Below are positions 1 through 64,000 of a DNA stretch of 64,000 nt, in pieces (the first letter of the stretch is position 1; every line of letters starts with the position of its first letter). A program made the position numbers and the translations under genes. Source of the DNA: Gimesia fumaroli (GTDB lineage: Bacteria; Planctomycetota; Planctomycetia; Planctomycetales; Planctomycetaceae). The stretch spans positions 4,625,164-4,689,163 of the forward strand of contig NZ_CP037452.1 of the NCBI RefSeq assembly GCF_007754425.1. The letters are read 5' to 3'. Below the pieces are notes generated by a model. The model worked only from the letters and a program-made list of their open reading frames with translations, was not told where the DNA came from and did not search any database.

Positions 1-192
1 CCCCCCGAGATACGCAAGTTAATTAAAGAACAAAGAATGCCACGAAAACGGTTATGACTCATTGACTTACTCCAAACCCGAAAGTGATAATTGAATGAAC
101 GGAAGCAGTGAAAGAGAGCCCTTTTTCTCCCCCTCAATCAGTTACTGCCCAAAATAATTCCTCATCCGCCAGGTTTTTTCAATTTTTTTAAA

Positions 193-843
193 ATGCAGCA
201 ACCACCCGACAACGTCAGCCCCGATGACTCCCTTGAAGAACTGCCGGAATTCGCGGAAAGCGTGCTGGAAGAAATGCAATCCACCATTTCGCCCCGCTTC
301 GAGCAGATCTGGGATCGATTTCATCGATTGTTGAAAAACTACGTGGAACAACGACTTTCGCCCCAACTGCAGCCGCATGCGGGAGCCAGCGACATTCTAC
401 AAAGCGCGTTTCTCAGCTTATGGCGACGTCTGGAAGATCCCTCGAAACCGCCCCTCACCGATCAAGACGACCTCTGGGGCTTTCTGATGACCATCGCCCG
501 CCGCAAACTTTCGCGCCGCTGGCGACAGATCAATACACAAAAACGGGGAGGCGGGAAAGTGATTTCGGCGACCGACTATACCAATTCTGACGCCAAGTCC
601 TCGTTTGAAGAGATCGTCTTTGAGGAAGTCAATCAGCAGCTCAAGCTCGAACTGGAAGAAGCGTCCGAATTGCTCGATATCGAATGTCAGACGATTATAT
701 CCATGAAGCTGGCCGGCATGACCAACGCTGAGATCGCAGAAGAACTCAAATGCAGCATCCAACGTATTGAGCGCAAAAATAATCTGATCCGCAAAGCGTT
801 CACCGATGCTGAAGCAGACTCGACGATCATCACAGAAAGTTGA
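193..843 (+). CDS. Planctomycete-type ECF RNA polymerase sigma factor
   Basis: This 216-residue protein is an alternative sigma factor that would direct core RNA polymerase to a limited promoter set. Region 2 spans roughly residues 45-115, with the segment GASDILQSAFLSLWRR matching the core-binding helix and DLWGFLMTIARRKLSRR the -10 recognition part. Region 4 lies near residues 155-205, where MTNAEIAEELKCSIQRIERK forms the -35 helix-turn-helix. The acidic first 30 residues are unlike classical ECFs and typical of planctomycete variants. No anti-sigma gene is adjacent. A sulfatase gene begins 78 bp downstream on the same strand and may be co-transcribed. The ATG follows a T-rich stretch without a clear ribosome-binding site. 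Confidence 0.9.
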   Translation: MQQPPDNVSPDDSLEELPEFAESVLEEMQSTISPRFEQIWDRFHRLLKNYVEQRLSPQLQPHAGASDILQSAFLSLWRRLEDPSKPPLTDQDDLWGFLMTIARRKLSRRWRQINTQKRGGGKVISATDYTNSDAKSSFEEIVFEEVNQQLKLELEEASELLDIECQTIISMKLAGMTNAEIAEELKCSIQRIERKNNLIRKAFTDAEADSTIITES

Positions 844-921
844 CGCCACTCCCATTCTCGATAACAATAGAGAGACTGTTCCCGATTCTTCGCGCCGCAA
901 TTCAGGAGAACAAACAAGCAC

Positions 922-2556
922 ATGATTCACTCAATATACCACCGCCGCCTGTTCCCCAAACGAATCACTCTGCTCTTTCTCTGTGTGATACTCAGTCTCT
1001 CTTCTTTGAAGACAGTCCATGCCGCTTCGAATGAGCGTCCGAATATCATGCTGATCATGGCCGACGACTTGGGTTTTTCTGACCTGGGCTGCTATGGCTC
1101 GGAAATAAAGACACCTCATCTTGACCAGTTAGCCAAAGAGGGCCTGCGGTTCTCCCGGTTTTATAATGCGGGCCGCTGCTGTCCCACCCGGGCCTCTCTC
1201 ATGACGGGACTCTACCCGCATCAGGCTGGCATGGGGTGGATGAATCGTAATGACAATCTCCCGGGCTATCTGGGCGAACTCAATCAGCACTGTGTCAGCA
1301 TCGCGGAAGTTCTCTCTGCAGCCGACTACCGCTGTTATCACGTCGGCAAATGGCATCTGACCTATCGCATGCGGAAAGCCAACGAAAACTGGCCGCTGGG
1401 GCGTGGCTTTGATCGCGCGTATGGCACTGGCGGAGGCGGCAACTATTTCGCCCCTCGTCCGCTGTATGAAGACAATCAACTGATCAAACCACCGAAAGAG
1501 GGCTACTATATCACCGATGCCTTCAGCCGGAGAGCCGTCAATTATCTGAAGGATCATGCACAACAAAATCAAGACACGCCGTTTTTCATGTACCTGGCTT
1601 ATACCGCGCCCCACTTTCCACTGCATGCGCTGCCCGCTGATATCGCCGCTTACCGAGGACGCTACCGCGCTGGATGGGATGAACTCCGAAAACAGCGTCA
1701 TCAGAAAATGACCGAACTGGGGCTGATCAACAGCCCGCTTTCTCCCCGTGATCCGGATGCCAAAGCCTGGGACTCCCTTACCAAAGCAGAGCAGGAAGAA
1801 TGGGAATTACGCATGGCCGTTTACGCCGCCATGGTCACCAGCATGGATCGCGGCATTGGTCAGGTTCTGGAGCAGATTAAACAAATGGGAAAGACCGAAA
1901 ACACACTTGTGTTCTTCCTCTCTGACAACGGTGCGAGTGCCGAATATATCGATCGTGGCCATCAACCCGGCGCCGTCACAGGCACACGTGAATCATTCCG
2001 CTGTGCTGAAGTCGGCTGGGCCAATGCCAGCAATACGCCATTCCGCTTCCACAAGATGTGGATGCATGAAGGGGGCATTTCCACGCCGCTGATCGTTCGC
2101 TGGCCTGCGCAAATTCAACAGACCGGCGGCTGGACCAGTCAAATGGGACATGTGATCGACCTGATGGCAACCTGCGTCGATGTTTCTCAAGCTACCTACC
2201 CGGCTGTAAAACAAAGCCGCCTGGTTAGTCCCTTTGAAGGCAAAAGTCTGCGTACCACCTTTCTGAACCCGGAGAAAACTGAAGATCGCACGCTCTACTG
2301 GGAACATGAAGGCAACAAAGCCGTCCGTCAGGGGAACTGGAAACTGGTCAAACAGCACAAACAGGACTGGGAACTCTACGATCTGAGTCAGGATCGCAGC
2401 GAATTGAACAACCTGGCTCAGCAGCAACCCAAACGTGTTGCTTCTCTCGAGGAACTCTGGGACGCCTGGGCAGAGCATGTCGGCGTCGTCCCCTGGGATC
2501 GACTCCCCCCACCCGGCTATCGAAGTAAAGGACCGGCTTTCTACCGTAAGAAGTAA
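922..2556 (+). CDS. Secreted sulfatase (arylsulfatase family)
   Basis: A 544-residue sulfatase hydrolysing sulfate esters, most likely on polysaccharides, in the periplasm or outside the cell. The N-terminus has a basic stretch, a hydrophobic helix and an AxA-like cleavage site near residue 35. The metal-binding start of the mature protein is NIMLIMADDLGFSDLGCYG (residues 41-59). The formylglycine motif is CCPTR at 86-90, so Cys86 would be converted to the catalytic formylglycine. GKWHL and LSDNGA are the other expected active-site blocks. No formylglycine-generating or anSME-type maturase is in the window, so maturation must come from elsewhere. The gene follows the ECF sigma factor gene by 78 bp. 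Confidence 0.95.
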   Translation: MIHSIYHRRLFPKRITLLFLCVILSLSSLKTVHAASNERPNIMLIMADDLGFSDLGCYGSEIKTPHLDQLAKEGLRFSRFYNAGRCCPTRASLMTGLYPHQAGMGWMNRNDNLPGYLGELNQHCVSIAEVLSAADYRCYHVGKWHLTYRMRKANENWPLGRGFDRAYGTGGGGNYFAPRPLYEDNQLIKPPKEGYYITDAFSRRAVNYLKDHAQQNQDTPFFMYLAYTAPHFPLHALPADIAAYRGRYRAGWDELRKQRHQKMTELGLINSPLSPRDPDAKAWDSLTKAEQEEWELRMAVYAAMVTSMDRGIGQVLEQIKQMGKTENTLVFFLSDNGASAEYIDRGHQPGAVTGTRESFRCAEVGWANASNTPFRFHKMWMHEGGISTPLIVRWPAQIQQTGGWTSQMGHVIDLMATCVDVSQATYPAVKQSRLVSPFEGKSLRTTFLNPEKTEDRTLYWEHEGNKAVRQGNWKLVKQHKQDWELYDLSQDRSELNNLAQQQPKRVASLEELWDAWAEHVGVVPWDRLPPPGYRSKGPAFYRKK

Positions 2557-2678
2557 ACTCCTTCGCTATAGAACGGCTCCTGTATCAAAATCTGCGTTAA
2601 ACAGATCAGATAAAACCGGCGCAGAGCATCCGATCCCTTGATTCTGGAACAGGAAATCGAGATATTAAAATAATAGTG

Positions 2679-2709
2679 ACCTGTTGGTCCTTATATTGAC
2701 AGGTTTTTG
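2679..2709 (+). terminator. Possible weak terminator after the first sulfatase
   Basis: ACCTGT at 2679-2684 and ACAGGT at 2699-2704 form a six-pair stem with a 14-base loop, followed by TTTT. The stem is short, so this is only a weak candidate for a rho-independent terminator between the sulfatase and the UxaA-family gene. Confidence 0.3.
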
Positions 2710-2770
2710 ATTCACCGCTGCATCCCGCGATGTCTTTCCTCTTCCTTTATTAATAGAACGTTCCTTCCTC

Positions 2771-4327
2771 ATGTCATCCGTTGCCTCTTCGCCGCTCTTA
2801 AAACTGCACCCGGAAGATAATATTGCCATTGCCCGTAATTCGGTGGCGGAAAACCAGGAATGTCCCCTTTCGGAAACCGAAAGCGTGACGGCTCGGGAAG
2901 ATATCGACTTAGGACATAAAGTCGCCATTCAGCAGATTGCCAAGGGAGAGCCAATCCGTAAGTTCGGTCAGGTGATCGGTTTTGCGACGTCGGACATGCA
3001 GCCAGGCGACTGGATTCACAGTCACAACCTGGAAGCCGGGGAATTGAGCCTGGATTACGCTTATTCCAGCGATGTGCCTGCTCCCCCGGAACCAGTGGAA
3101 GGCCGGACTTTCATGGGTTACCGCCGTCCGAACGGGAAAGCGGGCACGCGAAACTATCTGGCGATCATTAGTACGGTCAACTGCTCGGCAACCGCGTCCA
3201 AATACATTGCCCGAGAACTGGCGAAAACCTCGCTGGAAGACTATCCGAATATTGACGGCATCATTCCCCTGGTCCACAAGGGGGGGTGTGCCATGCAGTA
3301 TGATGGCGAAGACCATCATCAACTAATGCGAACTCTGGGCGGCTTTGCCAAGCATCCTAATATCGGCGCGTATGTTGTTCTGGGGCTGGGATGTGAAACA
3401 GGGCAAGGTTCTTTTCTCTCGGATTCCGAAGGGCTGGTCCAGTTACAAAACCTCAAGGCCCCCAAACCTCTGGAACCATTGGTGCTCAATATTCAAGACA
3501 TAGGGGGGATAGCCAAAACAGTCAAAAAAGTCACCGCCCTTTTGCAAGACTATTTGCCCATTGTGAATGACGTCAAACGCGAACCCATTCCCGTTTCGGA
3601 GCTGATTCTGGGAACGGAGTGCGGCGGCAGTGACGGCAACAGTGGTGTGACCGCCAATCCAGCCTTGGGAATTGCCAGTGACCTGCTCGTCGCTCATGGT
3701 GCCACTTCGATACTGGGCGAAACCTCGGAAATCTATGGAGGCGAACATCTTCTCACCCGCCGAGCCATCACCCCTGAAGTCGGCAAGAAACTGATTGAAC
3801 GGATCAAATGGTGGGAAGAGTATACAGGCAAGTTTGGAGTCGTCATTGATAACAATCCTTCTCCCGGCAATAAAAGAGGGGGCCTGACCACGATTTATGA
3901 AAAATCACTGGGGGCGATTGCCAAAGGGGGCAGCACAGCCCTGCGTGAAGTCTATCGTTTCGCGGAACCCGTCACAGAAAAGGGCTTTGTGATTATGGAT
4001 ACCCCGGGTTATGACCCCGCTTCGGTTACCGGGATGGTTGCCGGCGGCGCGAATGTGGTCGCATTTACCACGGGCCGTGGCAGCTGCTTCGGTTGTAAGC
4101 CTGTTCCCAGCATCAAGATCTCGACCAACACCCCAATGTATGAACGAATGGAAGATGACATGGACCTGGACGCCGGTCGCATTCTAAATGGGACCTCTGT
4201 AGAAGAAGTGGGGCGGGAGATCTTCGAACTGGTCATCGATGTTGCCAGTGGTAAAAAAACCAAAAGTGAACTCCAGGGCATCGGAGACGAAGAATTCTGC
4301 CCCTGGAGCATCGGACCGGTTCTATAA
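2771..4327 (+). CDS. UxaA-family hydro-lyase (altronate/galactarate dehydratase type)
   Basis: A 518-residue protein with the two-part organisation of altronate dehydratases: an N-terminal SAF-like domain (about residues 10-95, ending HSHNLEAGELSLDY) and the large UxaA catalytic region from about 110. FMGYRRPNGKAGTRNYLAI is the usual domain entry. CGGSDGNSGVTANPALG and the Cys-containing GRGSCFGCKPVPSIKI match metal-binding and active-site blocks of the family. Family members dehydrate sugar acids such as D-altronate or D-galactarate in uronate catabolism. Its place between a sulfatase and a porin-like gene fits use of sulfated uronate-rich polysaccharides. The exact substrate cannot be read from the sequence. 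Confidence 0.88.
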   Translation: MSSVASSPLLKLHPEDNIAIARNSVAENQECPLSETESVTAREDIDLGHKVAIQQIAKGEPIRKFGQVIGFATSDMQPGDWIHSHNLEAGELSLDYAYSSDVPAPPEPVEGRTFMGYRRPNGKAGTRNYLAIISTVNCSATASKYIARELAKTSLEDYPNIDGIIPLVHKGGCAMQYDGEDHHQLMRTLGGFAKHPNIGAYVVLGLGCETGQGSFLSDSEGLVQLQNLKAPKPLEPLVLNIQDIGGIAKTVKKVTALLQDYLPIVNDVKREPIPVSELILGTECGGSDGNSGVTANPALGIASDLLVAHGATSILGETSEIYGGEHLLTRRAITPEVGKKLIERIKWWEEYTGKFGVVIDNNPSPGNKRGGLTTIYEKSLGAIAKGGSTALREVYRFAEPVTEKGFVIMDTPGYDPASVTGMVAGGANVVAFTTGRGSCFGCKPVPSIKISTNTPMYERMEDDMDLDAGRILNGTSVEEVGREIFELVIDVASGKKTKSELQGIGDEEFCPWSIGPVL

Positions 4328-4696
4328 AGCGTTTCCTTTCTTCGTTCTAAGACCAATTGGCACCCTCCTATTTCGAAATCCGTCAAGAAAAATGCGAATT
4401 AACTCAGTCGCATAATCCTATCTTACTTCTATTAAAAGACTTAGCCATTTATACCTGTCTGTTCCCATTCGTCAACTTCCTGAAAACACCCACCAGAGAC
4501 TACACTTCCGAACACGTACTTTCACGCTCAATACAATCGATAGAACTATTGAAACAGGAAAATTCGGCATCTTCCGAATAATCGCTACAGTTTACCAGAA
4601 GCGATGTCCGATATAACCAGCAACAGACTCCGCGCAATTCCGTATTAGATCGCGCGGATTGTTATCAAAGTTTCCGCTGTTTGTAAGGACGTATAG

Positions 4697-6517
4697 ATGC
4701 GGCTTCTTAATTGGCTAGCACCGGTATTGAGCATCGTTCTGATCTCACACGCATATTCCACAGTGCATGCGCAGGGATATCCCCCTCCGATGACGCAGTC
4801 GGGGATGATACAGCCCGTATCATTTAATTCCTCGAATCTGTCGGGATTCACTCAGAACGTACAATCATCCATGGGAGCCCCCCCACCTCCGCCGAATTTC
4901 TTTCAGGCGGCAACCGGTGGTTATGGTGCACCCGGTATGCCCGGAGTTCCGATGAACGCCGGGCCACAGTCTTCGCTGAGTGCGTTCCCTCGCATTTCTC
5001 CTTTCGAAAAGATGTTTCAACAACATCGGGTCGACAAGAACGGCTTGTGGTCATACAAGTCCAGCAACGCTGGTAAAAAATACTTCTTCAGCACGGAAGC
5101 ACTCTTTTCACGCTACCAGAATCCTGGTGGTGCCTTGATCGGAAATAGCGGGTCCATTTCCTACCTGAATATGGTTGAAGACGAACTGATCGCAGCAGTC
5201 GATGAGGAATTTTTTGATCAGTTCAGCGAAAACGAAGGTTTAAACTACTTTGACTCGGTCCACTACAACAAGATACCCAGCTTGGATGCACCTGGTGTTC
5301 GTCTACGTTGGGGCTGGACCAACGATGACGATAGCGGGTTTGAACTTTCGGGATGGTGGATATCTCAGGCAAATTCGTCATGGTCGGCGATTGAGGATTC
5401 GACTCACAAACCCAATCCAGCAAATCAGGCGATTATGGACATCCTGCTCTCACCTCCCAACTTTATTGATCCGGATGGTGATGGGGTATTTACTACGATC
5501 CCTGGTGTGACCCAGGCTGAAATCAATACCATCCTGCAAAACGAATTGATGAACCTGGGCGGCCTCCCTCTTGATGACGGTACAGTGAATGGAGTCACCG
5601 TTCCTTACGACCTGGATTTCAGAGTGAAAGTAGTCAGCCAGGCCTGGGGTACGAACGCCACCTGGATGTCGACGCCATTTGTTGACAAGAAAGCCTTGAA
5701 AATTCGTACTCTGGCAGGTGCCAGATACATGCAGGTTCGGGAAGGTTTCGGATTCGTTGGTGTTGACAGTGGCCTGCTCTATAGCGATGCGAATAACATC
5801 GCCGGAATTCGTCCGGACTTGAAACTGTTTTCACTCCCTACCGGAACAGATGAAAACGAAGACGGTATTGTTGACAACGCAGGTGTCGTGGAAGATGACG
5901 ATGGAGGAACAGGTACTTCCACCGCCTTCTTCGTTGCTCCTACAGATGCTGTTACCGACGTGGCTGTGACTCCCACAACCACTTATGTCAACAACAAAGT
6001 CGATACCCATCTGGCTGGACCTGAATTAGGGATTCAGTTTGACATCGGTGGTGACAAATTTAAAATCTGGGGTCAGACCAAAGTTGGTATCATGGCCAAT
6101 CAGGAAACTATTGAACTGGAAGGGGACAACGTTGGGATGATCACCCGCGTCGAAGATCCTACTGACCCTACTTCTGAACGACCTAAAGCGTTAATCGATC
6201 CAACAGCCGACAACCCGAATCCAAACGCCTTTTCCGATCGTCAGACACACACCCACATCTCACCAATCTTTGAACAGTCTATCTTCATGGAAATGGCAAT
6301 CTTTGACAAAGTACCAGTACTAAAACGAATGAAACTTCTTGAGGAAGCAAAATTCAAATTCGGTTACACGTACATTGTCGCCGGAGAAATGGCCAGACCC
6401 TATGACAGTATTCGCTGGCAGGGCATGCCTACCAGAGGCTTGTTCCCCTCCATCGATGTCAAACGTGAATCCTGGAGTGTTGGCAGTTGGAGTATCGGTA
6501 TCGACTGGCTCTACTAA
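4697..6517 (+). CDS. BBP7-like outer-membrane beta-barrel protein
   Basis: A 606-residue exported protein. Residues 1-26 are a signal peptide ending in VHAQ. A Pro/Gly-rich, low-complexity stretch (about 27-95) follows. The remainder is rich in alternating hydrophobic and aromatic residues and Asp/Gly turns, including an Asp-rich segment DPDGDGVFTTIPG near residue 260 that could bind calcium. The C-terminal part (SVGSWSIGIDWLY, ending in an aromatic residue) resembles the closing strand of a beta-barrel. This is the pattern of the BBP7 family, common in planctomycetes and of unproven function. The start is supported by AAGGA seven bases upstream. A strong terminator follows the stop. Confidence 0.75.
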   Translation: MRLLNWLAPVLSIVLISHAYSTVHAQGYPPPMTQSGMIQPVSFNSSNLSGFTQNVQSSMGAPPPPPNFFQAATGGYGAPGMPGVPMNAGPQSSLSAFPRISPFEKMFQQHRVDKNGLWSYKSSNAGKKYFFSTEALFSRYQNPGGALIGNSGSISYLNMVEDELIAAVDEEFFDQFSENEGLNYFDSVHYNKIPSLDAPGVRLRWGWTNDDDSGFELSGWWISQANSSWSAIEDSTHKPNPANQAIMDILLSPPNFIDPDGDGVFTTIPGVTQAEINTILQNELMNLGGLPLDDGTVNGVTVPYDLDFRVKVVSQAWGTNATWMSTPFVDKKALKIRTLAGARYMQVREGFGFVGVDSGLLYSDANNIAGIRPDLKLFSLPTGTDENEDGIVDNAGVVEDDDGGTGTSTAFFVAPTDAVTDVAVTPTTTYVNNKVDTHLAGPELGIQFDIGGDKFKIWGQTKVGIMANQETIELEGDNVGMITRVEDPTDPTSERPKALIDPTADNPNPNAFSDRQTHTHISPIFEQSIFMEMAIFDKVPVLKRMKLLEEAKFKFGYTYIVAGEMARPYDSIRWQGMPTRGLFPSIDVKRESWSVGSWSIGIDWLY

Positions 6518-6543
6518 AATTTCATTTTACGTTTAAAAATTCA

Positions 6544-6578
6544 AACGGTCTGGAGTTTCTTCCAGACCGTTTTTTTTT
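6544..6578 (+). terminator. Rho-independent terminator, probably bidirectional
   Basis: An 11-bp perfect stem (AACGGTCTGGA at 6544-6554, TCCAGACCGTT at 6561-6571) with a six-base loop is followed by a run of T. It ends the BBP7-like transcript. On the other strand the stem is followed by a T-rich stretch too, so it can also stop the convergent sulfatase transcript. Confidence 0.92.
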
Positions 6579-6594
6579 ATGCCCCGGCTCACAT

Positions 6595-8331
6595 TCATTT
6601 AATTTGTTTCAGTGTCACGTCACCCACTGTGTTGTTGTTCCGAGTATAAACTCGATCTGTCCCCGTCTGAAACCAGATATCCAGCATGCCCGTGCCGGCA
6701 CGCAATTCAAACTCGGCAGTGTTTTCATTCGCATTCAAATATTCATGCGTCTTCTGCCCCTGCCAGTCGACAATCAGCTTCCCTGAGTTCTGCATCGCTT
6801 TTCTGTTGATCTGAACACGATATAATCCCGGGTTATTAATCTTCACCATCCAGCCTTGAGGGACCCCGTGAGAGTAAGTGCTGTCCTGGTAACGGCACAG
6901 CACGCTGGGATCTTCCTTCTCTTTGTCAATCACAATGGTACCTGGAGTAAAATGACGTGTGTTCTGTACTGCAGAAAACCAGGCATCGTATTTCTGGCGG
7001 AGCGCTGCCGCCTGTTCCGGCTTGCTTTGAATCAGGTTATTTGCTTCTCCCGGATCGACAGACAAATCGTATAATTCCAAAATGGGTTCTGCCTGTTGCA
7101 TCAGGTTTTCATCACCAAACGTCCCCGGGTATCCCACCAGTTTAAACCGTTGTGTCACAACGGCCGAATTTTGATACTGCTGGGGAGTCAATCCTCGATG
7201 AACCTGGAAAAAAAGACTGCGTTCAGGCAATTCGGCTTTCTTTCCCGATAGCAGTTCAGAAAGATCGATCCCATCCAGTGCCAGAGAAGCGGGCCGAGGT
7301 GTCTTTGTCAGTGAAAGCAGCGTTGGCAGCAGGTCAATGTGTGCGGCGATCTGATCACTTTTCGTGCCACCTTGAAAATGACCGGGCCACTGCGCGACAA
7401 ACGGAACACGAATTCCGCCTTCGTAGGTCCAGGACTTCCTGCCCCGTAAGCCAGCGGTAAACCGTTTTTGCTGAGGTCCATTATCTCCCAGAAAAATCAC
7501 GATCGTATCGTCTGACAGCTTCTCTCGTTTCAACCAGGCCATCAGTTTTCCCACGTTCTCATCCAGGTTCTCTACCATTCCATAAACGCGCGCCGTCGTT
7601 TCATTCAGCCCCATTTTCTGATACGGCCCCCAGTATGAACGATCGACTTCCAGAGGTGTATGCGGTGCATTGGTTGGCAGATAAACAAAGAATGGCTGCC
7701 GCGCCTGTTTTTGCTGATCCATGAATTTGATCGCAGCGTCGAAGAACACATCGGTGCAATAACCGTCTGCTTGAAACCGTTTACCATTCTTCCACAGCCG
7801 GGAATCAAAATAACTGTTTGGCTGATCCGGCGTTTGGCCGATGCCACCGCTTTTATGAACCAGTGTTTCTTCAAATCCCTGATCCTCTGGACGCATCGGA
7901 TAATTATCTCCCAGATGCCATTTCCCAAAAATGCCGGTTTTATATCCTGCCTGTTTTAAGAGTTCTGCCAGCGTGATTTCTTCTCCGTGCATCTTCGCGC
8001 CTCCACGCGAAGTATGAATCACGCCGGTACGATAAAAATAGCGGCCCGTCATCAGACTGGCGCGGGTCGGGGCACACACCGGACTGCAGTAGAACCGGGT
8101 CAATTCGATGCCGTTTTTTGCCATACGATCCAGGTGCGGCGTTTTGATTTTCTTATTTCCATGAAAGCCGACATCGCCATAACCCTGATCGTCAGTCAGA
8201 ATCAGAACGACATTCGGCCGCTCTGATTCCGCGTTTGCGCCCCAGGCAGAAAGTGCATTCGTCGTTGAAAGAAGCATTCCCAGTATCAACCAGACAAAAC
8301 AGCATTTCGATTGGAACTTCAACATCAACAA
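6595..8331 (-). CDS. Secreted sulfatase with C-terminal extension
   Basis: A 578-residue sulfatase. A hydrophobic signal sequence lies within residues 8-34 (VWLILGMLLSTTNALSAWGA). The metal-binding block is NVVLILTDDQGYGDVGFHG (40-58), the formylglycine motif is CAPTR at 86-90, and GKWHLGD and FLGDNGPQ follow. Catalytic sulfatase sequence ends near residue 455. About 110 further residues contain beta-rich sequence (GWMVKINNPGLYRVQINRK) that looks like an appended jelly-roll or carbohydrate-contact module rather than sulfatase core. The gene is convergent with the BBP7-like gene and shares its terminator region. It is not the paralogue next door in disguise: the C-terminal module is absent from the sulfatase at 922-2556. 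Confidence 0.95.
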   Translation of the reverse strand: MLMLKFQSKCCFVWLILGMLLSTTNALSAWGANAESERPNVVLILTDDQGYGDVGFHGNKKIKTPHLDRMAKNGIELTRFYCSPVCAPTRASLMTGRYFYRTGVIHTSRGGAKMHGEEITLAELLKQAGYKTGIFGKWHLGDNYPMRPEDQGFEETLVHKSGGIGQTPDQPNSYFDSRLWKNGKRFQADGYCTDVFFDAAIKFMDQQKQARQPFFVYLPTNAPHTPLEVDRSYWGPYQKMGLNETTARVYGMVENLDENVGKLMAWLKREKLSDDTIVIFLGDNGPQQKRFTAGLRGRKSWTYEGGIRVPFVAQWPGHFQGGTKSDQIAAHIDLLPTLLSLTKTPRPASLALDGIDLSELLSGKKAELPERSLFFQVHRGLTPQQYQNSAVVTQRFKLVGYPGTFGDENLMQQAEPILELYDLSVDPGEANNLIQSKPEQAAALRQKYDAWFSAVQNTRHFTPGTIVIDKEKEDPSVLCRYQDSTYSHGVPQGWMVKINNPGLYRVQINRKAMQNSGKLIVDWQGQKTHEYLNANENTAEFELRAGTGMLDIWFQTGTDRVYTRNNNTVGDVTLKQIK

Positions 8332-8480
8332 AGCCTTTCTTCAATCAACAAATCAGAAGTCATTGATCCAATGGATGTAAAAAGGATGATTTCCGAAAAA
8401 CCAGTTGCCGGACCGGGCCGCATGCCATACGATAAGGAAATATGAAAGTACGACGATTGTCAGAGGCCGGAGGACAGACT

Positions 8481-9107
8481 ATGAATCACAGCCGCATCTG
8501 GTTCAGCATGCTGTTGATCGGAGTTGCCGCTCAATGTCAACAAGCCCAGGCTCAGGTACTCAGAATCCAACAACCTATCGTACAACAATTTTCAGCAGAC
8601 ACAACGCTGAGTGTTCCCGATCGGGGCAGCGCACTGATCGGCGGTTTCAGTTCCGGAGCCATCCGCTCCCGGCAGACCGGCCCCTTTCGGCGGGGATCAA
8701 ACTATGGTCATGCTTTCCAGAGTTCGACCAGCAGTGTCAGCGTTTACATACATGACTTTGAAGCCATGGACCGCATGCTGTTGAACTCGGCTCCAGCCGC
8801 GCTGCGCCACAATAGTGGAATTCCGAGTCGCGACCAGCATTGGAAACAGCAGTTGCTTGCACGACAAGCAGGCGTATCGACTCCCAGGCGTCTTTCCACT
8901 TCACGCACTGCAGCAGAAACCGCGCCACACTCGGCTGAGCAATTCGCGCAAACCAAGGCAGAACGCTTTTTCGAGTTAGGTCAGAAAGCAGAGCAAAAGC
9001 ACGCGACTCCCAATATCGCCATCCTGCATTACAGAGTGGCAGAAAAGTATGGAAGCGCACGAGCCAAGGCAAGACTGCAGCAACTGACAACGCTCAAAGA
9101 AGAGTGA
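8481..9107 (+). CDS. Secreted protein with a TPR-like C-terminal segment, unknown function
   Basis: An unrecognised 208-residue exported protein. The ATG at 8481 is preferred over an in-frame upstream ATG at 8442, because GGAGG (8469-8473) sits seven bases before it and a clean signal peptide follows directly (MNHSRIWFSMLLIGVAAQ, cut after AQAQ). The middle is Ser/Arg-rich without domain signatures. The last 60 residues (QTKAERFFELGQKAEQKHA and NIAILHYRVAEKYGS) resemble one tetratricopeptide-like helix pair. The gene is alone on its strand, and its stop lies 16 bp from the stop of the convergent gene. Confidence 0.7.
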   Translation: MNHSRIWFSMLLIGVAAQCQQAQAQVLRIQQPIVQQFSADTTLSVPDRGSALIGGFSSGAIRSRQTGPFRRGSNYGHAFQSSTSSVSVYIHDFEAMDRMLLNSAPAALRHNSGIPSRDQHWKQQLLARQAGVSTPRRLSTSRTAAETAPHSAEQFAQTKAERFFELGQKAEQKHATPNIAILHYRVAEKYGSARAKARLQQLTTLKEE

Positions 9108-9123
9108 GGGCCAACCGAAAAAA

Positions 9124-9432
9124 CTAAGCCGCCTCTTCCGATTCGTCTTCCGGAACGAACACGCGATTGGGGAGATGCACCTTGGCATAGCGTTCGCCCC
9201 GTGCATCATAAAAATAGACCATGTTGGAATCAGAGGCCCAGATTGCTCCCAGACGAACGCTTCGCGGACCATTGATCGAAAACTGCAGTCCACAGCTTCG
9301 TCCGCGTCTCTGCAGCGCCATTTCTGACATTGTAAACTGCTCTTCAAGCAGGTTTTCTTTTTCACAAAGCGTTTTGTGAATATATAGACGCAGTTCGTCG
9401 AGTGACTGGATTTTCTCTACACTGATGCTCAT
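9124..9432 (-). CDS. Small cytoplasmic protein of unknown function
   Basis: A 102-residue protein that I do not recognise. It has no signal peptide or membrane segment. The first half is helical (VEKIQSLDELRLYIHKTLCE). The second half is beta-like with GRSCGLQFSINGPRSVRLGA and VYFYDARGERYAKVHLPNR, and the tail is very acidic (PEDESEEAA). The compact size and the conserved-looking Gly/aromatic pattern suggest a real gene. Nothing in the context points to a role. Confidence 0.6.
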   Translation of the reverse strand: MSISVEKIQSLDELRLYIHKTLCEKENLLEEQFTMSEMALQRRGRSCGLQFSINGPRSVRLGAIWASDSNMVYFYDARGERYAKVHLPNRVFVPEDESEEAA

Positions 9433-9969
9433 TCACTATCCCTCTCGCAAGAATCTTCGTTCACCTGTTTTTTCAGTGATTCCTTCTGTGCTGAAACACA
9501 TCTGACTTTCACGAATCATCAGGTTGACCTCACGAGTATCGTCCAACCATTCAAGCATCTCTCACAAGAGTTGAGATGCCCTTCTCTTTGTTAAAATTTG
9601 AGAAGATTATGGATCCGATTTATTCGATACCCGCCAGAGCTATTTCGGGAAATTCGGACAGAACCCCAAAATTGGACTGATGAAACCGGGTTGAAGAGTC
9701 ATGCAGACAGACACCAGGTGCGACTGAGAACAGCATTCTTGTAACTTACCTTTTAACTAATCCGAACAGTTTCTGCACTTTGAGATCTGAGTGTGCCACA
9801 AGCGATCAGGCAGTGGAGACGTTTTTTCTGTGCAACACGGAAATTCGTGATATCCCCTAAATTTACCGAAGATAAAATAGTTTGTATGATGAGTCATTAA
9901 CAACGCTGTAAAATTTACTTTTGTTCACAATTGGCTCAACAAAAACATCTGAATAGAGGACTTCCTGAA
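9433..9969. other. 537-bp intergenic region, no gene seen
   Basis: This AT-rich stretch separates two divergent genes and should hold both promoters. One inverted repeat is visible: GCATCTC at 9555-9561 and GAGATGC at 9573-9579, with an 11-base spacer. It has no T-run on either side, so it is not an obvious terminator. I see no open frame with a ribosome-binding site. Confidence 0.6.
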
Positions 9970-11031
9970 GTGCCTGTCATCACCGCTGAATCGTTGCAAA
10001 AATTTACTGAATCGCTCCTGTTAAACGGAGGCGCAAACGAAGAAGAAGCCCGCATCGTCTCCCATAGCCTCGTCGATGCCAACCTGCTGGGACACGATTC
10101 GCACGGCGTCATGCGTCTCCCCTTCTATCTGGGACGTGTGAAAGAGGGCATCCTCAAAGCGGGTGAGACTCTGCAAATCCTGAATGAAACTCCGGCGGCG
10201 ATTACGGGCGACGGTTGCTGGGGATTTGGACAGACCGTGATGCACGATCTGATGAATCGCCTGATCGAAAAAGCCGGTAACGTCGGTGTTGCCTGCGGAA
10301 CGCTGAAACGTGCCTCACACATCGGCCGACTCGGTGAATACGCAGAAATGGCGGCTGCCCAGGGAATGGCTTCGATCATTTGTGCCAACACACATGGTTC
10401 AGCACCCCGCGTCGCCCCCGTCGGCGGAAAACGGCCTCGCCTCGGAACCAACCCGATCTGTATCGGAATGCCCGGCGGTGAACAGGGACCGTTTGTTCTG
10501 GACTTTGGAACCTCTGCGACCGCGGAAGGAAAAGTTCGCATCAAAAAAATTGCCGGCGAACAGGTACCCCCCGGCTTGATTCTCGACCCCGATGGAAACC
10601 CTACTACCGACCCCAACCAACTGTACGGCGATCCTCCAGGTACCATTCTTCCCATGGGCGGCGATCAGGCTTACAAAGGCTTCGGTCTTTCTTTCATGGT
10701 CGAAATGCTCTGCGGTGCCCTCTCGGGGGGACAATGTGCCTTCCCCGATCCGCCACCGCCACAAGGGAACTGTGTGTTCGTGATTGTCATCGATCCCAAG
10801 CACCTGGGTGGTCAGAATCATCTGCTGAATGAAATCACCAACCTGGAAAAATATGTCAGAAACGTTCCATTAAAAGAGGGGGTGACGGAAGTCTATCTTC
10901 CCGGCGACCCCGAAAAGAAAACAGCCGCATCTCGCAAAGAAACCGGCATTTCACTGGATGGTGGAAACTGGGACGCATTGACGAAACTCGCTGAGGAACT
11001 CGGAGTCCCCGTGCCCGAAGTCGCAGAATAA
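9970..11031 (+). CDS. Malate/L-lactate dehydrogenase family oxidoreductase (Ldh_2)
   Basis: A 353-residue NAD(P)-dependent 2-hydroxyacid dehydrogenase of the LDH2/MDH2 fold, which is unrelated to classical lactate dehydrogenase. Family blocks are LGHDSHGVMRLPFYL with the catalytic His, RASHIGRLGEYAEMAA, RLGTNPICIGMP, DFGTSATAEGKVRIKK, DPDGNPTTDP and YKGFGLSFMVEML. Frame is open back to a TTG at 9931. The GTG at 9970 is preferred because AGAGGA lies nine bases upstream and the protein then begins at PVITAESLQKF, the usual start of the family. Substrate could be malate, lactate, sulfolactate or ureidoglycolate. A small gene follows after 15 bp. Confidence 0.9.
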   Translation: MPVITAESLQKFTESLLLNGGANEEEARIVSHSLVDANLLGHDSHGVMRLPFYLGRVKEGILKAGETLQILNETPAAITGDGCWGFGQTVMHDLMNRLIEKAGNVGVACGTLKRASHIGRLGEYAEMAAAQGMASIICANTHGSAPRVAPVGGKRPRLGTNPICIGMPGGEQGPFVLDFGTSATAEGKVRIKKIAGEQVPPGLILDPDGNPTTDPNQLYGDPPGTILPMGGDQAYKGFGLSFMVEMLCGALSGGQCAFPDPPPPQGNCVFVIVIDPKHLGGQNHLLNEITNLEKYVRNVPLKEGVTEVYLPGDPEKKTAASRKETGISLDGGNWDALTKLAEELGVPVPEVAE

Positions 11032-11046
11032 TAGTATTGGTCTTCC

Positions 11047-11328
11047 ATGACGCATGATCCTGATCGCAATCAGAATGACTCTGCCAGCGATCAGGATGCG
11101 CGCCTCTATGTTCCCATCAATGATGCAGAAAATATTAACGTCGCCGTCAAAACATCGTCATCCAAGGAGTACTGCTTTTCCAAATTTCCGGGGCAGGACC
11201 ACTTTCATCTGTTAATGCATGGCGAAATCTATGTCACGAACGGGCATGACATGTTTTGCGTGGAATGTGCTATCCGACACGGCTTACTCACCAGAGATCG
11301 CCTGAACTGGCAACACCAACAGCGGTAA
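11047..11328 (+). CDS. Small protein of unknown function with a CxxC pair
   Basis: A 93-residue protein starting 15 bp after the LDH2-type gene and probably translated from the same transcript. The first 35 residues are polar and acidic. The rest contains FHLLMHGEIYVTNGHDMFCVECAIRHG, where a Cys-x-x-Cys pair and several His could bind a metal. No signal peptide or membrane helix is visible and I do not recognise the family. No strong ribosome-binding site precedes the ATG, so translation may depend on the upstream gene. Confidence 0.5.
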   Translation: MTHDPDRNQNDSASDQDARLYVPINDAENINVAVKTSSSKEYCFSKFPGQDHFHLLMHGEIYVTNGHDMFCVECAIRHGLLTRDRLNWQHQQR

Positions 11329-11354
11329 ATCGAAGCAATGATCGTCTCTGCCCG

Positions 11355-13064
11355 TCAGGCATTCACAGGCAGGATTGTCGTGGCTTTCAGATAGTCGTCC
11401 GACACGCCTTCAAGATCGGAATCATGCTGCACCAGATGTTCTGCCTCCGACCACCAGACAGAAGCCTGTTCCTGGGTCCATGATTTGATCTCTAACTGGT
11501 TCAGAGCACGACTCAATTCTTCAGCTGATTGAAAACGATCTTCCGGCTTCTTTTCCAGACATTTCAAAATGATGGCTTCCAGTTCGGCTGAAATCCGGGG
11601 ATTGATTGACGACGGCGGAACCACCGGCTGACTGGCATGTGCGAACATGACCTTGATTGCATTTTCGCCTTCAAAGACCGGTTTTCCCGTCAGCAGGTAA
11701 TAGACGCTCGCCCCTAACGAATAAATATCAGAACGCGTATCCGGCTTTTCATCGCCCGTCACAACCTCCGGGCTGGTATAGAGCGGCGAACCGACCACGG
11801 CCCCTTCCATTGTCAGATTCAGAGAAGGATTCTCCGATCGACTGCTGTTATCTTTCACCAGACCGAAATCGAGCAACTTGGCAACATCGTACAGACCGCC
11901 CCGCTCCGCCGAGAAGATATTGCCCGGCTTGATATCACGGTGAATCAACCCTTTGTGGTGTGCTTCCGCCAGTGCCGAGCAGACCTGCTTCAGCAGATAC
12001 ACAACCCGCTCCGGAGGCAACGCCCCAAAACGCTCGACAATCTCCTGCAGGTTGAGCCCCGGCAGGAACTCCATCACATAGTAAAACGTTCCTTCTTCTG
12101 TATGACCGTAATCGTAGATTTCGATTGTATTGGGATGGGTTAAACCAGCGGTGGCCTGAACTTCACTCTCAAACCGCAGCAGCACATTGCTGTCATCGAC
12201 CTTATCACGGCGTATCAGTTTAATCGCACAAGGTCGCTTCAGCAGACGATGCTCAGCCAGATAGACTTCGCCCATACCGCCACTACCCACCTGTTTGCGC
12301 AGCGTATACATGCCGATGCTTTTGGCATCGAATGCTTCACGCCGGAGGCTCCCCACACGATACGATCCATAAATGGCTGTACTACCGGCAATCAGCAGCA
12401 AGATGATCATTTCCGATAAGCCGCCCGTATAAAGCACCTCAGAAACCTGTGGTACCTGCATCCCCGTCATCACGGCCCCGGCAATCGGGCTGATGACCAT
12501 CAGACTCACAACAGAAATGACACCCCGTAAGGAATTCGGGATAAAGAATCCGTACGTGTAAATCAAAATCACCCAGGGAAACACGGTTCGGAGCGGAAAG
12601 GCAAATGCAACTTTCCCCAGCAACACGGGATCACAGGCACATATTTCACCGAAATGCCACCAGATAAAGAACGCCGCTGGTGCGCCAAAAGTAATCGCTT
12701 CGCAGATCCGTAAACGGACGATACACAGGCAGGATCGCAACCAGAGCCAACCGGTAACAGCAAACAGAATTCCTGTCAAAAGAGAATCGAGAACCAGCGT
12801 CTTCTCGCCGTGGGGAGTGTTAAATTCATCCAACCACAACCCGCGTAGTAAAAATGCCAGCGATGCCAGAGCCAGGAACAGAGACGCCATGCGCAGACGG
12901 CTGTGCAGAAGTACTCGTCCCTGTTCTTGAAACATGCCGGAACCACGCGAAACCACGCCGGCATGCGGACAGAATTTGCCGGCTTCCTTGATAATCTCTC
13001 GCGGATGCAAAGCAGACCTTGTTTTGTGGTCCGCTGATGAAGGGGCCTCTTGTTTTGAACTCAT
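11355..13064 (-). CDS. Membrane-anchored serine/threonine protein kinase, kinase domain at the C-terminus
   Basis: A 569-residue protein kinase of the bacterial PknB type. About six hydrophobic segments occupy residues 58-235 (for example ASLFLALASLAFLLRGLW and MIILLLIAGSTAIYG). The kinase domain runs from about 252 to 520. Its glycine-rich loop is VGSGGMGEVYLAEH, the ATP lysine is Lys282 in CAIKLIRR, the catalytic loop is HRDIKPGN with Asp377, and the metal site is DFGLV with Asp399. GSPLYTSPE replaces APE. All catalytic residues are present, so it should be active. Typical bacterial kinases have kinase first and membrane helix after; this order is reversed. ATG 13064 is chosen over TTG 13070 for spacing from GGGA. 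It lies downstream of the pseudo-receiver gene. Confidence 0.93.
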   Translation of the reverse strand: MSSKQEAPSSADHKTRSALHPREIIKEAGKFCPHAGVVSRGSGMFQEQGRVLLHSRLRMASLFLALASLAFLLRGLWLDEFNTPHGEKTLVLDSLLTGILFAVTGWLWLRSCLCIVRLRICEAITFGAPAAFFIWWHFGEICACDPVLLGKVAFAFPLRTVFPWVILIYTYGFFIPNSLRGVISVVSLMVISPIAGAVMTGMQVPQVSEVLYTGGLSEMIILLLIAGSTAIYGSYRVGSLRREAFDAKSIGMYTLRKQVGSGGMGEVYLAEHRLLKRPCAIKLIRRDKVDDSNVLLRFESEVQATAGLTHPNTIEIYDYGHTEEGTFYYVMEFLPGLNLQEIVERFGALPPERVVYLLKQVCSALAEAHHKGLIHRDIKPGNIFSAERGGLYDVAKLLDFGLVKDNSSRSENPSLNLTMEGAVVGSPLYTSPEVVTGDEKPDTRSDIYSLGASVYYLLTGKPVFEGENAIKVMFAHASQPVVPPSSINPRISAELEAIILKCLEKKPEDRFQSAEELSRALNQLEIKSWTQEQASVWWSEAEHLVQHDSDLEGVSDDYLKATTILPVNA

Positions 13065-13352
13065 CCTCAAAGTTCCCAGCCATGATCGATTTTTAGTTAG
13101 GCAACTCTCTGATCAGATTCTGCGAGAAATTTGCTCACTCAACATCGACCATTTTTGACCCGCTTGCGGTCATCGAAGATCACTCACAAGTAGAATCATA
13201 GCCGTTGTTTAAAACCCTCATAACAACTGATCGTAAAGCACAGCATTTTGGCCCCATTATACGGCACAGGAGCAACGAATTATAGTACCTTTTCTCCGTG
13301 TCAGGCAAATAAGTCTTCCCCACCGTAAACTGCTATAGTAAGAGTACTTAAG

Positions 13353-14387
13353 TTAATCAGATTTTTTCTGATAACACTCTCCCAGGTGAACCATCATCTC
13401 CAACGCCAGTAAGTCAGCGCGAGACATCACATGTCGCGAACTGCGATTCCCCAACCCCCGTACAATGACTTCAACGCATTGGAGATGAAATTCCAGAACG
13501 TGGCGCGGGGGCAGATTGGCTGCAGAGAGCAACTCCGCAATTTGCAGAATTTCTTCTTTGAGACTCCCCGATCCCATAATCACATAGGTTCGCAGCAATT
13601 CGTGATAGTAATCCTGAACCTCTTGCGGAATCGGAAATTCAACCGATGTCGCCTCGGAATCCATGGGATGCTGACTCTCCCCTGACAGCAAGTCAGATTC
13701 AGACTCATCCACTTCGCTCGGATAAGTGAGCGTCTGCAATTCTTCCACCATCGAACGTTGCTGATTCAACAACCGTTCTGCTTCATCCCGTTCCCGAACC
13801 AGGCGTCGATGATTGTCGACCTGTAACCGGTGATTTTCTTCGTTCAACTCATGAGCCAGCATTGCCCGCTGCATCACGCCCAGTAGCGCCGGGGACTCCC
13901 ACAGCGCCGGCGAGACTAAAACTTCGGCCTGATTTTCACAAGCCGCCAGTACAATCTGATCGTCGGGTGAAGCCAGCATCAGCACAACTGGTTCCTGACA
14001 GCCACTCATCCGAATCGCGTTTAGCAATTCCAGTCGACTCGCTTTGGTCTCTCCGTTCAGATGCAGCAACATACAGTCGAAGCTGTCATTTCGCAGGAGG
14101 GTCAATGCTTCTTCCGAAGTCGACACCCACTCTAATCGAGGCTCCGAACAACCGATGGCATCCAGTCGCAAAGCCAGGCTGACCCAGACGGGTCTCTGCG
14201 CGCTGACAAACAGTACTTTCAGACGCGGGGGAATTAATGGCCTTTGCGATGAACGCAAATGAGTTTCGTGTGCATCGCTGTCAGCGAGATCCAGATCGGC
14301 AGTGTCTCGGGACTTCATCTGTCTTTCTGCATTTTCTGCGAAAGCAGGAGTCGCTGCCTGATTGATCTTGTCATGCTTCACGCTCAT
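13353..14387 (-). CDS. Pseudo-receiver / RsbU_N-KaiA-like helical domain protein
   Basis: A 344-residue regulator candidate. A polar leader (1-55) precedes a CheY-like fold (about 57-172) that has lost every phosphotransfer residue: the acidic pair is Ser-Ala in VLFVSAQR, the acceptor Asp is His109 in FDCMLLHLNGE, the Thr/Ser block reads LMLAS, and the Lys is Ser159 in VLVSPAL. A coiled coil follows (about 178-220), then an acidic linker. Residues 258-340 align by eye with the Bacillus RsbU N-terminal domain (YYHELLRTY, LPPRHVLEFHLQ, LLALEMMVHLGECYQ), which is structurally related to the KaiA C-terminal domain. The kinase gene lies 288 bp downstream on the same strand. Signalling would be by protein contact, not phosphorylation. 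Confidence 0.75.
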   Translation of the reverse strand: MSVKHDKINQAATPAFAENAERQMKSRDTADLDLADSDAHETHLRSSQRPLIPPRLKVLFVSAQRPVWVSLALRLDAIGCSEPRLEWVSTSEEALTLLRNDSFDCMLLHLNGETKASRLELLNAIRMSGCQEPVVLMLASPDDQIVLAACENQAEVLVSPALWESPALLGVMQRAMLAHELNEENHRLQVDNHRRLVRERDEAERLLNQQRSMVEELQTLTYPSEVDESESDLLSGESQHPMDSEATSVEFPIPQEVQDYYHELLRTYVIMGSGSLKEEILQIAELLSAANLPPRHVLEFHLQCVEVIVRGLGNRSSRHVMSRADLLALEMMVHLGECYQKKSD

Positions 14388-14494
14388 ATCCGAACCTGTA
14401 TAATCTCAGGACTATAAAGGGTCTCAATCAGAACTGTCAATACGAGGTCGATTTCACAACCTGTCTTCCAGGCAAACAAAGTGAATCAGCCGTT

Positions 14495-15367
14495 CTAAAA
14501 TACCAGCGTTTCCGCGTTGAACACGGGACCTTCCACACAAGTCCGACGGTAATCCCATTCCTCATCGCTGATCCGCACTTTGGCCACACAACTGAAACAG
14601 GCACCAAAGCCGCACGCCATCGGCGTTTCCAGCGACAACCAGCAGGGAATCTTTGCTTTCAGTGCCAACTTGCTGACTGCTTCCATCATCGGTTCCGGAC
14701 CACAGCAGAAAATCGTCGCAGGCGGCGAGGAACTATCAATGCGTTGCTGCAGCAAATCGGTCACATAACCATGGTGACCGAAAGAGCCATCATCCGTCGC
14801 CACGTCGATGTCCAGTCCATCCAGACGAAAATCATCCAGCCCTGCCAGATATTCTTTTGATCGCGCGCCGTAGAGCAAACTGACTTGATCCGGGAATGTG
14901 TCCAGAGTCCGACGCGGCTGACCATACTTTCGTTGCTGCAATGCTTCGCGTGCGGTCGCCAGAAAGGGAGTTTGACCGATGCCGCCTGCCACCATGACCA
15001 GTGAACCACTTCCCGGCTGCGGAAACCCGTTACCCAGCGGGCCCCAGACTTCGACCTGATCTCCCGGCTGCCAGTGCGTCATTCGTGAGGTTAATTTGCC
15101 GACAACCACATAACCAAAGTCGAAACCGACGGGCGTTCCCGAATCATCGAGGTAGGTATCGTAGAGTGCAAATGGACGTCCGAGCAACGGGTCATTCACT
15201 CCGGGCTCCCGCACCATAAAGAACTGTCCGGGCAGAATGACATCTGAGATCGGGGGACATTCCAGACGCAAGCGATACGTGTCGCGTGCCATTTGTTCCT
15301 GTTCGACCACGGTCGCAGAGAGATATTGTGGCGTAGCACAATCACTGAATTCCGAGGCTGTTGTCAT
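14495..15367 (-). CDS. PyrK-type ferredoxin reductase subunit (dihydroorotate dehydrogenase electron-transfer family)
   Basis: A 290-residue iron-sulfur flavoprotein. Residues 15-110 form the FAD-binding barrel ([20 protein letters not shown]). The NAD-binding Rossmann part includes [12 protein letters not shown] and [12 protein letters not shown]. The [2Fe-2S] ligands are Cys252, Cys257, Cys260 and Cys277 in CGFGACFSC and RRTC. In type 1B dihydroorotate dehydrogenase this subunit passes electrons to NAD. No pyrD is nearby, so the partner must be encoded elsewhere or the protein serves another oxidoreductase. Its ATG overlaps the stop of the upstream pseudouridine synthase gene by four bases (ATGA), which indicates translational coupling. 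Confidence 0.88.
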
Positions 15368-16425
15368 TTCCGCTTTCCTTGTCGCGTTCGTTGCCCTTGA
15401 ACGTCACCAATAATTCGACGTCCTGTTGTCTTCTGACCTGATGAAGCGGGTCCCTGTTTTTTGCCGGCTCCTGCAGGCTTTTTATCGTAGGGTTTCCGAC
15501 CGACGGGCTTGCCGTCAGCGGGTTTTCTGTCTGATGTTTTTTTGCCAGCCTGACCGCGGGAACTTCGAGATTTCCCGTGCGATACATTTTTTCGACCTTT
15601 GCGATGACGAATCGTGGGGGAATGTTTTTCATTCAGCATCTCCCGCAATTTTTTCAATTCCCAGTCCGTCAAACGCCGGTATTCACCCGTTTTAAGTTTG
15701 CCAAGATTGAGTGGCCCAAATCGCACGCGCATCAGTTGAATCACTTTATGACCAATGCGTGCCATCATCCGGCGAATTTCCCGGTTCTGACCTTCGTGCA
15801 GCGTCAGTTCCAGAAATGAGCTCTTCCCCTGCTTTTTCAGATATTTCAACCCGGAAACACGAAAGACGCCTTCTTTAAAACGGACCCCTTTGCGTAACTC
15901 GTCCAGTTTTTCGCGTGCCGGATTGCCTGCGACCTGCACCTGATAAGTTCGCGCCACCTTATAACGGGGATGCGCCAGTCTCTCTGCCAGTGCACCGTCA
16001 TTCGTGACCAGAATTAAGCCTTCACTGTTTTCATCCAACCGCCCAACAGTAAACAGCCGCTGGCCATCATTGGGAAACAGATCAACGACTCTTCTGCGAC
16101 CCGCCGGATCATTGTTTGTGCAGAGAAATCCCGTCGGTTTATTCAACAGATAGTAGCGGCGTGGCTGAAGACGCACCCGCTCGCCATCCACACAAATCAC
16201 CTGTGTCTCCGGATCGACCTTCGCTCCTAATTCGGTCACGGGATCGCCATCGACGGTCACCCGACCTGTTTCAATGTACTCTTCACAATGACGGCGGGAG
16301 CCCAGGCCGGTCGCAGCAAGAAATTTCTGCAGACGGATTAATTCCGCATCGTTTGTAGCTTGATCCACATCGTTCGTGGGTTGATCCGCGTCGGAATCAG
16401 AGGGAGACGGTGTACGGGGACTCAT
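15364..16425 (-). CDS. RluB/RsuA-family pseudouridine synthase
   Basis: A 353-residue enzyme converting a specific uridine of 23S or 16S rRNA to pseudouridine. An S4 RNA-binding domain spans about 30-75 ([20 protein letters not shown]). The catalytic domain follows with [12 protein letters not shown] and the nucleophile Asp131 in [32 protein letters not shown] is the conserved C-terminal block. After about residue 260 comes a long basic tail rich in Lys, Arg, Gly and Pro that should bind RNA. The N-terminal leader has a small repeat (DQPTND, DQATND). The gene is upstream of and overlaps the PyrK-like gene. Confidence 0.92.
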
Positions 16426-16542
16426 GATATTTCAACTATGGAAAAACGCAAAAACGAACAAAAAAGGCTTCAAAGCCAGATTTTGTTATACCACAGCCAG
16501 AAGACGATACCAATTAGGAAGAACGGATTCTTTTCAGGGATC

Positions 16543-17592
16543 TCAAATGATTTCAGGAATTTCCGGTAATTCCAGATTTTGCTCTTCAATCACATCGCGC
16601 ATCCGCTGCAGTGATCGAATTGTCAACTGCCTGACGCGTTCGGTACTGATGCCCAGGTCATCCGCAATCTCACGAAACTTTTCCGGTGCATCGGAGTGAT
16701 ACAATCCAAAACGCCGCTTCAAAATCAGCTGCTCGCGTTCATCCAGGGTGTGCAAGACCTGTTTCAGTACATATCGAATCGAATGGTGATACGATTCATG
16801 TGAACGGGGCGTCGAACGAAAATCACTTAACCCCATCGCCGCCGACTCAACACCGCTCACAAATGATTTCCGGTATTTCCGACCTTTTTTTGTCGCACGA
16901 AACAGAAAGTTGCGAATCGCCCATGTCCCATAAGTACTAAAGCGGTTGCCACGGTCGATGTCAAAAATTTCGACCGCCCGAATCAACGGCATTTGACCAT
17001 CGCTTACGATATCCTCAAACGTATTCGCTCGATCGGTCAGACCTTTTGCAATAGAAACCACCAACCGTAAATTGGCTTGAATGATGTAATCCCGCAATCG
17101 ATGCGCATCCTTCAGCTTCTGTTCGATTCGATCCAATAGCCCTACACAGGGAGACTTGAGATCGATCTGGTCTCTCAGCACAGACGCCCGGTATTTCAGA
17201 TAATTCATGCCCTTGAATAAAATTACTTCCTGCTCTTTTTCCAGCAGAGGCACGGAATACAGGGGCGCATATTGCGCTGGAAATCCCTCTGTTTCGTCAT
17301 CAACCTCCGGATTTAACTCAGAACAGAGCTGATGTAATGGCTGCAGAATCTGCTCGCCAGCGTCATCCTGATCGAAATGATCGCTGAAGACATATTCGAT
17401 TTCGGCGGAGCAGATCTTCTCAGCGCGCTTCTGTAATTCCCGTGTGACACAATACTTTTTCATCCGGGCTGCTTTTTTAGCCGACAGCAACTCACACTGA
17501 CAGGGCTTCGCTTGATTGGCAGTCAGCGCACGTGCTCCCAGTTCAGAAAAAGAACCTGACTCCGATGGATTACCTGCGATAGCACTATACAT
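16543..17592 (-). CDS. Divergent sigma-70 family sigma factor
   Basis: A 349-residue sigma factor. Region 2 is at about 160-240: RDYIIQANLRLVVSIAKGL (2.1), FEDIVSDGQMPLIRAVEIFD (2.2) and RFSTYGTWAIRNFLFRATKK (2.3-2.4). Region 4 is at about 285-340: LDEREQLILKRRFGL and FREIADDLGISTERVRQL. Between them only about 45 residues remain, so a full region 3 appears to be missing. The 140 residues before region 2 are acidic and unlike the housekeeping factor. It is probably a group 3-like planctomycete factor. The ATG at 17592, nine bases after GAGAG, is preferred to a TTG at 17601. A pair of direct repeats lies upstream. Confidence 0.88.
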   Translation of the reverse strand: MYSAIAGNPSESGSFSELGARALTANQAKPCQCELLSAKKAARMKKYCVTRELQKRAEKICSAEIEYVFSDHFDQDDAGEQILQPLHQLCSELNPEVDDETEGFPAQYAPLYSVPLLEKEQEVILFKGMNYLKYRASVLRDQIDLKSPCVGLLDRIEQKLKDAHRLRDYIIQANLRLVVSIAKGLTDRANTFEDIVSDGQMPLIRAVEIFDIDRGNRFSTYGTWAIRNFLFRATKKGRKYRKSFVSGVESAAMGLSDFRSTPRSHESYHHSIRYVLKQVLHTLDEREQLILKRRFGLYHSDAPEKFREIADDLGISTERVRQLTIRSLQRMRDVIEEQNLELPEIPEII

Positions 17593-18271
17593 ACATTTCA
17601 ACTCTCAGAGATTGTTCTTATCAGGAAAAGGAATCTGAAAGACAGATACTCTCCCGCGTATCGTATGCGATCGTATCGTATAAAACAATTTTAACAGGCT
17701 TTATTGTTTAAATTCAGCAAGAAATATATAATAGACACTCTGAAGAGAAGTTAAACTGTCGTAGCAAAGATAGGATGATTTCCAAGTCATATAATTACCG
17801 CTGAAAACAGAGGATGTTTAGAGTAAATGCCGAATTGGGGGCGAATTGGAATCTACTCACGGATTCATGGTAAAAAAGCCGATTATGATCCCAGGGGAGA
17901 CGTCCTCCCGGTCACTTCAAAACCAATATCAGAAGTACATTTTTCCACTATATCTCCCATCCCAAAACTCTGATCCTTCCTTTCCAACGTTTGCTAAGTC
18001 TATTAAAGAGTTTAGACCTGATGCTATCACTCGCAAAATAGACCGAAATCCGTTAGCATTCTCGTAATCGAGGTCTGTTTCGGTGTGCGTCACTCTGAAT
18101 CAGATGTGGGATCACCTCAAAAAGAGTCAGTATAGTTCCCTTAACGACGATGCATTCCTAGAATAGTTTTATCACTCATCTGTGTGATTTCTTCCGGGCC
18201 GACTCTGGAGAGTTGTCTAAGAGAAGTTACGCTCATTGAACATACTTAGCAGGTTGAAAGAACCTTATCTC
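17593..18271. other. 679-bp divergent intergenic region
   Basis: This AT-rich region separates the sigma factor gene from aceE and must carry both promoters. Apart from the direct repeats at 17657-17681 I see no gene. An open frame of 73 codons at 17846-18067 lacks a ribosome-binding site and recognisable sequence. Confidence 0.6.
17657..17681. repeat. Two 10-bp direct repeats, CGTATCGTAT
   Basis: Identical copies of CGTATCGTAT occupy 17657-17666 and 17672-17681, starting 15 bp apart. Each copy itself contains CGTAT twice. They lie 65-89 bp upstream of the sigma factor ATG. This is the position of a promoter-proximal operator, but no regulator is identified. Confidence 0.7.
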
Positions 18272-20965
18272 ATGGCAGAACAAACAGTTACAGGTGCTGT
18301 GCCTGGAGTCGATCCAGCAGAACTTGAAGAATGGTTTGAATCACTGGACGATTTGATCATCCGGTATGGTAAGGAAAGAGTAAAAAACGTGTTAGCAATT
18401 TTGCAGGAACGCGCATACCGTCAGGGAGTGACGATGCCTTTCACTGCGAATACGCCTTACACCAATACAATTCCCCTCGATCAGCAAGCACCGTTTCCTG
18501 GTAACCGGGAAATTGAACGACGGATTAAAAGTATTATCCGCTGGAATGCCATGGCGATGGTTGTGCGTGCGAATAAAGATCACGATGGGATCGGCGGACA
18601 CATTTCAACGTATGCATCTGCGGCGACACTCTGGGAAGTCGGCTTTAACCACTTCTTCCATTCTCGCACAGAAGATCACTCAGGTGATGTCGTTTATTTT
18701 CAGGGGCATGCTTCTCCCGGCGTTTATGCCCGTGCGTTTGTTGAAGGTCGATTGACAGAAGAAAATCTGGAACGCTTTCGCCAGGAACTGCCACGAGGCG
18801 GCGGACTCTCCTCTTACCCTCACCCCTGGTTGATGCCTGATTTCTGGCAGTTTCCCACGGTCTCCATGGGACTTGGCCCGATTATGTCCATTTACCATGC
18901 CCGCTTCCTGCGATACCTGCATAACCGCGGCATCATGGATACTTCCAAATCCAAAGTCTGGTGTTTTGTCGGCGATGGTGAAACAGACGAACCGGAAACA
19001 CTGGGCGCCATCACGCTTGCCTCACGCGAGCATCTGGACAATCTGATTTTCGTGATTAACTGTAACCTGCAGCGTCTTGATGGCCCTGTGCGGGGTAACG
19101 GCAAGATCATTCAGGAACTCGAAGCCGCATTCCGTGGCGCAGGCTGGAACTGCTTGAAAGTCATCTGGGGCAGCGACTGGGATCACCTGCTGGCCGAGGA
19201 TGATAATGGCGTCCTTGTGAAACGCATGGGTGAAATCGTCGATGGTCAGTATCAGAAATATGTTGTAGAACCCGGTTCTTACATCCGGGAACACTTCTTC
19301 GGCGACAACCCGGAACTGGCAAAAATGGCAGAACACCTTTCTGATGATCAGATCAAACGCATGGGACGCGGCGGTCATGATCCGGAAAAAGTCTACGCCG
19401 CCTTTAATTCCGCTGTGAATCACACAGGATCACCGACGGTCATTCTGGCCAAAACAATCAAAGGTTATGGTCTCGGTGAAGCTGGCGAAGGTCGCAACGT
19501 CGCCCACAACGTGAAAAAAGCCAACGAAGAAGAGCTACGAGATTTCCGCTCTCGCTTCGGCATTCCCATTCGCGATGAAGATGTCAAAGACACGCCGTTT
19601 TACAAGCCTGAAGAAAACAGTCCCGAAATGCAGTACTTGCAGAAAAAGCGGGAAGAACTCGGCGGCTACCTCCCCAAACGAACGCCGACCGAAGAACGTC
19701 TGGAAACGCCCACGCTGGAATCGCTTGAGAAATTCATGAACAGCATGGCCGGCAAAAAAGGTTCGACCACGGGTGCCTTCGGAATTCTGCTGGGTAACCT
19801 TCTCCGCGATAAAGTTATCGGCAAACGCATCGTGCCCATCATTCCCGACGAAGCCCGCACCTTCGGGATGGAAGGCCTGTTCAAACAATGCGGAATTTAC
19901 GCCAGCCAGGGGCAGCTCTATGAACCGGTTGACCGTGACCAGTTGATGTATTACCGCGAAGCCAAAGACGGCCAGATTCTGGAAGAAGGCATCAACGAAG
20001 CAGGTGCCATTTCATCCTTCATCGCTGCCGGAACCGCTTACTCGAACCAGGGCGTGAACATGATTCCGTTCTACGTCTATTACTCGATGTTTGGTTTCCA
20101 ACGCGTCGGTGATCTGGTCTGGGCCGCCGCTGATTCACGAACCAAAGGCTTCCTGGTCGGGGGGACTTCGGGTCGAACCACACTCAACGGCGAAGGACTC
20201 CAGCATCAGGACGGACACAGCCATCTGATGGCATCCACCGTCCCCACGCTCCTGGCATACGATCCTGCTTACGCCTATGAACTAGCAGTGATCATTCAGG
20301 AAGGGATGCGTCGCATGTATCAGGAAGGCGAAGAGATCTTCTATTATCTCTCCGTCTACAACGAAAACTACGAAATGGCTCCCATGCCGGAAGGCGATCA
20401 TATCGTCGAAGGCATTATCAACGGGATCTATAAATTCCAATCACAGGATGTGGAAAAACCGGCCGTTTCCCTGCGTCCGCAACTGTTTGGCAGTGGTCCC
20501 ATCCTGCGAGAAGTACTCCGCGCTCAAGAGATGCTGGCAGAGAAATTCAGCATCGCCAGCGACGTCTGGAGTGTCACCAGCTATAACCAGCTGGCCCGAA
20601 ACATCAAAGATGTCGAACGCGAAAACCGTCTGCATCCTGATGCTGAGCCTCAGAAATCGTTCCTCGAAACGACCTTCGAAGGCGTTCAGGGGCCCTTCAT
20701 CGCTTCCAGCGATAACATCAAACTGGTTGCCGATCAGGTCCGCGAAGGAATTCCCGGAAACTACTGTGTACTCGGAACCGATGGGTTCGGCCGTAGTGAG
20801 ACGCGCGAATCACTGCGACGTCACTTCGAAATCGACGCGGAAAATGTTGTCGTCGCAACCCTGGTCTCTCTGGCTGAAGAAGGTCAGTTCGACAAAACAA
20901 AGCTGCCCGCCATCATTAAAGAACTTGGAATTGATCCGGACAAAGTCAATCCCCGGCTCGCATAA
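18272..20965 (+). CDS. aceE: Pyruvate dehydrogenase E1 component, homodimeric type
   Basis: An 897-residue thiamine-diphosphate enzyme that decarboxylates pyruvate and acetylates the lipoyl group of E2. It matches the E. coli AceE type in length and throughout, for example YTNTIPLDQQAPFPGN, YFQGHASPGVYARAF, LSSYPHPWLMPDFWQFPT and INCNLQRLDGPVRGNGKI. The ThDP motif is GDGETDEPETLGAI. The transketolase-like C-terminal parts are complete. An in-frame TTG at 18236 would add 12 residues; ATG 18272 gives the usual AceE-like start and is preferred, although its ribosome-binding site is weak. It is the first gene of the aceE-aceF-lpd operon, with 54 bp to aceF. Confidence 0.97.
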   Translation: MAEQTVTGAVPGVDPAELEEWFESLDDLIIRYGKERVKNVLAILQERAYRQGVTMPFTANTPYTNTIPLDQQAPFPGNREIERRIKSIIRWNAMAMVVRANKDHDGIGGHISTYASAATLWEVGFNHFFHSRTEDHSGDVVYFQGHASPGVYARAFVEGRLTEENLERFRQELPRGGGLSSYPHPWLMPDFWQFPTVSMGLGPIMSIYHARFLRYLHNRGIMDTSKSKVWCFVGDGETDEPETLGAITLASREHLDNLIFVINCNLQRLDGPVRGNGKIIQELEAAFRGAGWNCLKVIWGSDWDHLLAEDDNGVLVKRMGEIVDGQYQKYVVEPGSYIREHFFGDNPELAKMAEHLSDDQIKRMGRGGHDPEKVYAAFNSAVNHTGSPTVILAKTIKGYGLGEAGEGRNVAHNVKKANEEELRDFRSRFGIPIRDEDVKDTPFYKPEENSPEMQYLQKKREELGGYLPKRTPTEERLETPTLESLEKFMNSMAGKKGSTTGAFGILLGNLLRDKVIGKRIVPIIPDEARTFGMEGLFKQCGIYASQGQLYEPVDRDQLMYYREAKDGQILEEGINEAGAISSFIAAGTAYSNQGVNMIPFYVYYSMFGFQRVGDLVWAAADSRTKGFLVGGTSGRTTLNGEGLQHQDGHSHLMASTVPTLLAYDPAYAYELAVIIQEGMRRMYQEGEEIFYYLSVYNENYEMAPMPEGDHIVEGIINGIYKFQSQDVEKPAVSLRPQLFGSGPILREVLRAQEMLAEKFSIASDVWSVTSYNQLARNIKDVERENRLHPDAEPQKSFLETTFEGVQGPFIASSDNIKLVADQVREGIPGNYCVLGTDGFGRSETRESLRRHFEIDAENVVVATLVSLAEEGQFDKTKLPAIIKELGIDPDKVNPRLA

Positions 20966-21019
20966 CAGGCAGTAGTAAAGAAAATCAAAAGCAATATTAA
21001 CGGATAGAACGACAAAACT

Positions 21020-22342
21020 ATGGCTACTGAATTTAAACTTCCCGAAGTAAGTGAAGGTGTCGAAACGGCGGATGTCGGGCAAATCTCTGTCGCGGTAGGT
21101 GATACCGTGGAAGAGGGTCAGGTCCTGATGGACATCGAAACGGACAAAGCGGTTGTCCAGCTCGAATCTCCCTATAGTGGAACCATCGCCGCCCTGAATG
21201 TTTCTGAAGGCGACTCCGTTCCCATTGGCGCAGTTTTGCTTTCAATTGAACAATCGAATGGTGCCCCTGCAGCAGCCGCACCTGAAACCAAGCCAACAGA
21301 AGAACCGGCAGCGGAAGAAACCAAAGCACCCGAAACAGAAACAGCAGCAACTCCGGAACCTAAACCGGAAACCGCACCTGCTGTTGCTCCGGCAGCCAAA
21401 CCGGCCGCGGCTCCTGCCGCAGGTACTTCCGATAAAGCACCTGCTCCGGCTGGACCGGCCACGCGAAAACTGGCCCGTAAACTGGGAGTCGACCTGCATC
21501 AGGTTGGTGGCTCAGGCCCTGGCGGCCGGATCACTCAGGAAGATGTCGAAAACTTCGTCAAAAACCTGATCGCCGGTGGTGGCACTTCTGGCGGTGGCGG
21601 TGGAATTGCCGTTCCCCCTCTGCCTGACTTCAGTCAGTTCGGCGAAGTTGAACGCACGAAAATGAAAAAGCTCGCGCGGGTTTCTGCCAATAACCTCAGC
21701 TTGTCCTGGCAGGTTGTGCCGCACGTCACACAGCACGATCTGGCAGACATTACGGACCTGGAAACAGCACGCAAACTGTTCATTTCCAAACCCAACTACT
21801 CTGGTCCCAAAGTGACCATGACGGCACTCGCAATGAAAGCCATTGCCATCGCCCTGCATGAGTTCCCTGTGTTTAACTCCAGCCTCGACACACAAACCGA
21901 TGAAATCGTACTCAAAAAATTCATCAACATCGGTGTCGCCGTGGATACGGAAAATGGTCTGGTCGTCCCCGTCGTCAAAGATGTCGATAAGAAAAACATC
22001 ATCACCATTGCCCAGGAAATGAACACGCTGGCCATCAAAGCCCGTGACCGTAAACTGGAAATGAGTGATATGCAGGGCGGCACCTTTACCATCACCAACC
22101 TCGGCGGACTCGGGGGCACCTCATTCACACCCATCGTGAACTACCCGGAAGTCGCCATCCTGGGGATGTCCCGTTCCCGGAATGAATTCCAACTGGTGAA
22201 TGACAGTCCCGTTCCCCGCCTGATGCTGCCACTGTCGCTCTCTTACGACCATCGGGTGATTAACGGTGCGGACGCGGCTCGCTTTATCGTACGCCTTTCC
22301 AGTTTACTCTCTGATCCATTCAATCTTCTGGTTGACTGCTAA
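21020..22342 (+). CDS. aceF: Dihydrolipoamide acetyltransferase (E2) of pyruvate dehydrogenase
   Basis: A 440-residue E2 core protein that transfers the acetyl group from the lipoyl arm to CoA. One lipoyl domain covers residues 1-78, with Lys43 in IETDKAVVQLES as the attachment site. A flexible Ala/Pro/Glu linker (80-140) follows. The peripheral subunit-binding domain is at about 145-185 (ATRKLARKLGVDLHQV, GRITQEDV). The catalytic acyltransferase domain has the active-site block SLSYDHRVINGADAARF. The single lipoyl domain contrasts with three in E. coli AceF. It is the second gene of the operon, 58 bp before lpd. Confidence 0.96.
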   Translation: MATEFKLPEVSEGVETADVGQISVAVGDTVEEGQVLMDIETDKAVVQLESPYSGTIAALNVSEGDSVPIGAVLLSIEQSNGAPAAAAPETKPTEEPAAEETKAPETETAATPEPKPETAPAVAPAAKPAAAPAAGTSDKAPAPAGPATRKLARKLGVDLHQVGGSGPGGRITQEDVENFVKNLIAGGGTSGGGGGIAVPPLPDFSQFGEVERTKMKKLARVSANNLSLSWQVVPHVTQHDLADITDLETARKLFISKPNYSGPKVTMTALAMKAIAIALHEFPVFNSSLDTQTDEIVLKKFINIGVAVDTENGLVVPVVKDVDKKNIITIAQEMNTLAIKARDRKLEMSDMQGGTFTITNLGGLGGTSFTPIVNYPEVAILGMSRSRNEFQLVNDSPVPRLMLPLSLSYDHRVINGADAARFIVRLSSLLSDPFNLLVDC

Positions 22343-22400
22343 AGACTAAAACTCGAATCGTATTAAAGCTTAAAACACAAACAGAAGGTGAATGCATATT

Positions 22401-23828
22401 ATGTCTGGATCAGCAACCAGAGAAACGGATATTGTTGTCATCGGTGGCGGTCCCGGCGGTTACCCTGCCGCCTTTGATGCAGCCGACAAAGGCTTCAAAG
22501 TTATCATGGTCAACGACGACGTCGCTCCAGGCGGTGTCTGCCTGAACCGGGGCTGCATCCCCTCCAAGGCTTTGCTGCACGTTGCCAAACTGATCAACGA
22601 AACCAGAGAATCCGCCGCATGGGGTGTCACCTTTGAACCACCCAAAATTGATATCGACCAGTTACGCGAGTTCAAAAACAAAGTCGTCACCCAGTTAACC
22701 GGAGGCATCGGACAACTGGCAGGCGCCCGCAATGTTGAAATCGTCAAAGGCTTTGGTCGCTTTAAAGATTCCCATACTGTCGAAGTCAATAAACAGGATG
22801 GCACAACCGAAACCATCGGGTTCAAATACGCCATCGTCGCCACCGGTTCCTCACCCGCGGTTCCCCCCGCATTTGATCTGGATGATCCGCGGATTATGGA
22901 TTCGACCGGCGCACTCGAACTGGCCGACATTCCGAAGAAGCTGCTCGTCGTCGGTGGCGGCTACATCGGTCTGGAAATGGGTAGTGTCTACGCGGCGCTC
23001 GGTTCCGAAGTCACCGTTGTCGAAATGACCGACGGCCTGCTTCCCGGTGCCGACCGCGATCTGGTTCGCCCTTTACAAAAGCGGCTCACCGAGAGCTTCG
23101 CCGCCATTCACTTGAAGACCAAAGTCGAAAAGCTGACACCCGACCCCAGCGGCGTCATCGCCGAACTGAGCGGCGAAGGAGTCGACCCCAAACAGACCTT
23201 CGACCGCGTGCTGATTTCCATTGGACGCCGCCCCAACAACAAAGGGATCGGCCTGGAAAATACCAAGCTCGAACTCGACGAACGCGGCTTTATCAAAAAC
23301 GATTCCAACCAGCGCACCGCTGAGCCGCACATTTATGCCATCGGTGATATCGCCGGAGAACCGATGCTGGCACACAAAGCAACCCGGGAAGCAAAAGTCG
23401 CCGTCGAAACCATCGCCGGTGAGCCTGCTGAATTCGATAACATCGCCATTCCCGCCGTCGTATTCACCGATCCCGAATTGGCCTGGTGTGGCGTGACAGA
23501 AAAAGAAGCCAAAGATCAGGGACTCGAAGTCGAAATCACGCGATTCCCCTGGGCTGCCTCTGGTCGTGCACAAACATTGGCGCGCACGGAAGGGCTCACC
23601 AAAATGATCTTCGACAAGAAAACAGGACGCGTCCTGGGAGTCGGCATCGTTGGACCTGGTGCAGGCGAACTCATCGCCGAGGGTGTCATTGCTGTGGAAA
23701 TGGCGGCAGTCGCCGGAGATGTGGCGGAAAGTATTCATGCACATCCAACGCTTTCAGAAACCCTGATGGAAGCAGCGGAAAGCTTTCATGGTCAGGCCAC
23801 TCATATGTACAAACCCAAGCGAAAATAA
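22401..23828 (+). CDS. lpd: Dihydrolipoyl dehydrogenase (E3)
   Basis: A 475-residue FAD enzyme that reoxidises dihydrolipoamide with NAD. The FAD site is [16 protein letters not shown], the redox disulfide is in [16 protein letters not shown], the NAD site is [16 protein letters not shown], and the second FAD block is [18 protein letters not shown]. The catalytic His-Glu pair is in [13 protein letters not shown]. Two in-frame ATGs are present. The one at 22401 has GAAGGTG about ten bases upstream, while 22392 is too close to it, so 22401 is used. It closes the aceE-aceF-lpd operon. Confidence 0.96.
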
Positions 23829-23840
23829 TACGATAGAGAA

Positions 23841-23872
23841 CAGTCACTGCGTTCGCATGATCGCAGTGACTG
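23841..23872 (+). terminator. Strong hairpin after lpd, possible terminator
   Basis: CAGTCACTGCG (23841-23851) and CGCAGTGACTG (23862-23872) form an 11-bp perfect stem with a ten-base loop 12 bp after the lpd stop. The T-run (TTTT at about 23885) is 12 bases away, so it is not a canonical terminator. It could be a 3' end stabiliser or leaky terminator before the next gene. Confidence 0.5.
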
Positions 23873-23922
23873 AACTTCGTCACATTTTAATTGCAGGTTC
23901 GAGAACAAAGGGGCGTTGGTGA

Positions 23923-25002
23923 ATGCGATTTCATAAACAATCGACAACGCCCTCTTATTTCAGCCGCCGCGACCAGATTCGGCTGTTCCGCCTGGTCGCA
24001 GCGATCGGCGTCATTTTTATCGCCATGCATTATGCGTCAAAACCCAGTAGCTGGTACTGGCTCACCGGTCGCCCCAAAGATGAACCCGCAGCCCAGCAAA
24101 CCGATGTCTCCCAAAAGGAGATTGACTTCAGCGTCAAACAGGAAACAGAGTTGAAACCGGATGAGTTCCGCACGGAGCCCACACCGGAAATCAAGCCTCC
24201 TGAGGCTGTGAATTCACAACTGAAAAACGGGGAATACGACGTACGAGTCGATCCACGACTACTGAATCCCATCACAGACAGCACACTGGGTATCCGCGAC
24301 CACGAATCAGGTGCACTTTATTATCTGCTCGCCAAAGTAGCCGCCATCCCCCAGAATATTCTGGAACAGTCGGCTGACCCAGCGCCCCCCTTTGTGGTCA
24401 TCATGACCGAATCGCCGAAATATCGCGGACAACTCATCACAGTCAAAGGACGCCTTAAACGGCTGACCCCGCTCAAAGTGAATGAGAATTCGTATGGCAT
24501 TGAGCATCTGTATGAAGGTTGGTTCTTTTCAAAAGACTCGGGAACGCATCCCTGGCGCGTGCTGTGTACCAGATTACCGCAAGGTATTCCGCAAGGCACG
24601 AACCTGAAGAACATGCCCTCCGTTCAGATTACCGGCTATTACTTCAAAAAGTACGGCTATCCTTCCGCTGCCGGAAAACTTCAGACAGCCCCGCTCATGA
24701 TCGCCGGACAAATCCGCTGGTTTCCCCCCGCAGCAGCCGAAACCGCGTCTTCATCGGGGGCCGCCAAATACGTGGTCAGCCTGTTCCTGGTAATTGGTGT
24801 TGCGCTGGCATTTATGATCTGGCGATTCACCATCAACGATCAACAGTTTTCCCGCAGTAAAACAGCCCGGTTAATGGAACGCCCCGATATGTCTATGGAG
24901 AGCCTGAAGGATATCGAAACCGTCGATATCAATGATGTCCTCAAACAACTGGGGCAAAAGAGTCCACCTGCCTCTGACCAAACAGATCAGCAGAAACCCT
25001 GA
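23923..25002 (+). CDS. Bitopic membrane protein of unknown function
   Basis: A 359-residue protein I do not recognise. One hydrophobic helix lies at about 22-40 (LFRLVAAIGVIFIAMHYAS) and another near 285-307 (YVVSLFLVIGVALAFMIWRF), with a polar domain of about 240 residues between them that should sit outside the cytoplasm. That domain includes PAPPFVVIMTESPKYRGQLI and VKGRLKRLTPLKVN, which resemble OB-fold or nucleic-acid-type beta strands but give no firm match. The short C-terminal tail is Gln/Asp rich and cytoplasmic. It lies 94 bp after lpd and could be partly co-transcribed with the operon. Confidence 0.75.
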   Translation: MRFHKQSTTPSYFSRRDQIRLFRLVAAIGVIFIAMHYASKPSSWYWLTGRPKDEPAAQQTDVSQKEIDFSVKQETELKPDEFRTEPTPEIKPPEAVNSQLKNGEYDVRVDPRLLNPITDSTLGIRDHESGALYYLLAKVAAIPQNILEQSADPAPPFVVIMTESPKYRGQLITVKGRLKRLTPLKVNENSYGIEHLYEGWFFSKDSGTHPWRVLCTRLPQGIPQGTNLKNMPSVQITGYYFKKYGYPSAAGKLQTAPLMIAGQIRWFPPAAAETASSSGAAKYVVSLFLVIGVALAFMIWRFTINDQQFSRSKTARLMERPDMSMESLKDIETVDINDVLKQLGQKSPPASDQTDQQKP

Positions 25003-25008
25003 TCGCGG

Positions 25009-26376
25009 TTAAGCGACCTGCAGCCGCACCGCTTCTTCAATGGCGGCAAACACCACATCACAGAGTTGATGAATCAAGTCGGCAGGCATTCCCGGAGCCG
25101 GCATTAAAATGACCACATCCCCCAGCGGACGAATAATCACTCCCTGCTTGCGGGCTGCCAGCGTGACTTGATGTCCCATACGCTGAGCCGCCGGAAATGT
25201 GGCTTTGGTCTCACAATCGGCAACCAGTTCGATCCCCACCATTGCTCCCTTATGACGGACTTCACCCACATGCGGATGATCCTTGAGCGCGGCTAACCGC
25301 TGACTTAAAACCTCTTCGACCTGCTTGACGTTGTCTAACGTCTGCTCTGAATCAAACAGTTCCAGCGTCGCCAGCGCGGCAGCACAAGCCAGCGAATTCC
25401 CGGTATAAGTGTGCCCGTGGTAAAATGCTTTATATTCATCGGGCTCCGCATCGAACGCAGAGAAGATCTCGTCGGTGGTCAGTGTTGCCGCTAGAGGCAG
25501 ATAGCCGCCGGTAATGCCTTTTGCCAGGCAGAGAAAATCAGGCGTCACCCCTTCCTGCTCACAGGCAAACATGGTTCCGGTCCGTCCCAGACCAACGGCG
25601 ACTTCATCGGCAATCAGGGGGATTCCGTAATGGGCCGTCAATTCACGCACGCGTTTGAGGTAACCGGGGGGATGCATCAACATTCCGGCTGCTCCTTGAA
25701 CCAATGGCTCAATTACAAACGCTGCCAGACGCTCGTGGTTCTCAACAATCAGTCGTTCGAGCTCCTGTTCACAAAACTCGATATATCCAGCTTCCGTATA
25801 CCCATCCGGACGGTGATAGGCACTCGGACAGGGAATCTGCACCGACTCAAATAACAGTTGCCCGAAGATCTGATGAAAGATCGAAATCCCTCCGACACTA
25901 ACCGATCCGATCGTGTCGCCATGATACGCGTGCTGCATGCAGGCAAACAATGTGCGTGGCTGCGCATCAGGTGTCTCTTTTTGTGCATGGTATTGAAACG
26001 CCATCTTCAGCGCGATCTCAACCGCCGTCGAACCACTGTCGGAATAGAAAACTTTCGTCAACCCGGCTGGAGCCCGTTTGGCCAATTCTCCCGCCAGTTC
26101 GATCGAAGGGACACTCCCCAAACCCAGCAGAGTCGAATGCGCAACCTTGTCTAACTGCTCTCGAATCGCCTTATCGATCGCCGGCACACGATGACCGTGC
26201 ACATTGCACCACAGCGAAGAGACCCCATCCAGATATGTCTTGCCATCCACGTCGGTCAGAAAGAAGCCCTCACCCGACTCGATGATCGGCACACCTTCCT
26301 CCCGGTGCGCCCGCATCTGAGTAAAGGGATGCCAGACATGTTCGTTATCGATGGATCGTAATTCTTCAGACTGCAT
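25009..26376 (-). CDS. bioA: Adenosylmethionine-8-amino-7-oxononanoate aminotransferase
   Basis: A 455-residue PLP enzyme of biotin synthesis that transfers an amino group from S-adenosylmethionine to 7-keto-8-aminopelargonate. Diagnostic sequence includes HVWHPFTQM near the start, [43 protein letters not shown] and the Schiff-base Lys in [17 protein letters not shown]. The [15 protein letters not shown] block is typical of BioA. No other bio gene is present, so the pathway is dispersed in this genome. Its stop lies 7 bp from that of the convergent membrane protein gene. A terminator separates it from mdh upstream. Confidence 0.95.
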
Positions 26377-26409
26377 GAGCGACTCGAAATAATTTCAGAA
26401 GAGGTTTGT

Positions 26410-26450
26410 AAAAATAGAAAGAGCCACGTCGAGGGGAGCGTGACTCTTTC
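26410..26450 (-). terminator. Rho-independent terminator of mdh
   Basis: Read on the minus strand, a 12-pair stem with one G-U pair (arms at 26439-26450 and 26417-26428, ten-base loop) is followed by TATTTTTAC. It lies 28 bp after the mdh stop and before bioA, so bioA needs its own promoter or read-through. Confidence 0.88.
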
Positions 26451-26477
26451 ACTAAGACTTTAACATCTGTCGCCGAA

Positions 26478-27470
26478 TTAACCGGGCAGCAGATCGCGAA
26501 CAACGTCGCGTTCGTCACGCAATTCCTGTAATGTTGCTTTGAACTTCTCCTGAGCGAAGTCATCGTGCTCAATGCCTTCGACGAGTTTCCAAGTGGTACC
26601 ATCGCTGGTCAGAGGGAACCCGCAGATCAGACCTTCATCAACACCATAGCTGCCATCACTGCAGACAGCAGCACTGAAGCTCGCTCCAAGTGGAGTCGGC
26701 GTGATGATGCTTTTGATCGTGTCCAGCGCCGCATTCGCAGCAGAAGCCGCACTCGAAGCACCACGAGCCGCAATCACAGCCGCACCACGTTTCTGAACAG
26801 TTTCGATGAATTCACCACGCAACCAGTCGTGATCTTCAATGATTTCAGGAACGGGACTTCCATGAATCGTTGCGTGATAAAAATCAGGAAACTGAGTGGC
26901 TGAGTGGTTACCCCAGATGTTCATATTTTTTACAGCAGAAACAGGCTGGCCGGCCTTTTTCGCAATCTGTGATACGGCCCGATTCTCATCCAGACGTGTC
27001 ATCGCGTACCAGCGATCACGGGGCACTTTGGGAGCGTTAGCCATGGCGATCAGGCAGTTCGTATTACAGGGATTTCCAACGACCAGAACCCGCACATCAT
27101 CCGCAGCCGCCGCTTCAATTGCTTTCCCGGTATTCGTGAAAATCGGTCCGTTGATGCGGATCAAATCGCCCCGCTCCATACCTGCTTTACGAGGAACACT
27201 TCCGACACAAATGACGAAGTTACAATCCGCAAAAGCATCTTCCAGATGATCGCTGTCGGCTTTCACAACTCCTGCTAAAGTTGGAAACGCACAGTCTTCC
27301 AGTTCCATTTCCACTCCGTCCAGTGCTGACAGCACAGGGGGAACTTCTACGAGATGAAGAATGACAGGCTGATCAGGGCCAAAAATTTCCCCGGATGCCA
27401 GGCGGAATAACATGGCATAGCCAATCTGGCCTGCTGCCCCTGTTACCGCAACTCGAATCGGATGAGTCAT
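26478..27470 (-). CDS. mdh: Malate dehydrogenase
   Basis: A 330-residue NAD-dependent malate dehydrogenase of the citric acid cycle, of the cytosolic-type (group 2) subfamily. The Rossmann motif is [19 protein letters not shown]. The substrate Arg block is [14 protein letters not shown]. The catalytic His is in [33 protein letters not shown] and [19 protein letters not shown] complete the signature. Length is as expected for the family. AAGGAG lies 12 bases before the ATG. The gene has its own downstream terminator and appears monocistronic. Confidence 0.96.
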
Positions 27471-27692
27471 CTCTTAATCACTCCTTAACAATGAATGTTG
27501 CTCAGTGAACCTATTTCAAGGCTGAATATTGAATGTTATGTGTGTTTTTTTACCTCCCGGCTCGCTGATCAGCAACCGTTCAGAGGCAACAGTTTCCAAT
27601 TTCTACAGACTCATCCAAATTGTGGAGGAAAAGGTGTTAAGATAGCCAGCCTCGCTGTATTTTTGATCGATTGGGAGCCAGACTACTCGATA

Positions 27693-28871
27693 TTAGCGGT
27701 TCGAAAGGGCAAGTCCCCCGATCACCACCACCGCCGCCGCCAGTGACGCAAACAGGATTTTCACCCAACTGTATGGACGCTCTCCGTGGACTTCTCCCGT
27801 CGCCGCATTCACGGCCACCTGGTACAGCTTATCCTTATATTTGTAAGTCATCAGCCACAAAGGCAGCAACAGATGCTTATAAGTGATCGCATCGTACTGG
27901 CTCTGAATCGAATCAACCCGCTGTGTATCCCCGCCAATCCGTCTGCAGACATCCGAGTACAGGGCCGCGTCAATCCGTTCTTTCCCTAAGAGGAAACCGT
28001 CTTCCAGTTCCACGTCATAAGTCCGGGCAGTAAATCCTGCCAATAATGCATGACGAAACGGCACAAGCAGATGCATGGGAAACGGTTCCAGTTCCCGGAT
28101 CAATTGTCGCTTCAGTCCACGCGAAGCCAGGATCACGACGTCATCAAAAAAACGCTGAAACGCTCCTGATGCGGGATACCAGCGCGTCCGACGTACCTGA
28201 CGTCGATTCTTCCCTGTGCCCACCGTCACATAATAATGCTCACCGCGCTGACCGCGATAATGCGTGCTGGTCATACTGTCAAAAGTGAAATAAGGCAGAT
28301 AGACGCCGTGAAAGGTTCCCTCGGCCCCTTTTTCTACAAACTCATTAGGAGCAAACCAGAGCGACTTCACCCAGCTGCGCAAATTCTGCCGCGCCACTTC
28401 CTGCTCGATCTGAAACGGCAACACCGCATCCACGGGAACGCGTTTGTCAGACGTATGCGCTTTTTCCAATTGAATCGGCGAAGCACAATAAGGGCACTCA
28501 GAACTCGTCACCGTATCGACAAACATCAGTGTGGCGCCGCAACTTTCACACTGGACTTCCTGCTGATTTTGTCCCTCCTCATCAGACTGCTGCTCTCGCA
28601 GTTCCTGCAGATGCGCCAACATCCCGTAAAAATCCTGCTCATCGACCGACTCGTCTTCCGAAAAGCCGATTGCTTTCTCAAAACCACAATGGGAACATTT
28701 CAGACTTTGTGTTTTAATGTGAAAAACCAGGTCCGCACCACAGCCTTCACAGGGAAAAATACGCCCCTTCTCATCATCAATCCGTTCTCCCCCTTCCTCA
28801 AACGAAGTTTCTTCGAGAAAAATCGGCTCATCTGCATCATGAGGAGGCAAAGGAGGGGGCTGTTGACTCAT
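27693..28871 (-). CDS. Zinc-ribbon protein with C-terminal membrane helix
   Basis: A 392-residue protein with two four-Cys zinc ribbons: CEGCGADLVFHIKTQSLKC followed by SHCG (about residues 40-65) and CESCGATLMF with CPYC (about 107-135). A long middle domain (YFTFDSMTSTHYRGQRGEHY) and one terminal hydrophobic helix (LFASLAAAVVVIGGLALSN) follow. Similar proteins are often labelled as TFIIB-type zinc-ribbon or helicase-like, but no helicase motif is present. The role is unknown. An in-frame ATG ten codons upstream exists; ATG 28871 has GGAAAG six bases before it and is preferred. Confidence 0.8.
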   Translation of the reverse strand: MSQQPPPLPPHDADEPIFLEETSFEEGGERIDDEKGRIFPCEGCGADLVFHIKTQSLKCSHCGFEKAIGFSEDESVDEQDFYGMLAHLQELREQQSDEEGQNQQEVQCESCGATLMFVDTVTSSECPYCASPIQLEKAHTSDKRVPVDAVLPFQIEQEVARQNLRSWVKSLWFAPNEFVEKGAEGTFHGVYLPYFTFDSMTSTHYRGQRGEHYYVTVGTGKNRRQVRRTRWYPASGAFQRFFDDVVILASRGLKRQLIRELEPFPMHLLVPFRHALLAGFTARTYDVELEDGFLLGKERIDAALYSDVCRRIGGDTQRVDSIQSQYDAITYKHLLLPLWLMTYKYKDKLYQVAVNAATGEVHGERPYSWVKILFASLAAAVVVIGGLALSNR

Positions 28872-28972
28872 CGTTCGCTTTCCGGTTTGAGTGTCGATCA
28901 ATAGTTCTAACGGTAACCTGACAGTCTGGAAACGTAAATCAGTATCGAATGGATTAATCTAATGTGAGAAAA

Positions 28973-29776
28973 TCAGCCCTCATAGTCAACTCGAACCAGA
29001 TACAGCCCGCAGGCAGGCGCCGTCGCTCCCGCCTGTGAACGGTCCATGGAAACTAGAATCTTCTGTACCTTCCCAGGCGTCCAGCGTCCCACACCCACTT
29101 CAAGCAACGTCCCGGCAATCGCACGTACCATATTGTATAAAAACCCATCCGCCACGATATCGACGGTGAGAAATTCCGCAGACAAAGATTCGCTGTCGTT
29201 CGTTTGTTGAAGCGTTTCTGCCCCCCAGACCGGCCAGACCGACGTGCGCTGCACCGTTAACTCCTGAATGGTCCGTACACTGGTCGCTTTATTCGGAAAG
29301 TGCGATTCGAAACAGCGAAAATCATGCTTACCCAGCAAAAACTGACCGGCTGCATGCATTTGCTCCGCATCCAGAGGTCGGCCGAACTCACAAACATACC
29401 GTTTTAGAAACGGATAACCGACGCTTGTATTATGAATCACATAGCGATACCGCTTGCGGACGGCCGAATACGTCGCGTGAAATGCAGCATCAACTTCTTC
29501 AGCCTGTCGCACACAAATGCTGTCCGGTAAAAAACGCTGCAATCCTGATTGAATATTCTTACAGGGAATCGACGACGTCGTTTGAAAATTCGCCACCTGC
29601 CCCAGCGCATGTACGCCAGCATCCGTGCGTCCCGCCACCAGCACGCCCGTTTTCTGCTGCGTCAGCTTCTCGATAGCAGATTCCACACATGCCTGCACCG
29701 AGAGACCATTCGGCTGCACCTGCCAACCGGCATACTCCGATCCATCATAGGCCAGCGTTAGTTTGATGTTTCTCAT
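28973..29776 (-). CDS. truA: tRNA pseudouridine(38-40) synthase
   Basis: A 267-residue enzyme that modifies uridines 38-40 in the anticodon stem-loop of many tRNAs. The nucleophile is Asp52 in AGRTDAGVHALGQVANF. KLTLAYDGSEYAGWQVQP opens the protein. RYRYVIHN, DFRCFESHF and FLYNMVRAIAGTLLEVG are the other family blocks. Length is normal. It lies 63 bp downstream of argH on the same strand and may be read from the argH transcript. Confidence 0.96.
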   Translation of the reverse strand: MRNIKLTLAYDGSEYAGWQVQPNGLSVQACVESAIEKLTQQKTGVLVAGRTDAGVHALGQVANFQTTSSIPCKNIQSGLQRFLPDSICVRQAEEVDAAFHATYSAVRKRYRYVIHNTSVGYPFLKRYVCEFGRPLDAEQMHAAGQFLLGKHDFRCFESHFPNKATSVRTIQELTVQRTSVWPVWGAETLQQTNDSESLSAEFLTVDIVADGFLYNMVRAIAGTLLEVGVGRWTPGKVQKILVSMDRSQAGATAPACGLYLVRVDYEG

Positions 29777-29839
29777 GAACGTTCTATCGTCAGCTTTCTG
29801 CAGATGAGAAATGGCAGAACAGGACTGCTTGAACTCGCT

Positions 29840-31219
29840 TTACAGTCCGAGCTTTTCTTTCCAGTATTGCCACTGCTCTTGCACCGGTGCCTCGCCCCCG
29901 GAACCGAAGCTGCACAAAGCGGCCATCGCGTTGCGTGCGCCCAGCACCTGATAAATATCATCTTCAATTTGCGGGCAGGCTTCCTGTAACTCTTCCAGCG
30001 AAAGATCAACCAGTCGGCACGAACGTGATTCGCACAGCGCCACAAGTTTTCCGACGATACCATGACCGGTTCGCATCGGAGTCCCTTTCTTGATCAGGTA
30101 CTCCATCAACGCGGTTGCATCGAGGAAACCGTCTTCCAGTTTGGCGGCAATCGTTTCCTGCTGCAGCTCGGCCCCTTCGACCATCGCCGCCGCCAGTTCC
30201 AGGCAGGCCGCCACTGTATCGTAAGAGTCAAACAGCGCCAGCTTGTCTTCCTGCATATCGCGGTTATACGCCATCGGCAGCCCTTTGAGCAGCACCAGAA
30301 TCTGCTGCACGTCAGCAATCGGTCGAGCCGACTTGCCACGAATCAACTCCAGCACATCCGGATTCCGTTTTTGCGGCATGATCGACGAGCCGGTGGTAAA
30401 CGCATCGGGTAGTTTGAGAAATCCGAACTCGGTCGAAAACCAGGCGATCCATTCCTCGGCCCAGTTACTCAAGTGAGTGGCCACCAGCGCCATGCAGAAA
30501 CAGAACTCCGCCAGGTAATCCCGGTCACTCGAAATATCCAGACTGTTACGGGCGACATCGGTGAATTCAAGCAACTCTGCCGAATAGTGTCGGTCGATCG
30601 GCAGTGACGTTCCCGCCAGTGCCGCTCCTCCCAGGGGGGAAACATTCACCCGCTTCAGGCAATCCGCCAGTCGCTGACGATCCCGGTCAAACTTCTCGCA
30701 ATACGCGAGCCAGTAATGGGCGGCCTTCACCGGCTGGGCCCGCTGCAGATGCGTGAAGCCAGGCAAAACGAGATCTTTGTCGCGTTCACAACGTTCGACA
30801 AACGCGACCTGCAGATCTTTGAGTAAACCGTCAATTCGCTGAATCGCTTCGCGGGTGTAAAGTTTCAAATCGGTCGAAACCTGATCGTTACGACTCCGCG
30901 CCGTATGCAGCTTGCGTCCCACATCGCCAACGCGTTCGGTCAACGCACTTTCAATGTGCATGTGGATGTCTTCAAGATCAAAGCGAAACTCGAACTCACC
31001 CCGTTCAATTTCTCCGCCGATCTGTGCCAGCGTCTCGATGATTTGCTGGCACTCGTCTTCAGTAATCAACCCCACCTTGGCCAGCATACGGGCGTGAGCC
31101 TGCGAGCCTTGAATGTCCACCGCCGCCAGGCGGCTGTCAAAACTGATCGATTCTGTAAACGCTTCAACACGTGCATCGGTCTGCTGTTGAAATCGTCCTC
31201 CCCAGGCTTTTGCGGCCAC
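29840..31219 (-). CDS. argH: Argininosuccinate lyase
   Basis: A 459-residue enzyme that splits argininosuccinate to arginine and fumarate, the last step of arginine synthesis. The family signature is [40 protein letters not shown] and [29 protein letters not shown] carry the N-terminal active-site residues, and [11 protein letters not shown] follows. The frame is open 33 codons further upstream. The GTG at 31219 is chosen because GGAGAAA lies just before it and AAKAWGGRF is the usual start. That gives the same length as E. coli ArgH (457). No other arg gene is adjacent. Confidence 0.96.
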
Positions 31220-31502
31220 GGTGTTTCTCCACTGCAATTCAAAAGTGATTAAAAGTCCCAGCGTCGCTTGCCGTATTGTATAAACGAAGCATAGGCAGAT
31301 TAATCGGCGGGCCGCCATCCATCAAGCCGACCACTGGCCCGGAGTCAGAATGACACCATAATTTATGCATTTTCGCCGCAGAATCGGGATTTTTGTTGGT
31401 AAATGGTCTATTTGTCCCCCTACGATGGAATTCAGCGTTTTAAAAGTTGAAAAACGAGATCATCCAACGTGTCTCGCGTTCAGAGTTCAAAAAGTACTGA
31501 CC

Positions 31503-32144
31503 ATGAAAAACATCCTGACATTCCTCCTGACCGCCTCCGTCATTCTCAGCAACAGTGCGCACCAGACTTCTACTGCAGCCATCGAAGCGCCGAAACCAGA
31601 GCTGTCCTCTGCAAAACAGGACACAGCGCCGATCTGGACCATTGAGATTTCGCCAGCCCCCGGACTGGATTCTTACGCGACCCGCGAAATCCATTTTCCT
31701 CTCGACTCAAAACAGACACTCGCTGCTTCGACCGAAAATTCAGACGACACGATTGTTATCGTCCCCCGTGCCATCCCCGAAGTCGCAGCAAAGCCGAAAT
31801 GTGAAAACTGTAATCGTCCACAGCGCAGAACCAGGAATCGCAGTGCGTATTGCCATTCCTGGCCCTGGTCGCGTCGACCCTATTATGCGAATTGGCAATG
31901 GAGTCCCGCACAATATATGTATGGCGATTTCATCCGATCCAACTGGTTTGGTTCTCCTTATCCCAGACACACGTTCTACTATAATGGTTACCGCCCGTCA
32001 TTCCGTTTTGGCTCGCTCCAGTTCCGGGGCTTCGGCAATTATGACCGGATGTATAACCCGCGGATCATCCCCTTCGGCTATCAATTTACCGGTTCACGCG
32101 GGTTCTATGCTGCCCTCGCGCTGGCCGAGCAGTATGGTTTCTGA
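31503..32144 (+). CDS. Secreted aromatic-rich protein of unknown function
   Basis: A 213-residue exported protein. The ATG at 31503 starts directly at a signal peptide (MKNILTFLLTASVILSNSAH); an in-frame start 46 codons upstream would bury it. After a polar region, a Cys pair (CENCNRPQRRTRNR) near residue 100 precedes a C-terminal half unusually rich in Tyr, Phe, Trp, Arg and Gly (YPRHTFYYNGYRPSFRFGSL). Such sequences suit a surface or envelope-associated protein. I do not recognise the family. It is divergent from argH. Confidence 0.65.
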   Translation: MKNILTFLLTASVILSNSAHQTSTAAIEAPKPELSSAKQDTAPIWTIEISPAPGLDSYATREIHFPLDSKQTLAASTENSDDTIVIVPRAIPEVAAKPKCENCNRPQRRTRNRSAYCHSWPWSRRPYYANWQWSPAQYMYGDFIRSNWFGSPYPRHTFYYNGYRPSFRFGSLQFRGFGNYDRMYNPRIIPFGYQFTGSRGFYAALALAEQYGF

Positions 32145-32252
32145 TTGATTTACGAAAAACATCATCCCGTTTTCCAAGAGGATTGCATCCGCTGATCGCT
32201 CCTGATAGGTTTCGTGTTTAGCGCGAGAACTACCTTAGGAGTGTTAAGACTG

Positions 32253-32948
32253 ATGACAACGAATCCCCCCAAAGCGGTCGTCCTGGTCAGCGGCGGCCTT
32301 GATTCGGCAACCGCCCTGGCAATCGCGGCGGACGCCGGTTTCGAATTGTACGCACTTTCGTTTGACTACGGCCAACGGCACCGCCACGAACTGGAAGCAG
32401 CAAAGAAGGTCTGCGAGTCATTCAACGTCAAGCAGTTTGTCATCTTTCCGCTCGACCTGCGTGTGTTCGGCGGTTCGGCACTCACGGCAGATATCGACGT
32501 CCCCAAAGACCGGAGCGAACACGATCTGGAAACGGGCATCCCTATCACCTATGTTCCCGCGCGTAACACCGTCTTTCTTTCACTCGCGCTCGCGTGGGCA
32601 GAAACGCTGAATGCCTTCGATCTCTTCATCGGAGTCAACGCCGTCGATTACAGCGGCTACCCTGACTGCCGCCCGGAATTCATTGAAGCCTTTCAGAAAG
32701 TCGCTTCGCTGGCGACGAAAACCGGCGTGGAGCACTCGGGGAACTGGAAGATTCACACGCCGTTGATTTCACTGACCAAAGCCGAGATCATCAAACAGGG
32801 TATGGCGCTCGGCGTTGACTATGGTCTGACGCATAGCTGCTACGACCCACTGCCCGATGGCACCCCCTGCGGCCACTGCGATTCATGCCAGCTCCGCGCC
32901 AAAGGGTTCGCAGACGCAGGATTCGACGACCCGGCTTTGAAATCATAA
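32253..32948 (+). CDS. queC: 7-cyano-7-deazaguanine (preQ0) synthase
   Basis: A 231-residue enzyme that makes preQ0 from 7-carboxy-7-deazaguanine, ATP and ammonia, for queuosine in tRNA. The PP-loop is [16 protein letters not shown]. The zinc site is made by the Cys residues in [22 protein letters not shown]-type sequence, split here as SCYDP and CGHCDSC. FVPARN-type sequence appears as [23 protein letters not shown] at 32214 is in frame, but ATG 32253 has TAGGAG 11 bases upstream and is preferred. No other queuosine gene is present and no preQ1 riboswitch is evident upstream. Confidence 0.95.
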
Positions 32949-32956
32949 TAGCCATT

Positions 32957-33913
32957 TCAACTGGACGGTTTCAGTTCCCACCCTGGCTCGGTCACCGGCG
33001 GTGTCTCGGACGGTTCGACCAGTTTACCGTATAGATCCGGACGTCGTGCGCGAATGTAACGTCGTCCACCAGCCTGCCCCAGTTTTTCCTCAGTGCAGAG
33101 GGCGATCGCAATATCGTCACCCAGCTTGGTACATTCAGCGATGATCTCGCCGAACGGATCCAGAATCATCGACAACCCCGGTTTGACTTCCTGATCATCC
33201 ATGCCAACCGGATTTGTGAAGATGGCGTAGACCCCGTTATCATAGGCCCGCGCCGGCAGCCATCGCATCAACCAGCCTTTCCCTTTCGGCCCCTGAAATT
33301 CCTGTCGCAGCCGCACCGGGTCCCGATCCCGATTGTGCCAGAGTGCCGGATCGACCAGACCGCGGCCCGGCATCAATGACGGCAGACAACAGGTCACGTG
33401 AGGCATGAAGATGATATCTGCTCCCAGCATCGCCGTCATCCGCACGTTTTCCACCAGATTATTATCGTAACAGATCAGAATTCCACAGCGACAACCCCGC
33501 ACATCGAACACAACGTACTCATCACCGGAAGAGAGATGGGAATTCACAAACGCGTGCAGCTTGCGAAAGCGGGCCAGCAATTCGGTTCCATCCACACAAA
33601 CATACGTATTGTAGACCTCGCCCTGATCGACTTCGAACAGGCCGGCCAGAATGGGAACGCCGACTTCCCCTGAAATCTGCATCAGTTCCTGTGTACTGGG
33701 TCCGTTCGGGACAGGCTCGGCCAGGTCGATCAGTTGTTCCTTGGAAAATGATTGCACAAACGTGTAAGCCGGGATACAACATTCGTGGAAGCTGACAATT
33801 TCCGCCCCCTGCTCGACCGCCTGGTGGGCGAGCTCACGAATCCGCTGGAGGTTATAGGCTTTGTCGCCATTGCGGTGTTCAAACTGGACGGCGGCGATCC
33901 GGATATCTCTCAT
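32957..33913 (-). CDS. Nitrilase-superfamily carbon-nitrogen hydrolase
   Basis: A 318-residue amidase related to N-carbamoylputrescine amidases. The catalytic triad is complete: Glu44 in SFHECC, Lys118 in RFRKLHAF, and Cys148 in CGILICYDNN. The insert around residues 185-225 (GLVDPALWHNRDRDPVRLRQ) is specific to a planctomycete-type subgroup, so the substrate is open. AGGAG lies 11 bases before the ATG. The gene is divergent from pepA by 85 bp and its stop is 8 bp from queC. Confidence 0.9.
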   Translation of the reverse strand: MRDIRIAAVQFEHRNGDKAYNLQRIRELAHQAVEQGAEIVSFHECCIPAYTFVQSFSKEQLIDLAEPVPNGPSTQELMQISGEVGVPILAGLFEVDQGEVYNTYVCVDGTELLARFRKLHAFVNSHLSSGDEYVVFDVRGCRCGILICYDNNLVENVRMTAMLGADIIFMPHVTCCLPSLMPGRGLVDPALWHNRDRDPVRLRQEFQGPKGKGWLMRWLPARAYDNGVYAIFTNPVGMDDQEVKPGLSMILDPFGEIIAECTKLGDDIAIALCTEEKLGQAGGRRYIRARRPDLYGKLVEPSETPPVTEPGWELKPSS

Positions 33914-33998
33914 TGGGTTTTTGCTCCTGATTTGCTAAACTGTCAGACGACTTATCTTACTCTGCACTATTCCATCGATAAAGGGATTTGAAGAACTA

Positions 33999-35498
33999 AT
34001 GGGAACGCAATTTACGAATGAATCCATTTCCTCTCTCTCTGCTGACTGGCTGGTCATCGGCCTGGCCGAGTCGGCTCCGTTAAGTACTACAGTTGCTCAA
34101 CTGGATGAAACATTAAACGGTCTGATCTCGCGTCTGATCGAAAGCGAAGATTTCACAGGTAAACTGGCAACCACAGCCTCCCTGCTCGGCTTAACTGAAA
34201 TCAAAACACCACGAGTCCTGCTGGTTGGCTTAGGTCCTGATGCTGAGGTCTCTCTGGCATCGCTGGAAAAAGCGATGATGACTGCCGCCCGTACGATTTC
34301 TACCAAACAAAATACGACCGCAGCTGTTCTAATTCCCGAACTGGAAAACAAGTCGCTCTCGACTGAACAACTCTCGTCTGTGTTGACGTCTGCAATGACC
34401 GTCGGCTCCGTCGGACAAGACCTCTACCGCCAGGAAGCAGCCCGGTTTCCATTCCAGGATCTGCTGATTGTCGGTACTGAAGCAGCCGATCAGAGTGCCT
34501 GCCAACAGGCAGTCGAACGCGGAAGGATTTTAGGAGATTCGGTCAACCTGGCACGGGAAGTGGTCAATCGCCCGGCGGCTGACATTTACCCCGTCAGTTT
34601 CGCCAATCGCGTCGAAGATGTTTCGAAAGAATATGGACTGGAATCTGAAATCCTGGATGAGAACCAGCTCAAGCAGGAAAAGATGGGCTCCATGCTGGCA
34701 GTCGCGCAAGGCAGCGATCAACCGCCGCGTCTGGCCATCCTCAAACATACAGGCGCCGATCCTTCTGCCCCTACGCTGGCCTTCGTCGGAAAAGGGGTCA
34801 CCTTTGACAGCGGGGGATTGTCGCTCAAACCGAGTGACGGCATGAAAACCATGAAGTGCGATATGGGCGGCGCCGCTGCGGTACTGGGCGCCATGACCGC
34901 CATCGCCCGACTCAAACTGCCCGTGAATGTCATCGGCTACATGGGACTGGTCGAAAACATGGTCAATGGATCGTCTTACAAACTGGGCGATGTCCTGACT
35001 GCGCGTAACGGCAAAACCATTGAAGTGCTGAATACCGATGCCGAAGGCCGCCTGGTCTTAGCCGATGTATTAGCGCTGGCTGTTGACCGTGGTGCATCCA
35101 ATATCATCGACCTCGCGACACTGACAGGCGCCTGTGTTGTTGCATTGGGCGAAGAAGTCACCGGCGTCTTTTCCAATAATACCGACTGGTCCAAAGCCGT
35201 TCAAAATGCTGCAAAAAACAGTGGTGAAGATGTTTGGGAAATGCCAATGTTTCCGCAGTTCGGCGAACAACTCAAAAGTGATGTCGCCGACCTGAAGAAT
35301 ATCGGAACCCGCTGGGGTGGTGCGATCACGGCCGCCAAATTCCTGGAGAACTTTATCAGCGAAACGCCCTGGGTGCATCTCGATATTGCGGGCCCCGCAT
35401 TTGCCGCAGCAAATCTGCCACACCGTGAAGGAGGCGGTACCGGCTGCATGGTTAAAACGCTGGTCGAAGTCGCCGGTCAATACCCAACGAGTAAGTAA
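33999..35498 (+). CDS. pepA: Leucyl aminopeptidase (M17)
   Basis: A 499-residue dimetal cytosolic exopeptidase that removes N-terminal residues, often Leu, from peptides. The catalytic C-terminal domain carries VGKGVTFDSGGLSLKPSDGM, CDMGGAAAVLGAM and the family signature NTDAEGRLVLADVLAL. The N-terminal domain (1-165) is more variable, as usual. In some bacteria PepA also binds DNA, which cannot be judged here. Its stop lies two bases from that of the convergent beta-helix gene. Confidence 0.96.
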   Translation: MGTQFTNESISSLSADWLVIGLAESAPLSTTVAQLDETLNGLISRLIESEDFTGKLATTASLLGLTEIKTPRVLLVGLGPDAEVSLASLEKAMMTAARTISTKQNTTAAVLIPELENKSLSTEQLSSVLTSAMTVGSVGQDLYRQEAARFPFQDLLIVGTEAADQSACQQAVERGRILGDSVNLAREVVNRPAADIYPVSFANRVEDVSKEYGLESEILDENQLKQEKMGSMLAVAQGSDQPPRLAILKHTGADPSAPTLAFVGKGVTFDSGGLSLKPSDGMKTMKCDMGGAAAVLGAMTAIARLKLPVNVIGYMGLVENMVNGSSYKLGDVLTARNGKTIEVLNTDAEGRLVLADVLALAVDRGASNIIDLATLTGACVVALGEEVTGVFSNNTDWSKAVQNAAKNSGEDVWEMPMFPQFGEQLKSDVADLKNIGTRWGGAITAAKFLENFISETPWVHLDIAGPAFAAANLPHREGGGTGCMVKTLVEVAGQYPTSK

Positions 35499-35500
35499 AG

Positions 35501-36958
35501 TCAGTCCGCTTTCTCTTCCGACTCTCTACCGAGCGCCCCCAGATCTTTTAATGATTCTGCGGGGCGCTCTTTCGTTCCCCGGGGGCCTTTGAACTGTTTT
35601 TGAATCGGGAAGTTTTTCTGAACCGCATCCGGCAAGGGACCGTTTTTATTCAGGCAGGCCGATTTCGGGGTCAGAAAGAACAGATTCTTTTCTTCGTCCT
35701 GAAATCCGGGATCGTCGCCGGATTCGATTTCGTGCTCTGAACTCACATTCCCAAATCGGCTGGAATGAGCGGCTTTCCAGCCGGCTTTGATCCAGTTAAA
35801 GCTGAGACTGGCGGTTCCCTTTTCATCCAGAATTGAAAAGCTGTTACCCGCCTGTGTGGTATAGAGAATGTTATTTCGGCAGTCTAGATGTTCGCTGTTC
35901 GTCGACAGTAAAACCAAAGTCGAAGAAGGACGGCGGGTGACAACCGTATTGTTATAAAAGAAGAGCGTTCCTTTACGATAGGCACTCTCATCGCCGCTGT
36001 CGCCACCATAGTGGATAAGCTGGCTGTTGGAATCCTCTTTGCGTTTGATGAGCACATTGCCATACACGTAAGTCGATCGATAGCGGGGATCATAACGAAT
36101 GGTATCGCCGCCTTCAGAATCAACGAGGTCGAGTTGCCGATTGCCGCTTTCAATCCAGTTGTACCGCACAACCAGACCCGCCGAGCGATCTTTGAGGTTA
36201 TTGCCCAGACAGTCTTTGCGCAGGGGCCCCAGATAATTTCCCTGAAACGTAATCCCGGCGGCTTCCGTGTAGACATTGTGTTCGTAATAGCTGTCTGCGA
36301 TGCCGTTATGATAGATCGAACAGTTTTCGATCAGCAGATCTTTCGATTCATACGCCACAAACAGGCCGTTCCCACAATCGTGCAGATAGCAATTGCGAAT
36401 CGTAATGTGCTCCCCTTTTTCAATAAAGATCGCAGCTGCATTCTGGAAGTACTTCTGTAATCCATCCGAGCTGAAATAGAAAAAAGAGGGCCGCGCGCTG
36501 CGGATATCCAGATTTTCAATCACAATATACGCGGGCATGGTATCGGCCGGATCCCGGGCGCCACCAATTTTGATGATGCCCCGTTGTTCGCCCCAAAAAC
36601 GTAACTGCGGACGCGTCACAGCACGTCGCCCATCAATTACGGGTAATTCCCCCTTTTCGGAAGGAATCCCCTTGACCACAATCGGCTTGTCTTTGGTTCC
36701 CCGGCGACAAATAACCCACTTGGCATGATAAGGCCGAGGTCGCCAATGAATACGTACCTCATCACCGGCGTTCAGACTTTCCCAGGGAACTTTTTCGACG
36801 GAAAGATATTTCTGTTCGGGACCCACTTCGTAGATCGTCGCTTCAACCTCGTTCGCAAACAGGTTGAGAAAACAGAACGAAGCCAGAAGCAGACAGGGAA
36901 GTGTGCCAAACCAGTTCTGTTGGGTCCCCCTCTGATTTGTAAAATCACGTTGAGACAC
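35501..36958 (-). CDS. Exported right-handed parallel beta-helix protein
   Basis: A 485-residue secreted protein. The hydrophobic stretch TLPCLLLASFCFLNLFANEVEA (split: TLPCLLLASF and CFLNLFANEVEA) near residues 18-40 is a signal peptide. The body shows pectate-lyase-type beta-helix coils, for example HITIRNCYLHDCGNGLFVAY and LLIENCSIYHNGIADS, with the Asn/Cys ladders of the fold. Such proteins bind or cleave polysaccharides; no catalytic set can be assigned. The start is a GTG with AGGGAG about nine bases upstream. The downstream end nearly touches pepA. Confidence 0.85.
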   Translation of the reverse strand: MSQRDFTNQRGTQQNWFGTLPCLLLASFCFLNLFANEVEATIYEVGPEQKYLSVEKVPWESLNAGDEVRIHWRPRPYHAKWVICRRGTKDKPIVVKGIPSEKGELPVIDGRRAVTRPQLRFWGEQRGIIKIGGARDPADTMPAYIVIENLDIRSARPSFFYFSSDGLQKYFQNAAAIFIEKGEHITIRNCYLHDCGNGLFVAYESKDLLIENCSIYHNGIADSYYEHNVYTEAAGITFQGNYLGPLRKDCLGNNLKDRSAGLVVRYNWIESGNRQLDLVDSEGGDTIRYDPRYRSTYVYGNVLIKRKEDSNSQLIHYGGDSGDESAYRKGTLFFYNNTVVTRRPSSTLVLLSTNSEHLDCRNNILYTTQAGNSFSILDEKGTASLSFNWIKAGWKAAHSSRFGNVSSEHEIESGDDPGFQDEEKNLFFLTPKSACLNKNGPLPDAVQKNFPIQKQFKGPRGTKERPAESLKDLGALGRESEEKAD

Positions 36959-37033
36959 CCAAGATTCTCCCTTTAGAGCGTAACAATCTTGACTGACGAA
37001 TTCACACGAAATTGAAACGTCAGTCGCATTTCA

Positions 37034-37723
37034 TTAATGAATTTGTGCTGGAACCCATTGTACCGGACGTGCTCCCGGATTGGGACTGGCACTGTTGGGA
37101 ATCAGAGTAGGAGTTTGGGGCAATCCTGGTGGAACGTAAGACATCGGCTCTTCAGCGGCAGGTGCTGGTGCCGGCTTATTGATCACACCTTTATGTCCGT
37201 TTTCAGGAACGGGCGTGATTTTTTGTGGCACAACAGTCGTTGGTGCAGGAGAAGACGGCGAACTCATTTCGGGCATCATCGATTCGTTCATGATTGTCCC
37301 CCCTTGCTCATTCATGAACGTTCCACCTTGAGGTCCACAGGTCGGACAACTAGATTGGGGGGCATAAGTAGGTGTAGGATACGAATCCATGGGATACGTT
37401 TCCATCGCCCCGTCATCCGCACCATAACTGAAAGTACCGGAAGCCAACGTCCCCGGAATCGACGATCCAAAACCACCGCTGCGACAAGGATCACAGGTAT
37501 TGCATGTATTGCAAGGATCACACATGTTACAACAATGCTTTTGCATTCGCTTTGCGCGGTGCTTGGAGAGAGAGCATTTGATATCATCCATGAAATTCGT
37601 GGGGCCATACATATTGCCGCTACAGACCATTCCGGTCGCAGGGTCATAGTAGCCAGGCCCGGCACAGCCGGTTAAGGGCAGACAAAGTAAAATTCCCGCA
37701 CTTAGTTTCAGCAACGAATTCAT
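37034..37723 (-). CDS. Cysteine-rich lipoprotein of unknown function
   Basis: A 229-residue lipoprotein. A basic-hydrophobic signal ends in the lipobox LTGC, with the lipidated Cys near residue 21. Residues 63-82 carry a Cys cluster (CCNMCDPCNTCNTCDPC), seven Cys in 17 positions, with an iterated C-[ND]-x-C-[ND] pattern. A second Cys pair is in SSCPTCGPQGG. The rest is rich in Pro, Ser, Met and Gly. The cluster could bind metal or form disulfides in the envelope. Similar GYYDPATGMVCSGNMYGPTNF-type openings (here split as GYYDPATGMV and CSGNMYGP) are common in planctomycete lipoproteins. Confidence 0.8.
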   Translation of the reverse strand: MNSLLKLSAGILLCLPLTGCAGPGYYDPATGMVCSGNMYGPTNFMDDIKCSLSKHRAKRMQKHCCNMCDPCNTCNTCDPCRSGGFGSSIPGTLASGTFSYGADDGAMETYPMDSYPTPTYAPQSSCPTCGPQGGTFMNEQGGTIMNESMMPEMSSPSSPAPTTVVPQKITPVPENGHKGVINKPAPAPAAEEPMSYVPPGLPQTPTLIPNSASPNPGARPVQWVPAQIH

Positions 37724-37943
37724 TTTGAAATCCGGTCAATCTCTGAACGTAAAAAATTGAAGACAACTCACAGTTCGAAATCGGGGCCTTTTTTAAAAAG
37801 AGTTCCCAATATCTCATTGATCGGTATTTCAAAATGTTAACCTTTAACGATTATGTAAATAATGACGATATTTCTTATAAAAGAGCTTATTGTCGATATC
37901 CATCACTAACTTATTTCACGGCAATACTTAAGAACGGTCTCAT

Positions 37944-38858
37944 ATGACGGAGCAGGAACAGATTCAACTGGGAAAAATCGGCTTTCGGGCCATGTGGCGG
38001 TTTGGGGGACTGACTCCCTGGGACTTGATCTATCAGTCTGTCCGAGGATACAACCACCACAGACTCAGTGCCCACAGCGCGCAATTTGCCTATTATGCAA
38101 TTTTCACGCTCTTCCCCCTGCTAATGGTCATCATCGCCTGCGTGGCACAACTGCCGATCAAGGGCTTGATACTCAGCATGGAAAATGCCATCAACCAGGG
38201 ACTACCCTCGAACGTGTCAAAAATGTTGTTTGACCAGATCTCTGACATTCAACATAAAACGACCATCAGCCTGATTACGGGGGGCGTGTTCCTGCTTTCC
38301 CTGGGAGGCACCCGCCTGTTCCTCACGATGGGAACCGGACTGGATGCCGTGTTTGAAGTCGACCGCCGTCGCACCTTTTGGAAATCGAGTGGTCTGGCGT
38401 TACTACTCACGTTTGGCGTGTTAATCCTGTTACTGCTTGCGATGATCCTGCTCGTCATCGGCCCGGAACTGGCCCGATTATTACTGGCGAATTTCTACGC
38501 GCCCTGGTTACACCTGTTGCTCTCCGCTGGAACACGCTGGTCGGTTGCCTGTGGTTTCATGCTGATCTCCACTTCCGTCATCTACTGGGCGGTCCCCAGT
38601 GTGAAACTCCCCTGGAAGATCATTACCCCCGGTAGTCTGTTCGTCGTCATCAGCTGGGTGATTATGCTGCAGGGGTTCCGGATCTATGTCGAAAACATTG
38701 CCCACTACAATGAAACTTACGGCACCCTGGGAGGCTTCATCGTACTCCTGGTCTGGCTCTATCTGACAGGAGCCATCCTGATGATGGGGGGCGAGATTAA
38801 CGGAGTCATTTACCGTGCTGCCAAATTGAAAGCTGATGGCGTTTCGAAACCAATCTGA
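37944..38858 (+). CDS. YihY/BrkB-family inner membrane protein
   Basis: A 304-residue polytopic protein with six predicted membrane helices. Family blocks are HSAQFAYYAIFTLFPLLMVI, LGGTRLFLTMGTGLDAVFEV, and the C-terminal YNETYGTLGGFIVLLVWLYL. Members were once misnamed ribonuclease BN; their function is unproven. Length is normal. It stands alone between a divergent lipoprotein gene and the downstream DUF1501 gene (152 bp away). Confidence 0.92.
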   Translation: MTEQEQIQLGKIGFRAMWRFGGLTPWDLIYQSVRGYNHHRLSAHSAQFAYYAIFTLFPLLMVIIACVAQLPIKGLILSMENAINQGLPSNVSKMLFDQISDIQHKTTISLITGGVFLLSLGGTRLFLTMGTGLDAVFEVDRRRTFWKSSGLALLLTFGVLILLLLAMILLVIGPELARLLLANFYAPWLHLLLSAGTRWSVACGFMLISTSVIYWAVPSVKLPWKIITPGSLFVVISWVIMLQGFRIYVENIAHYNETYGTLGGFIVLLVWLYLTGAILMMGGEINGVIYRAAKLKADGVSKPI

Positions 38859-39010
38859 GAGAAAATCAGGATCGGCTGTCCATGCATGATCTGCAATAAC
38901 ACGTTCCAAAGCTGTGAAATCAATGCACTTCATTATTGACGAAACCGAATGTGAAATTATAAAATAAACGCATAAAAGATCTTTTATAGTTATTCACACA
39001 AAGGATCCAG

Positions 39011-40393
39011 ATGATGTTCCGTGTTGAATTTGGAAAAACGGGTAAGTACTGCGATGGCGTCAATCGGCGTCATTTTCTGCAGGCGGGTGTCGCCGGAATG
39101 GGGGCAGCCAGTCTCTCTCAAATTCTCCATGCGAAAGCTCAGGCCGAGCAAAGTGGAGCCACGAAGAAAGATACCTCTGTCATTCTGCTCTGGCTCGATG
39201 GCGGTCCTAGTCATCTTGACATGTATGACATGAAACCCGAAGCCCCCAGTGAGACTCGGGGCCTCTGGAATCCGATTCACACCAATGTCCCCGGCATGGA
39301 CATCACCGAAATGTTTCCCCTGCAGGCCAGATGCGCAGATAAATTTTCCATCGTCCGTTCCCTGCATCACAATACCGGTGACCACTTTACCGGCGGACAC
39401 TGGATGCTCACCGGTCGTGGCGGCGTAAGTGGCGGCAGTACTCCCGGCCGCAATCCTTCCATCGGTTCCATGGCAACCAAAGTCCTCGGTCCGCGCGATC
39501 CCAGCATGCCCTCCTATGTTTCCGTCCCTTATGCCTCCAGCATTGGTTTGCGTCCCGGTTACTTCGGCGGAAACTTCCTGGGTGTGCAACACGATCCTTT
39601 TGTCACCGGCTCTGATCCCAACAATCAAAACTTTCAGGTTAAGAACTTAAATCTGGCGAAGGGATTATCCATCCAACGTTTGAAAGATCGCAAACAACTG
39701 CTCAAAACATTCGACACCCTGCGTAAAGACGTAGATCAGTCGGGCATGCTCAGTTCCATGGATCGGCTGGACCAGAAAGCTTACGAACTGGTCACCGGCG
39801 ATCGAGCCCGCAAGGCCTTTGATATCAATTCCGAAGACGACAAAATCCGAGATCAATACGGCCGCCATACCTGGGGGCAAAGCGTCCTGCTCGCACGTCG
39901 TCTGGTAGAAGCAGGGACCACGTTCGTTACCGTTCACTTTGGTGGGTGGGATCACCACTGGAATCTGAAAAGTGGTTACGAAAGTTATCTCCCCCGTGTC
40001 GATCAAGCGGTCAGTGCCCTGTTTGAAGATCTCGCCCAACGCGGCATGAGCAAAAAAGTGCTGGTCGTGCTCTGTGGTGAATTCAGTCGTACGCCCCGTA
40101 TGAACGATGGTGGTAATGGCGGCCCTCCCTTAAGTAAGGGAACTCCCGGCCGCGATCACTGGGGCAATTCCATGTTCTGCCTGATGGGAGGCGGCGGCGT
40201 CAAAGGGGGACACATCATCGGAGCCACAAATCGACTGGGAGAAGCCCCCGCCGATCGTCCGGTACGGCCCGGACATATTCATCACACGATTTACCGCGTG
40301 CTGGGCATGGATCCCCAGATCCACTTCCCCGATCATTCCGGCAGACCAACGGTTGCCATTGATCATGGTGAAGTCATCCACGAACTTTTTTAA
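39011..40393 (+). CDS. DUF1501 protein with Tat signal
   Basis: A 460-residue exported protein of the DUF1501 family, which has an alkaline-phosphatase/sulfatase-like fold and is abundant in planctomycetes. The Tat motif is NRRHFLQAGVAGMGAASL at about 18-35. The fold begins with VILLWLDGGPSHLDMYDMKP. Further blocks are DHFTGGHWMLTGR, VHFGGWDHHWNL and GEFSRTPRMND. AAGGA sits five bases before the ATG. Unlike the other DUF1501 gene in this window it is not paired with a DUF1549/DUF1553 gene. It heads a run of same-strand genes up to 43559. Confidence 0.93.
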   Translation: MMFRVEFGKTGKYCDGVNRRHFLQAGVAGMGAASLSQILHAKAQAEQSGATKKDTSVILLWLDGGPSHLDMYDMKPEAPSETRGLWNPIHTNVPGMDITEMFPLQARCADKFSIVRSLHHNTGDHFTGGHWMLTGRGGVSGGSTPGRNPSIGSMATKVLGPRDPSMPSYVSVPYASSIGLRPGYFGGNFLGVQHDPFVTGSDPNNQNFQVKNLNLAKGLSIQRLKDRKQLLKTFDTLRKDVDQSGMLSSMDRLDQKAYELVTGDRARKAFDINSEDDKIRDQYGRHTWGQSVLLARRLVEAGTTFVTVHFGGWDHHWNLKSGYESYLPRVDQAVSALFEDLAQRGMSKKVLVVLCGEFSRTPRMNDGGNGGPPLSKGTPGRDHWGNSMFCLMGGGGVKGGHIIGATNRLGEAPADRPVRPGHIHHTIYRVLGMDPQIHFPDHSGRPTVAIDHGEVIHELF

Positions 40394-40421
40394 GCTACCA
40401 GCGAACAGATCGACTTTCATC

Positions 40422-40697
40422 GTGTCACAAACGCCAACAGAACTGCATCCCCCTGCAGCCGGACCATCAAAACACCAGTGGGGCTGGTTCACATTGCTGA
40501 CGGTCGCACTGGGACTGCTCTGGCTGGTCGTTTTTCCGGAACTGGCTCGTGTGCCTCAGTTGCGTTCGGAAATTGATTTTCTGGAAGAGAAACAGATTGA
40601 CCCGACCGCCATGTTCTATTCCGATCTTGAGACGATTGAGGACACCGTACAAAACATCCACGATTTTCATCGGGAAAATCCGCAAGCATTATGGTAG
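40422..40697 (+). CDS. Small single-pass membrane protein, unknown
   Basis: A 91-residue protein starting at a GTG 28 bp after the DUF1501 stop; the frame is open further upstream inside that gene. A hydrophobic helix (WFTLLTVALGLLWLVVFPEL) lies near 22-41. A short charged tail (VPQLRSEIDFLEEKQIDPTA) follows. This resembles the small septum/membrane-type proteins often missed in annotation, but no family is recognised. The start has no clear ribosome-binding site, so the N-terminus is uncertain. Confidence 0.5.
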   Translation: MSQTPTELHPPAAGPSKHQWGWFTLLTVALGLLWLVVFPELARVPQLRSEIDFLEEKQIDPTAMFYSDLETIEDTVQNIHDFHRENPQALW

Positions 40698-40763
40698 AGT
40701 AGCTCGGTGAGTGCCCCTCTGCAAAGAACACGAACATCGAACGACGTTACCTGAGCCTGACAC

Positions 40764-41303
40764 ATGGATCAAAATCAATTTCAAGCAGCATTGGCCACTT
40801 TCCCCTCCTCACGGGGAAAAACGTTAGACAAGCTCTCAGAAGAGCGACCGGTCCTCGTCGTCTTTCTCAGGCATGGCGGCTGTCCTTTCTGCCGTCAGGT
40901 TTTGGATCAACTGCACGCGCTGTCCGAGCAAATTGAACAACGAAATCTGCAATTGGCCATCGTACATATGATGGACAACGAGCAGGCCGATCAATTACTA
41001 TCCCGCTACGACCTGCAGAACGTGCAGCATTTCAGTGATCCGGAACGCAAACTCTACGAACTCTTCCAAGTCAAACGGGGGAACCTCTCGGAAACCATCG
41101 GCCCTGCTATCTGGTGGTCCGGTTTTAAAACGACGATTCTCTCCGGCTATCTGCCTGGTATTCCCGGAAAAGATATTCAACAACTGGGTGCCGCGGTTAT
41201 TCTTGACCAGAGTCGTGTCATCGCCAGCCACTTCTCACAAAACTCGGCGGATCTCCCAGACTGGGATGAACTCCTAGCCTGCGAGATCCCCCACGATCAA
41301 TGA
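40764..41303 (+). CDS. Peroxiredoxin-like AhpC/TSA-family protein
   Basis: A 179-residue thioredoxin-fold protein. The redox motif is Cys40-Pro-Phe-Cys43 in FLRHGGCPFCRQVLDQL. The later segment LYELFQVKRG and PGIPGKDIQQLGAAVILDQ match the PRXL2/SelL-like group of peroxiredoxin-related proteins. It probably reduces peroxides or protein disulfides in the cytoplasm, as no signal peptide is present. It lies in a plus-strand run from DUF1501 to the DapA-like gene with gaps of 66 and 105 bp. Confidence 0.85.
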   Translation: MDQNQFQAALATFPSSRGKTLDKLSEERPVLVVFLRHGGCPFCRQVLDQLHALSEQIEQRNLQLAIVHMMDNEQADQLLSRYDLQNVQHFSDPERKLYELFQVKRGNLSETIGPAIWWSGFKTTILSGYLPGIPGKDIQQLGAAVILDQSRVIASHFSQNSADLPDWDELLACEIPHDQ

Positions 41304-41408
41304 CACCTTGATTTCCAATTGAAAACCAAACCTGTCATAATAGTCAAACAAGAGTTAATAGACTTACAGTTCACCTTGAATTTACACTCCCGTAACAGAC
41401 AGAAAAAG

Positions 41409-42446
41409 ATGTCAGACTTCCCTGAAACCATTGATGACGTAGAACAGTTAGATGAACTCCTCAGCCGCCCGACTCCCCGGGTCATTCAGGCACTAAAGCA
41501 AACGGAAGGCGATCTGATTCTGCTCGGCATCGCCGGTAAAATGGGACCGACGTTAGCCCGCATGATCATTCGCGCCGACGAAGCAGCCGGCCTCCAGCGG
41601 CATATTCTTGGCGTAAGTCGCTTCTCCGATGAATCGAGCCGACAACCACTGGAAGATCTGGGCATTGAAACCATCAAAGGAGATCTGCTCGACACCGACT
41701 TTATCAACAGTCTGCCCGATGTCCCTAATGTAATTTATATGGCAGGCATGAAATTCGGTGCGACGGGTAATGAATCGCTGACCTGGGCGATGAACACCTA
41801 TCTGCCGTCCCTTGTTTGTAACAAATATCGCAACAGTCGCATCACCGCGTTTTCGACGGGAAATATTTACGGTCTGGTTCCCGCTTCCGGTCAGGGTTCC
41901 GTCGAAACTGATAAACCAGACCCTGTGGGTGAGTACGCGATGAGCTGTCTGGGACGCGAACGAATGTTCGAACACTTCAGCCGGACTTTGAATATCCCGA
42001 TGACCATTGTTCGCTTGAACTATGCCACCGAATGCCGATACGGCGTACTCGTTGATCTCGCACTGCAGGTGTATCAGGAACAGACGATCGATATTTCCAT
42101 GGGCTATGTTAACGTCATCTGGCAAGGCGACGCGAACGCGATGACGCTTTGCGCCCTGCCCGACGGCACATCGCCCCCTTACTACCTGAATGTCGCTGGC
42201 CCCCAGATTTTAAAAGTCCGTGAGATCTGCGAACAGTTTGGAACGCTGTTCGGCAAACAACCCAAATTCACTGGAACCGAAGCCGAAGATGCGTTACTCA
42301 ATAACGGCCAGCAGGGACATCAGCGTTACGGCGCCCCCTTGGTCGAAGTAGAACAGATCATTCACTGCATTGCCGACTGGATTCAGAACGAACGTCCTTT
42401 GCTCGGTAAACCAACCCATTTCGAATCGCGCAGCGGTAAGTTTTAA
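41409..42446 (+). CDS. NAD-dependent epimerase/dehydratase-like protein lacking the YxxxK lysine
   Basis: A 345-residue extended short-chain dehydrogenase. The nucleotide site is LLGIAGKMGPTLAR (38-51). VIYMAGMKFGATGNE and FSTGNIYGL are the expected following strands. The catalytic pair YxxxK reads YAMSC, with Tyr176 kept and Lys replaced by Cys180, so normal SDR chemistry is doubtful. The frame is open 30 codons upstream; ATG 41409 gives the usual short N-terminus. The DapA-like gene follows after 51 bp, pointing to a joint role in converting a sugar acid or keto acid. Confidence 0.85.
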   Translation: MSDFPETIDDVEQLDELLSRPTPRVIQALKQTEGDLILLGIAGKMGPTLARMIIRADEAAGLQRHILGVSRFSDESSRQPLEDLGIETIKGDLLDTDFINSLPDVPNVIYMAGMKFGATGNESLTWAMNTYLPSLVCNKYRNSRITAFSTGNIYGLVPASGQGSVETDKPDPVGEYAMSCLGRERMFEHFSRTLNIPMTIVRLNYATECRYGVLVDLALQVYQEQTIDISMGYVNVIWQGDANAMTLCALPDGTSPPYYLNVAGPQILKVREICEQFGTLFGKQPKFTGTEAEDALLNNGQQGHQRYGAPLVEVEQIIHCIADWIQNERPLLGKPTHFESRSGKF

Positions 42447-42497
42447 CACAGCCACTTCACGCACCGCCAAATCGAATTCACACAGGAAAGCAGGATT

Positions 42498-43559
42498 GTG
42501 AACTCCTCTCTCATCACACAAATATTACAACAGGGAACTGCGATTCCCGCACATCCTCTGGCACTCACATCGGCCCGCAAACTGGATGAACGCCGCCAGC
42601 GAGCGCTTTCACGCTATTACATCGCCAGTGGCGTTGGTGGTCTGGCGGTTGGCGTACATACGACGCAATTTGAAATCCGTGAACCAGGCATTGATCTCTA
42701 TCAGCCGGTGCTGGAACTCGCAGCGGAAGAAATGAACCGTGCCGACGAACAACGGAGCGTTCCCCTGTTGCGTGTCGCCGGCATCTGTGGGGAAACCGCA
42801 CAAGCCACGAAGGAAGCGACACTCGCCCGCGACGCCGGATATCACTTTGGATTACTCAGTTTGTCGGCACTGAAACAGGCCGATGAACAGACATTGATCG
42901 CACATTGCAAAGCAGTCTCGGAAATCATTCCCGTATTCGGATTTTATCTGCAACCGGATGTCGGCGGTCGCCTGCTCCCCTACTCATTCTGGCGGCGCTT
43001 CTGCGAAATTGAAAACATCGCCGCAATCAAGATGGCTCCCTTCAACCGGTATCACACTCTCGATGTCGTTCGCGCTGTCGCGGAATCAGGTCGTGAAGAC
43101 ATCGCCCTCTATACCGGCAACGATGATAACATCGTGCTTGATCTCGTCACTCCATATCGATTTCATTCCGATGGCAAAACAATCGAACGCCGAATTGTGG
43201 GTGGCTTACTTGGTCACTGGGCAGTCTGGACCAAGAAAGCCGTTGAGATTCTCAAAGAATGTCAACAGGTCGCCAAGTCAGAAACGGCAATTCCGCTCTC
43301 CATACTACACCGCAACACCGAAGTCACCGACTGCAATGCTGTCCTGTTTGATGTTGCCAATCGTTTTGCGGGTTGTATCCCCGGCGTCCATGAAGTGCTC
43401 AGGCGACAGGGGCTGCTGGAAGGCATCTGGTGCTTGAATCCCAAAGAAACGCTCGGCCTCGGACAATTGGCTGAGATCGAGCGGATCTACGAATCCTATC
43501 CGCATCTGAATGACGATGCGTTCGTCGCAACGCATCTCTCCGACTGGCTGAGTGGCTGA
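42498..43559 (+). CDS. DapA-family aldolase/lyase
   Basis: A 353-residue TIM-barrel protein of the dihydrodipicolinate synthase family. The Schiff-base Lys is in NIAAIKMAPFNRY. The Tyr of the active site is in FGFYLQPDVGG. VGGLAVGVHTTQFEI is the variant of the usual GGTTGE strand, and the missing Thr-Thr-Gly-Glu pattern suggests it is not DapA itself but a keto-acid aldolase-like member. The start is a GTG preceded by AGGAAAG. It follows the epimerase-like gene and ends the plus-strand run. Confidence 0.85.
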   Translation: MNSSLITQILQQGTAIPAHPLALTSARKLDERRQRALSRYYIASGVGGLAVGVHTTQFEIREPGIDLYQPVLELAAEEMNRADEQRSVPLLRVAGICGETAQATKEATLARDAGYHFGLLSLSALKQADEQTLIAHCKAVSEIIPVFGFYLQPDVGGRLLPYSFWRRFCEIENIAAIKMAPFNRYHTLDVVRAVAESGREDIALYTGNDDNIVLDLVTPYRFHSDGKTIERRIVGGLLGHWAVWTKKAVEILKECQQVAKSETAIPLSILHRNTEVTDCNAVLFDVANRFAGCIPGVHEVLRRQGLLEGIWCLNPKETLGLGQLAEIERIYESYPHLNDDAFVATHLSDWLSG

Positions 43560-43800
43560 TTCGATTCGCCATTTGATGAGCAATCTTTTAGAGAAAAACA
43601 GTGATCGGTTTCCATTTCTCCTCGATAAAACTTGAGTCAAAAATCAATTAGATGGTTCATAACCCAAGTTTGAACCCGGGGTTGACGATAATGATAATAC
43701 CGGTTAATTAATGGGTCTACTCTCCTTAGAGGCCTCTCCCAACCGATCCTATTATGTAAATCATATTCAGGTAAGCATTTACCGACGAAGGACCGTCAAA

Positions 43801-44184
43801 ATGTTTGATGATAATACCACCCGTATTCTGCAGGAAGCAGTCAACGAGATGTTAGTCTGGGTTGGTTTTGGTACTTTAGTCGGTCTGGCAGCCAAAGCCA
43901 TCATGCCAGGAAAAGACCCGGGCGGCGCGGTCAGCACCCTGTTAATGGGCATTGGTGGCAGTGTGGTCGGCTGTGGCATCCTCACATTTTTCTGGGATGG
44001 TGCCCGTGTCACGCCAATCAGTACGCTGGGATTTCTAGCGGCAACCGGTGGGGCATTTATCCTGTTATTCTTCTATCGCCTACTCTCCGGCTCCTTTTTT
44101 GCCGAAGCAGAAGATGGCGAACGCTGGCTGCACAGACGCCGAAGACGCCGTCGTTCACGCGAGTTAGCCGACGAAACCTACTAA
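43801..44184 (+). CDS. GlsB/YeaQ/YmgE-like membrane protein
   Basis: A 127-residue membrane protein with three hydrophobic segments: VWVGFGTLVGLAAKAIMPG, STLLMGIGGSVVGCGILTFF and LGFLAATGGAFILLFFYRL. The pattern of Gly-rich helices and the PGKDPGG turn is that of the transglycosylase-associated/YeaQ family, linked to stress in other bacteria. The tail is very basic (RRRRRRSREL). An in-frame start 30 codons upstream exists, but ATG 43801 gives the usual short N-terminus. Confidence 0.82.
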   Translation: MFDDNTTRILQEAVNEMLVWVGFGTLVGLAAKAIMPGKDPGGAVSTLLMGIGGSVVGCGILTFFWDGARVTPISTLGFLAATGGAFILLFFYRLLSGSFFAEAEDGERWLHRRRRRRRSRELADETY

Positions 44185-44272
44185 ATCTCGCACAAACGGA
44201 TCGCTCAATCCCAATATAAGTCAAAACTGGCGAGAATTTCGTGGGGATCCAGTTTGAGATAATTTCTGTCTC

Positions 44273-44300
44273 TTGCTTGCACGATGCAAGTCAATATACT
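44273..44300 (+). promoter_or_regulatory. Sigma-70-type promoter of tRNA-Leu
   Basis: TTGCTT at 44273-44278 and TATACT at 44295-44300 are 16 bases apart. A second TATACT is at 44302-44307. The first puts the transcript start about 12 bases before the mature tRNA. TTGCA-CGA-TGCAA (44277-44289) is a small dyad overlapping the promoter. Confidence 0.6.
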
Positions 44301-44319
44301 ATATACTCTTAGAAGTCAT

Positions 44320-44404
44320 GGCCGAGTGGCGGAATTGGCAGACGCACGGGACTTAAAATCCCGGGTCCGTAAAGGGCGTGCGGGTTCGAGTCCCGCCTCG
44401 GCTA
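44320..44404 (+). tRNA. tRNA-Leu (anticodon UAA)
   Basis: An 85-nt tRNA. The acceptor arm pairs GGCCGAG (44320-44326) with CTCGGCT (44397-44403) including one G-U pair, followed by discriminator A at 44404. The anticodon stem CGGGA/TCCCG encloses CTTAAAA, with anticodon TAA at 44354-44356. A long variable arm, GCGGG-TTCGAGT-CCCGC T-arm and no encoded CCA complete it. It reads UUA (and UUG by wobble). Confidence 0.97.
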
Positions 44405-44533
44405 TTGCTTTTTGATCCAGGTCTAACCGTCTTATTTTATGTGACTGGTTTTCTTTCCCCCCCTCAAACACCTGGAGAATCGACGGGGATCATTAGGCAT
44501 CCCACCATCTGCATGGGGAGCTTGACGAGCTGT

Positions 44534-46852
44534 CTAAACCGTACTCAGCTCTCCCTGACTTGCCTGCTGTTGAATGACTTCGAGCAACTGCTTTCGATCA
44601 ATGGGCTTGGTTGTAAAATCAGAGCAGCCGACGTCCAGACATTTTTTGCGGTCTGTTGACATGGCGTGCGCCGTTAAGGCGATGATCGGTCCTGCATAAC
44701 CAACCTCACGCAATTTCTGAGTAGATATATAACCATCCATCACCGGCATCTGCATATCCATCAGGATCACATCAAACGGGCGATTTTCATTCAGAGCCAT
44801 CGTTGCCAGTTCAAAAGCGATCTTGCCGTTATTGGCAATCGTGACTTTCGCGCCTGCCTTTTTCAGGATAAAACGAATCAACCGTTGATTATCCAGCCCG
44901 TCCTCAGCCAGTAGAATATCATAATTTTGAAGCGAAATCTCCAGGTCATTACTCACCGTTTCAGTACCGTTCGAAGATATCGTTTGTTGCGTTACTTCCA
45001 CCATCCGCAACTGATTTAATGAGCCGATTCCGATGGTGAATGAAAATGTGCTCCCCTCACCAATGGTACTCGACACGGAAATTGCTCCCCCCATTGCTTC
45101 GATCAGCTTTTTACTGATGGTGAGCCCCAGTCCTGTTCCGCCGTACTTGCGCGTTGTTGATATATCCGACTGTGCAAATGGCTGAAAGATCGTCTCCAGT
45201 TTTTCTTTATCAATCCCGATTCCGTTGTCGATAATATCGAATTGCAGTTTCGGTTCCGCATTTGATGCCTGCAAGAGTTGAACAACGATTTTAATTTTTC
45301 CTTCGGATGTGAACTTGATTGCATTACTCACAAGATTGATCAGGACCTGTTGTAGCCGTGTCGGGTCTGTCTGGATCGTTTCCGGGACAGGGCTATCGAA
45401 CTGAATTTCGATTTCCAGGTTTTTACGATCCGCTTGAACACGCATTACCGAGTAAACATCAGCCAGGATTCGCGAGGGAGAACAGTCAATACATTCCAGT
45501 TCCAGCTTGGCAGATTCGATTTTTGACAGGTCCAGAATCTGGTTAATCAATGTCAGCAGATACTCCCCGTTCTGCTTGATAATACTGGTCGATTCAATGT
45601 CATCCTTATCAATAATCTTAGTCAGCAGGATTTCTGAAAAACCCAAAATCGCCGTCATTGGTGTGCGAATTTCATGACTCATATTCGCCAGAAATTCGCT
45701 CTTGGCTCGATTGGCTGCCTCAGCACTTTCCTTCGCTTTGGCCAGTTCACTTTTTGTATTCTTCAGAGATTTATAGATCAAAATTCGTTCGGTGATGTCT
45801 GCAGAGAATTTCACAACCTTGTAAGGTTTCCCATTCAGATCAATGATTGGAGTGTAAGAAGCATAAATCCAGACGACATTGCCATACTTTCCGACGCGTT
45901 TGAACTCGCCCGTAATATGTTCTCCTTGAGCAAGTCGTTTCCAGAATTCACGATACTCTCGTGAACGAACATCTTCCGGAGCCACAAACATCGTGTGTTT
46001 TTTGCCAATCACTTCCTCTCGGCTATAACACATCGATTCCATAAACTTATCATTGGCGTCGATAATCCTACCATCAATATCGAATTCAACCACCATCTGT
46101 GATTTACCAATTGCCGCAATCTGATACTTGAAATCTTCGTTTTGCAGGTGTTGATGACGCATATAAGAACCCAGCTTGTGGGCATACCAGATCGTGCTCA
46201 ACAAAATCAGAAAAACCACGCTGGCAAGTACAAGTTCGATCGTACCAATCTGCTGGGCCCGCGATTCCTCGCTACCAAATCGAGCGGACTGAATCTGCCG
46301 TACGGAATCACAGAGTTCCCCGATCGATGTTAAGGCAACCGAAAAAGATTGATCCATCTTTGCCATTCCGATTCCAGCGGACTCTCTCTTGTTCTGCTTC
46401 AGTTCCTGAAAAACAAAATTCGCCTGGTTGTAGATATCGGAGACCTGACCATCGATTTGCTTGAGCTGTTGAGAGAGTTCCAAAAATGCCTTCTCGCTCG
46501 TTTTGTCGTTTTCTTTTTTTGCCAGGTCTTCCAGGTTTTTATTCAAAGAGAACTTGAATTCCTGATATGCTGCATCGAGACGACGCGACTCGGATTTGAT
46601 ATCACCCGATTCGAAAACATTATTTCCCGGTGCATTCACGGCCGCTGCAAGTTGATTCAACCGGGAATACTCACTGACTCGATCCATCCAGACAATATTT
46701 TCACGAACGGAGTCTGTATAAATTCCCAGCAAGGAGTGCCCCAGGAAAAGTGACGCAGCTAATGTCAAAATATCGAGTCCCGCCAGAAAGTAGTACAGAT
46801 AGTACCACCTGAAATTGGAAGACTTGTATTTATATACGTGATCACCCACCAC
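44534..46852 (-). CDS. Hybrid sensor histidine kinase (4-helix sensor, PAS, HisKA, HATPase, receiver)
   Basis: A 772-residue membrane sensor. One helix at about 17-40 and another near 203-222 (IELVLASVVFLILLSTIW) bracket a helical periplasmic sensor of the 4HB/MCP-like type. A PAS domain (about 240-355) precedes HisKA with the phospho-His in FLANMSHEIRTPMTAIL. The ATPase has NLVSNAIKF, DNGIGI and GGTGLGL. A receiver (about 655-765) has its acceptor Asp in ILMDMQMPVMDGY. Two GTG codons open the frame; AAGGAG lies before both, favouring the second (46849). It is closely related to the hybrid kinase at 50887-52581. No output regulator is adjacent in its strand. Confidence 0.94.
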   Translation of the reverse strand: MVGDHVYKYKSSNFRWYYLYYFLAGLDILTLAASLFLGHSLLGIYTDSVRENIVWMDRVSEYSRLNQLAAAVNAPGNNVFESGDIKSESRRLDAAYQEFKFSLNKNLEDLAKKENDKTSEKAFLELSQQLKQIDGQVSDIYNQANFVFQELKQNKRESAGIGMAKMDQSFSVALTSIGELCDSVRQIQSARFGSEESRAQQIGTIELVLASVVFLILLSTIWYAHKLGSYMRHQHLQNEDFKYQIAAIGKSQMVVEFDIDGRIIDANDKFMESMCYSREEVIGKKHTMFVAPEDVRSREYREFWKRLAQGEHITGEFKRVGKYGNVVWIYASYTPIIDLNGKPYKVVKFSADITERILIYKSLKNTKSELAKAKESAEAANRAKSEFLANMSHEIRTPMTAILGFSEILLTKIIDKDDIESTSIIKQNGEYLLTLINQILDLSKIESAKLELECIDCSPSRILADVYSVMRVQADRKNLEIEIQFDSPVPETIQTDPTRLQQVLINLVSNAIKFTSEGKIKIVVQLLQASNAEPKLQFDIIDNGIGIDKEKLETIFQPFAQSDISTTRKYGGTGLGLTISKKLIEAMGGAISVSSTIGEGSTFSFTIGIGSLNQLRMVEVTQQTISSNGTETVSNDLEISLQNYDILLAEDGLDNQRLIRFILKKAGAKVTIANNGKIAFELATMALNENRPFDVILMDMQMPVMDGYISTQKLREVGYAGPIIALTAHAMSTDRKKCLDVGCSDFTTKPIDRKQLLEVIQQQASQGELSTV

Positions 46853-47073
46853 GAACTCCTTCGGAATTTTACTGTAAAAATGAGGCTGATAGTTTTACAC
46901 CTTCACAATACCATAGATCACTCTCAGATTTCCGGATGAGGTATAAGTCTCAAACAGAGGATAAATGACTGAAATGCCAACAAAATAAATTTTCCGAAAC
47001 TGGAAAAGTCGATACATTCGAAAATGCTGCCCCCTGACAACGCGCCAGAATGAGGTAAAACAATTCAGTCATT

Positions 47074-47960
47074 ATGTTCAGTGCGCGAATCATTCAGTTT
47101 AGCCTGGTGTGTATCATTCTGTGTGTGTGAGCGCAGAACGCTTGAACGCGGAAGACCCAGAATTTTACCAGTCTCATGGCACACTTTTTTTATGGAGCTT
47201 GTGCCCCACAGTATCGGGAGGCCCTGATCTTGATGAACCACTGGTGACAGACCGGCCTGATTTTACAGAAGCTGCAGTGACCGTAGGAAAAGGTGTGTCA
47301 CAACTCGAATTCGGATATACCTACACGTCAACGACTGATGGTACGGATAGCGTCGAGTCGCATTCCTTTGGAGAAGCCTTATTACGATATGGGATTCTTG
47401 AGGACTGGTTAGAATTTCGCATTGCTGTGTTTCCTGTTCAGGAACTGACGGTATTTGAAGGCACATCCAACTCGACTGCTGGGCACGAAGACTTATATAC
47501 CGGCTTCAAACTTGCTTTGACTCCACAAGCCGGGCTCTTGCCAGAGATGGCACTGATACCACAAATGAATATTCCGACAGGCAGCAAGGCGTTCACAGTC
47601 GATAAGGTCGAGCCAGGTCTCAACTGGATCTATGCGTGGGAGCTGAACGACTTCATCTCAACGGCCGGCTCAACTCAGGGAAATCGAAGAATTGACGTCA
47701 CGACCGGGAAAGCATATTTAGAAATGGCCCAATCGTGGACTGTGGCTTATAGCTTGAGTGAAGCGCTGGGCGCATACACGGAATGGTTTGCCCTCATCCC
47801 CAGCGGCGCAGAAAACGTTCATACTCAGCACTACTTCAACGGCGGGTTTACCTGGCTAATCAACAACAACATGCAATTTGACATTCGTGCTGGTGTCGGA
47901 TTAAATCATGCAGCCGACAACTATTTTCTTGGGACAGGCCTCTCAATCCGATTTCCTTAG
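47074..47960 (+). pseudogene. Porin-like/transporter outer-membrane protein, signal peptide out of frame at a (TG)5 tract
   Basis: An ATG at 47074 encodes a good signal peptide, MFSARIIQFSLVCIILCV, but the frame stops at TGA 47128-47130 inside (TG)5. The remaining body (about 278 residues to the stop at 47960) is open in another frame back to a GTG at 47109 and has no signal peptide of its own. Deleting one TG unit joins the frames to give ...CVSAERLNAED. The body has the VTDRPDFTEAAVTVGKGVSQ and FEFGYTY-type start, here LEFGYTY, and a C-terminal strand ending in RFP, as in metA-pathway/phenol-degradation-like transporters. The gene may be phase variable, recently broken, or contain a sequencing error. 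Confidence 0.7.
47120..47129 (+). repeat. (TG)5 dinucleotide tract inside a signal-peptide coding region
   Basis: Five TG units at 47120-47129 are followed by AG. Removing one unit fuses the upstream signal peptide to the downstream body. Five units is short for a contingency locus, so slippage is possible but not expected to be fast. Confidence 0.8.
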
Positions 47961-48270
47961 ACAAAATCTGCTGAGATCCTGAAGCCATCAGCACGCAAAA
48001 CCACATGCTTCCTCCCAATAACACACTCAAGAAAAAACCACTGTTGCGTCATTTCAGGATCACGTATATTTACTTCTCTTATTCACACAAAAACAAATTT
48101 TCAAAAACGGGGTTTATCTATTGGCCTGAAAAAGGCATAATTGCTTATCTCTGTCCCTTAACATGAATTGTTTTTGCCAAAGGATCTGAATCCGGAGCAA
48201 CAATCAGACGAGTGGATGTTTTTTCTGGAATAGATTTTCTTTCTATTCCATCAATGAACAGGGACAGTCT
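47961..48270. other. 310-bp intergenic region, no gene seen
   Basis: The region is AT-rich and has no convincing open frame. Its only clear structure is the dyad at 48226-48250 described separately. It should contain the promoter of the FixL-type kinase. Confidence 0.55.
48226..48250 (+). promoter_or_regulatory. 9-bp inverted repeat upstream of the FixL-type kinase
   Basis: TGGAATAGA (48226-48234) and TCTATTCCA (48242-48250) are perfect inverted repeats with a seven-base spacer. They lie 20 bp before the kinase ATG and just upstream of its AGGGA ribosome-binding site. The dyad may be an operator or an RNA hairpin affecting translation. Confidence 0.55.
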
Positions 48271-50859
48271 ATGGGCACAAAACGAAAGCGTTTGCTGCTG
48301 CTGACGATCAGCGGCCTGCTGACTTTACTCGTTTTTCTGACTGATCTACAAGTCTCGTTAAATATCGCGGTCCCCGCTTTTTATGCAGTAGCGATTGTGC
48401 TGGTCGCAGGCCAGCGGCGGATCTGGCCTGTCTTACTCTCTGCCTGTATTTGCTCTGGCCTGACGTTCGTACCAGTCCTCTTAGAAAGCAGAGCCAATGT
48501 GCCCCAATTCGTCTGGGAGAACCGCTTTATCGCACTCAGTATGATCTGGATCGCGGTTACCGGTAACCTGATCTTTCTTAGACAAACGCAATTCAAACGC
48601 AATCTGTTCAAACAACTGCCCCCCTTTTTTGAAAACAGTTCTCTGGCTGTTTACATTAAAGATTTTCACAATCATTCCGTCTGGATCAATCAACAATTCC
48701 GGAAGCTGATTGGCCCGGTCGATCAAGTGCCTGGATTCACGATTGTGAATGCAAAACAGTCGCTGAAAGAGGAACCTATTGTTTCGAGTTTGATCAACAA
48801 CAGGCAGATGAAATGGGATTACAATCCCTTGATCAATGATTCTAACCAGACTTTCGGCACGCTCTGCCTGGGTATAGATCTGACTGACCTGAAACGTTAT
48901 GAAGAAGCGTTAAAGACCAGCGTCGAACAACGAACGTCTGAGCTTTCTCAAATCAATGAGAGCCTTCGGCAGGAAATTGCAGAGAGAAAAAAGGCAGAAA
49001 GAGAACTCCAAGCGGCATTACAACGAACTCAGGATATCCTGGACAGTTTATTTGTATTCGTAGGAGTATTATCAACTGACGGCATCCTGCTGGAGGCGAA
49101 TCGCGCGCCTCTGGAAGCAGCTCATCTTGAGCTGACAGATGCCATTGGGAAACCATTCTGGGAAACGTATTGGTGGAATTACTCTGTTGATACACAAACG
49201 GAATTAAAACAGGAATTCGCACAAGCTGCTCAGGGAAAAAGCGTTCGCTATCACACAAAGGCACGTTTATCCCAGAAGAACTTCATCAACCTTGATATCA
49301 CCTTCGGTCCCCTGTATGACTCGGAAGGAAATGTGACCCAGATTATTGCATCAGCCGTTGATATCACCGACCGCCTGCTGGCAGAAAAGAATGCTGCCCA
49401 AAAAACCGCACAACTAGAGACCATGCTGGAAGTAAATCCGGATTTCTTCTTCCATCTAAAAACAGATGGAACCATTCTCGGATATGAATCTTCCAAACAG
49501 AATCATTTATTTCCGACGATCACTGATTCACTTCACCAAAGAATCAATGAACTCGTTCCAGAGTCTGTCGCTCATCATTTTGAAGCAGCGATTCATAAAT
49601 TCAGCCAATCCCACACCCTGACATCATTTGAATACACCCTGAAAATCAATAAACAACCTCACTGGTTTCAAGCCCGTCTGCTTCCCTATTTGACAGATGA
49701 AATCCTGGTTATCATTCAGGACATTCATGAGCGTAAAGCGGCTGAAATCGAAATGAACAACATGCACAATCGCCTGTTCGAAGCACAACGGCTGGCTCAT
49801 ATTGGCAGTTGGGAATGGAATATCAAAGATGATACTCTGTGGTGGTCAGAAGAAGTCTATTGCATTCTAGGTTTAAATGATGCCCAGTTCCCCCCGGAGA
49901 CTGATTCCTTTCTGAAAATGATCCACGAAGATGACAGGAATAAAGTACAACGACTGATTTCCAATACCCTGCAGAACAATTTACCCTTCAGTATTGAACA
50001 CCGAATCATCCGCCTCAACGGAGAGCTCCGCCATGTACATAATCAAGCGGCTGTTAAAAAAAGTATCGATGGTGAAATGCTGGTGATGTACGGCACGATT
50101 CAGGATGTGACTGAAAAATATGAAACCAACAAAATGGTTCAGGAATACCGAGACGAACTGGCGCATGTATCGCGACTGGCAGTCATGGGAGAGCTGGCAG
50201 CGGGACTCTCACACGAATTGAATCAACCACTCACCGCCATTGCCAACTACAGCTCGACCATGAAATTTCTCCTCAAACAAGGCGGGGATATTTCCGAACT
50301 GGTTTCAAAAATTGAAGCGCAATCTCTCCGCTCCGGTGATATTGTTCGCAGATTGAAAAATCTTGCTGAAAAACGAAAACAGCAACGTCTGCTGTTCAAC
50401 ATCCAGGAAAGTGTCCGCAATGCGCTGCAGTTAATGAATTACCAGATCCGCTTGAATCAGGTTCAGGTGGAAGTGATCAGTGAGAATAAATTCCCAACGG
50501 TATTTGCAGACCGGGTGCAGATTGAACAGGTGCTGGTCAATCTCGTCAAGAATGCGGTAGAAGCAATGGCAGACACACCATTGCCAAGAGTATTGACCAT
50601 TTCAATTGAAGCCGACACCAAATCTTCAACGTTGATTTCAGTGGCCGACACCGGAAAAGGCATTCCTGAAGAGCTCAAGCAGCGGCTCTTCACCCCTTTT
50701 ACCACGAATAAAAAAGAAGGACTCGGCATCGGGCTCTCTTTAAGCCGATCGTTGATCGATGCTTCAGACGGCGAACTGTGGCATTGTCAGAATTCGAACG
50801 GCGGAGCCACATTTTATATTTCCCTGCCATCTCCAAAGCAGATCAAGAAAGTTGGCTAA
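48271..50859 (+). CDS. FixL-type multi-PAS sensor histidine kinase
   Basis: An 862-residue kinase. Several hydrophobic segments occupy residues 8-105 (LLLTISGLLTLLVFLTDL and others). Four PAS-like modules follow at about 110-215, 255-375, 380-490 and 500-620, with a coiled coil (SEIN-type, about 215-250) between the first two. The phospho-His block is RLAVMGELAAGLSHELNQPLTAI, the form found in FixL, DctB and NtrB kinases. NLVKNAVEAM, DTGKGIP and GLGIGLSLS form the ATPase. There is no receiver. A FixJ-type regulator is encoded 2.2 kb away on the other strand. Whether any PAS binds haem cannot be read from the sequence. Confidence 0.94.
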   Translation: MGTKRKRLLLLTISGLLTLLVFLTDLQVSLNIAVPAFYAVAIVLVAGQRRIWPVLLSACICSGLTFVPVLLESRANVPQFVWENRFIALSMIWIAVTGNLIFLRQTQFKRNLFKQLPPFFENSSLAVYIKDFHNHSVWINQQFRKLIGPVDQVPGFTIVNAKQSLKEEPIVSSLINNRQMKWDYNPLINDSNQTFGTLCLGIDLTDLKRYEEALKTSVEQRTSELSQINESLRQEIAERKKAERELQAALQRTQDILDSLFVFVGVLSTDGILLEANRAPLEAAHLELTDAIGKPFWETYWWNYSVDTQTELKQEFAQAAQGKSVRYHTKARLSQKNFINLDITFGPLYDSEGNVTQIIASAVDITDRLLAEKNAAQKTAQLETMLEVNPDFFFHLKTDGTILGYESSKQNHLFPTITDSLHQRINELVPESVAHHFEAAIHKFSQSHTLTSFEYTLKINKQPHWFQARLLPYLTDEILVIIQDIHERKAAEIEMNNMHNRLFEAQRLAHIGSWEWNIKDDTLWWSEEVYCILGLNDAQFPPETDSFLKMIHEDDRNKVQRLISNTLQNNLPFSIEHRIIRLNGELRHVHNQAAVKKSIDGEMLVMYGTIQDVTEKYETNKMVQEYRDELAHVSRLAVMGELAAGLSHELNQPLTAIANYSSTMKFLLKQGGDISELVSKIEAQSLRSGDIVRRLKNLAEKRKQQRLLFNIQESVRNALQLMNYQIRLNQVQVEVISENKFPTVFADRVQIEQVLVNLVKNAVEAMADTPLPRVLTISIEADTKSSTLISVADTGKGIPEELKQRLFTPFTTNKKEGLGIGLSLSRSLIDASDGELWHCQNSNGGATFYISLPSPKQIKKVG

Positions 50860-50886
50860 CCGCAGTCTTCCAGGCCATTCCAGAGT

Positions 50887-52581
50887 TTAACTTGAAAACA
50901 TCGCCACGGTTTCTGGCAAATAGCAATGCACCATTTCATGCAACACTTCATACTTGATTGGCTTACTCAGATATTCAGTACATCCCGCATCCAGACATTT
51001 CTCTCTGTCTGACACCAACGCATGAGCAGTGATTGCGATAATGGGAATTTGATTCCCCTGGTTTCTCAATAGCTGTGTTGCTTCATATCCATTCATCACC
51101 GGCATTTGCATATCCATCAGAATCATATCAAAAGACTGACTCTGACTGGCCTCATCATTGATCAGGTCAACGGCCTCTTTTCCATTCGAAGCCGTCACAA
51201 CCTCGACCCCCATTTTATTCAACATAAAGCTGAACAGTTTTCGAATTTCTTTTGTATCGTCGACCAGAAGTACTTTTCCTTTATATGCACTCCTCTCTGT
51301 TTTTCGTTTCTGCTGAGAAAGATCTTGCCCGACCGAATTTCCCCCCAGGCTGAATCGATGTTTCTGTTTCCTCCTGAGTGTTAATGGAACGGCCCCACCT
51401 ACATTCAACGCCACACAAAAAACACTCCCCTGATCCACGGTCGATTGAACGGATAAATTGCCCCCCAGCAATTGCACCAGTTTGTAACTGAGAGTCAGCC
51501 CTAATCCGGTACCACCGTAATTTCTCGAAGTGGAACTGTCAGCCTGCGCGAATGGCTCGAAGATATGGCTTACTTTCTCTGCCGGAATCCCTATCCCCGT
51601 ATCAGCAACAGTAAACTGTAATACCCTGTCATTTTTTGACTGGGAGAATACTCGGACCTCAATCTCAATCCGTCCCGTCTCGGTAAATTTCACGGCATTA
51701 CTCACCAGGTTCCAGAGCACCTGCTTCAACCTTACAGGATCTGTTTCAATTGACTCCGGAACAGAGTCCTGACACTGAGTGAGAATGGAAAGGCCTTTTT
51801 TAGCGGCTTTCGCCTGGAAAGCATCAACCACTTCCTGCAAGACCAACCTCGGTGAACAATTCACCTTCAGGATTTCAAAATCTCCCATTTCGATTTTTGA
51901 AATATCCAGAATGTCGTTTATTACCTGTAACAAGTGTGTGCCATTATTTTGAATAATTTCAATCAGTTCAACATTGTCCGGCGCACCAGGGTTTTCTTTT
52001 AAAATCTCGGAGTAACCCAGAATTGCTGTCATAGGCGTCCGAATCTCATGGCTCATATTTGCCAGAAATTCACTTTTCGCCTGATTGGCACGCTCAACTA
52101 CTTTTTGGGCCACTTTTAGCTCGTAGTCTTTTCGCTTGAGTTCCCGGCGGGACTGCTTCAACCGCCCCAGGTATTCATTCAGTTGATTCTGTGTTTTCAG
52201 CCGCTCGCTGATATCCCTGAGCGTGGCGATAGAATGAATTTGGCTTTGAGAGTCGTCTATGCGACTGATTCTTAATTCGCAGGGAAAGCAGGAACCATCT
52301 TTTCGCTTAGCAATAATTTGCCACATCTGTCCTTTGGAGTGTCTCGATCCAGAACCTTCCACGAAATACTGCTCGTAAGATTCAAGATAAGGATCTGATA
52401 ACAGAAGACACAATTCTTCCCCGACCACTTCCTCTGTTTTCCATCCGAATGCATCTTCGATGGATGCACTCGACAAGAGAATGGTCCCCATCTCATCAAA
52501 TGCAACTGACACATCCCTACTGAATTTTAAAATCTGTCTTGCTATCTGATTGTCATTGAGTCTGACTCGGTCGGATGTCAT
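50887..52581 (-). CDS. Soluble hybrid histidine kinase (PAS, HisKA, HATPase, receiver)
   Basis: A 564-residue cytoplasmic sensor; no membrane helix is visible. A PAS domain (about 15-135) and a coiled coil (NEYLGRLKQSRRELKRKDYE) precede the phospho-His block EFLANMSHEIRTPMTAILG. The ATPase has NLVSNAVKF, DTGIGIP and GGTGLGL. The receiver (about 440-555) has its Asp in ILMDMQMPVMNGY. It is nearly identical in motif wording to the hybrid kinase at 44534-46852 and is probably its paralogue without the membrane sensor. AAAGGG lies before the ATG. Its stop is 27 bp from the FixL-type gene stop. Confidence 0.94.
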   Translation of the reverse strand: MTSDRVRLNDNQIARQILKFSRDVSVAFDEMGTILLSSASIEDAFGWKTEEVVGEELCLLLSDPYLESYEQYFVEGSGSRHSKGQMWQIIAKRKDGSCFPCELRISRIDDSQSQIHSIATLRDISERLKTQNQLNEYLGRLKQSRRELKRKDYELKVAQKVVERANQAKSEFLANMSHEIRTPMTAILGYSEILKENPGAPDNVELIEIIQNNGTHLLQVINDILDISKIEMGDFEILKVNCSPRLVLQEVVDAFQAKAAKKGLSILTQCQDSVPESIETDPVRLKQVLWNLVSNAVKFTETGRIEIEVRVFSQSKNDRVLQFTVADTGIGIPAEKVSHIFEPFAQADSSTSRNYGGTGLGLTLSYKLVQLLGGNLSVQSTVDQGSVFCVALNVGGAVPLTLRRKQKHRFSLGGNSVGQDLSQQKRKTERSAYKGKVLLVDDTKEIRKLFSFMLNKMGVEVVTASNGKEAVDLINDEASQSQSFDMILMDMQMPVMNGYEATQLLRNQGNQIPIIAITAHALVSDREKCLDAGCTEYLSKPIKYEVLHEMVHCYLPETVAMFSS

Positions 52582-53013
52582 TACAGGCCCTTTTAGTCTA
52601 TTGAGATCGACGCTTCTTTCTCTTCACACCACTCCTTATGATTTAAACTTATTGTGAAAAAACCCGTACTGTCCACACTGCAATCTCACCAGTTGTTCAT
52701 CTAACTGGTCTAGATCATATCGACGTTTGATCGTTTTCAGAACCATGGGGAATTCTCCCCATAGACACATCGACAGATACTTATTTCTGTGAAGAACTCC
52801 TGAATTTCACATATCGATTGAAATTGGAATTCACAAGAGCAGTAAACTGATAGCGGAGTCTCATTTCGACTCAAACAGAAACCAGAATCTAAAGAAACGA
52901 TCGCCGTGCGGCAGATCGTGATTAGAAGCTCAACATAATGCTGTTCGAACAGCAGAAGAATACGGACTGGTTGACTCAATGAAGCCAACCAGGAGGAATC
53001 AAAGTTCGCTCAG
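52582..53013. other. 432-bp intergenic region, no gene seen
   Basis: This gap between the soluble hybrid kinase and the FixJ-type gene is AT-rich. An 83-codon frame at 52737-52988 has no ribosome-binding site and no family resemblance, so I do not call it. The promoter of the hybrid kinase gene is expected here. Confidence 0.5.
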
Positions 53014-53655
53014 TTAAGCCTCATCGCCGTTTTTCTTATACCCAGGCATATCTTTGATTTTATACAAAAGATGTACGATATCAGTAGAGCTCGAAATCCC
53101 TAATTTCCCTAGCAGATTGGCTTTATGTTTTTCCATGGTGCGATAACTGATCGACATGGAATTCGCAATTTGTTTGCCGGAATGCCCATCGGCGATTAGA
53201 TGAAATACCTGTTTTTCTCTTCGTGTTAAACCATCGTACAATCGAAGATAGTCTCTGCCCTCTTCATTGGAATCGTCCTGGTTGAGATCTAAAAGCGAGA
53301 TCGCATACTCTATCGCTTTGAGACATTTTTCTCTTTCGAAAGGCTTTTCAAGATAATCACAAGCCCCCTGCTTGACTGCAGAGACGGCTTTTTCAATATC
53401 CCCATAAGCACTCATCATGATCACGGGTAACTGCAATTGTTGTTTTTTAAACAGCTGCATCGCTTCAATCCCGGAGATTTCTGGCATTATCAGATCAATC
53501 AGGATACAGCCTGGATCCACAACTTCCTTGGATTCTAAAAACGAATGCACACTATCAAATGTTTTGACCGTATAGCCTGATGTACTCAATAAAAAAGCTA
53601 TCGAGTCCAGGACATCTGGATCATCATCAATAATGTAGACAACAAAAGCGTTCAT
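53014..53655 (-). CDS. FixJ/NarL-type response regulator
   Basis: A 213-residue transcription regulator. The receiver (1-120) has IIDDDPDVLDS, acceptor Asp54 in ILIDLIMPEISGIEAM, MMSAYGD and the Lys in LEKPFERE. The LuxR-type helix-turn-helix (145-200) reads LTRREKQVFHLIADGHSGKQIA and SYRTMEKHKANLLGKLGI. The FixJ-like wording fits the FixL-type kinase 2.2 kb away as partner. The ATG at 53655 has GAGGGG just upstream; an in-frame TTG four codons earlier is less likely. Targets are unknown. Confidence 0.93.
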   Translation of the reverse strand: MNAFVVYIIDDDPDVLDSIAFLLSTSGYTVKTFDSVHSFLESKEVVDPGCILIDLIMPEISGIEAMQLFKKQQLQLPVIMMSAYGDIEKAVSAVKQGACDYLEKPFEREKCLKAIEYAISLLDLNQDDSNEEGRDYLRLYDGLTRREKQVFHLIADGHSGKQIANSMSISYRTMEKHKANLLGKLGISSSTDIVHLLYKIKDMPGYKKNGDEA

Positions 53656-53687
53656 TCGGCCCCTCAATTAAAGTGCTGACTCGCACG

Positions 53688-53714
53688 AAAAATACCTCAC
53701 TGGCGAGTATTTTT
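53688..53714 (-). promoter_or_regulatory. Inverted repeat upstream of the FixJ-type gene
   Basis: AAAAATAC (53688-53695) and GTATTTTT (53707-53714) are inverted repeats, extended inward by TC/GA with one bulged base. The dyad is 33-59 bp before the start codon, in a typical position for an operator. Confidence 0.45.
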
Positions 53715-54027
53715 CAGCAAAACCAATATTTGATATGCTTGTTTTTAAGAACATTTGCAACTTTGTCTATCCATAAAAACCATCAATCCTGACATGGCTC
53801 ATGAATTCGTGCAGCTTGCGACGATCGGAAATATGTTCATTTGAAGGAGGGGAGCAAACAAATGTAAAAAGTGTGCAATTCTTTTCTGGTTTCAATCTTC
53901 TATTAAATCAATCACTTTTCAATGATTTTCTATTGGATCAAACAGATTTTAAAATGAAAGTGTATCATGAAGAGGCACCGCAAGATTTGACTGGAATCTC
54001 TCGATCAGAAAAGACTCGTCTTTCAAT

Positions 54028-54058
54028 GAAACAAAACGAGCGTTTCTCGTTTTGTTTC
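54028..54058. terminator. 13-bp perfect hairpin in a gene-poor region
   Basis: GAAACAAAACGAG (54028-54040) and CTCGTTTTGTTTC (54046-54058) pair perfectly around a five-base loop. There is no separate T-run; the 3' arm itself is T-rich. It could end a small transcript or be the 3' part of an unannotated RNA. Confidence 0.45.
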
Positions 54059-54583
54059 TAATGCTGTACCAATGAGGGGGCAGATAAAAACTGAATCAAT
54101 AGACAGTGTCTTCAACTTTGTCTGAAGCTTGTGAATTACTTAACCTATATTTGAAAACTAATTCTCAAAACATACCAGCACTCATTTCCTGCAGCTTAAC
54201 GAAAAGAGAAAACCACTTTGTTCAGTTGTCTGTTTGAAAATAAATGCCTGTTGAACTTTTATCGTCTTAATGTCTTATTGTCATACTGAGTACTATTAGG
54301 ATTCCTGCTTGAAGTGAGTCATCAACAGGAAAGGTATGAACTTTGATTTTGCAACGGATAGATCTATCTGTTTACAGCTAGTCTACCACATAATGCACAC
54401 CCATGTACCCTGTTTTATCTAAAGCCTACTTCATATTCAACGATGAGGTAAATACTCCACGTCAAATTGGGTAATTTCCCCCATTTTTATTTCAATTCTA
54501 TGAGGGCGATAGAAGATTAAGTGAAAGACCCCCAAATCAAAAGCACTGCGCGTATGATTTTAAATTCACTGCAGGATGAGATT

Positions 54584-55183
54584 ATGAAAATACTGATTGT
54601 CGACGAAATTGGGTTCATCCGTCAGAGCCTGACCCAGAAACTGAGCCGCTATCACTTTACAACAGTGGCGGCAGAAAGTGGGGAAGAAGCTCTTGCCATT
54701 TTAAATTCTGACTTCTCAGTAGATGCAGTTCTTACCAGTCTCTTTTTGCCTTCAATGAACGCAATCGATCTCTATAAATCTGCAGCAAAAATTGAACGAT
54801 TTAATGATGAAGGAGTCATTCCTCCCCTTCACTTCTACCTGATGGTAACCCGGGAGCATGGCACCTCATCGCCCAAAATGAAAGAGTTGACCAGGGAAGC
54901 ACTCGCCGTTGGTTTCAGAGACCTGCTCGTCAAGCCCATCGACATTGAGTTGTTAGTGAGTAAATTACAAAATTCGATTAGTAATACACCTGAAGAAGAG
55001 CTCGAACCTGTAGCCATCGCAGCCAGCCAGATTGACGAAGAATCTGGCAATGATCCAAAAAAAGTCACGAAACGGATCGATGGACTGGTCGTCGTGCAGA
55101 ATAGTCTGCATGCGCTTAAGAAAGAAATGTGTGAATCAATCGACATCCTGTTGGAAGAAGTCAGTCGTACATCCAGTAAATAA
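54584..55183 (+). CDS. Receiver-domain protein with Ser at the phospho-acceptor site
   Basis: A 199-residue protein with a receiver fold at 1-130 and a charged C-terminal region (130-199) that is partly helical and has no DNA-binding motif. Asp7-Glu8 (KILIVDEIG), Thr89 (LMVTREHG) and Lys117 (LLVKPID) are kept, but the acceptor is Ser52 in VLTSLFLPSMN. It therefore cannot take Asp phosphorylation in the usual way. An in-frame start 21 codons upstream exists; ATG 54584 starts directly at the fold and follows AGGATGAG. It lies at the end of the sensory block. Confidence 0.8.
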   Translation: MKILIVDEIGFIRQSLTQKLSRYHFTTVAAESGEEALAILNSDFSVDAVLTSLFLPSMNAIDLYKSAAKIERFNDEGVIPPLHFYLMVTREHGTSSPKMKELTREALAVGFRDLLVKPIDIELLVSKLQNSISNTPEEELEPVAIAASQIDEESGNDPKKVTKRIDGLVVVQNSLHALKKEMCESIDILLEEVSRTSSK

Positions 55184-55249
55184 AACTCAGATGGCGGGAG
55201 ACCACAGCAAATGCGATGCTTCGCATTAAAGAGCCCGGGCTGATACAAA

Positions 55250-56281
55250 TTAGCGTGATTCCCGATTCAAGGGCGGTTGGCTGACTAAACTCCGTAAGGC
55301 TTCCCGAACCTGAACCGCCTGCATCGAATTCATGATCAGATAACGATCACGTCCCTTTTTTGCCGGCGTAAAACTGACAAAGCCATCATCGGCCACACTC
55401 ACTTTACCTGGTTGCGATAGATTAAAGTATTTGTCCTCGGGACGAACCGCGTAAAGCACGCTAGTCAAATCCCAACTGGGCCGATCATGATTCGGTCCAC
55501 TATGCAGCAGATACGCTTCCCGGACAATGTGATGTTTGCGATAGCCAAAATCCCGGGCAATACTTTCGCGGGGATAAGTCACCGCGATTCCTATTTCAAA
55601 ACCGCTCCAGACCACGGGCACTTCATCGGGCCAGAGTTTCGCAAACCGTTGCATTGACTGAATGCCATTCCTTACATTCGCCTCCAGAAAATGCTGATTA
55701 CCATTAATCGGTTCAAACGCTCCCGCCATCACGGACACCAGTTTGACTTTGCGATGAACAAGTTCCAAACCACTCAGCGGGCTCAATTCATCCGGCTTGG
55801 ACTCCACCAGATCCGCCAGATTTGCTGCCAAACCGACCTGAATAATCGACACTGATCGATCCGGCTCAGCTGCCAGCGTTTTCCGGAGTAATTTCACCGC
55901 ATCAGGGAGTTGTTCATTCGAAAGAATATCGTGCGGATAACGCCATTGCCCGCCGTTCTTTTCGTTGATCAATTTCAGATATTTACTATCGCGACGCTGA
56001 GCATCACGCGTCACCCCAATCGGAATATCCCCCCGACCATAAAACGTATTTGTCGCATCTGTAAAAGGTCCCGTCAGCGGATTGATCTTTGAAATCGTTA
56101 CTGCCAGGAAGTCACACTCTCCCCGATCAGCCAGCGTGTGCAGCATGGCCAACGCAAGCACATCATCGACGTCGCCGGAAATATCCGTATCAAAGATGAC
56201 CTTCACTGGTTCTGCTGCCTCAGAGAGACTGGTCACCAACAGCAGCCCCAATAAACCGATGCAAAAGCGCTGATACAACAT
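55250..56281 (-). CDS. Exported nucleoside-hydrolase-like protein
   Basis: A 343-residue protein with a signal peptide (FCIGLLGLLLVTSLSEAA) and the calcium-binding Asp cluster VIFDTDISGDVDDVLALAML of inosine-uridine nucleoside hydrolases. Later blocks include SIIQVGLAANLADL and a His-containing GPNHDRPSWDLTSVLYAV. It should split N-glycosidic bonds of nucleosides or related glycosides outside the cytoplasm. It is the last gene of the minus-strand cluster, 87 bp after the DUF1080 gene. Confidence 0.9.
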   Translation of the reverse strand: MLYQRFCIGLLGLLLVTSLSEAAEPVKVIFDTDISGDVDDVLALAMLHTLADRGECDFLAVTISKINPLTGPFTDATNTFYGRGDIPIGVTRDAQRRDSKYLKLINEKNGGQWRYPHDILSNEQLPDAVKLLRKTLAAEPDRSVSIIQVGLAANLADLVESKPDELSPLSGLELVHRKVKLVSVMAGAFEPINGNQHFLEANVRNGIQSMQRFAKLWPDEVPVVWSGFEIGIAVTYPRESIARDFGYRKHHIVREAYLLHSGPNHDRPSWDLTSVLYAVRPEDKYFNLSQPGKVSVADDGFVSFTPAKKGRDRYLIMNSMQAVQVREALRSLVSQPPLNRESR

Positions 56282-56368
56282 TTTACGACCAATTCTATTT
56301 AGTGAATCATTTGGAATGATTCGGTAAGAGATACAACAGCAGACAAAATCAAGCTGACAAAATTGTCA

Positions 56369-57157
56369 CTACTTTTTTTGTTTGTGTTGCTGTCGTGCCC
56401 GGCTTTCCATAATCCGTTGCAACTTGCGTTGCTCGGCTGCCATGGCAGCATCGGAGATTTCAGCCGGTTTGACAGGACTGCGATCCAACTTCTCATCAGC
56501 AGAAACGGTTCGCAGCTTGACCCCGCGATACCAGACCGGATCGCCATGATCCTGCAAAGATAACTTCGCCCCCCGATCAGCCAGATTGCCACCTCGATTC
56601 GCCAGCAGCTCCACATGCCAGGCATAGCGGGGATCAGTGTAATCCAGATCAATGACTTTTTTACCATTTAACCAATGTTGAATGACAGTTCCCTGACAGA
56701 CAATACGACCTTCATTCCACTCGCCGACGGGTCGTGTTGCGTCATGGGAAGGAGGCAGGCAGAAATAAATCGAAGCGGCACTCGTCCGCGGATTTTTCCC
56801 GTCAGCATGCTTTTCATTGTCAAGAATCTGATACTCATATTGGCCGGGGCGATAATACACGCCGCTGTTACTGCCCGGTGCTACCTTCCACTCAAATTTC
56901 AATTCAAAATCATCCGGTAACGGCTGTGGATCGTAAACCAGACTCCCCCCTTTACCGGAGCGAGTGATCACACCAGCGTCTACCTTCCAGTTGCCGCTAT
57001 GTTGCCAGCCTTTTAAATCGTATCCATTAAATACAGACTTGAATCCCTGTTTCTGTTCCTCTGCTGTCAGTTGATTCGGGTCAGCGGCACAACCAGTCTG
57101 GCTGGCCTGGCACACACAAAATATCAGCAACAATATTAGTCCGAGCGGCGTTCTCAT
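56369..57157 (-). CDS. DUF1080 (3-keto-disaccharide hydrolase-like) protein
   Basis: A 262-residue exported protein. The N-terminus is a signal peptide; QTGC near residue 23 is only a weak lipobox. The DUF1080 fold carries FNGYDLKGWQHSGNWKVDAG, FELKFEWKVAPGSNSGVYYR and YEYQILDNEKHADG, and the C-terminal HVELLANRGGN-type strand. Some family members act on 3-keto-glucosides or bind carbohydrate. The C-terminal 45 residues are basic and Gln-rich. It lies 72 bp after the ceramidase-like gene. Confidence 0.92.
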   Translation of the reverse strand: MRTPLGLILLLIFCVCQASQTGCAADPNQLTAEEQKQGFKSVFNGYDLKGWQHSGNWKVDAGVITRSGKGGSLVYDPQPLPDDFELKFEWKVAPGSNSGVYYRPGQYEYQILDNEKHADGKNPRTSAASIYFCLPPSHDATRPVGEWNEGRIVCQGTVIQHWLNGKKVIDLDYTDPRYAWHVELLANRGGNLADRGAKLSLQDHGDPVWYRGVKLRTVSADEKLDRSPVKPAEISDAAMAAEQRKLQRIMESRARQQHKQKK

Positions 57158-57229
57158 GTTAATTTCCTCTTATTATTCAGTCTCTATTAATACTATGCTC
57201 TCGCGAAATGTTTCGTCAGAACGGCATTT

Positions 57230-58645
57230 TCAGTCTGCCAGCTGGTTCAACATTTGAAAGACCTGTTCGTTGATTTTGTTTGACGCATCTACTTCCAGAT
57301 AACTCCACCCCGAACGCCAGGTCTCATACCCCTGCAATATATGCTGTTCTGGTGTAGGTAAATAACCGTGATAGCCATTGGCGAGTGCAATCACAAACGT
57401 TGGTTTCAGCGGGCTTTTCTGTTTAATCTCCAGACCAATTTCCGCGAACACTTCACACGGTATCGCCACAATCCCCAACTCACCAATCCGCAATGCCTGC
57501 AGTTTCAGGTTCACACTGTCCGGACCTTTGTTGATCCGAACGGTTTCCCGCGCGTAGACTTCGTTGGTGGTTAAGCGTTTCGGATCTTTGGCATCAGCCA
57601 GTAGCTTCTCGGCATACTTCACTTCTTCTGCATTTGGTTTTCGGATCCCCAGATCGATTGTTCTTTCCTGCATTTCCAGCGAAACATCACTGCGATACTT
57701 GAGTGACTTGACGGCTTGAAACGTCCGGTCGGCGATCACATTCGCTACAGCAGTGATGCGTTCAAACACAGCCGCACGCGGTCGGGGTTCTCTAAAATTA
57801 ATGTTATTGATATCACCGCTGGATCCATTTGACATAATGCCGATAAATGTTTCATCGGCGCCAAGTCGTTTTTTAATCTGTCGGGCAAACTCACCAAAAT
57901 AGTCAGCCGAGAGCTGATTGGGTGGCAAGCCCCCGACGTAATGCAGTGAATAATTTGCCAACAGCGCCAGCGGTCGACCATCCGCGTACTGGACTGAGAG
58001 AATTGAAACATCCGGGTCCGTCGGCCCGGCTGGCTTGATTAACAGATCGCTACCACGGGGAGGATTCATGCGAACTTTGTCTGTGGTTTTCCCAAAGGGA
58101 TTCGGACGTATGCCCCCCTCTTTTACATACCAGCGGCGGTTATTGACTTCCGCGGGCTCACGAGCCACAGTCCACGCTACCTTGGCAGGTTCCAGGCGGG
58201 CATGCGCCTTGATGATGGATTGGGCAATACTCTCGGTTAGAAACTGAACATACTCCGGACTGGGCTTACATTGTGCCAGAGGGACAACCGTCGGTGCCGT
58301 ATGTGTGTGCGTTGCTGATGTCAGCATACGACTCGTAGGAATTCCCGTTTTTGCTGACGCCTGTTGCTTCGCAGCATCAAAGATTTCGCGCGAAATCAAA
58401 CAGATATCGCAGACCACAAAGGCGATACTGGTGTTTCCACTCTTCAACACCAACGCACGGGCATGCAACGGATCATGAGCCGATGTTGCCTGGCGATCCT
58501 GAAAACTGCCCGTCATCGACACCGGATAATTCCGCGGGTTGATATTCACTTTGGCGGCCCCTGCCTGCAAGATGTTTTTTGCTTCTTCTGCGGTAGTCAG
58601 ATTCAAAGGAATTAGAATTATCATAAGTATGGGCAGTCGAAACAT
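57230..58645 (-). CDS. Neutral-ceramidase-like exported protein without the canonical Ser
   Basis: A 471-residue secreted protein. The signal peptide is MFRLPILMIILIPLNLTT. The zinc-site motif ATHTHTAPTVV (112-120) and His235 in NYSLHYVGG match the neutral/alkaline ceramidase N-terminal domain. In true ceramidases the amidase motif GDVSPN supplies the catalytic Ser; here it reads GDINNI, with Asn280 in its place. The full C-terminal immunoglobulin-like domain also seems absent. The substrate may not be ceramide. The start is ATG 58645, with CAGGAGA upstream, 32 bp after the sulfatase gene. Confidence 0.82.
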   Translation of the reverse strand: MFRLPILMIILIPLNLTTAEEAKNILQAGAAKVNINPRNYPVSMTGSFQDRQATSAHDPLHARALVLKSGNTSIAFVVCDICLISREIFDAAKQQASAKTGIPTSRMLTSATHTHTAPTVVPLAQCKPSPEYVQFLTESIAQSIIKAHARLEPAKVAWTVAREPAEVNNRRWYVKEGGIRPNPFGKTTDKVRMNPPRGSDLLIKPAGPTDPDVSILSVQYADGRPLALLANYSLHYVGGLPPNQLSADYFGEFARQIKKRLGADETFIGIMSNGSSGDINNINFREPRPRAAVFERITAVANVIADRTFQAVKSLKYRSDVSLEMQERTIDLGIRKPNAEEVKYAEKLLADAKDPKRLTTNEVYARETVRINKGPDSVNLKLQALRIGELGIVAIPCEVFAEIGLEIKQKSPLKPTFVIALANGYHGYLPTPEQHILQGYETWRSGWSYLEVDASNKINEQVFQMLNQLAD

Positions 58646-58677
58646 CGAGACATCTCCTGGTCGAATTTGAGTTGGTT

Positions 58678-60015
58678 TTATTTGGCAGGCTGGGGTGTCG
58701 CTGTTCGGGTGACTTCTTCTTTCCACGCAGCAAACGCCGCCTGCATCTGCTGCACGCGCTCCGGTTTCTTTGTAGCGAGGTTCGTTGATTCCGCTATATC
58801 GTCCTGCAGGTTGAATAATTCCACTGGTGTTTTACGATTCTGATTCAACACCAGTTTCCATGGTCCCTGGCGAACCGCCGAGCGCCCATTGTAGTCCCAG
58901 AATATCGTGCGCGGCTTTAATTTCTGCTGCTCAGTCATCAACTTAGCCAGGCTCATACCATCCAGCTGATGCCTCGCAGGCACGCTCGCATTCGCCAGTT
59001 CCAAAATGGTCGGCATCAGGTCGATGCTGATTACAGTCTCCTCACACAGACTGCCCGCAGGAATCTGGCCGGGCCAGCAGGCGATAGCGGGCACACGATG
59101 CCCCCCTTCCCAGACATTTCCTTTAAAGCCACGTAATGCACCATTAGAGCCTTTATTATTCGCACCATTGTCTGACAGAAAAAAGATCAATGTATTCTCC
59201 GTCAGATCAAGTTCCTTTAAAACCGCAACCACTTTGCCGATACCCCGGTCCATTTCGGTATTCATTTCACGGTACGCGTTGGCAATGTCTTTGCGCTTGG
59301 CAGATTTGATATCACCCACCCCCTCTTTTCGCATCGGTTTATCGCCAGGTCCCTGATAGGGATAATGCACGGCTTCATGCGCGATATACACAAAGAACGG
59401 TTGCTCTTTTTGCTGTCGAATAAAATCAACTGCATGATCCGTAATCAGATGAGTGACATATCCTTGCTCTTCGCGGTTTAATTCCGCATCATGCCACCAG
59501 TCAAACACGCCGGTGCCGTCCAGATGCGCGAAATAATCGACGTTCCCGCTGACATAACCCACGAACTGTTGAAAGCCGCGAAACGTGGGATTATATTGTC
59601 GCTGATATCCCAGATGCCATTTTCCAAACATGCCGGTTTGATATCCGGCTGACTGTAGACATTGTGCCAGCGTGATTTCATTTTTTTGCAGTCCATGGTG
59701 CCGATTCTTTTTCGGGTCCGCATAGACCACTCCGTCAATGCCCGCCCGCTGCTGATAGCGCCCCGTTAACAAGCCAGCCCGGGTGGGACTACACACCGTT
59801 CCGCTGGAATGAAAATCGGTAAACTTCATCCCTCGCGCCGCAAGGCGATCCAGCTGGGGAGTATTACAATTCTTACTGCCATAACAACTCAGGTCACCAT
59901 AGCCCAGATCATCGGCCATGATCAGCACGATATTAGGGCGGCCTGTTGCGTCCTTCGCCTCGACCGCAAGAGGCAAAAACAGACAGCACATGACTGTGAA
60001 GACCAGAGATTTCAT
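58678..60015 (-). CDS. Secreted sulfatase
   Basis: A 445-residue sulfatase with signal peptide (VFTVMCCLFLPLAVEA). The metal block is NIVLIMADDLGYGDLSCYG (28-46), the formylglycine motif CSPTR begins at Cys75, and GKWHLGYQ, AHEAVHYPYQ and FLSDNGANNKGSNG follow. It is shorter than the other two sulfatases and lacks the C-terminal module. It lies 148 bp after the DUF1501 gene and 32 bp before the ceramidase-like gene. Confidence 0.95.
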   Translation of the reverse strand: MKSLVFTVMCCLFLPLAVEAKDATGRPNIVLIMADDLGYGDLSCYGSKNCNTPQLDRLAARGMKFTDFHSSGTVCSPTRAGLLTGRYQQRAGIDGVVYADPKKNRHHGLQKNEITLAQCLQSAGYQTGMFGKWHLGYQRQYNPTFRGFQQFVGYVSGNVDYFAHLDGTGVFDWWHDAELNREEQGYVTHLITDHAVDFIRQQKEQPFFVYIAHEAVHYPYQGPGDKPMRKEGVGDIKSAKRKDIANAYREMNTEMDRGIGKVVAVLKELDLTENTLIFFLSDNGANNKGSNGALRGFKGNVWEGGHRVPAIACWPGQIPAGSLCEETVISIDLMPTILELANASVPARHQLDGMSLAKLMTEQQKLKPRTIFWDYNGRSAVRQGPWKLVLNQNRKTPVELFNLQDDIAESTNLATKKPERVQQMQAAFAAWKEEVTRTATPQPAK

Positions 60016-60163
60016 AAGGAGCGCCTCGTTGCCGGGAAGTTCTGTAGAATGTCTCAGACAAACGACTCGTCTTTTTCCAGAATCAAAAAAACGAACCGGC
60101 CTGACATCACCGTCCCTTTATTAGACCGCAGTCAATGGCACAAATCAATCTCGTACCACGGTC

Positions 60164-61465
60164 TTAAGCAAAAAGCTCACTCATGATGCGGCCATGCGGA
60201 ACCAGCATCGTTGGACGTCCTGTATTGGTATAGTATTCGGTCAGAGGATTGATGCCTAAAGTATGATAAATTGTCGCGGCAATATCATCGGGTTTGATGT
60301 TGGTATTCTCATCGGGAGCATCGCCGGCTTTCGTCGTTCCGCCAATGAACTTTGCTGGTTTAACGCCGCCCCCGGCCATCAGGCACCAGTTCACACGCGG
60401 ATAATGATCACGGCCTGCATTCACATTGATCTTGGGTGTCCGACCGAATTCCCCCATAATCACAATCAATGTTCGCTCCAACAATCCCTTCTGCTTCAGC
60501 ATTTCCAAGCCTGCGGTGATTCCGTTATCCAGAGCCGGCAATAAACGACGATGACCGGCAAAGTTTTCGGTGTGAGTATCCCAGCCCTGGTAAGTCACCG
60601 TTACAAAAGGAACGCCGAATTCAATCAGCCGACACCCCAGAAAAACTGACTGGCTGAATTCATCGGGAGTAAACAGTTTCCGCAACTGGGACGATTCCTG
60701 TTCCACATCAAAAGCAGCCCGTGCCCGTTTCGATGTAATCATGTTATAAGCCTGCGAACCAAACTTATCTAACGCTTCTAAGAGTTGACTTTCAGTCGCT
60801 TCCGTTTTAAAACGCCGATCCAGCTTTGTGAGCAGTTCCTGACGCTGGTTGACTTTTTCAATCGTTAAGCCATCAGGCAAGGAAATCCCGCGTACCTGAA
60901 ACGGCTGTCCCGGTCGGGGGACCGTGTTGGTTTTGAACGGGGCATACGCGTCTCCCATATAACCCGCGTTCCATTCGGTTTTGGGAATCGCCACATAACC
61001 GGGCAAATCCGGTTTGCTGGAGATCTCTTTCGTGACGACCGAACCCAGCGAAGGATAGATCAACGCAGGCACCGGCCGATTTCCGGTTGAAATCCAGGAT
61101 TGTCCCTGCGGATGCGCACCGGCAGAATGCGAAATACCGCGAATCAGACTAAATTGATCTGCAGCCGCAGCATACTTTGGCAGATACTCACAGACCTGAT
61201 GCCCGGGCAAGCAGGTCTGGATCGATTTGAATTCGCCTTGCGTGTCTGCGGGGGCATCGGGTTTACGATCGAGCGTATCCAAGTGCGACACGCCTCCCGC
61301 CAGATTCAGAAACAGAACTGCATCGGCTTTGGCTTTCGACTTTTCGTTCGACTCAGCCCTGGCAGCAGACAGTTTGAGAAAGCCGGGAAGAGTTAAACCG
61401 AGACCGCCGAGGAGTCCGACCTGCAACGCACTTCGTCTCGTCATGTTTTGGCATTGATTCATCAA
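60164..61465 (-). CDS. DUF1501 protein with Tat signal
   Basis: A 433-residue DUF1501 protein. The Tat motif is MTRRSALQVGLLGGLGLTL near residues 8-26. The fold begins with AVLFLNLAGGVSHLDTLDRK. SWISTGNRPVPALIYPSLGS, YQGWDTHTENFAGH and GEFGRTPKIN are family blocks. It follows the DUF1549/DUF1553 gene by 46 bp, the usual planctomycete pair, which suggests the two exported proteins act together. Confidence 0.95.
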   Translation of the reverse strand: MMNQCQNMTRRSALQVGLLGGLGLTLPGFLKLSAARAESNEKSKAKADAVLFLNLAGGVSHLDTLDRKPDAPADTQGEFKSIQTCLPGHQVCEYLPKYAAAADQFSLIRGISHSAGAHPQGQSWISTGNRPVPALIYPSLGSVVTKEISSKPDLPGYVAIPKTEWNAGYMGDAYAPFKTNTVPRPGQPFQVRGISLPDGLTIEKVNQRQELLTKLDRRFKTEATESQLLEALDKFGSQAYNMITSKRARAAFDVEQESSQLRKLFTPDEFSQSVFLGCRLIEFGVPFVTVTYQGWDTHTENFAGHRRLLPALDNGITAGLEMLKQKGLLERTLIVIMGEFGRTPKINVNAGRDHYPRVNWCLMAGGGVKPAKFIGGTTKAGDAPDENTNIKPDDIAATIYHTLGINPLTEYYTNTGRPTMLVPHGRIMSELFA

Positions 61466-61511
61466 TTTGTCCTCAGCGTTTAATTCTGATCAAATCCAAG
61501 TCGCTTCTGAG

Positions 61512-64000
61512 TTAGTGATTCGTAATAAATTCCTGCGTATTTAACAGAGCCCATAATAAGTCATGTAGCCCTTCCTGCACGGATTCGGTTTTCTGCAGAT
61601 GCTGCAGGCTCTCTTTCATTTCCGTTGCTTCAGGAAAACGGGACAGCGTACGTAAATAGGCTTCGGTCACCAACGCCTTCTGCTCTGACGGCTTGAGTTT
61701 TTCCGTTTTCAGTTCGGTCAGCCAGCCATCTGCCCGGGTTAAGTTTTTGAGCATTTCTTCATCGTTCCGCACATACAGTGACTGCAACAGCGTCGGCTCA
61801 TTTTGACGTTCACAGTCGCAATTTGTCGTTCGTAGCGGTTTTCCAAAAACGAGTAACGAGAAATCAATGGCCCGTGCCTGAAAGGAGAGCGGATGCTGTG
61901 AAATTTTGCGGCGGTCGGTCTGACTCACCAGCTGATTCATGGTTTCCTGACTCGCGGTCGCCTGCAGAATTGCATCGATGGCCACCTCTGCGGGCAGACG
62001 TCTCAAAACTGCATGACTGAAATTACGTGTGTCTTTCCGGTTCGTCGGGGTTGGTCGCCAGCTCAATTGATACGTGCGACTGTTCGTAATCGTCCGATGC
62101 AACCACTTCATATCATATCCACTGTCAATAAAACCCTGCACCAGATAATCCAACAGTGCCTTGTTACTGGGCGGATTCGCCTGATTCAGATCGTCGGGCG
62201 GATTAATAATGCCTACGTTGAAATAGTGCGCCCAGATTCGATTCACGAATGCTTTCGCAAAATAATGGTTCGGCTCATTCAACATCCAGCGCATCAATAG
62301 CTGTCGCGGATCTTTGGTCTGACTGATGTCGATCTCCTGCCCGCCGAGCAGCTTGGCCATCTGTTTGTCGGTTTTGGCAGATTCAATATAAACTTCGCGC
62401 CAGGGAATCGGTCGTCCTTCCGCAGCGATCCGCAGATAACTCTGTCTGCGCAGCGCCGCTGTATTCAACTTCACCGGCACTCCCAGCATATTCCGGGATT
62501 GCTCATGCAACACCGCCGCATCCGGGGGCACGCCAAATTTGATGCGCGTGAAGAATTCGGTAAAGAGCTCAAAATCCTGTTTGGACCATTCATCAAATGG
62601 ATGTTTATGGCACTGTGCACAATCCAGCCGCATCCCCAGAAACGTATAGCCGAACGCTAACGCTTTATCAGACGGAACCGACATATTCGAACGTGCCCAA
62701 TAGTGGGGCATCGAATTGTCGAGAGCCGTGAAGTCCGCCCGGTTTTTCGTGCTGGTAAACTGGCTCTGCTGCGCCATATATTCGTCAAATGTCTGTCCCG
62801 GAAGACGACTTGTTCCCAGAATAATACCGGAAACAATTTGATCCCAGCCGACATTGTCTTGGACCCGACGTCTGATCCAGGCATTCCACTGGCTGGCAAC
62901 CGGCCGCGCCATTTCCGTGCTGCCCAGATAACCGGCGTTGCTGCCTGTCAGATCGGAAAGCTTCATACTCCACCAGGCCACGTATCCGGGGCGGTTCAAC
63001 AGCTCTTCGATTTTCTGACTTCGTTTTTCCGTGGAAGTATCTTTCAGAAACGCACGAATTTCCTCCGGCGTTGGTAGAGTGCCCGTCATATCGAGACTGA
63101 CCCGCCGCAGAAATTCATCATCGGTACATAAACCCGACGGTTGAATCCCCAGCTTCCGTAGCTTGCTGACCACATGCCAGTCCACTTCCGTCGGCGTTGC
63201 GACCTCGGGATAAGTGCCTGGCGCATACTTCTGAACGGGAAGAATCACCTGTGTCGAAAAGATGCCGTTATCGTAATAGGAAATCACATACGTATCGCCG
63301 GTCCCTTTGGAACGCATGACTCCTTCCGGCGTCACTTCGGCAACACTATCGTCTTTCGATTCAAACCGGGTCAAACAGGTCACATCTTCTCGCGTCCCGT
63401 CCGACCAGACAGCGATCGCCTTGAGTGGAACCGTTTCCCCTTTTTCGGTAAAGACCACCTGCTTCGGCGTGACATCCAGTCGAACAAAGCGGGGTGACTC
63501 TTTTCCCACCGAAGCCGCACCGGCGGCAATCCATTCCCGCAATAACTTCTGCTCCCAGCCACCGGGAGGCAGTTTCAGGCCCCCTTCATGCTCATCTTCC
63601 GACGTCGGCTTATTCAGAACCAGACTCTCATCCGGCTGCTGTTTGTCAATCCGCTCCAGCAGGTTATCGTGATCGAGTTTGAAATCGTAACCGAACATCG
63701 AAAGCTGGAATCCGCCTCGTCCCTGAAACGAACCATGACAATTGCGGCTGTTACAACCCAGCCTACCTAAAAGTGGGATCACATGCTGCTGAAAGTCTGG
63801 TGTGAATTTCTCTCCCGCAGCAATTCGCGATTCAATCGGAGCCAGGATCGGTTTGACTTCGAGTCCCTCTGAATTTGCAAAACGTAATTCACCTGTTTTT
63901 TGATTCGTTTCTAAATCGCATTCTGTAAACAGTTGGGTTTTCACCAAAGTTGTACTGAGTTCTTTAACAGATTCCGTCGACAAGCCGGTGTGATAGACTT
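61512..64000 (-). CDS. DUF1549/DUF1553 protein with cytochrome-like motifs, 5' end cut by window
   Basis: At least 829 residues; the frame stays open to the window edge, so the start lies outside. A c-type-like module near the start has CNSRNCHGSFQG, a CX4CH rather than CXXCH pattern. A beta domain follows (TVPLKAIAVWSDGTREDVTC). DUF1549 begins near VDWHVVSKLRKLGIQPSG and includes RLDCAQCHKHPFDEW, a proper CXXCH. DUF1553 includes PNHYFAKAFVNRIWAHYF and WRPTPTNRKDTRNF. It is paired with the DUF1501 gene downstream. The role in planctomycetes is unproven; an exported redox-linked hydrolase is the usual guess. Confidence 0.92.
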   Translation of the reverse strand, partial: VYHTGLSTESVKELSTTLVKTQLFTECDLETNQKTGELRFANSEGLEVKPILAPIESRIAAGEKFTPDFQQHVIPLLGRLGCNSRNCHGSFQGRGGFQLSMFGYDFKLDHDNLLERIDKQQPDESLVLNKPTSEDEHEGGLKLPPGGWEQKLLREWIAAGAASVGKESPRFVRLDVTPKQVVFTEKGETVPLKAIAVWSDGTREDVTCLTRFESKDDSVAEVTPEGVMRSKGTGDTYVISYYDNGIFSTQVILPVQKYAPGTYPEVATPTEVDWHVVSKLRKLGIQPSGLCTDDEFLRRVSLDMTGTLPTPEEIRAFLKDTSTEKRSQKIEELLNRPGYVAWWSMKLSDLTGSNAGYLGSTEMARPVASQWNAWIRRRVQDNVGWDQIVSGIILGTSRLPGQTFDEYMAQQSQFTSTKNRADFTALDNSMPHYWARSNMSVPSDKALAFGYTFLGMRLDCAQCHKHPFDEWSKQDFELFTEFFTRIKFGVPPDAAVLHEQSRNMLGVPVKLNTAALRRQSYLRIAAEGRPIPWREVYIESAKTDKQMAKLLGGQEIDISQTKDPRQLLMRWMLNEPNHYFAKAFVNRIWAHYFNVGIINPPDDLNQANPPSNKALLDYLVQGFIDSGYDMKWLHRTITNSRTYQLSWRPTPTNRKDTRNFSHAVLRRLPAEVAIDAILQATASQETMNQLVSQTDRRKISQHPLSFQARAIDFSLLVFGKPLRTTNCDCERQNEPTLLQSLYVRNDEEMLKNLTRADGWLTELKTEKLKPSEQKALVTEAYLRTLSRFPEATEMKESLQHLQKTESVQEGLHDLLWALLNTQEFITNH

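Follow-up and report, generated by a model that had tools for sequence, protein, structure and literature searches.

A KaiA-like candidate signaling adaptor without a phospho-acceptor aspartate in the planctomycete Gimesia fumaroli

Introduction

A gene of the planctomycete Gimesia fumaroli raises the question of what a protein built like KaiA may do in this bacterium, KaiA having, to our knowledge, long been thought to be confined to cyanobacterial clocks. According to the excerpted text of two papers, the published exceptions outside these clocks mostly come with kaiB and kaiC (PMC11372060, PMC8113500): KaiA3 has been reported from cyanobacteria and from five further genera, as a rule together with kaiB3 and kaiC3 (Koebler et al., 2024; PMC11372060), and a kaiABC operon is present in "Planctomycetaceae bacterium TMED241" (Dvornyk & Mei, 2021; PMC8113500). 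Among open PMC papers, no mention was found of a KaiA-like family lacking KaiB and KaiC. The answer favored here, with a probability of roughly 0.6, is that the gene encodes a phosphorylation-independent signaling adaptor of the KaiA/RsbU type, which has the architecture of KaiA and acts on a partner other than KaiC.

Gene and domain layout

The gene lies in a window of 64,000 nucleotides, the whole stretch of DNA that was analyzed, and is present as a single copy in the G. fumaroli genome (G000). The parts of the gene and of its product (P0001) are the following:

13353..14387, minus strand: open reading frame of the KaiA-like candidate adaptor, 344 amino acids, stop codon at 13353-13355
14226..14387, minus strand: N-terminal extension, residues 1-54, variable, with gaps or little conservation in the family alignment, pLDDT below 50
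13893..14225, minus strand: Asp-less pseudo-receiver domain, residues about 55-165, with a weak Response_reg match and with receiver structures matched by the family profile
13725..13892, minus strand: long conserved helix, residues 166-221, taken as a coiled coil from the AlphaFold2 model
13644..13724, minus strand: linker, residues 222-248, variable in the alignment, pLDDT below 50 at residues 223-249
13356..13643, minus strand: four-helix domain of the KaiA/RsbU type, residues 249-344, with a profile match to KaiA

The full-length protein was modeled by AlphaFold2 (four sequences) with a mean pLDDT of 54.6, low in the receiver part, and with predicted helices at residues 166-221 (the long helix), 255-271, 274-289, 294-312, and 317-343; modeled by itself, the C-terminal domain forms four helices with a pLDDT of 88.9. 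Conservation along the protein is strongest in this domain, as judged from a 45-member alignment in which five columns are invariant (Y261, R266, H301, R318, and L59) and in which R198 and E202 of the long helix are conserved at 90% or more; a separate set of conservation counts by column, which shows the variable N-terminus and linker, takes in the incomplete rows L074, L087, and L092. An earlier sequence-only reading of this DNA had proposed the open reading frame, a coiled coil, and a C-terminal domain, all of which are confirmed, the coiled coil as predicted helix 166-221. In an NCBIfam scan of the 45 members, the G. fumaroli protein has no match near any curated cut-off, and Pfam gives it no phosphatase or other catalytic match.

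The pseudo-receiver

The N-terminal domain had been described as a receiver fold stripped of its phosphotransfer residues, and this description holds for the residues named (S62/A63 at the position of the acidic pair, H109 at that of the acceptor, and S159 in the Lys region, where a reading in the canonical register puts the Lys at 159 or 160, neither of which is Lys) and extends to the whole family. In an alignment of 64 rows, the G. fumaroli protein and 63 homologues, the acceptor column 109 carries a letter in 62 rows and Asp in none of them; therefore, loss of the phospho-acceptor Asp is a trait of the family, and an N-terminal pseudo-receiver without the acceptor Asp is a feature that it shares with KaiA. 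Response_reg (Pfam) matches residues 85-155 weakly, with 13 bits against a cut-off of 30.2. With a profile of the family as a whole, receiver structures are matched at the N-terminal end (3kht_A, E 3.9e-6) and KaiA at the C-terminal end (best E 0.00099).

Two known groups of proteins come close to this arrangement. Aspartate-less receiver (ALR) proteins, as the excerpt of PMC4395418 presents them, have the same receiver fold without the phospho-acceptor Asp; the G. fumaroli protein differs from them in that the domain following the receiver is of the KaiA/RsbU type. KaiA3 (Sll0485 of Synechocystis) likewise joins a receiver to a KaiA-type C-terminal domain, but in the excerpted account it mostly keeps the acceptor Asp and is usually accompanied by kaiB3 and kaiC3 (PMC11372060), whereas the planctomycete family lacks the Asp and the G. 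fumaroli locus has no kai neighbors. Hence, neither the phosphorylatable Asp nor the kaiB3/kaiC3 synteny that would mark a member of KaiA3 is found.

The C-terminal domain, KaiA and RsbU

The domain was compared with KaiA and RsbU by profile, by single sequences, and by predicted fold. A profile of 42 C-terminal sequences (A2) retrieves eight distinct KaiA sequences from the PDB at E-values of 2.4e-5 to 0.0028, and the next matches are a designed protein (0.2), PTS enzyme I (0.26), and RsbU (0.47); with a set of 27 sequences, 23 of the first set plus four from other planctomycete families, the values become 7.4e-6 for KaiA and 0.19 for RsbU. At E up to 10, 23 of the 42 single members match Pfam KaiA (best 8.8e-7) and 21 match RsbU_N (best 0.0019), and when the other families are added, 11 of the 27 sequences match RsbU_N at E up to 1, with a best value of 1e-5. 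Pfam KaiA exceeds its curated cut-off in two of 150 sampled genomes of the family (G020 and G088), both times at homologues of this gene, and RsbU_N exceeds its own in none of the 150. As for the G. fumaroli protein itself, the full-length sequence matches neither KaiA nor RsbU_N in Pfam at E up to 10, and its C-terminal domain alone reaches 12.7 bits against Pfam KaiA, below the cut-off of 22.2.

In Foldseek searches, the whole model has full-length KaiA (1r8j) as its best-ranked PDB match, with an E-value of 0.012, a probability of 0.87, a TM-score of 0.22, and an rmsd of 24 Å, in keeping with the KaiA domain order that had been suggested before. For the C-terminal model, KaiA entries take ranks 1, 2, and 4 and RsbU entries ranks 6 and 9, all at E above 0.1, so that in absolute terms the fold matches are weak. 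Jointly, these lines of sequence and model evidence, none of them decisive alone, support the assignment of the domain to the KaiA/RsbU superfamily, nearer KaiA than RsbU. The initial proposal that it aligns with the RsbU N-terminal domain is borne out with respect to the superfamily, KaiA being the nearer of the two by profile (2.4e-5 for KaiA vs. 0.47 for RsbU). RsbU_N was considered as the closer family and set aside.

With KaiA (PF07688; 1r8j, 1q6a), the protein has in common a pseudo-receiver, a helical linker, and a C-terminal four-helix domain, across the whole of which the profile match extends; this last feature is present at the level of the family, while the G. fumaroli domain stays below the Pfam cut-off. 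A pairing made by hand on the C-terminal profile alignment sets KaiA residues Y198, H237, H271, E274, and Y276 opposite Y261, H301, H334, E337, and Y339. Of these, H271 presumably matters for KaiC; no paper on its role was found among open PMC papers. On helix 4, the same pairing places R318, H319, R323, and D325 opposite KaiA E255, D256, D260, and R262, a reversal of charges that argues for a partner other than KaiC.

The RsbU N-terminal domain (PF08673; 2j6y, 1w53) is of the same kind of fold, with weaker profile and fold matches. In RsbU, it lies N-terminal to a PPM phosphatase (PMC12143880, excerpt), whereas in the KaiA-like protein the domain is C-terminal and follows the receiver, and Pfam finds no PPM/PP2C phosphatase beyond it. 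A fairly unlikely alternative is that the protein nevertheless works in the manner of RsbU, with an RsbT-type ATPase kinase docking on the four-helix domain in a branch of the partner-switching stress pathway. Besides the RsbU_N matches of single members, this is suggested by seven SpoIIE-type matches in the G. fumaroli genome, by an HATPase_c_2 kinase of a 162-aa frame that adjoins an ORF judged by eye to be STAS-like, and by RsbU N-terminal domains that are known to be fused to other outputs (PMC12143880, excerpt). The lack of any catalytic match in the protein and of any RsbU_N match above the cut-off in the 150 genomes speaks against it, and the short HATPase_c_2 kinase looks, by eye, like RsbW.

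Distribution and clock partners

Homologues occur in 68 of the 150 genomes sampled from the same family and in 34 of 58 genera, all at E ≤ 6.9e-21, after removal of receiver-only matches in G025, G042, and G048 from an initial set of 71 genomes and 36 genera obtained at E ≤ 0.001. One of them, from a Gimesia MAG (L003), is 67% identical to the G. fumaroli protein. The C-terminal domain was found by profile search in at least 20 of 392 genomes of the phylum, G. fumaroli and G025 included, and at least four of these belong to three other families of the same class; at most 12 candidates were scored per genome, and absences are lower bounds. Among viral contigs, 49 stretches matched a pattern and none was a relative.

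KaiB (Pfam) is above its cut-off in 21 of the 150 genomes and not in G. fumaroli, where the best score is 19.6 bits, in a 595-aa frame, against a cut-off of 27. A single weak KaiC-family match is found there, with an E-value of 7.9e-11 at a threshold of 1e-10 (17 of 67 candidates scored), while KaiC-like genes of other genomes reach 4.4e-73; this search scored 17 candidates in each genome, and its absences are likewise lower bounds. KaiB and KaiC in kaiABC order, as expected for a KaiA of the clock, are thus not seen in the G. fumaroli genome. The KaiA-like protein is present in six of the 21 genomes with KaiB and in 62 of the 129 without, if anything below expectation (p 0.11), and its presence does not track KaiB. 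Because KaiB is lacking above the cut-off, the only KaiC-family match among the 17 candidates scored is weak, and KaiB is not tracked, the protein very likely acts independently of KaiB and KaiC, which agrees with the sequence-only reading, in which no clock function was implied. Kai proteins were therefore disfavored as its partners in this genome.

That it could still be a clock protein, acting on a KaiC that was not recognized, is very improbable. Its domain and architecture are of the KaiA type, and in another planctomycete (G025) a kaiA-like gene directly precedes kaiB and kaiC; the state of KaiB and KaiC in G. fumaroli, a distribution that does not follow KaiB, and the helix 4 charges, reversed relative to KaiA in the alignment read by hand, all weigh against it. 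The wider proposal, put forward tentatively at somewhat less than even odds, is that of a KaiA free of the clock: a regulatory dimer of the KaiA type, present in the 68 genomes of the family and in four genomes of three others, with a partner that is not KaiC. If true, this would point to the KaiA module as a general adaptor for tuning kinases or ATPases that was recruited by cyanobacteria for the clock. The origin of KaiA becomes open to testing through a widespread KaiA-like family whose occurrence does not follow that of KaiB, and the partner of this family would show a KaiA-type role outside the clock.

Gene neighborhood

Candidate partners were sought in the neighborhood of the gene by a comparison of 71 loci, the G. 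fumaroli locus included, of which five have less than 700 bases upstream and four (L044 among them) less than 600 bases downstream. Two features flank the G. fumaroli gene:

11355..13070, minus strand: membrane Ser/Thr kinase, possible partner, Pkinase (Pfam) 2.2e-46, kinase domain at residues 255-517
14411..14440, minus strand: putative sigma-70-type promoter TTGACA-18-TATAGT, 11 of 12 matches, ending 23 bases before the ATG

The kinase gene, reported earlier as lying downstream on the same strand, is indeed there, separated from the KaiA-like gene by 282 bases; the N-terminal half of its product is hydrophobic by eye, as in a putative membrane kinase. It is directly downstream in 14 of the 71 loci, namely in each of the 11 Gimesia-type loci that were read and in L044, L051, and L066, one locus in each of three further genera (L044, at a contig end, has the kinase N-terminus only). 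The remaining genera read do not show this adjacency, and in L063 there is just a kinase-domain match 2.7 kb from the gene. Within Gimesia, the adjacency says little, since the whole gene block is syntenic there. The kinase gene next to the KaiA-like gene is broken up into two reading frames, 7322-7909 and 7840-9069, at one Gimesia-type locus (L037, of G038).

Counted by genome, at a cut of E ≤ 2.3e-20 for the kinase N-terminus that was picked after the list had been seen, the KaiA-like protein is present in 25 of 30 genomes with the kinase N-terminus and in 43 of 120 without it (p 3e-6), and with Gimesia excluded in 14 of 19 vs. 43 of 120 (p 0.0024). By genus, the co-occurrence is not significant (11 of 15 vs. 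23 of 43; Fisher p 0.23). At that cut, the kinase N-terminus is missing from 43 of the 68 genomes that carry the KaiA-like protein, and three genomes of one genus have it on a different contig from the KaiA-like gene.

These counts bear on a second alternative, that the KaiA-like dimer is a kinase-specific adaptor that binds and tunes the downstream membrane Ser/Thr kinase. The 14 adjacent loci and the co-occurrence by genome, with its post hoc cut, are what recommends it, but the result by genus, the many genomes that have the protein and not the kinase N-terminus, the syntenic block that underlies the Gimesia loci, and the split of the kinase N-terminus in G038 make it rather improbable. The pairing with the kinase that had been inferred at first is thus supported in part, the adjacency being kept at the Gimesia-type loci and at one locus in each of three other genera.

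A promoter-like site, possibly there by chance, also precedes the kinase gene, which counts further against a tie between the two genes. In the 64-kb stretch, a scan found five such sites where 4.0 are expected, and hence only conservation carries weight, which was checked for the site of the KaiA-like gene: its TTGACA is identical in all eight Gimesia-type upstream regions aligned, which makes a promoter of its own probable for this gene. Inspection of the short leader in Gimesia by eye revealed no conserved CsrA-type GGA. The same run of genes includes, upstream, a sigma-70 family factor (16543-17601, with regions 2 and 4), which lies beside the KaiA-like gene in the Gimesia-type loci compared.

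Two other neighbors, which occur only outside Gimesia and were invisible to the sequence-only reading, recur in more genera than the kinase. A divergent csrA lies about 279-440 bases upstream in nine of the 71 loci, from eight genera scattered on the tree, and L051 and L066 have the gene flanked by both csrA and the kinase. If nine csrA copies in 6.8 Mb and a reach of 700 bases on either side are assumed, chance adjacency is about 0.0019 per locus; the observed rate is far above it, in a calculation that assumes an independence violated by shared ancestry. A MazG-like gene is found downstream in nine of the 71 loci as well: seven loci of the family (five genera), one locus of another family, where it is 25 bases away, and one of a third family, where it is 1136 bases away. 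The MazG-like pyrophosphohydrolase gene is within about 250 bases in L048, L050, L061, L067, L076, L092, L154, and L156, and the one in L050 is confirmed by Pfam. A cluster scan revealed no universal neighbor, the widespread clusters besides the gene and the kinase being, by their offsets, mostly ORFs that overlap the gene. Since the neighbors differ between genera, no single partner is indicated.

The csrA loci would fit a role of the protein in a CsrA/motility circuit, for example as a modulator of CsrA or through joint regulation with csrA, and fliD is downstream in six loci of one genus. This reading is distinctly unlikely: csrA is not matched close to the gene at the Gimesia loci or at most of the others compared, shared ancestry reduces the number of independent events on a tree with some weakly supported nodes, and the presence of csrA is uninformative because all 150 genomes have it, in many copies (13 matches in G. 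fumaroli and 3 to 16 in the genomes listed).

A possible mode of action

The adaptor reading, with a partner other than KaiC, would work as follows. By analogy with KaiA and RsbU, whose domains dimerize and bind a kinase partner, KaiC and RsbT, respectively (PMC11372060, PMC12143880, PMC6378743, in their excerpted text), the four-helix domain may form a dimer. The pseudo-receiver would sense a ligand or a partner instead of phosphate; the KaiA pseudo-receiver binds oxidized quinones according to the same excerpts (PMC11372060, PMC12143880, PMC6378743). The coiled coil would transmit its signal, and the helical domain would dock on the partner and tune it. Candidates for this partner are the neighboring membrane kinase, an RsbT/RsbW-type ATPase, and a CsrA-linked pathway.

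A kai cluster in another planctomycete of the family

The kai loci of 20 of the 21 genomes with KaiB (G109 left out) were compared, and a convincing kaiA-like match was present at that of G025 alone and not in the two other genomes of its genus. Its kaiA-like, kaiB, and kaiC genes form a tight cluster on a contig of 503,576 bases (L131, C41:476000-488000, at 3361-6148 on the minus strand), with a KaiB of 91 bits and a double-domain KaiC of 392 bits. The kaiA-like protein has no Pfam KaiA match at E up to 1, retrieves no KaiA chain from the PDB by phmmer, and is matched by the profile of the present family only (A2, E 3.1e-6, helix 1 unaligned); it consists of a receiver, in which the acceptor Asp is read by eye as Asn, and a KaiA-like domain. 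Near the cluster (L131, 5-487, minus strand), a single frame contains a CsrA domain (57 bits) and, after it, a HisKA match that is weak (15.9 bits against a cut-off of 26.9).
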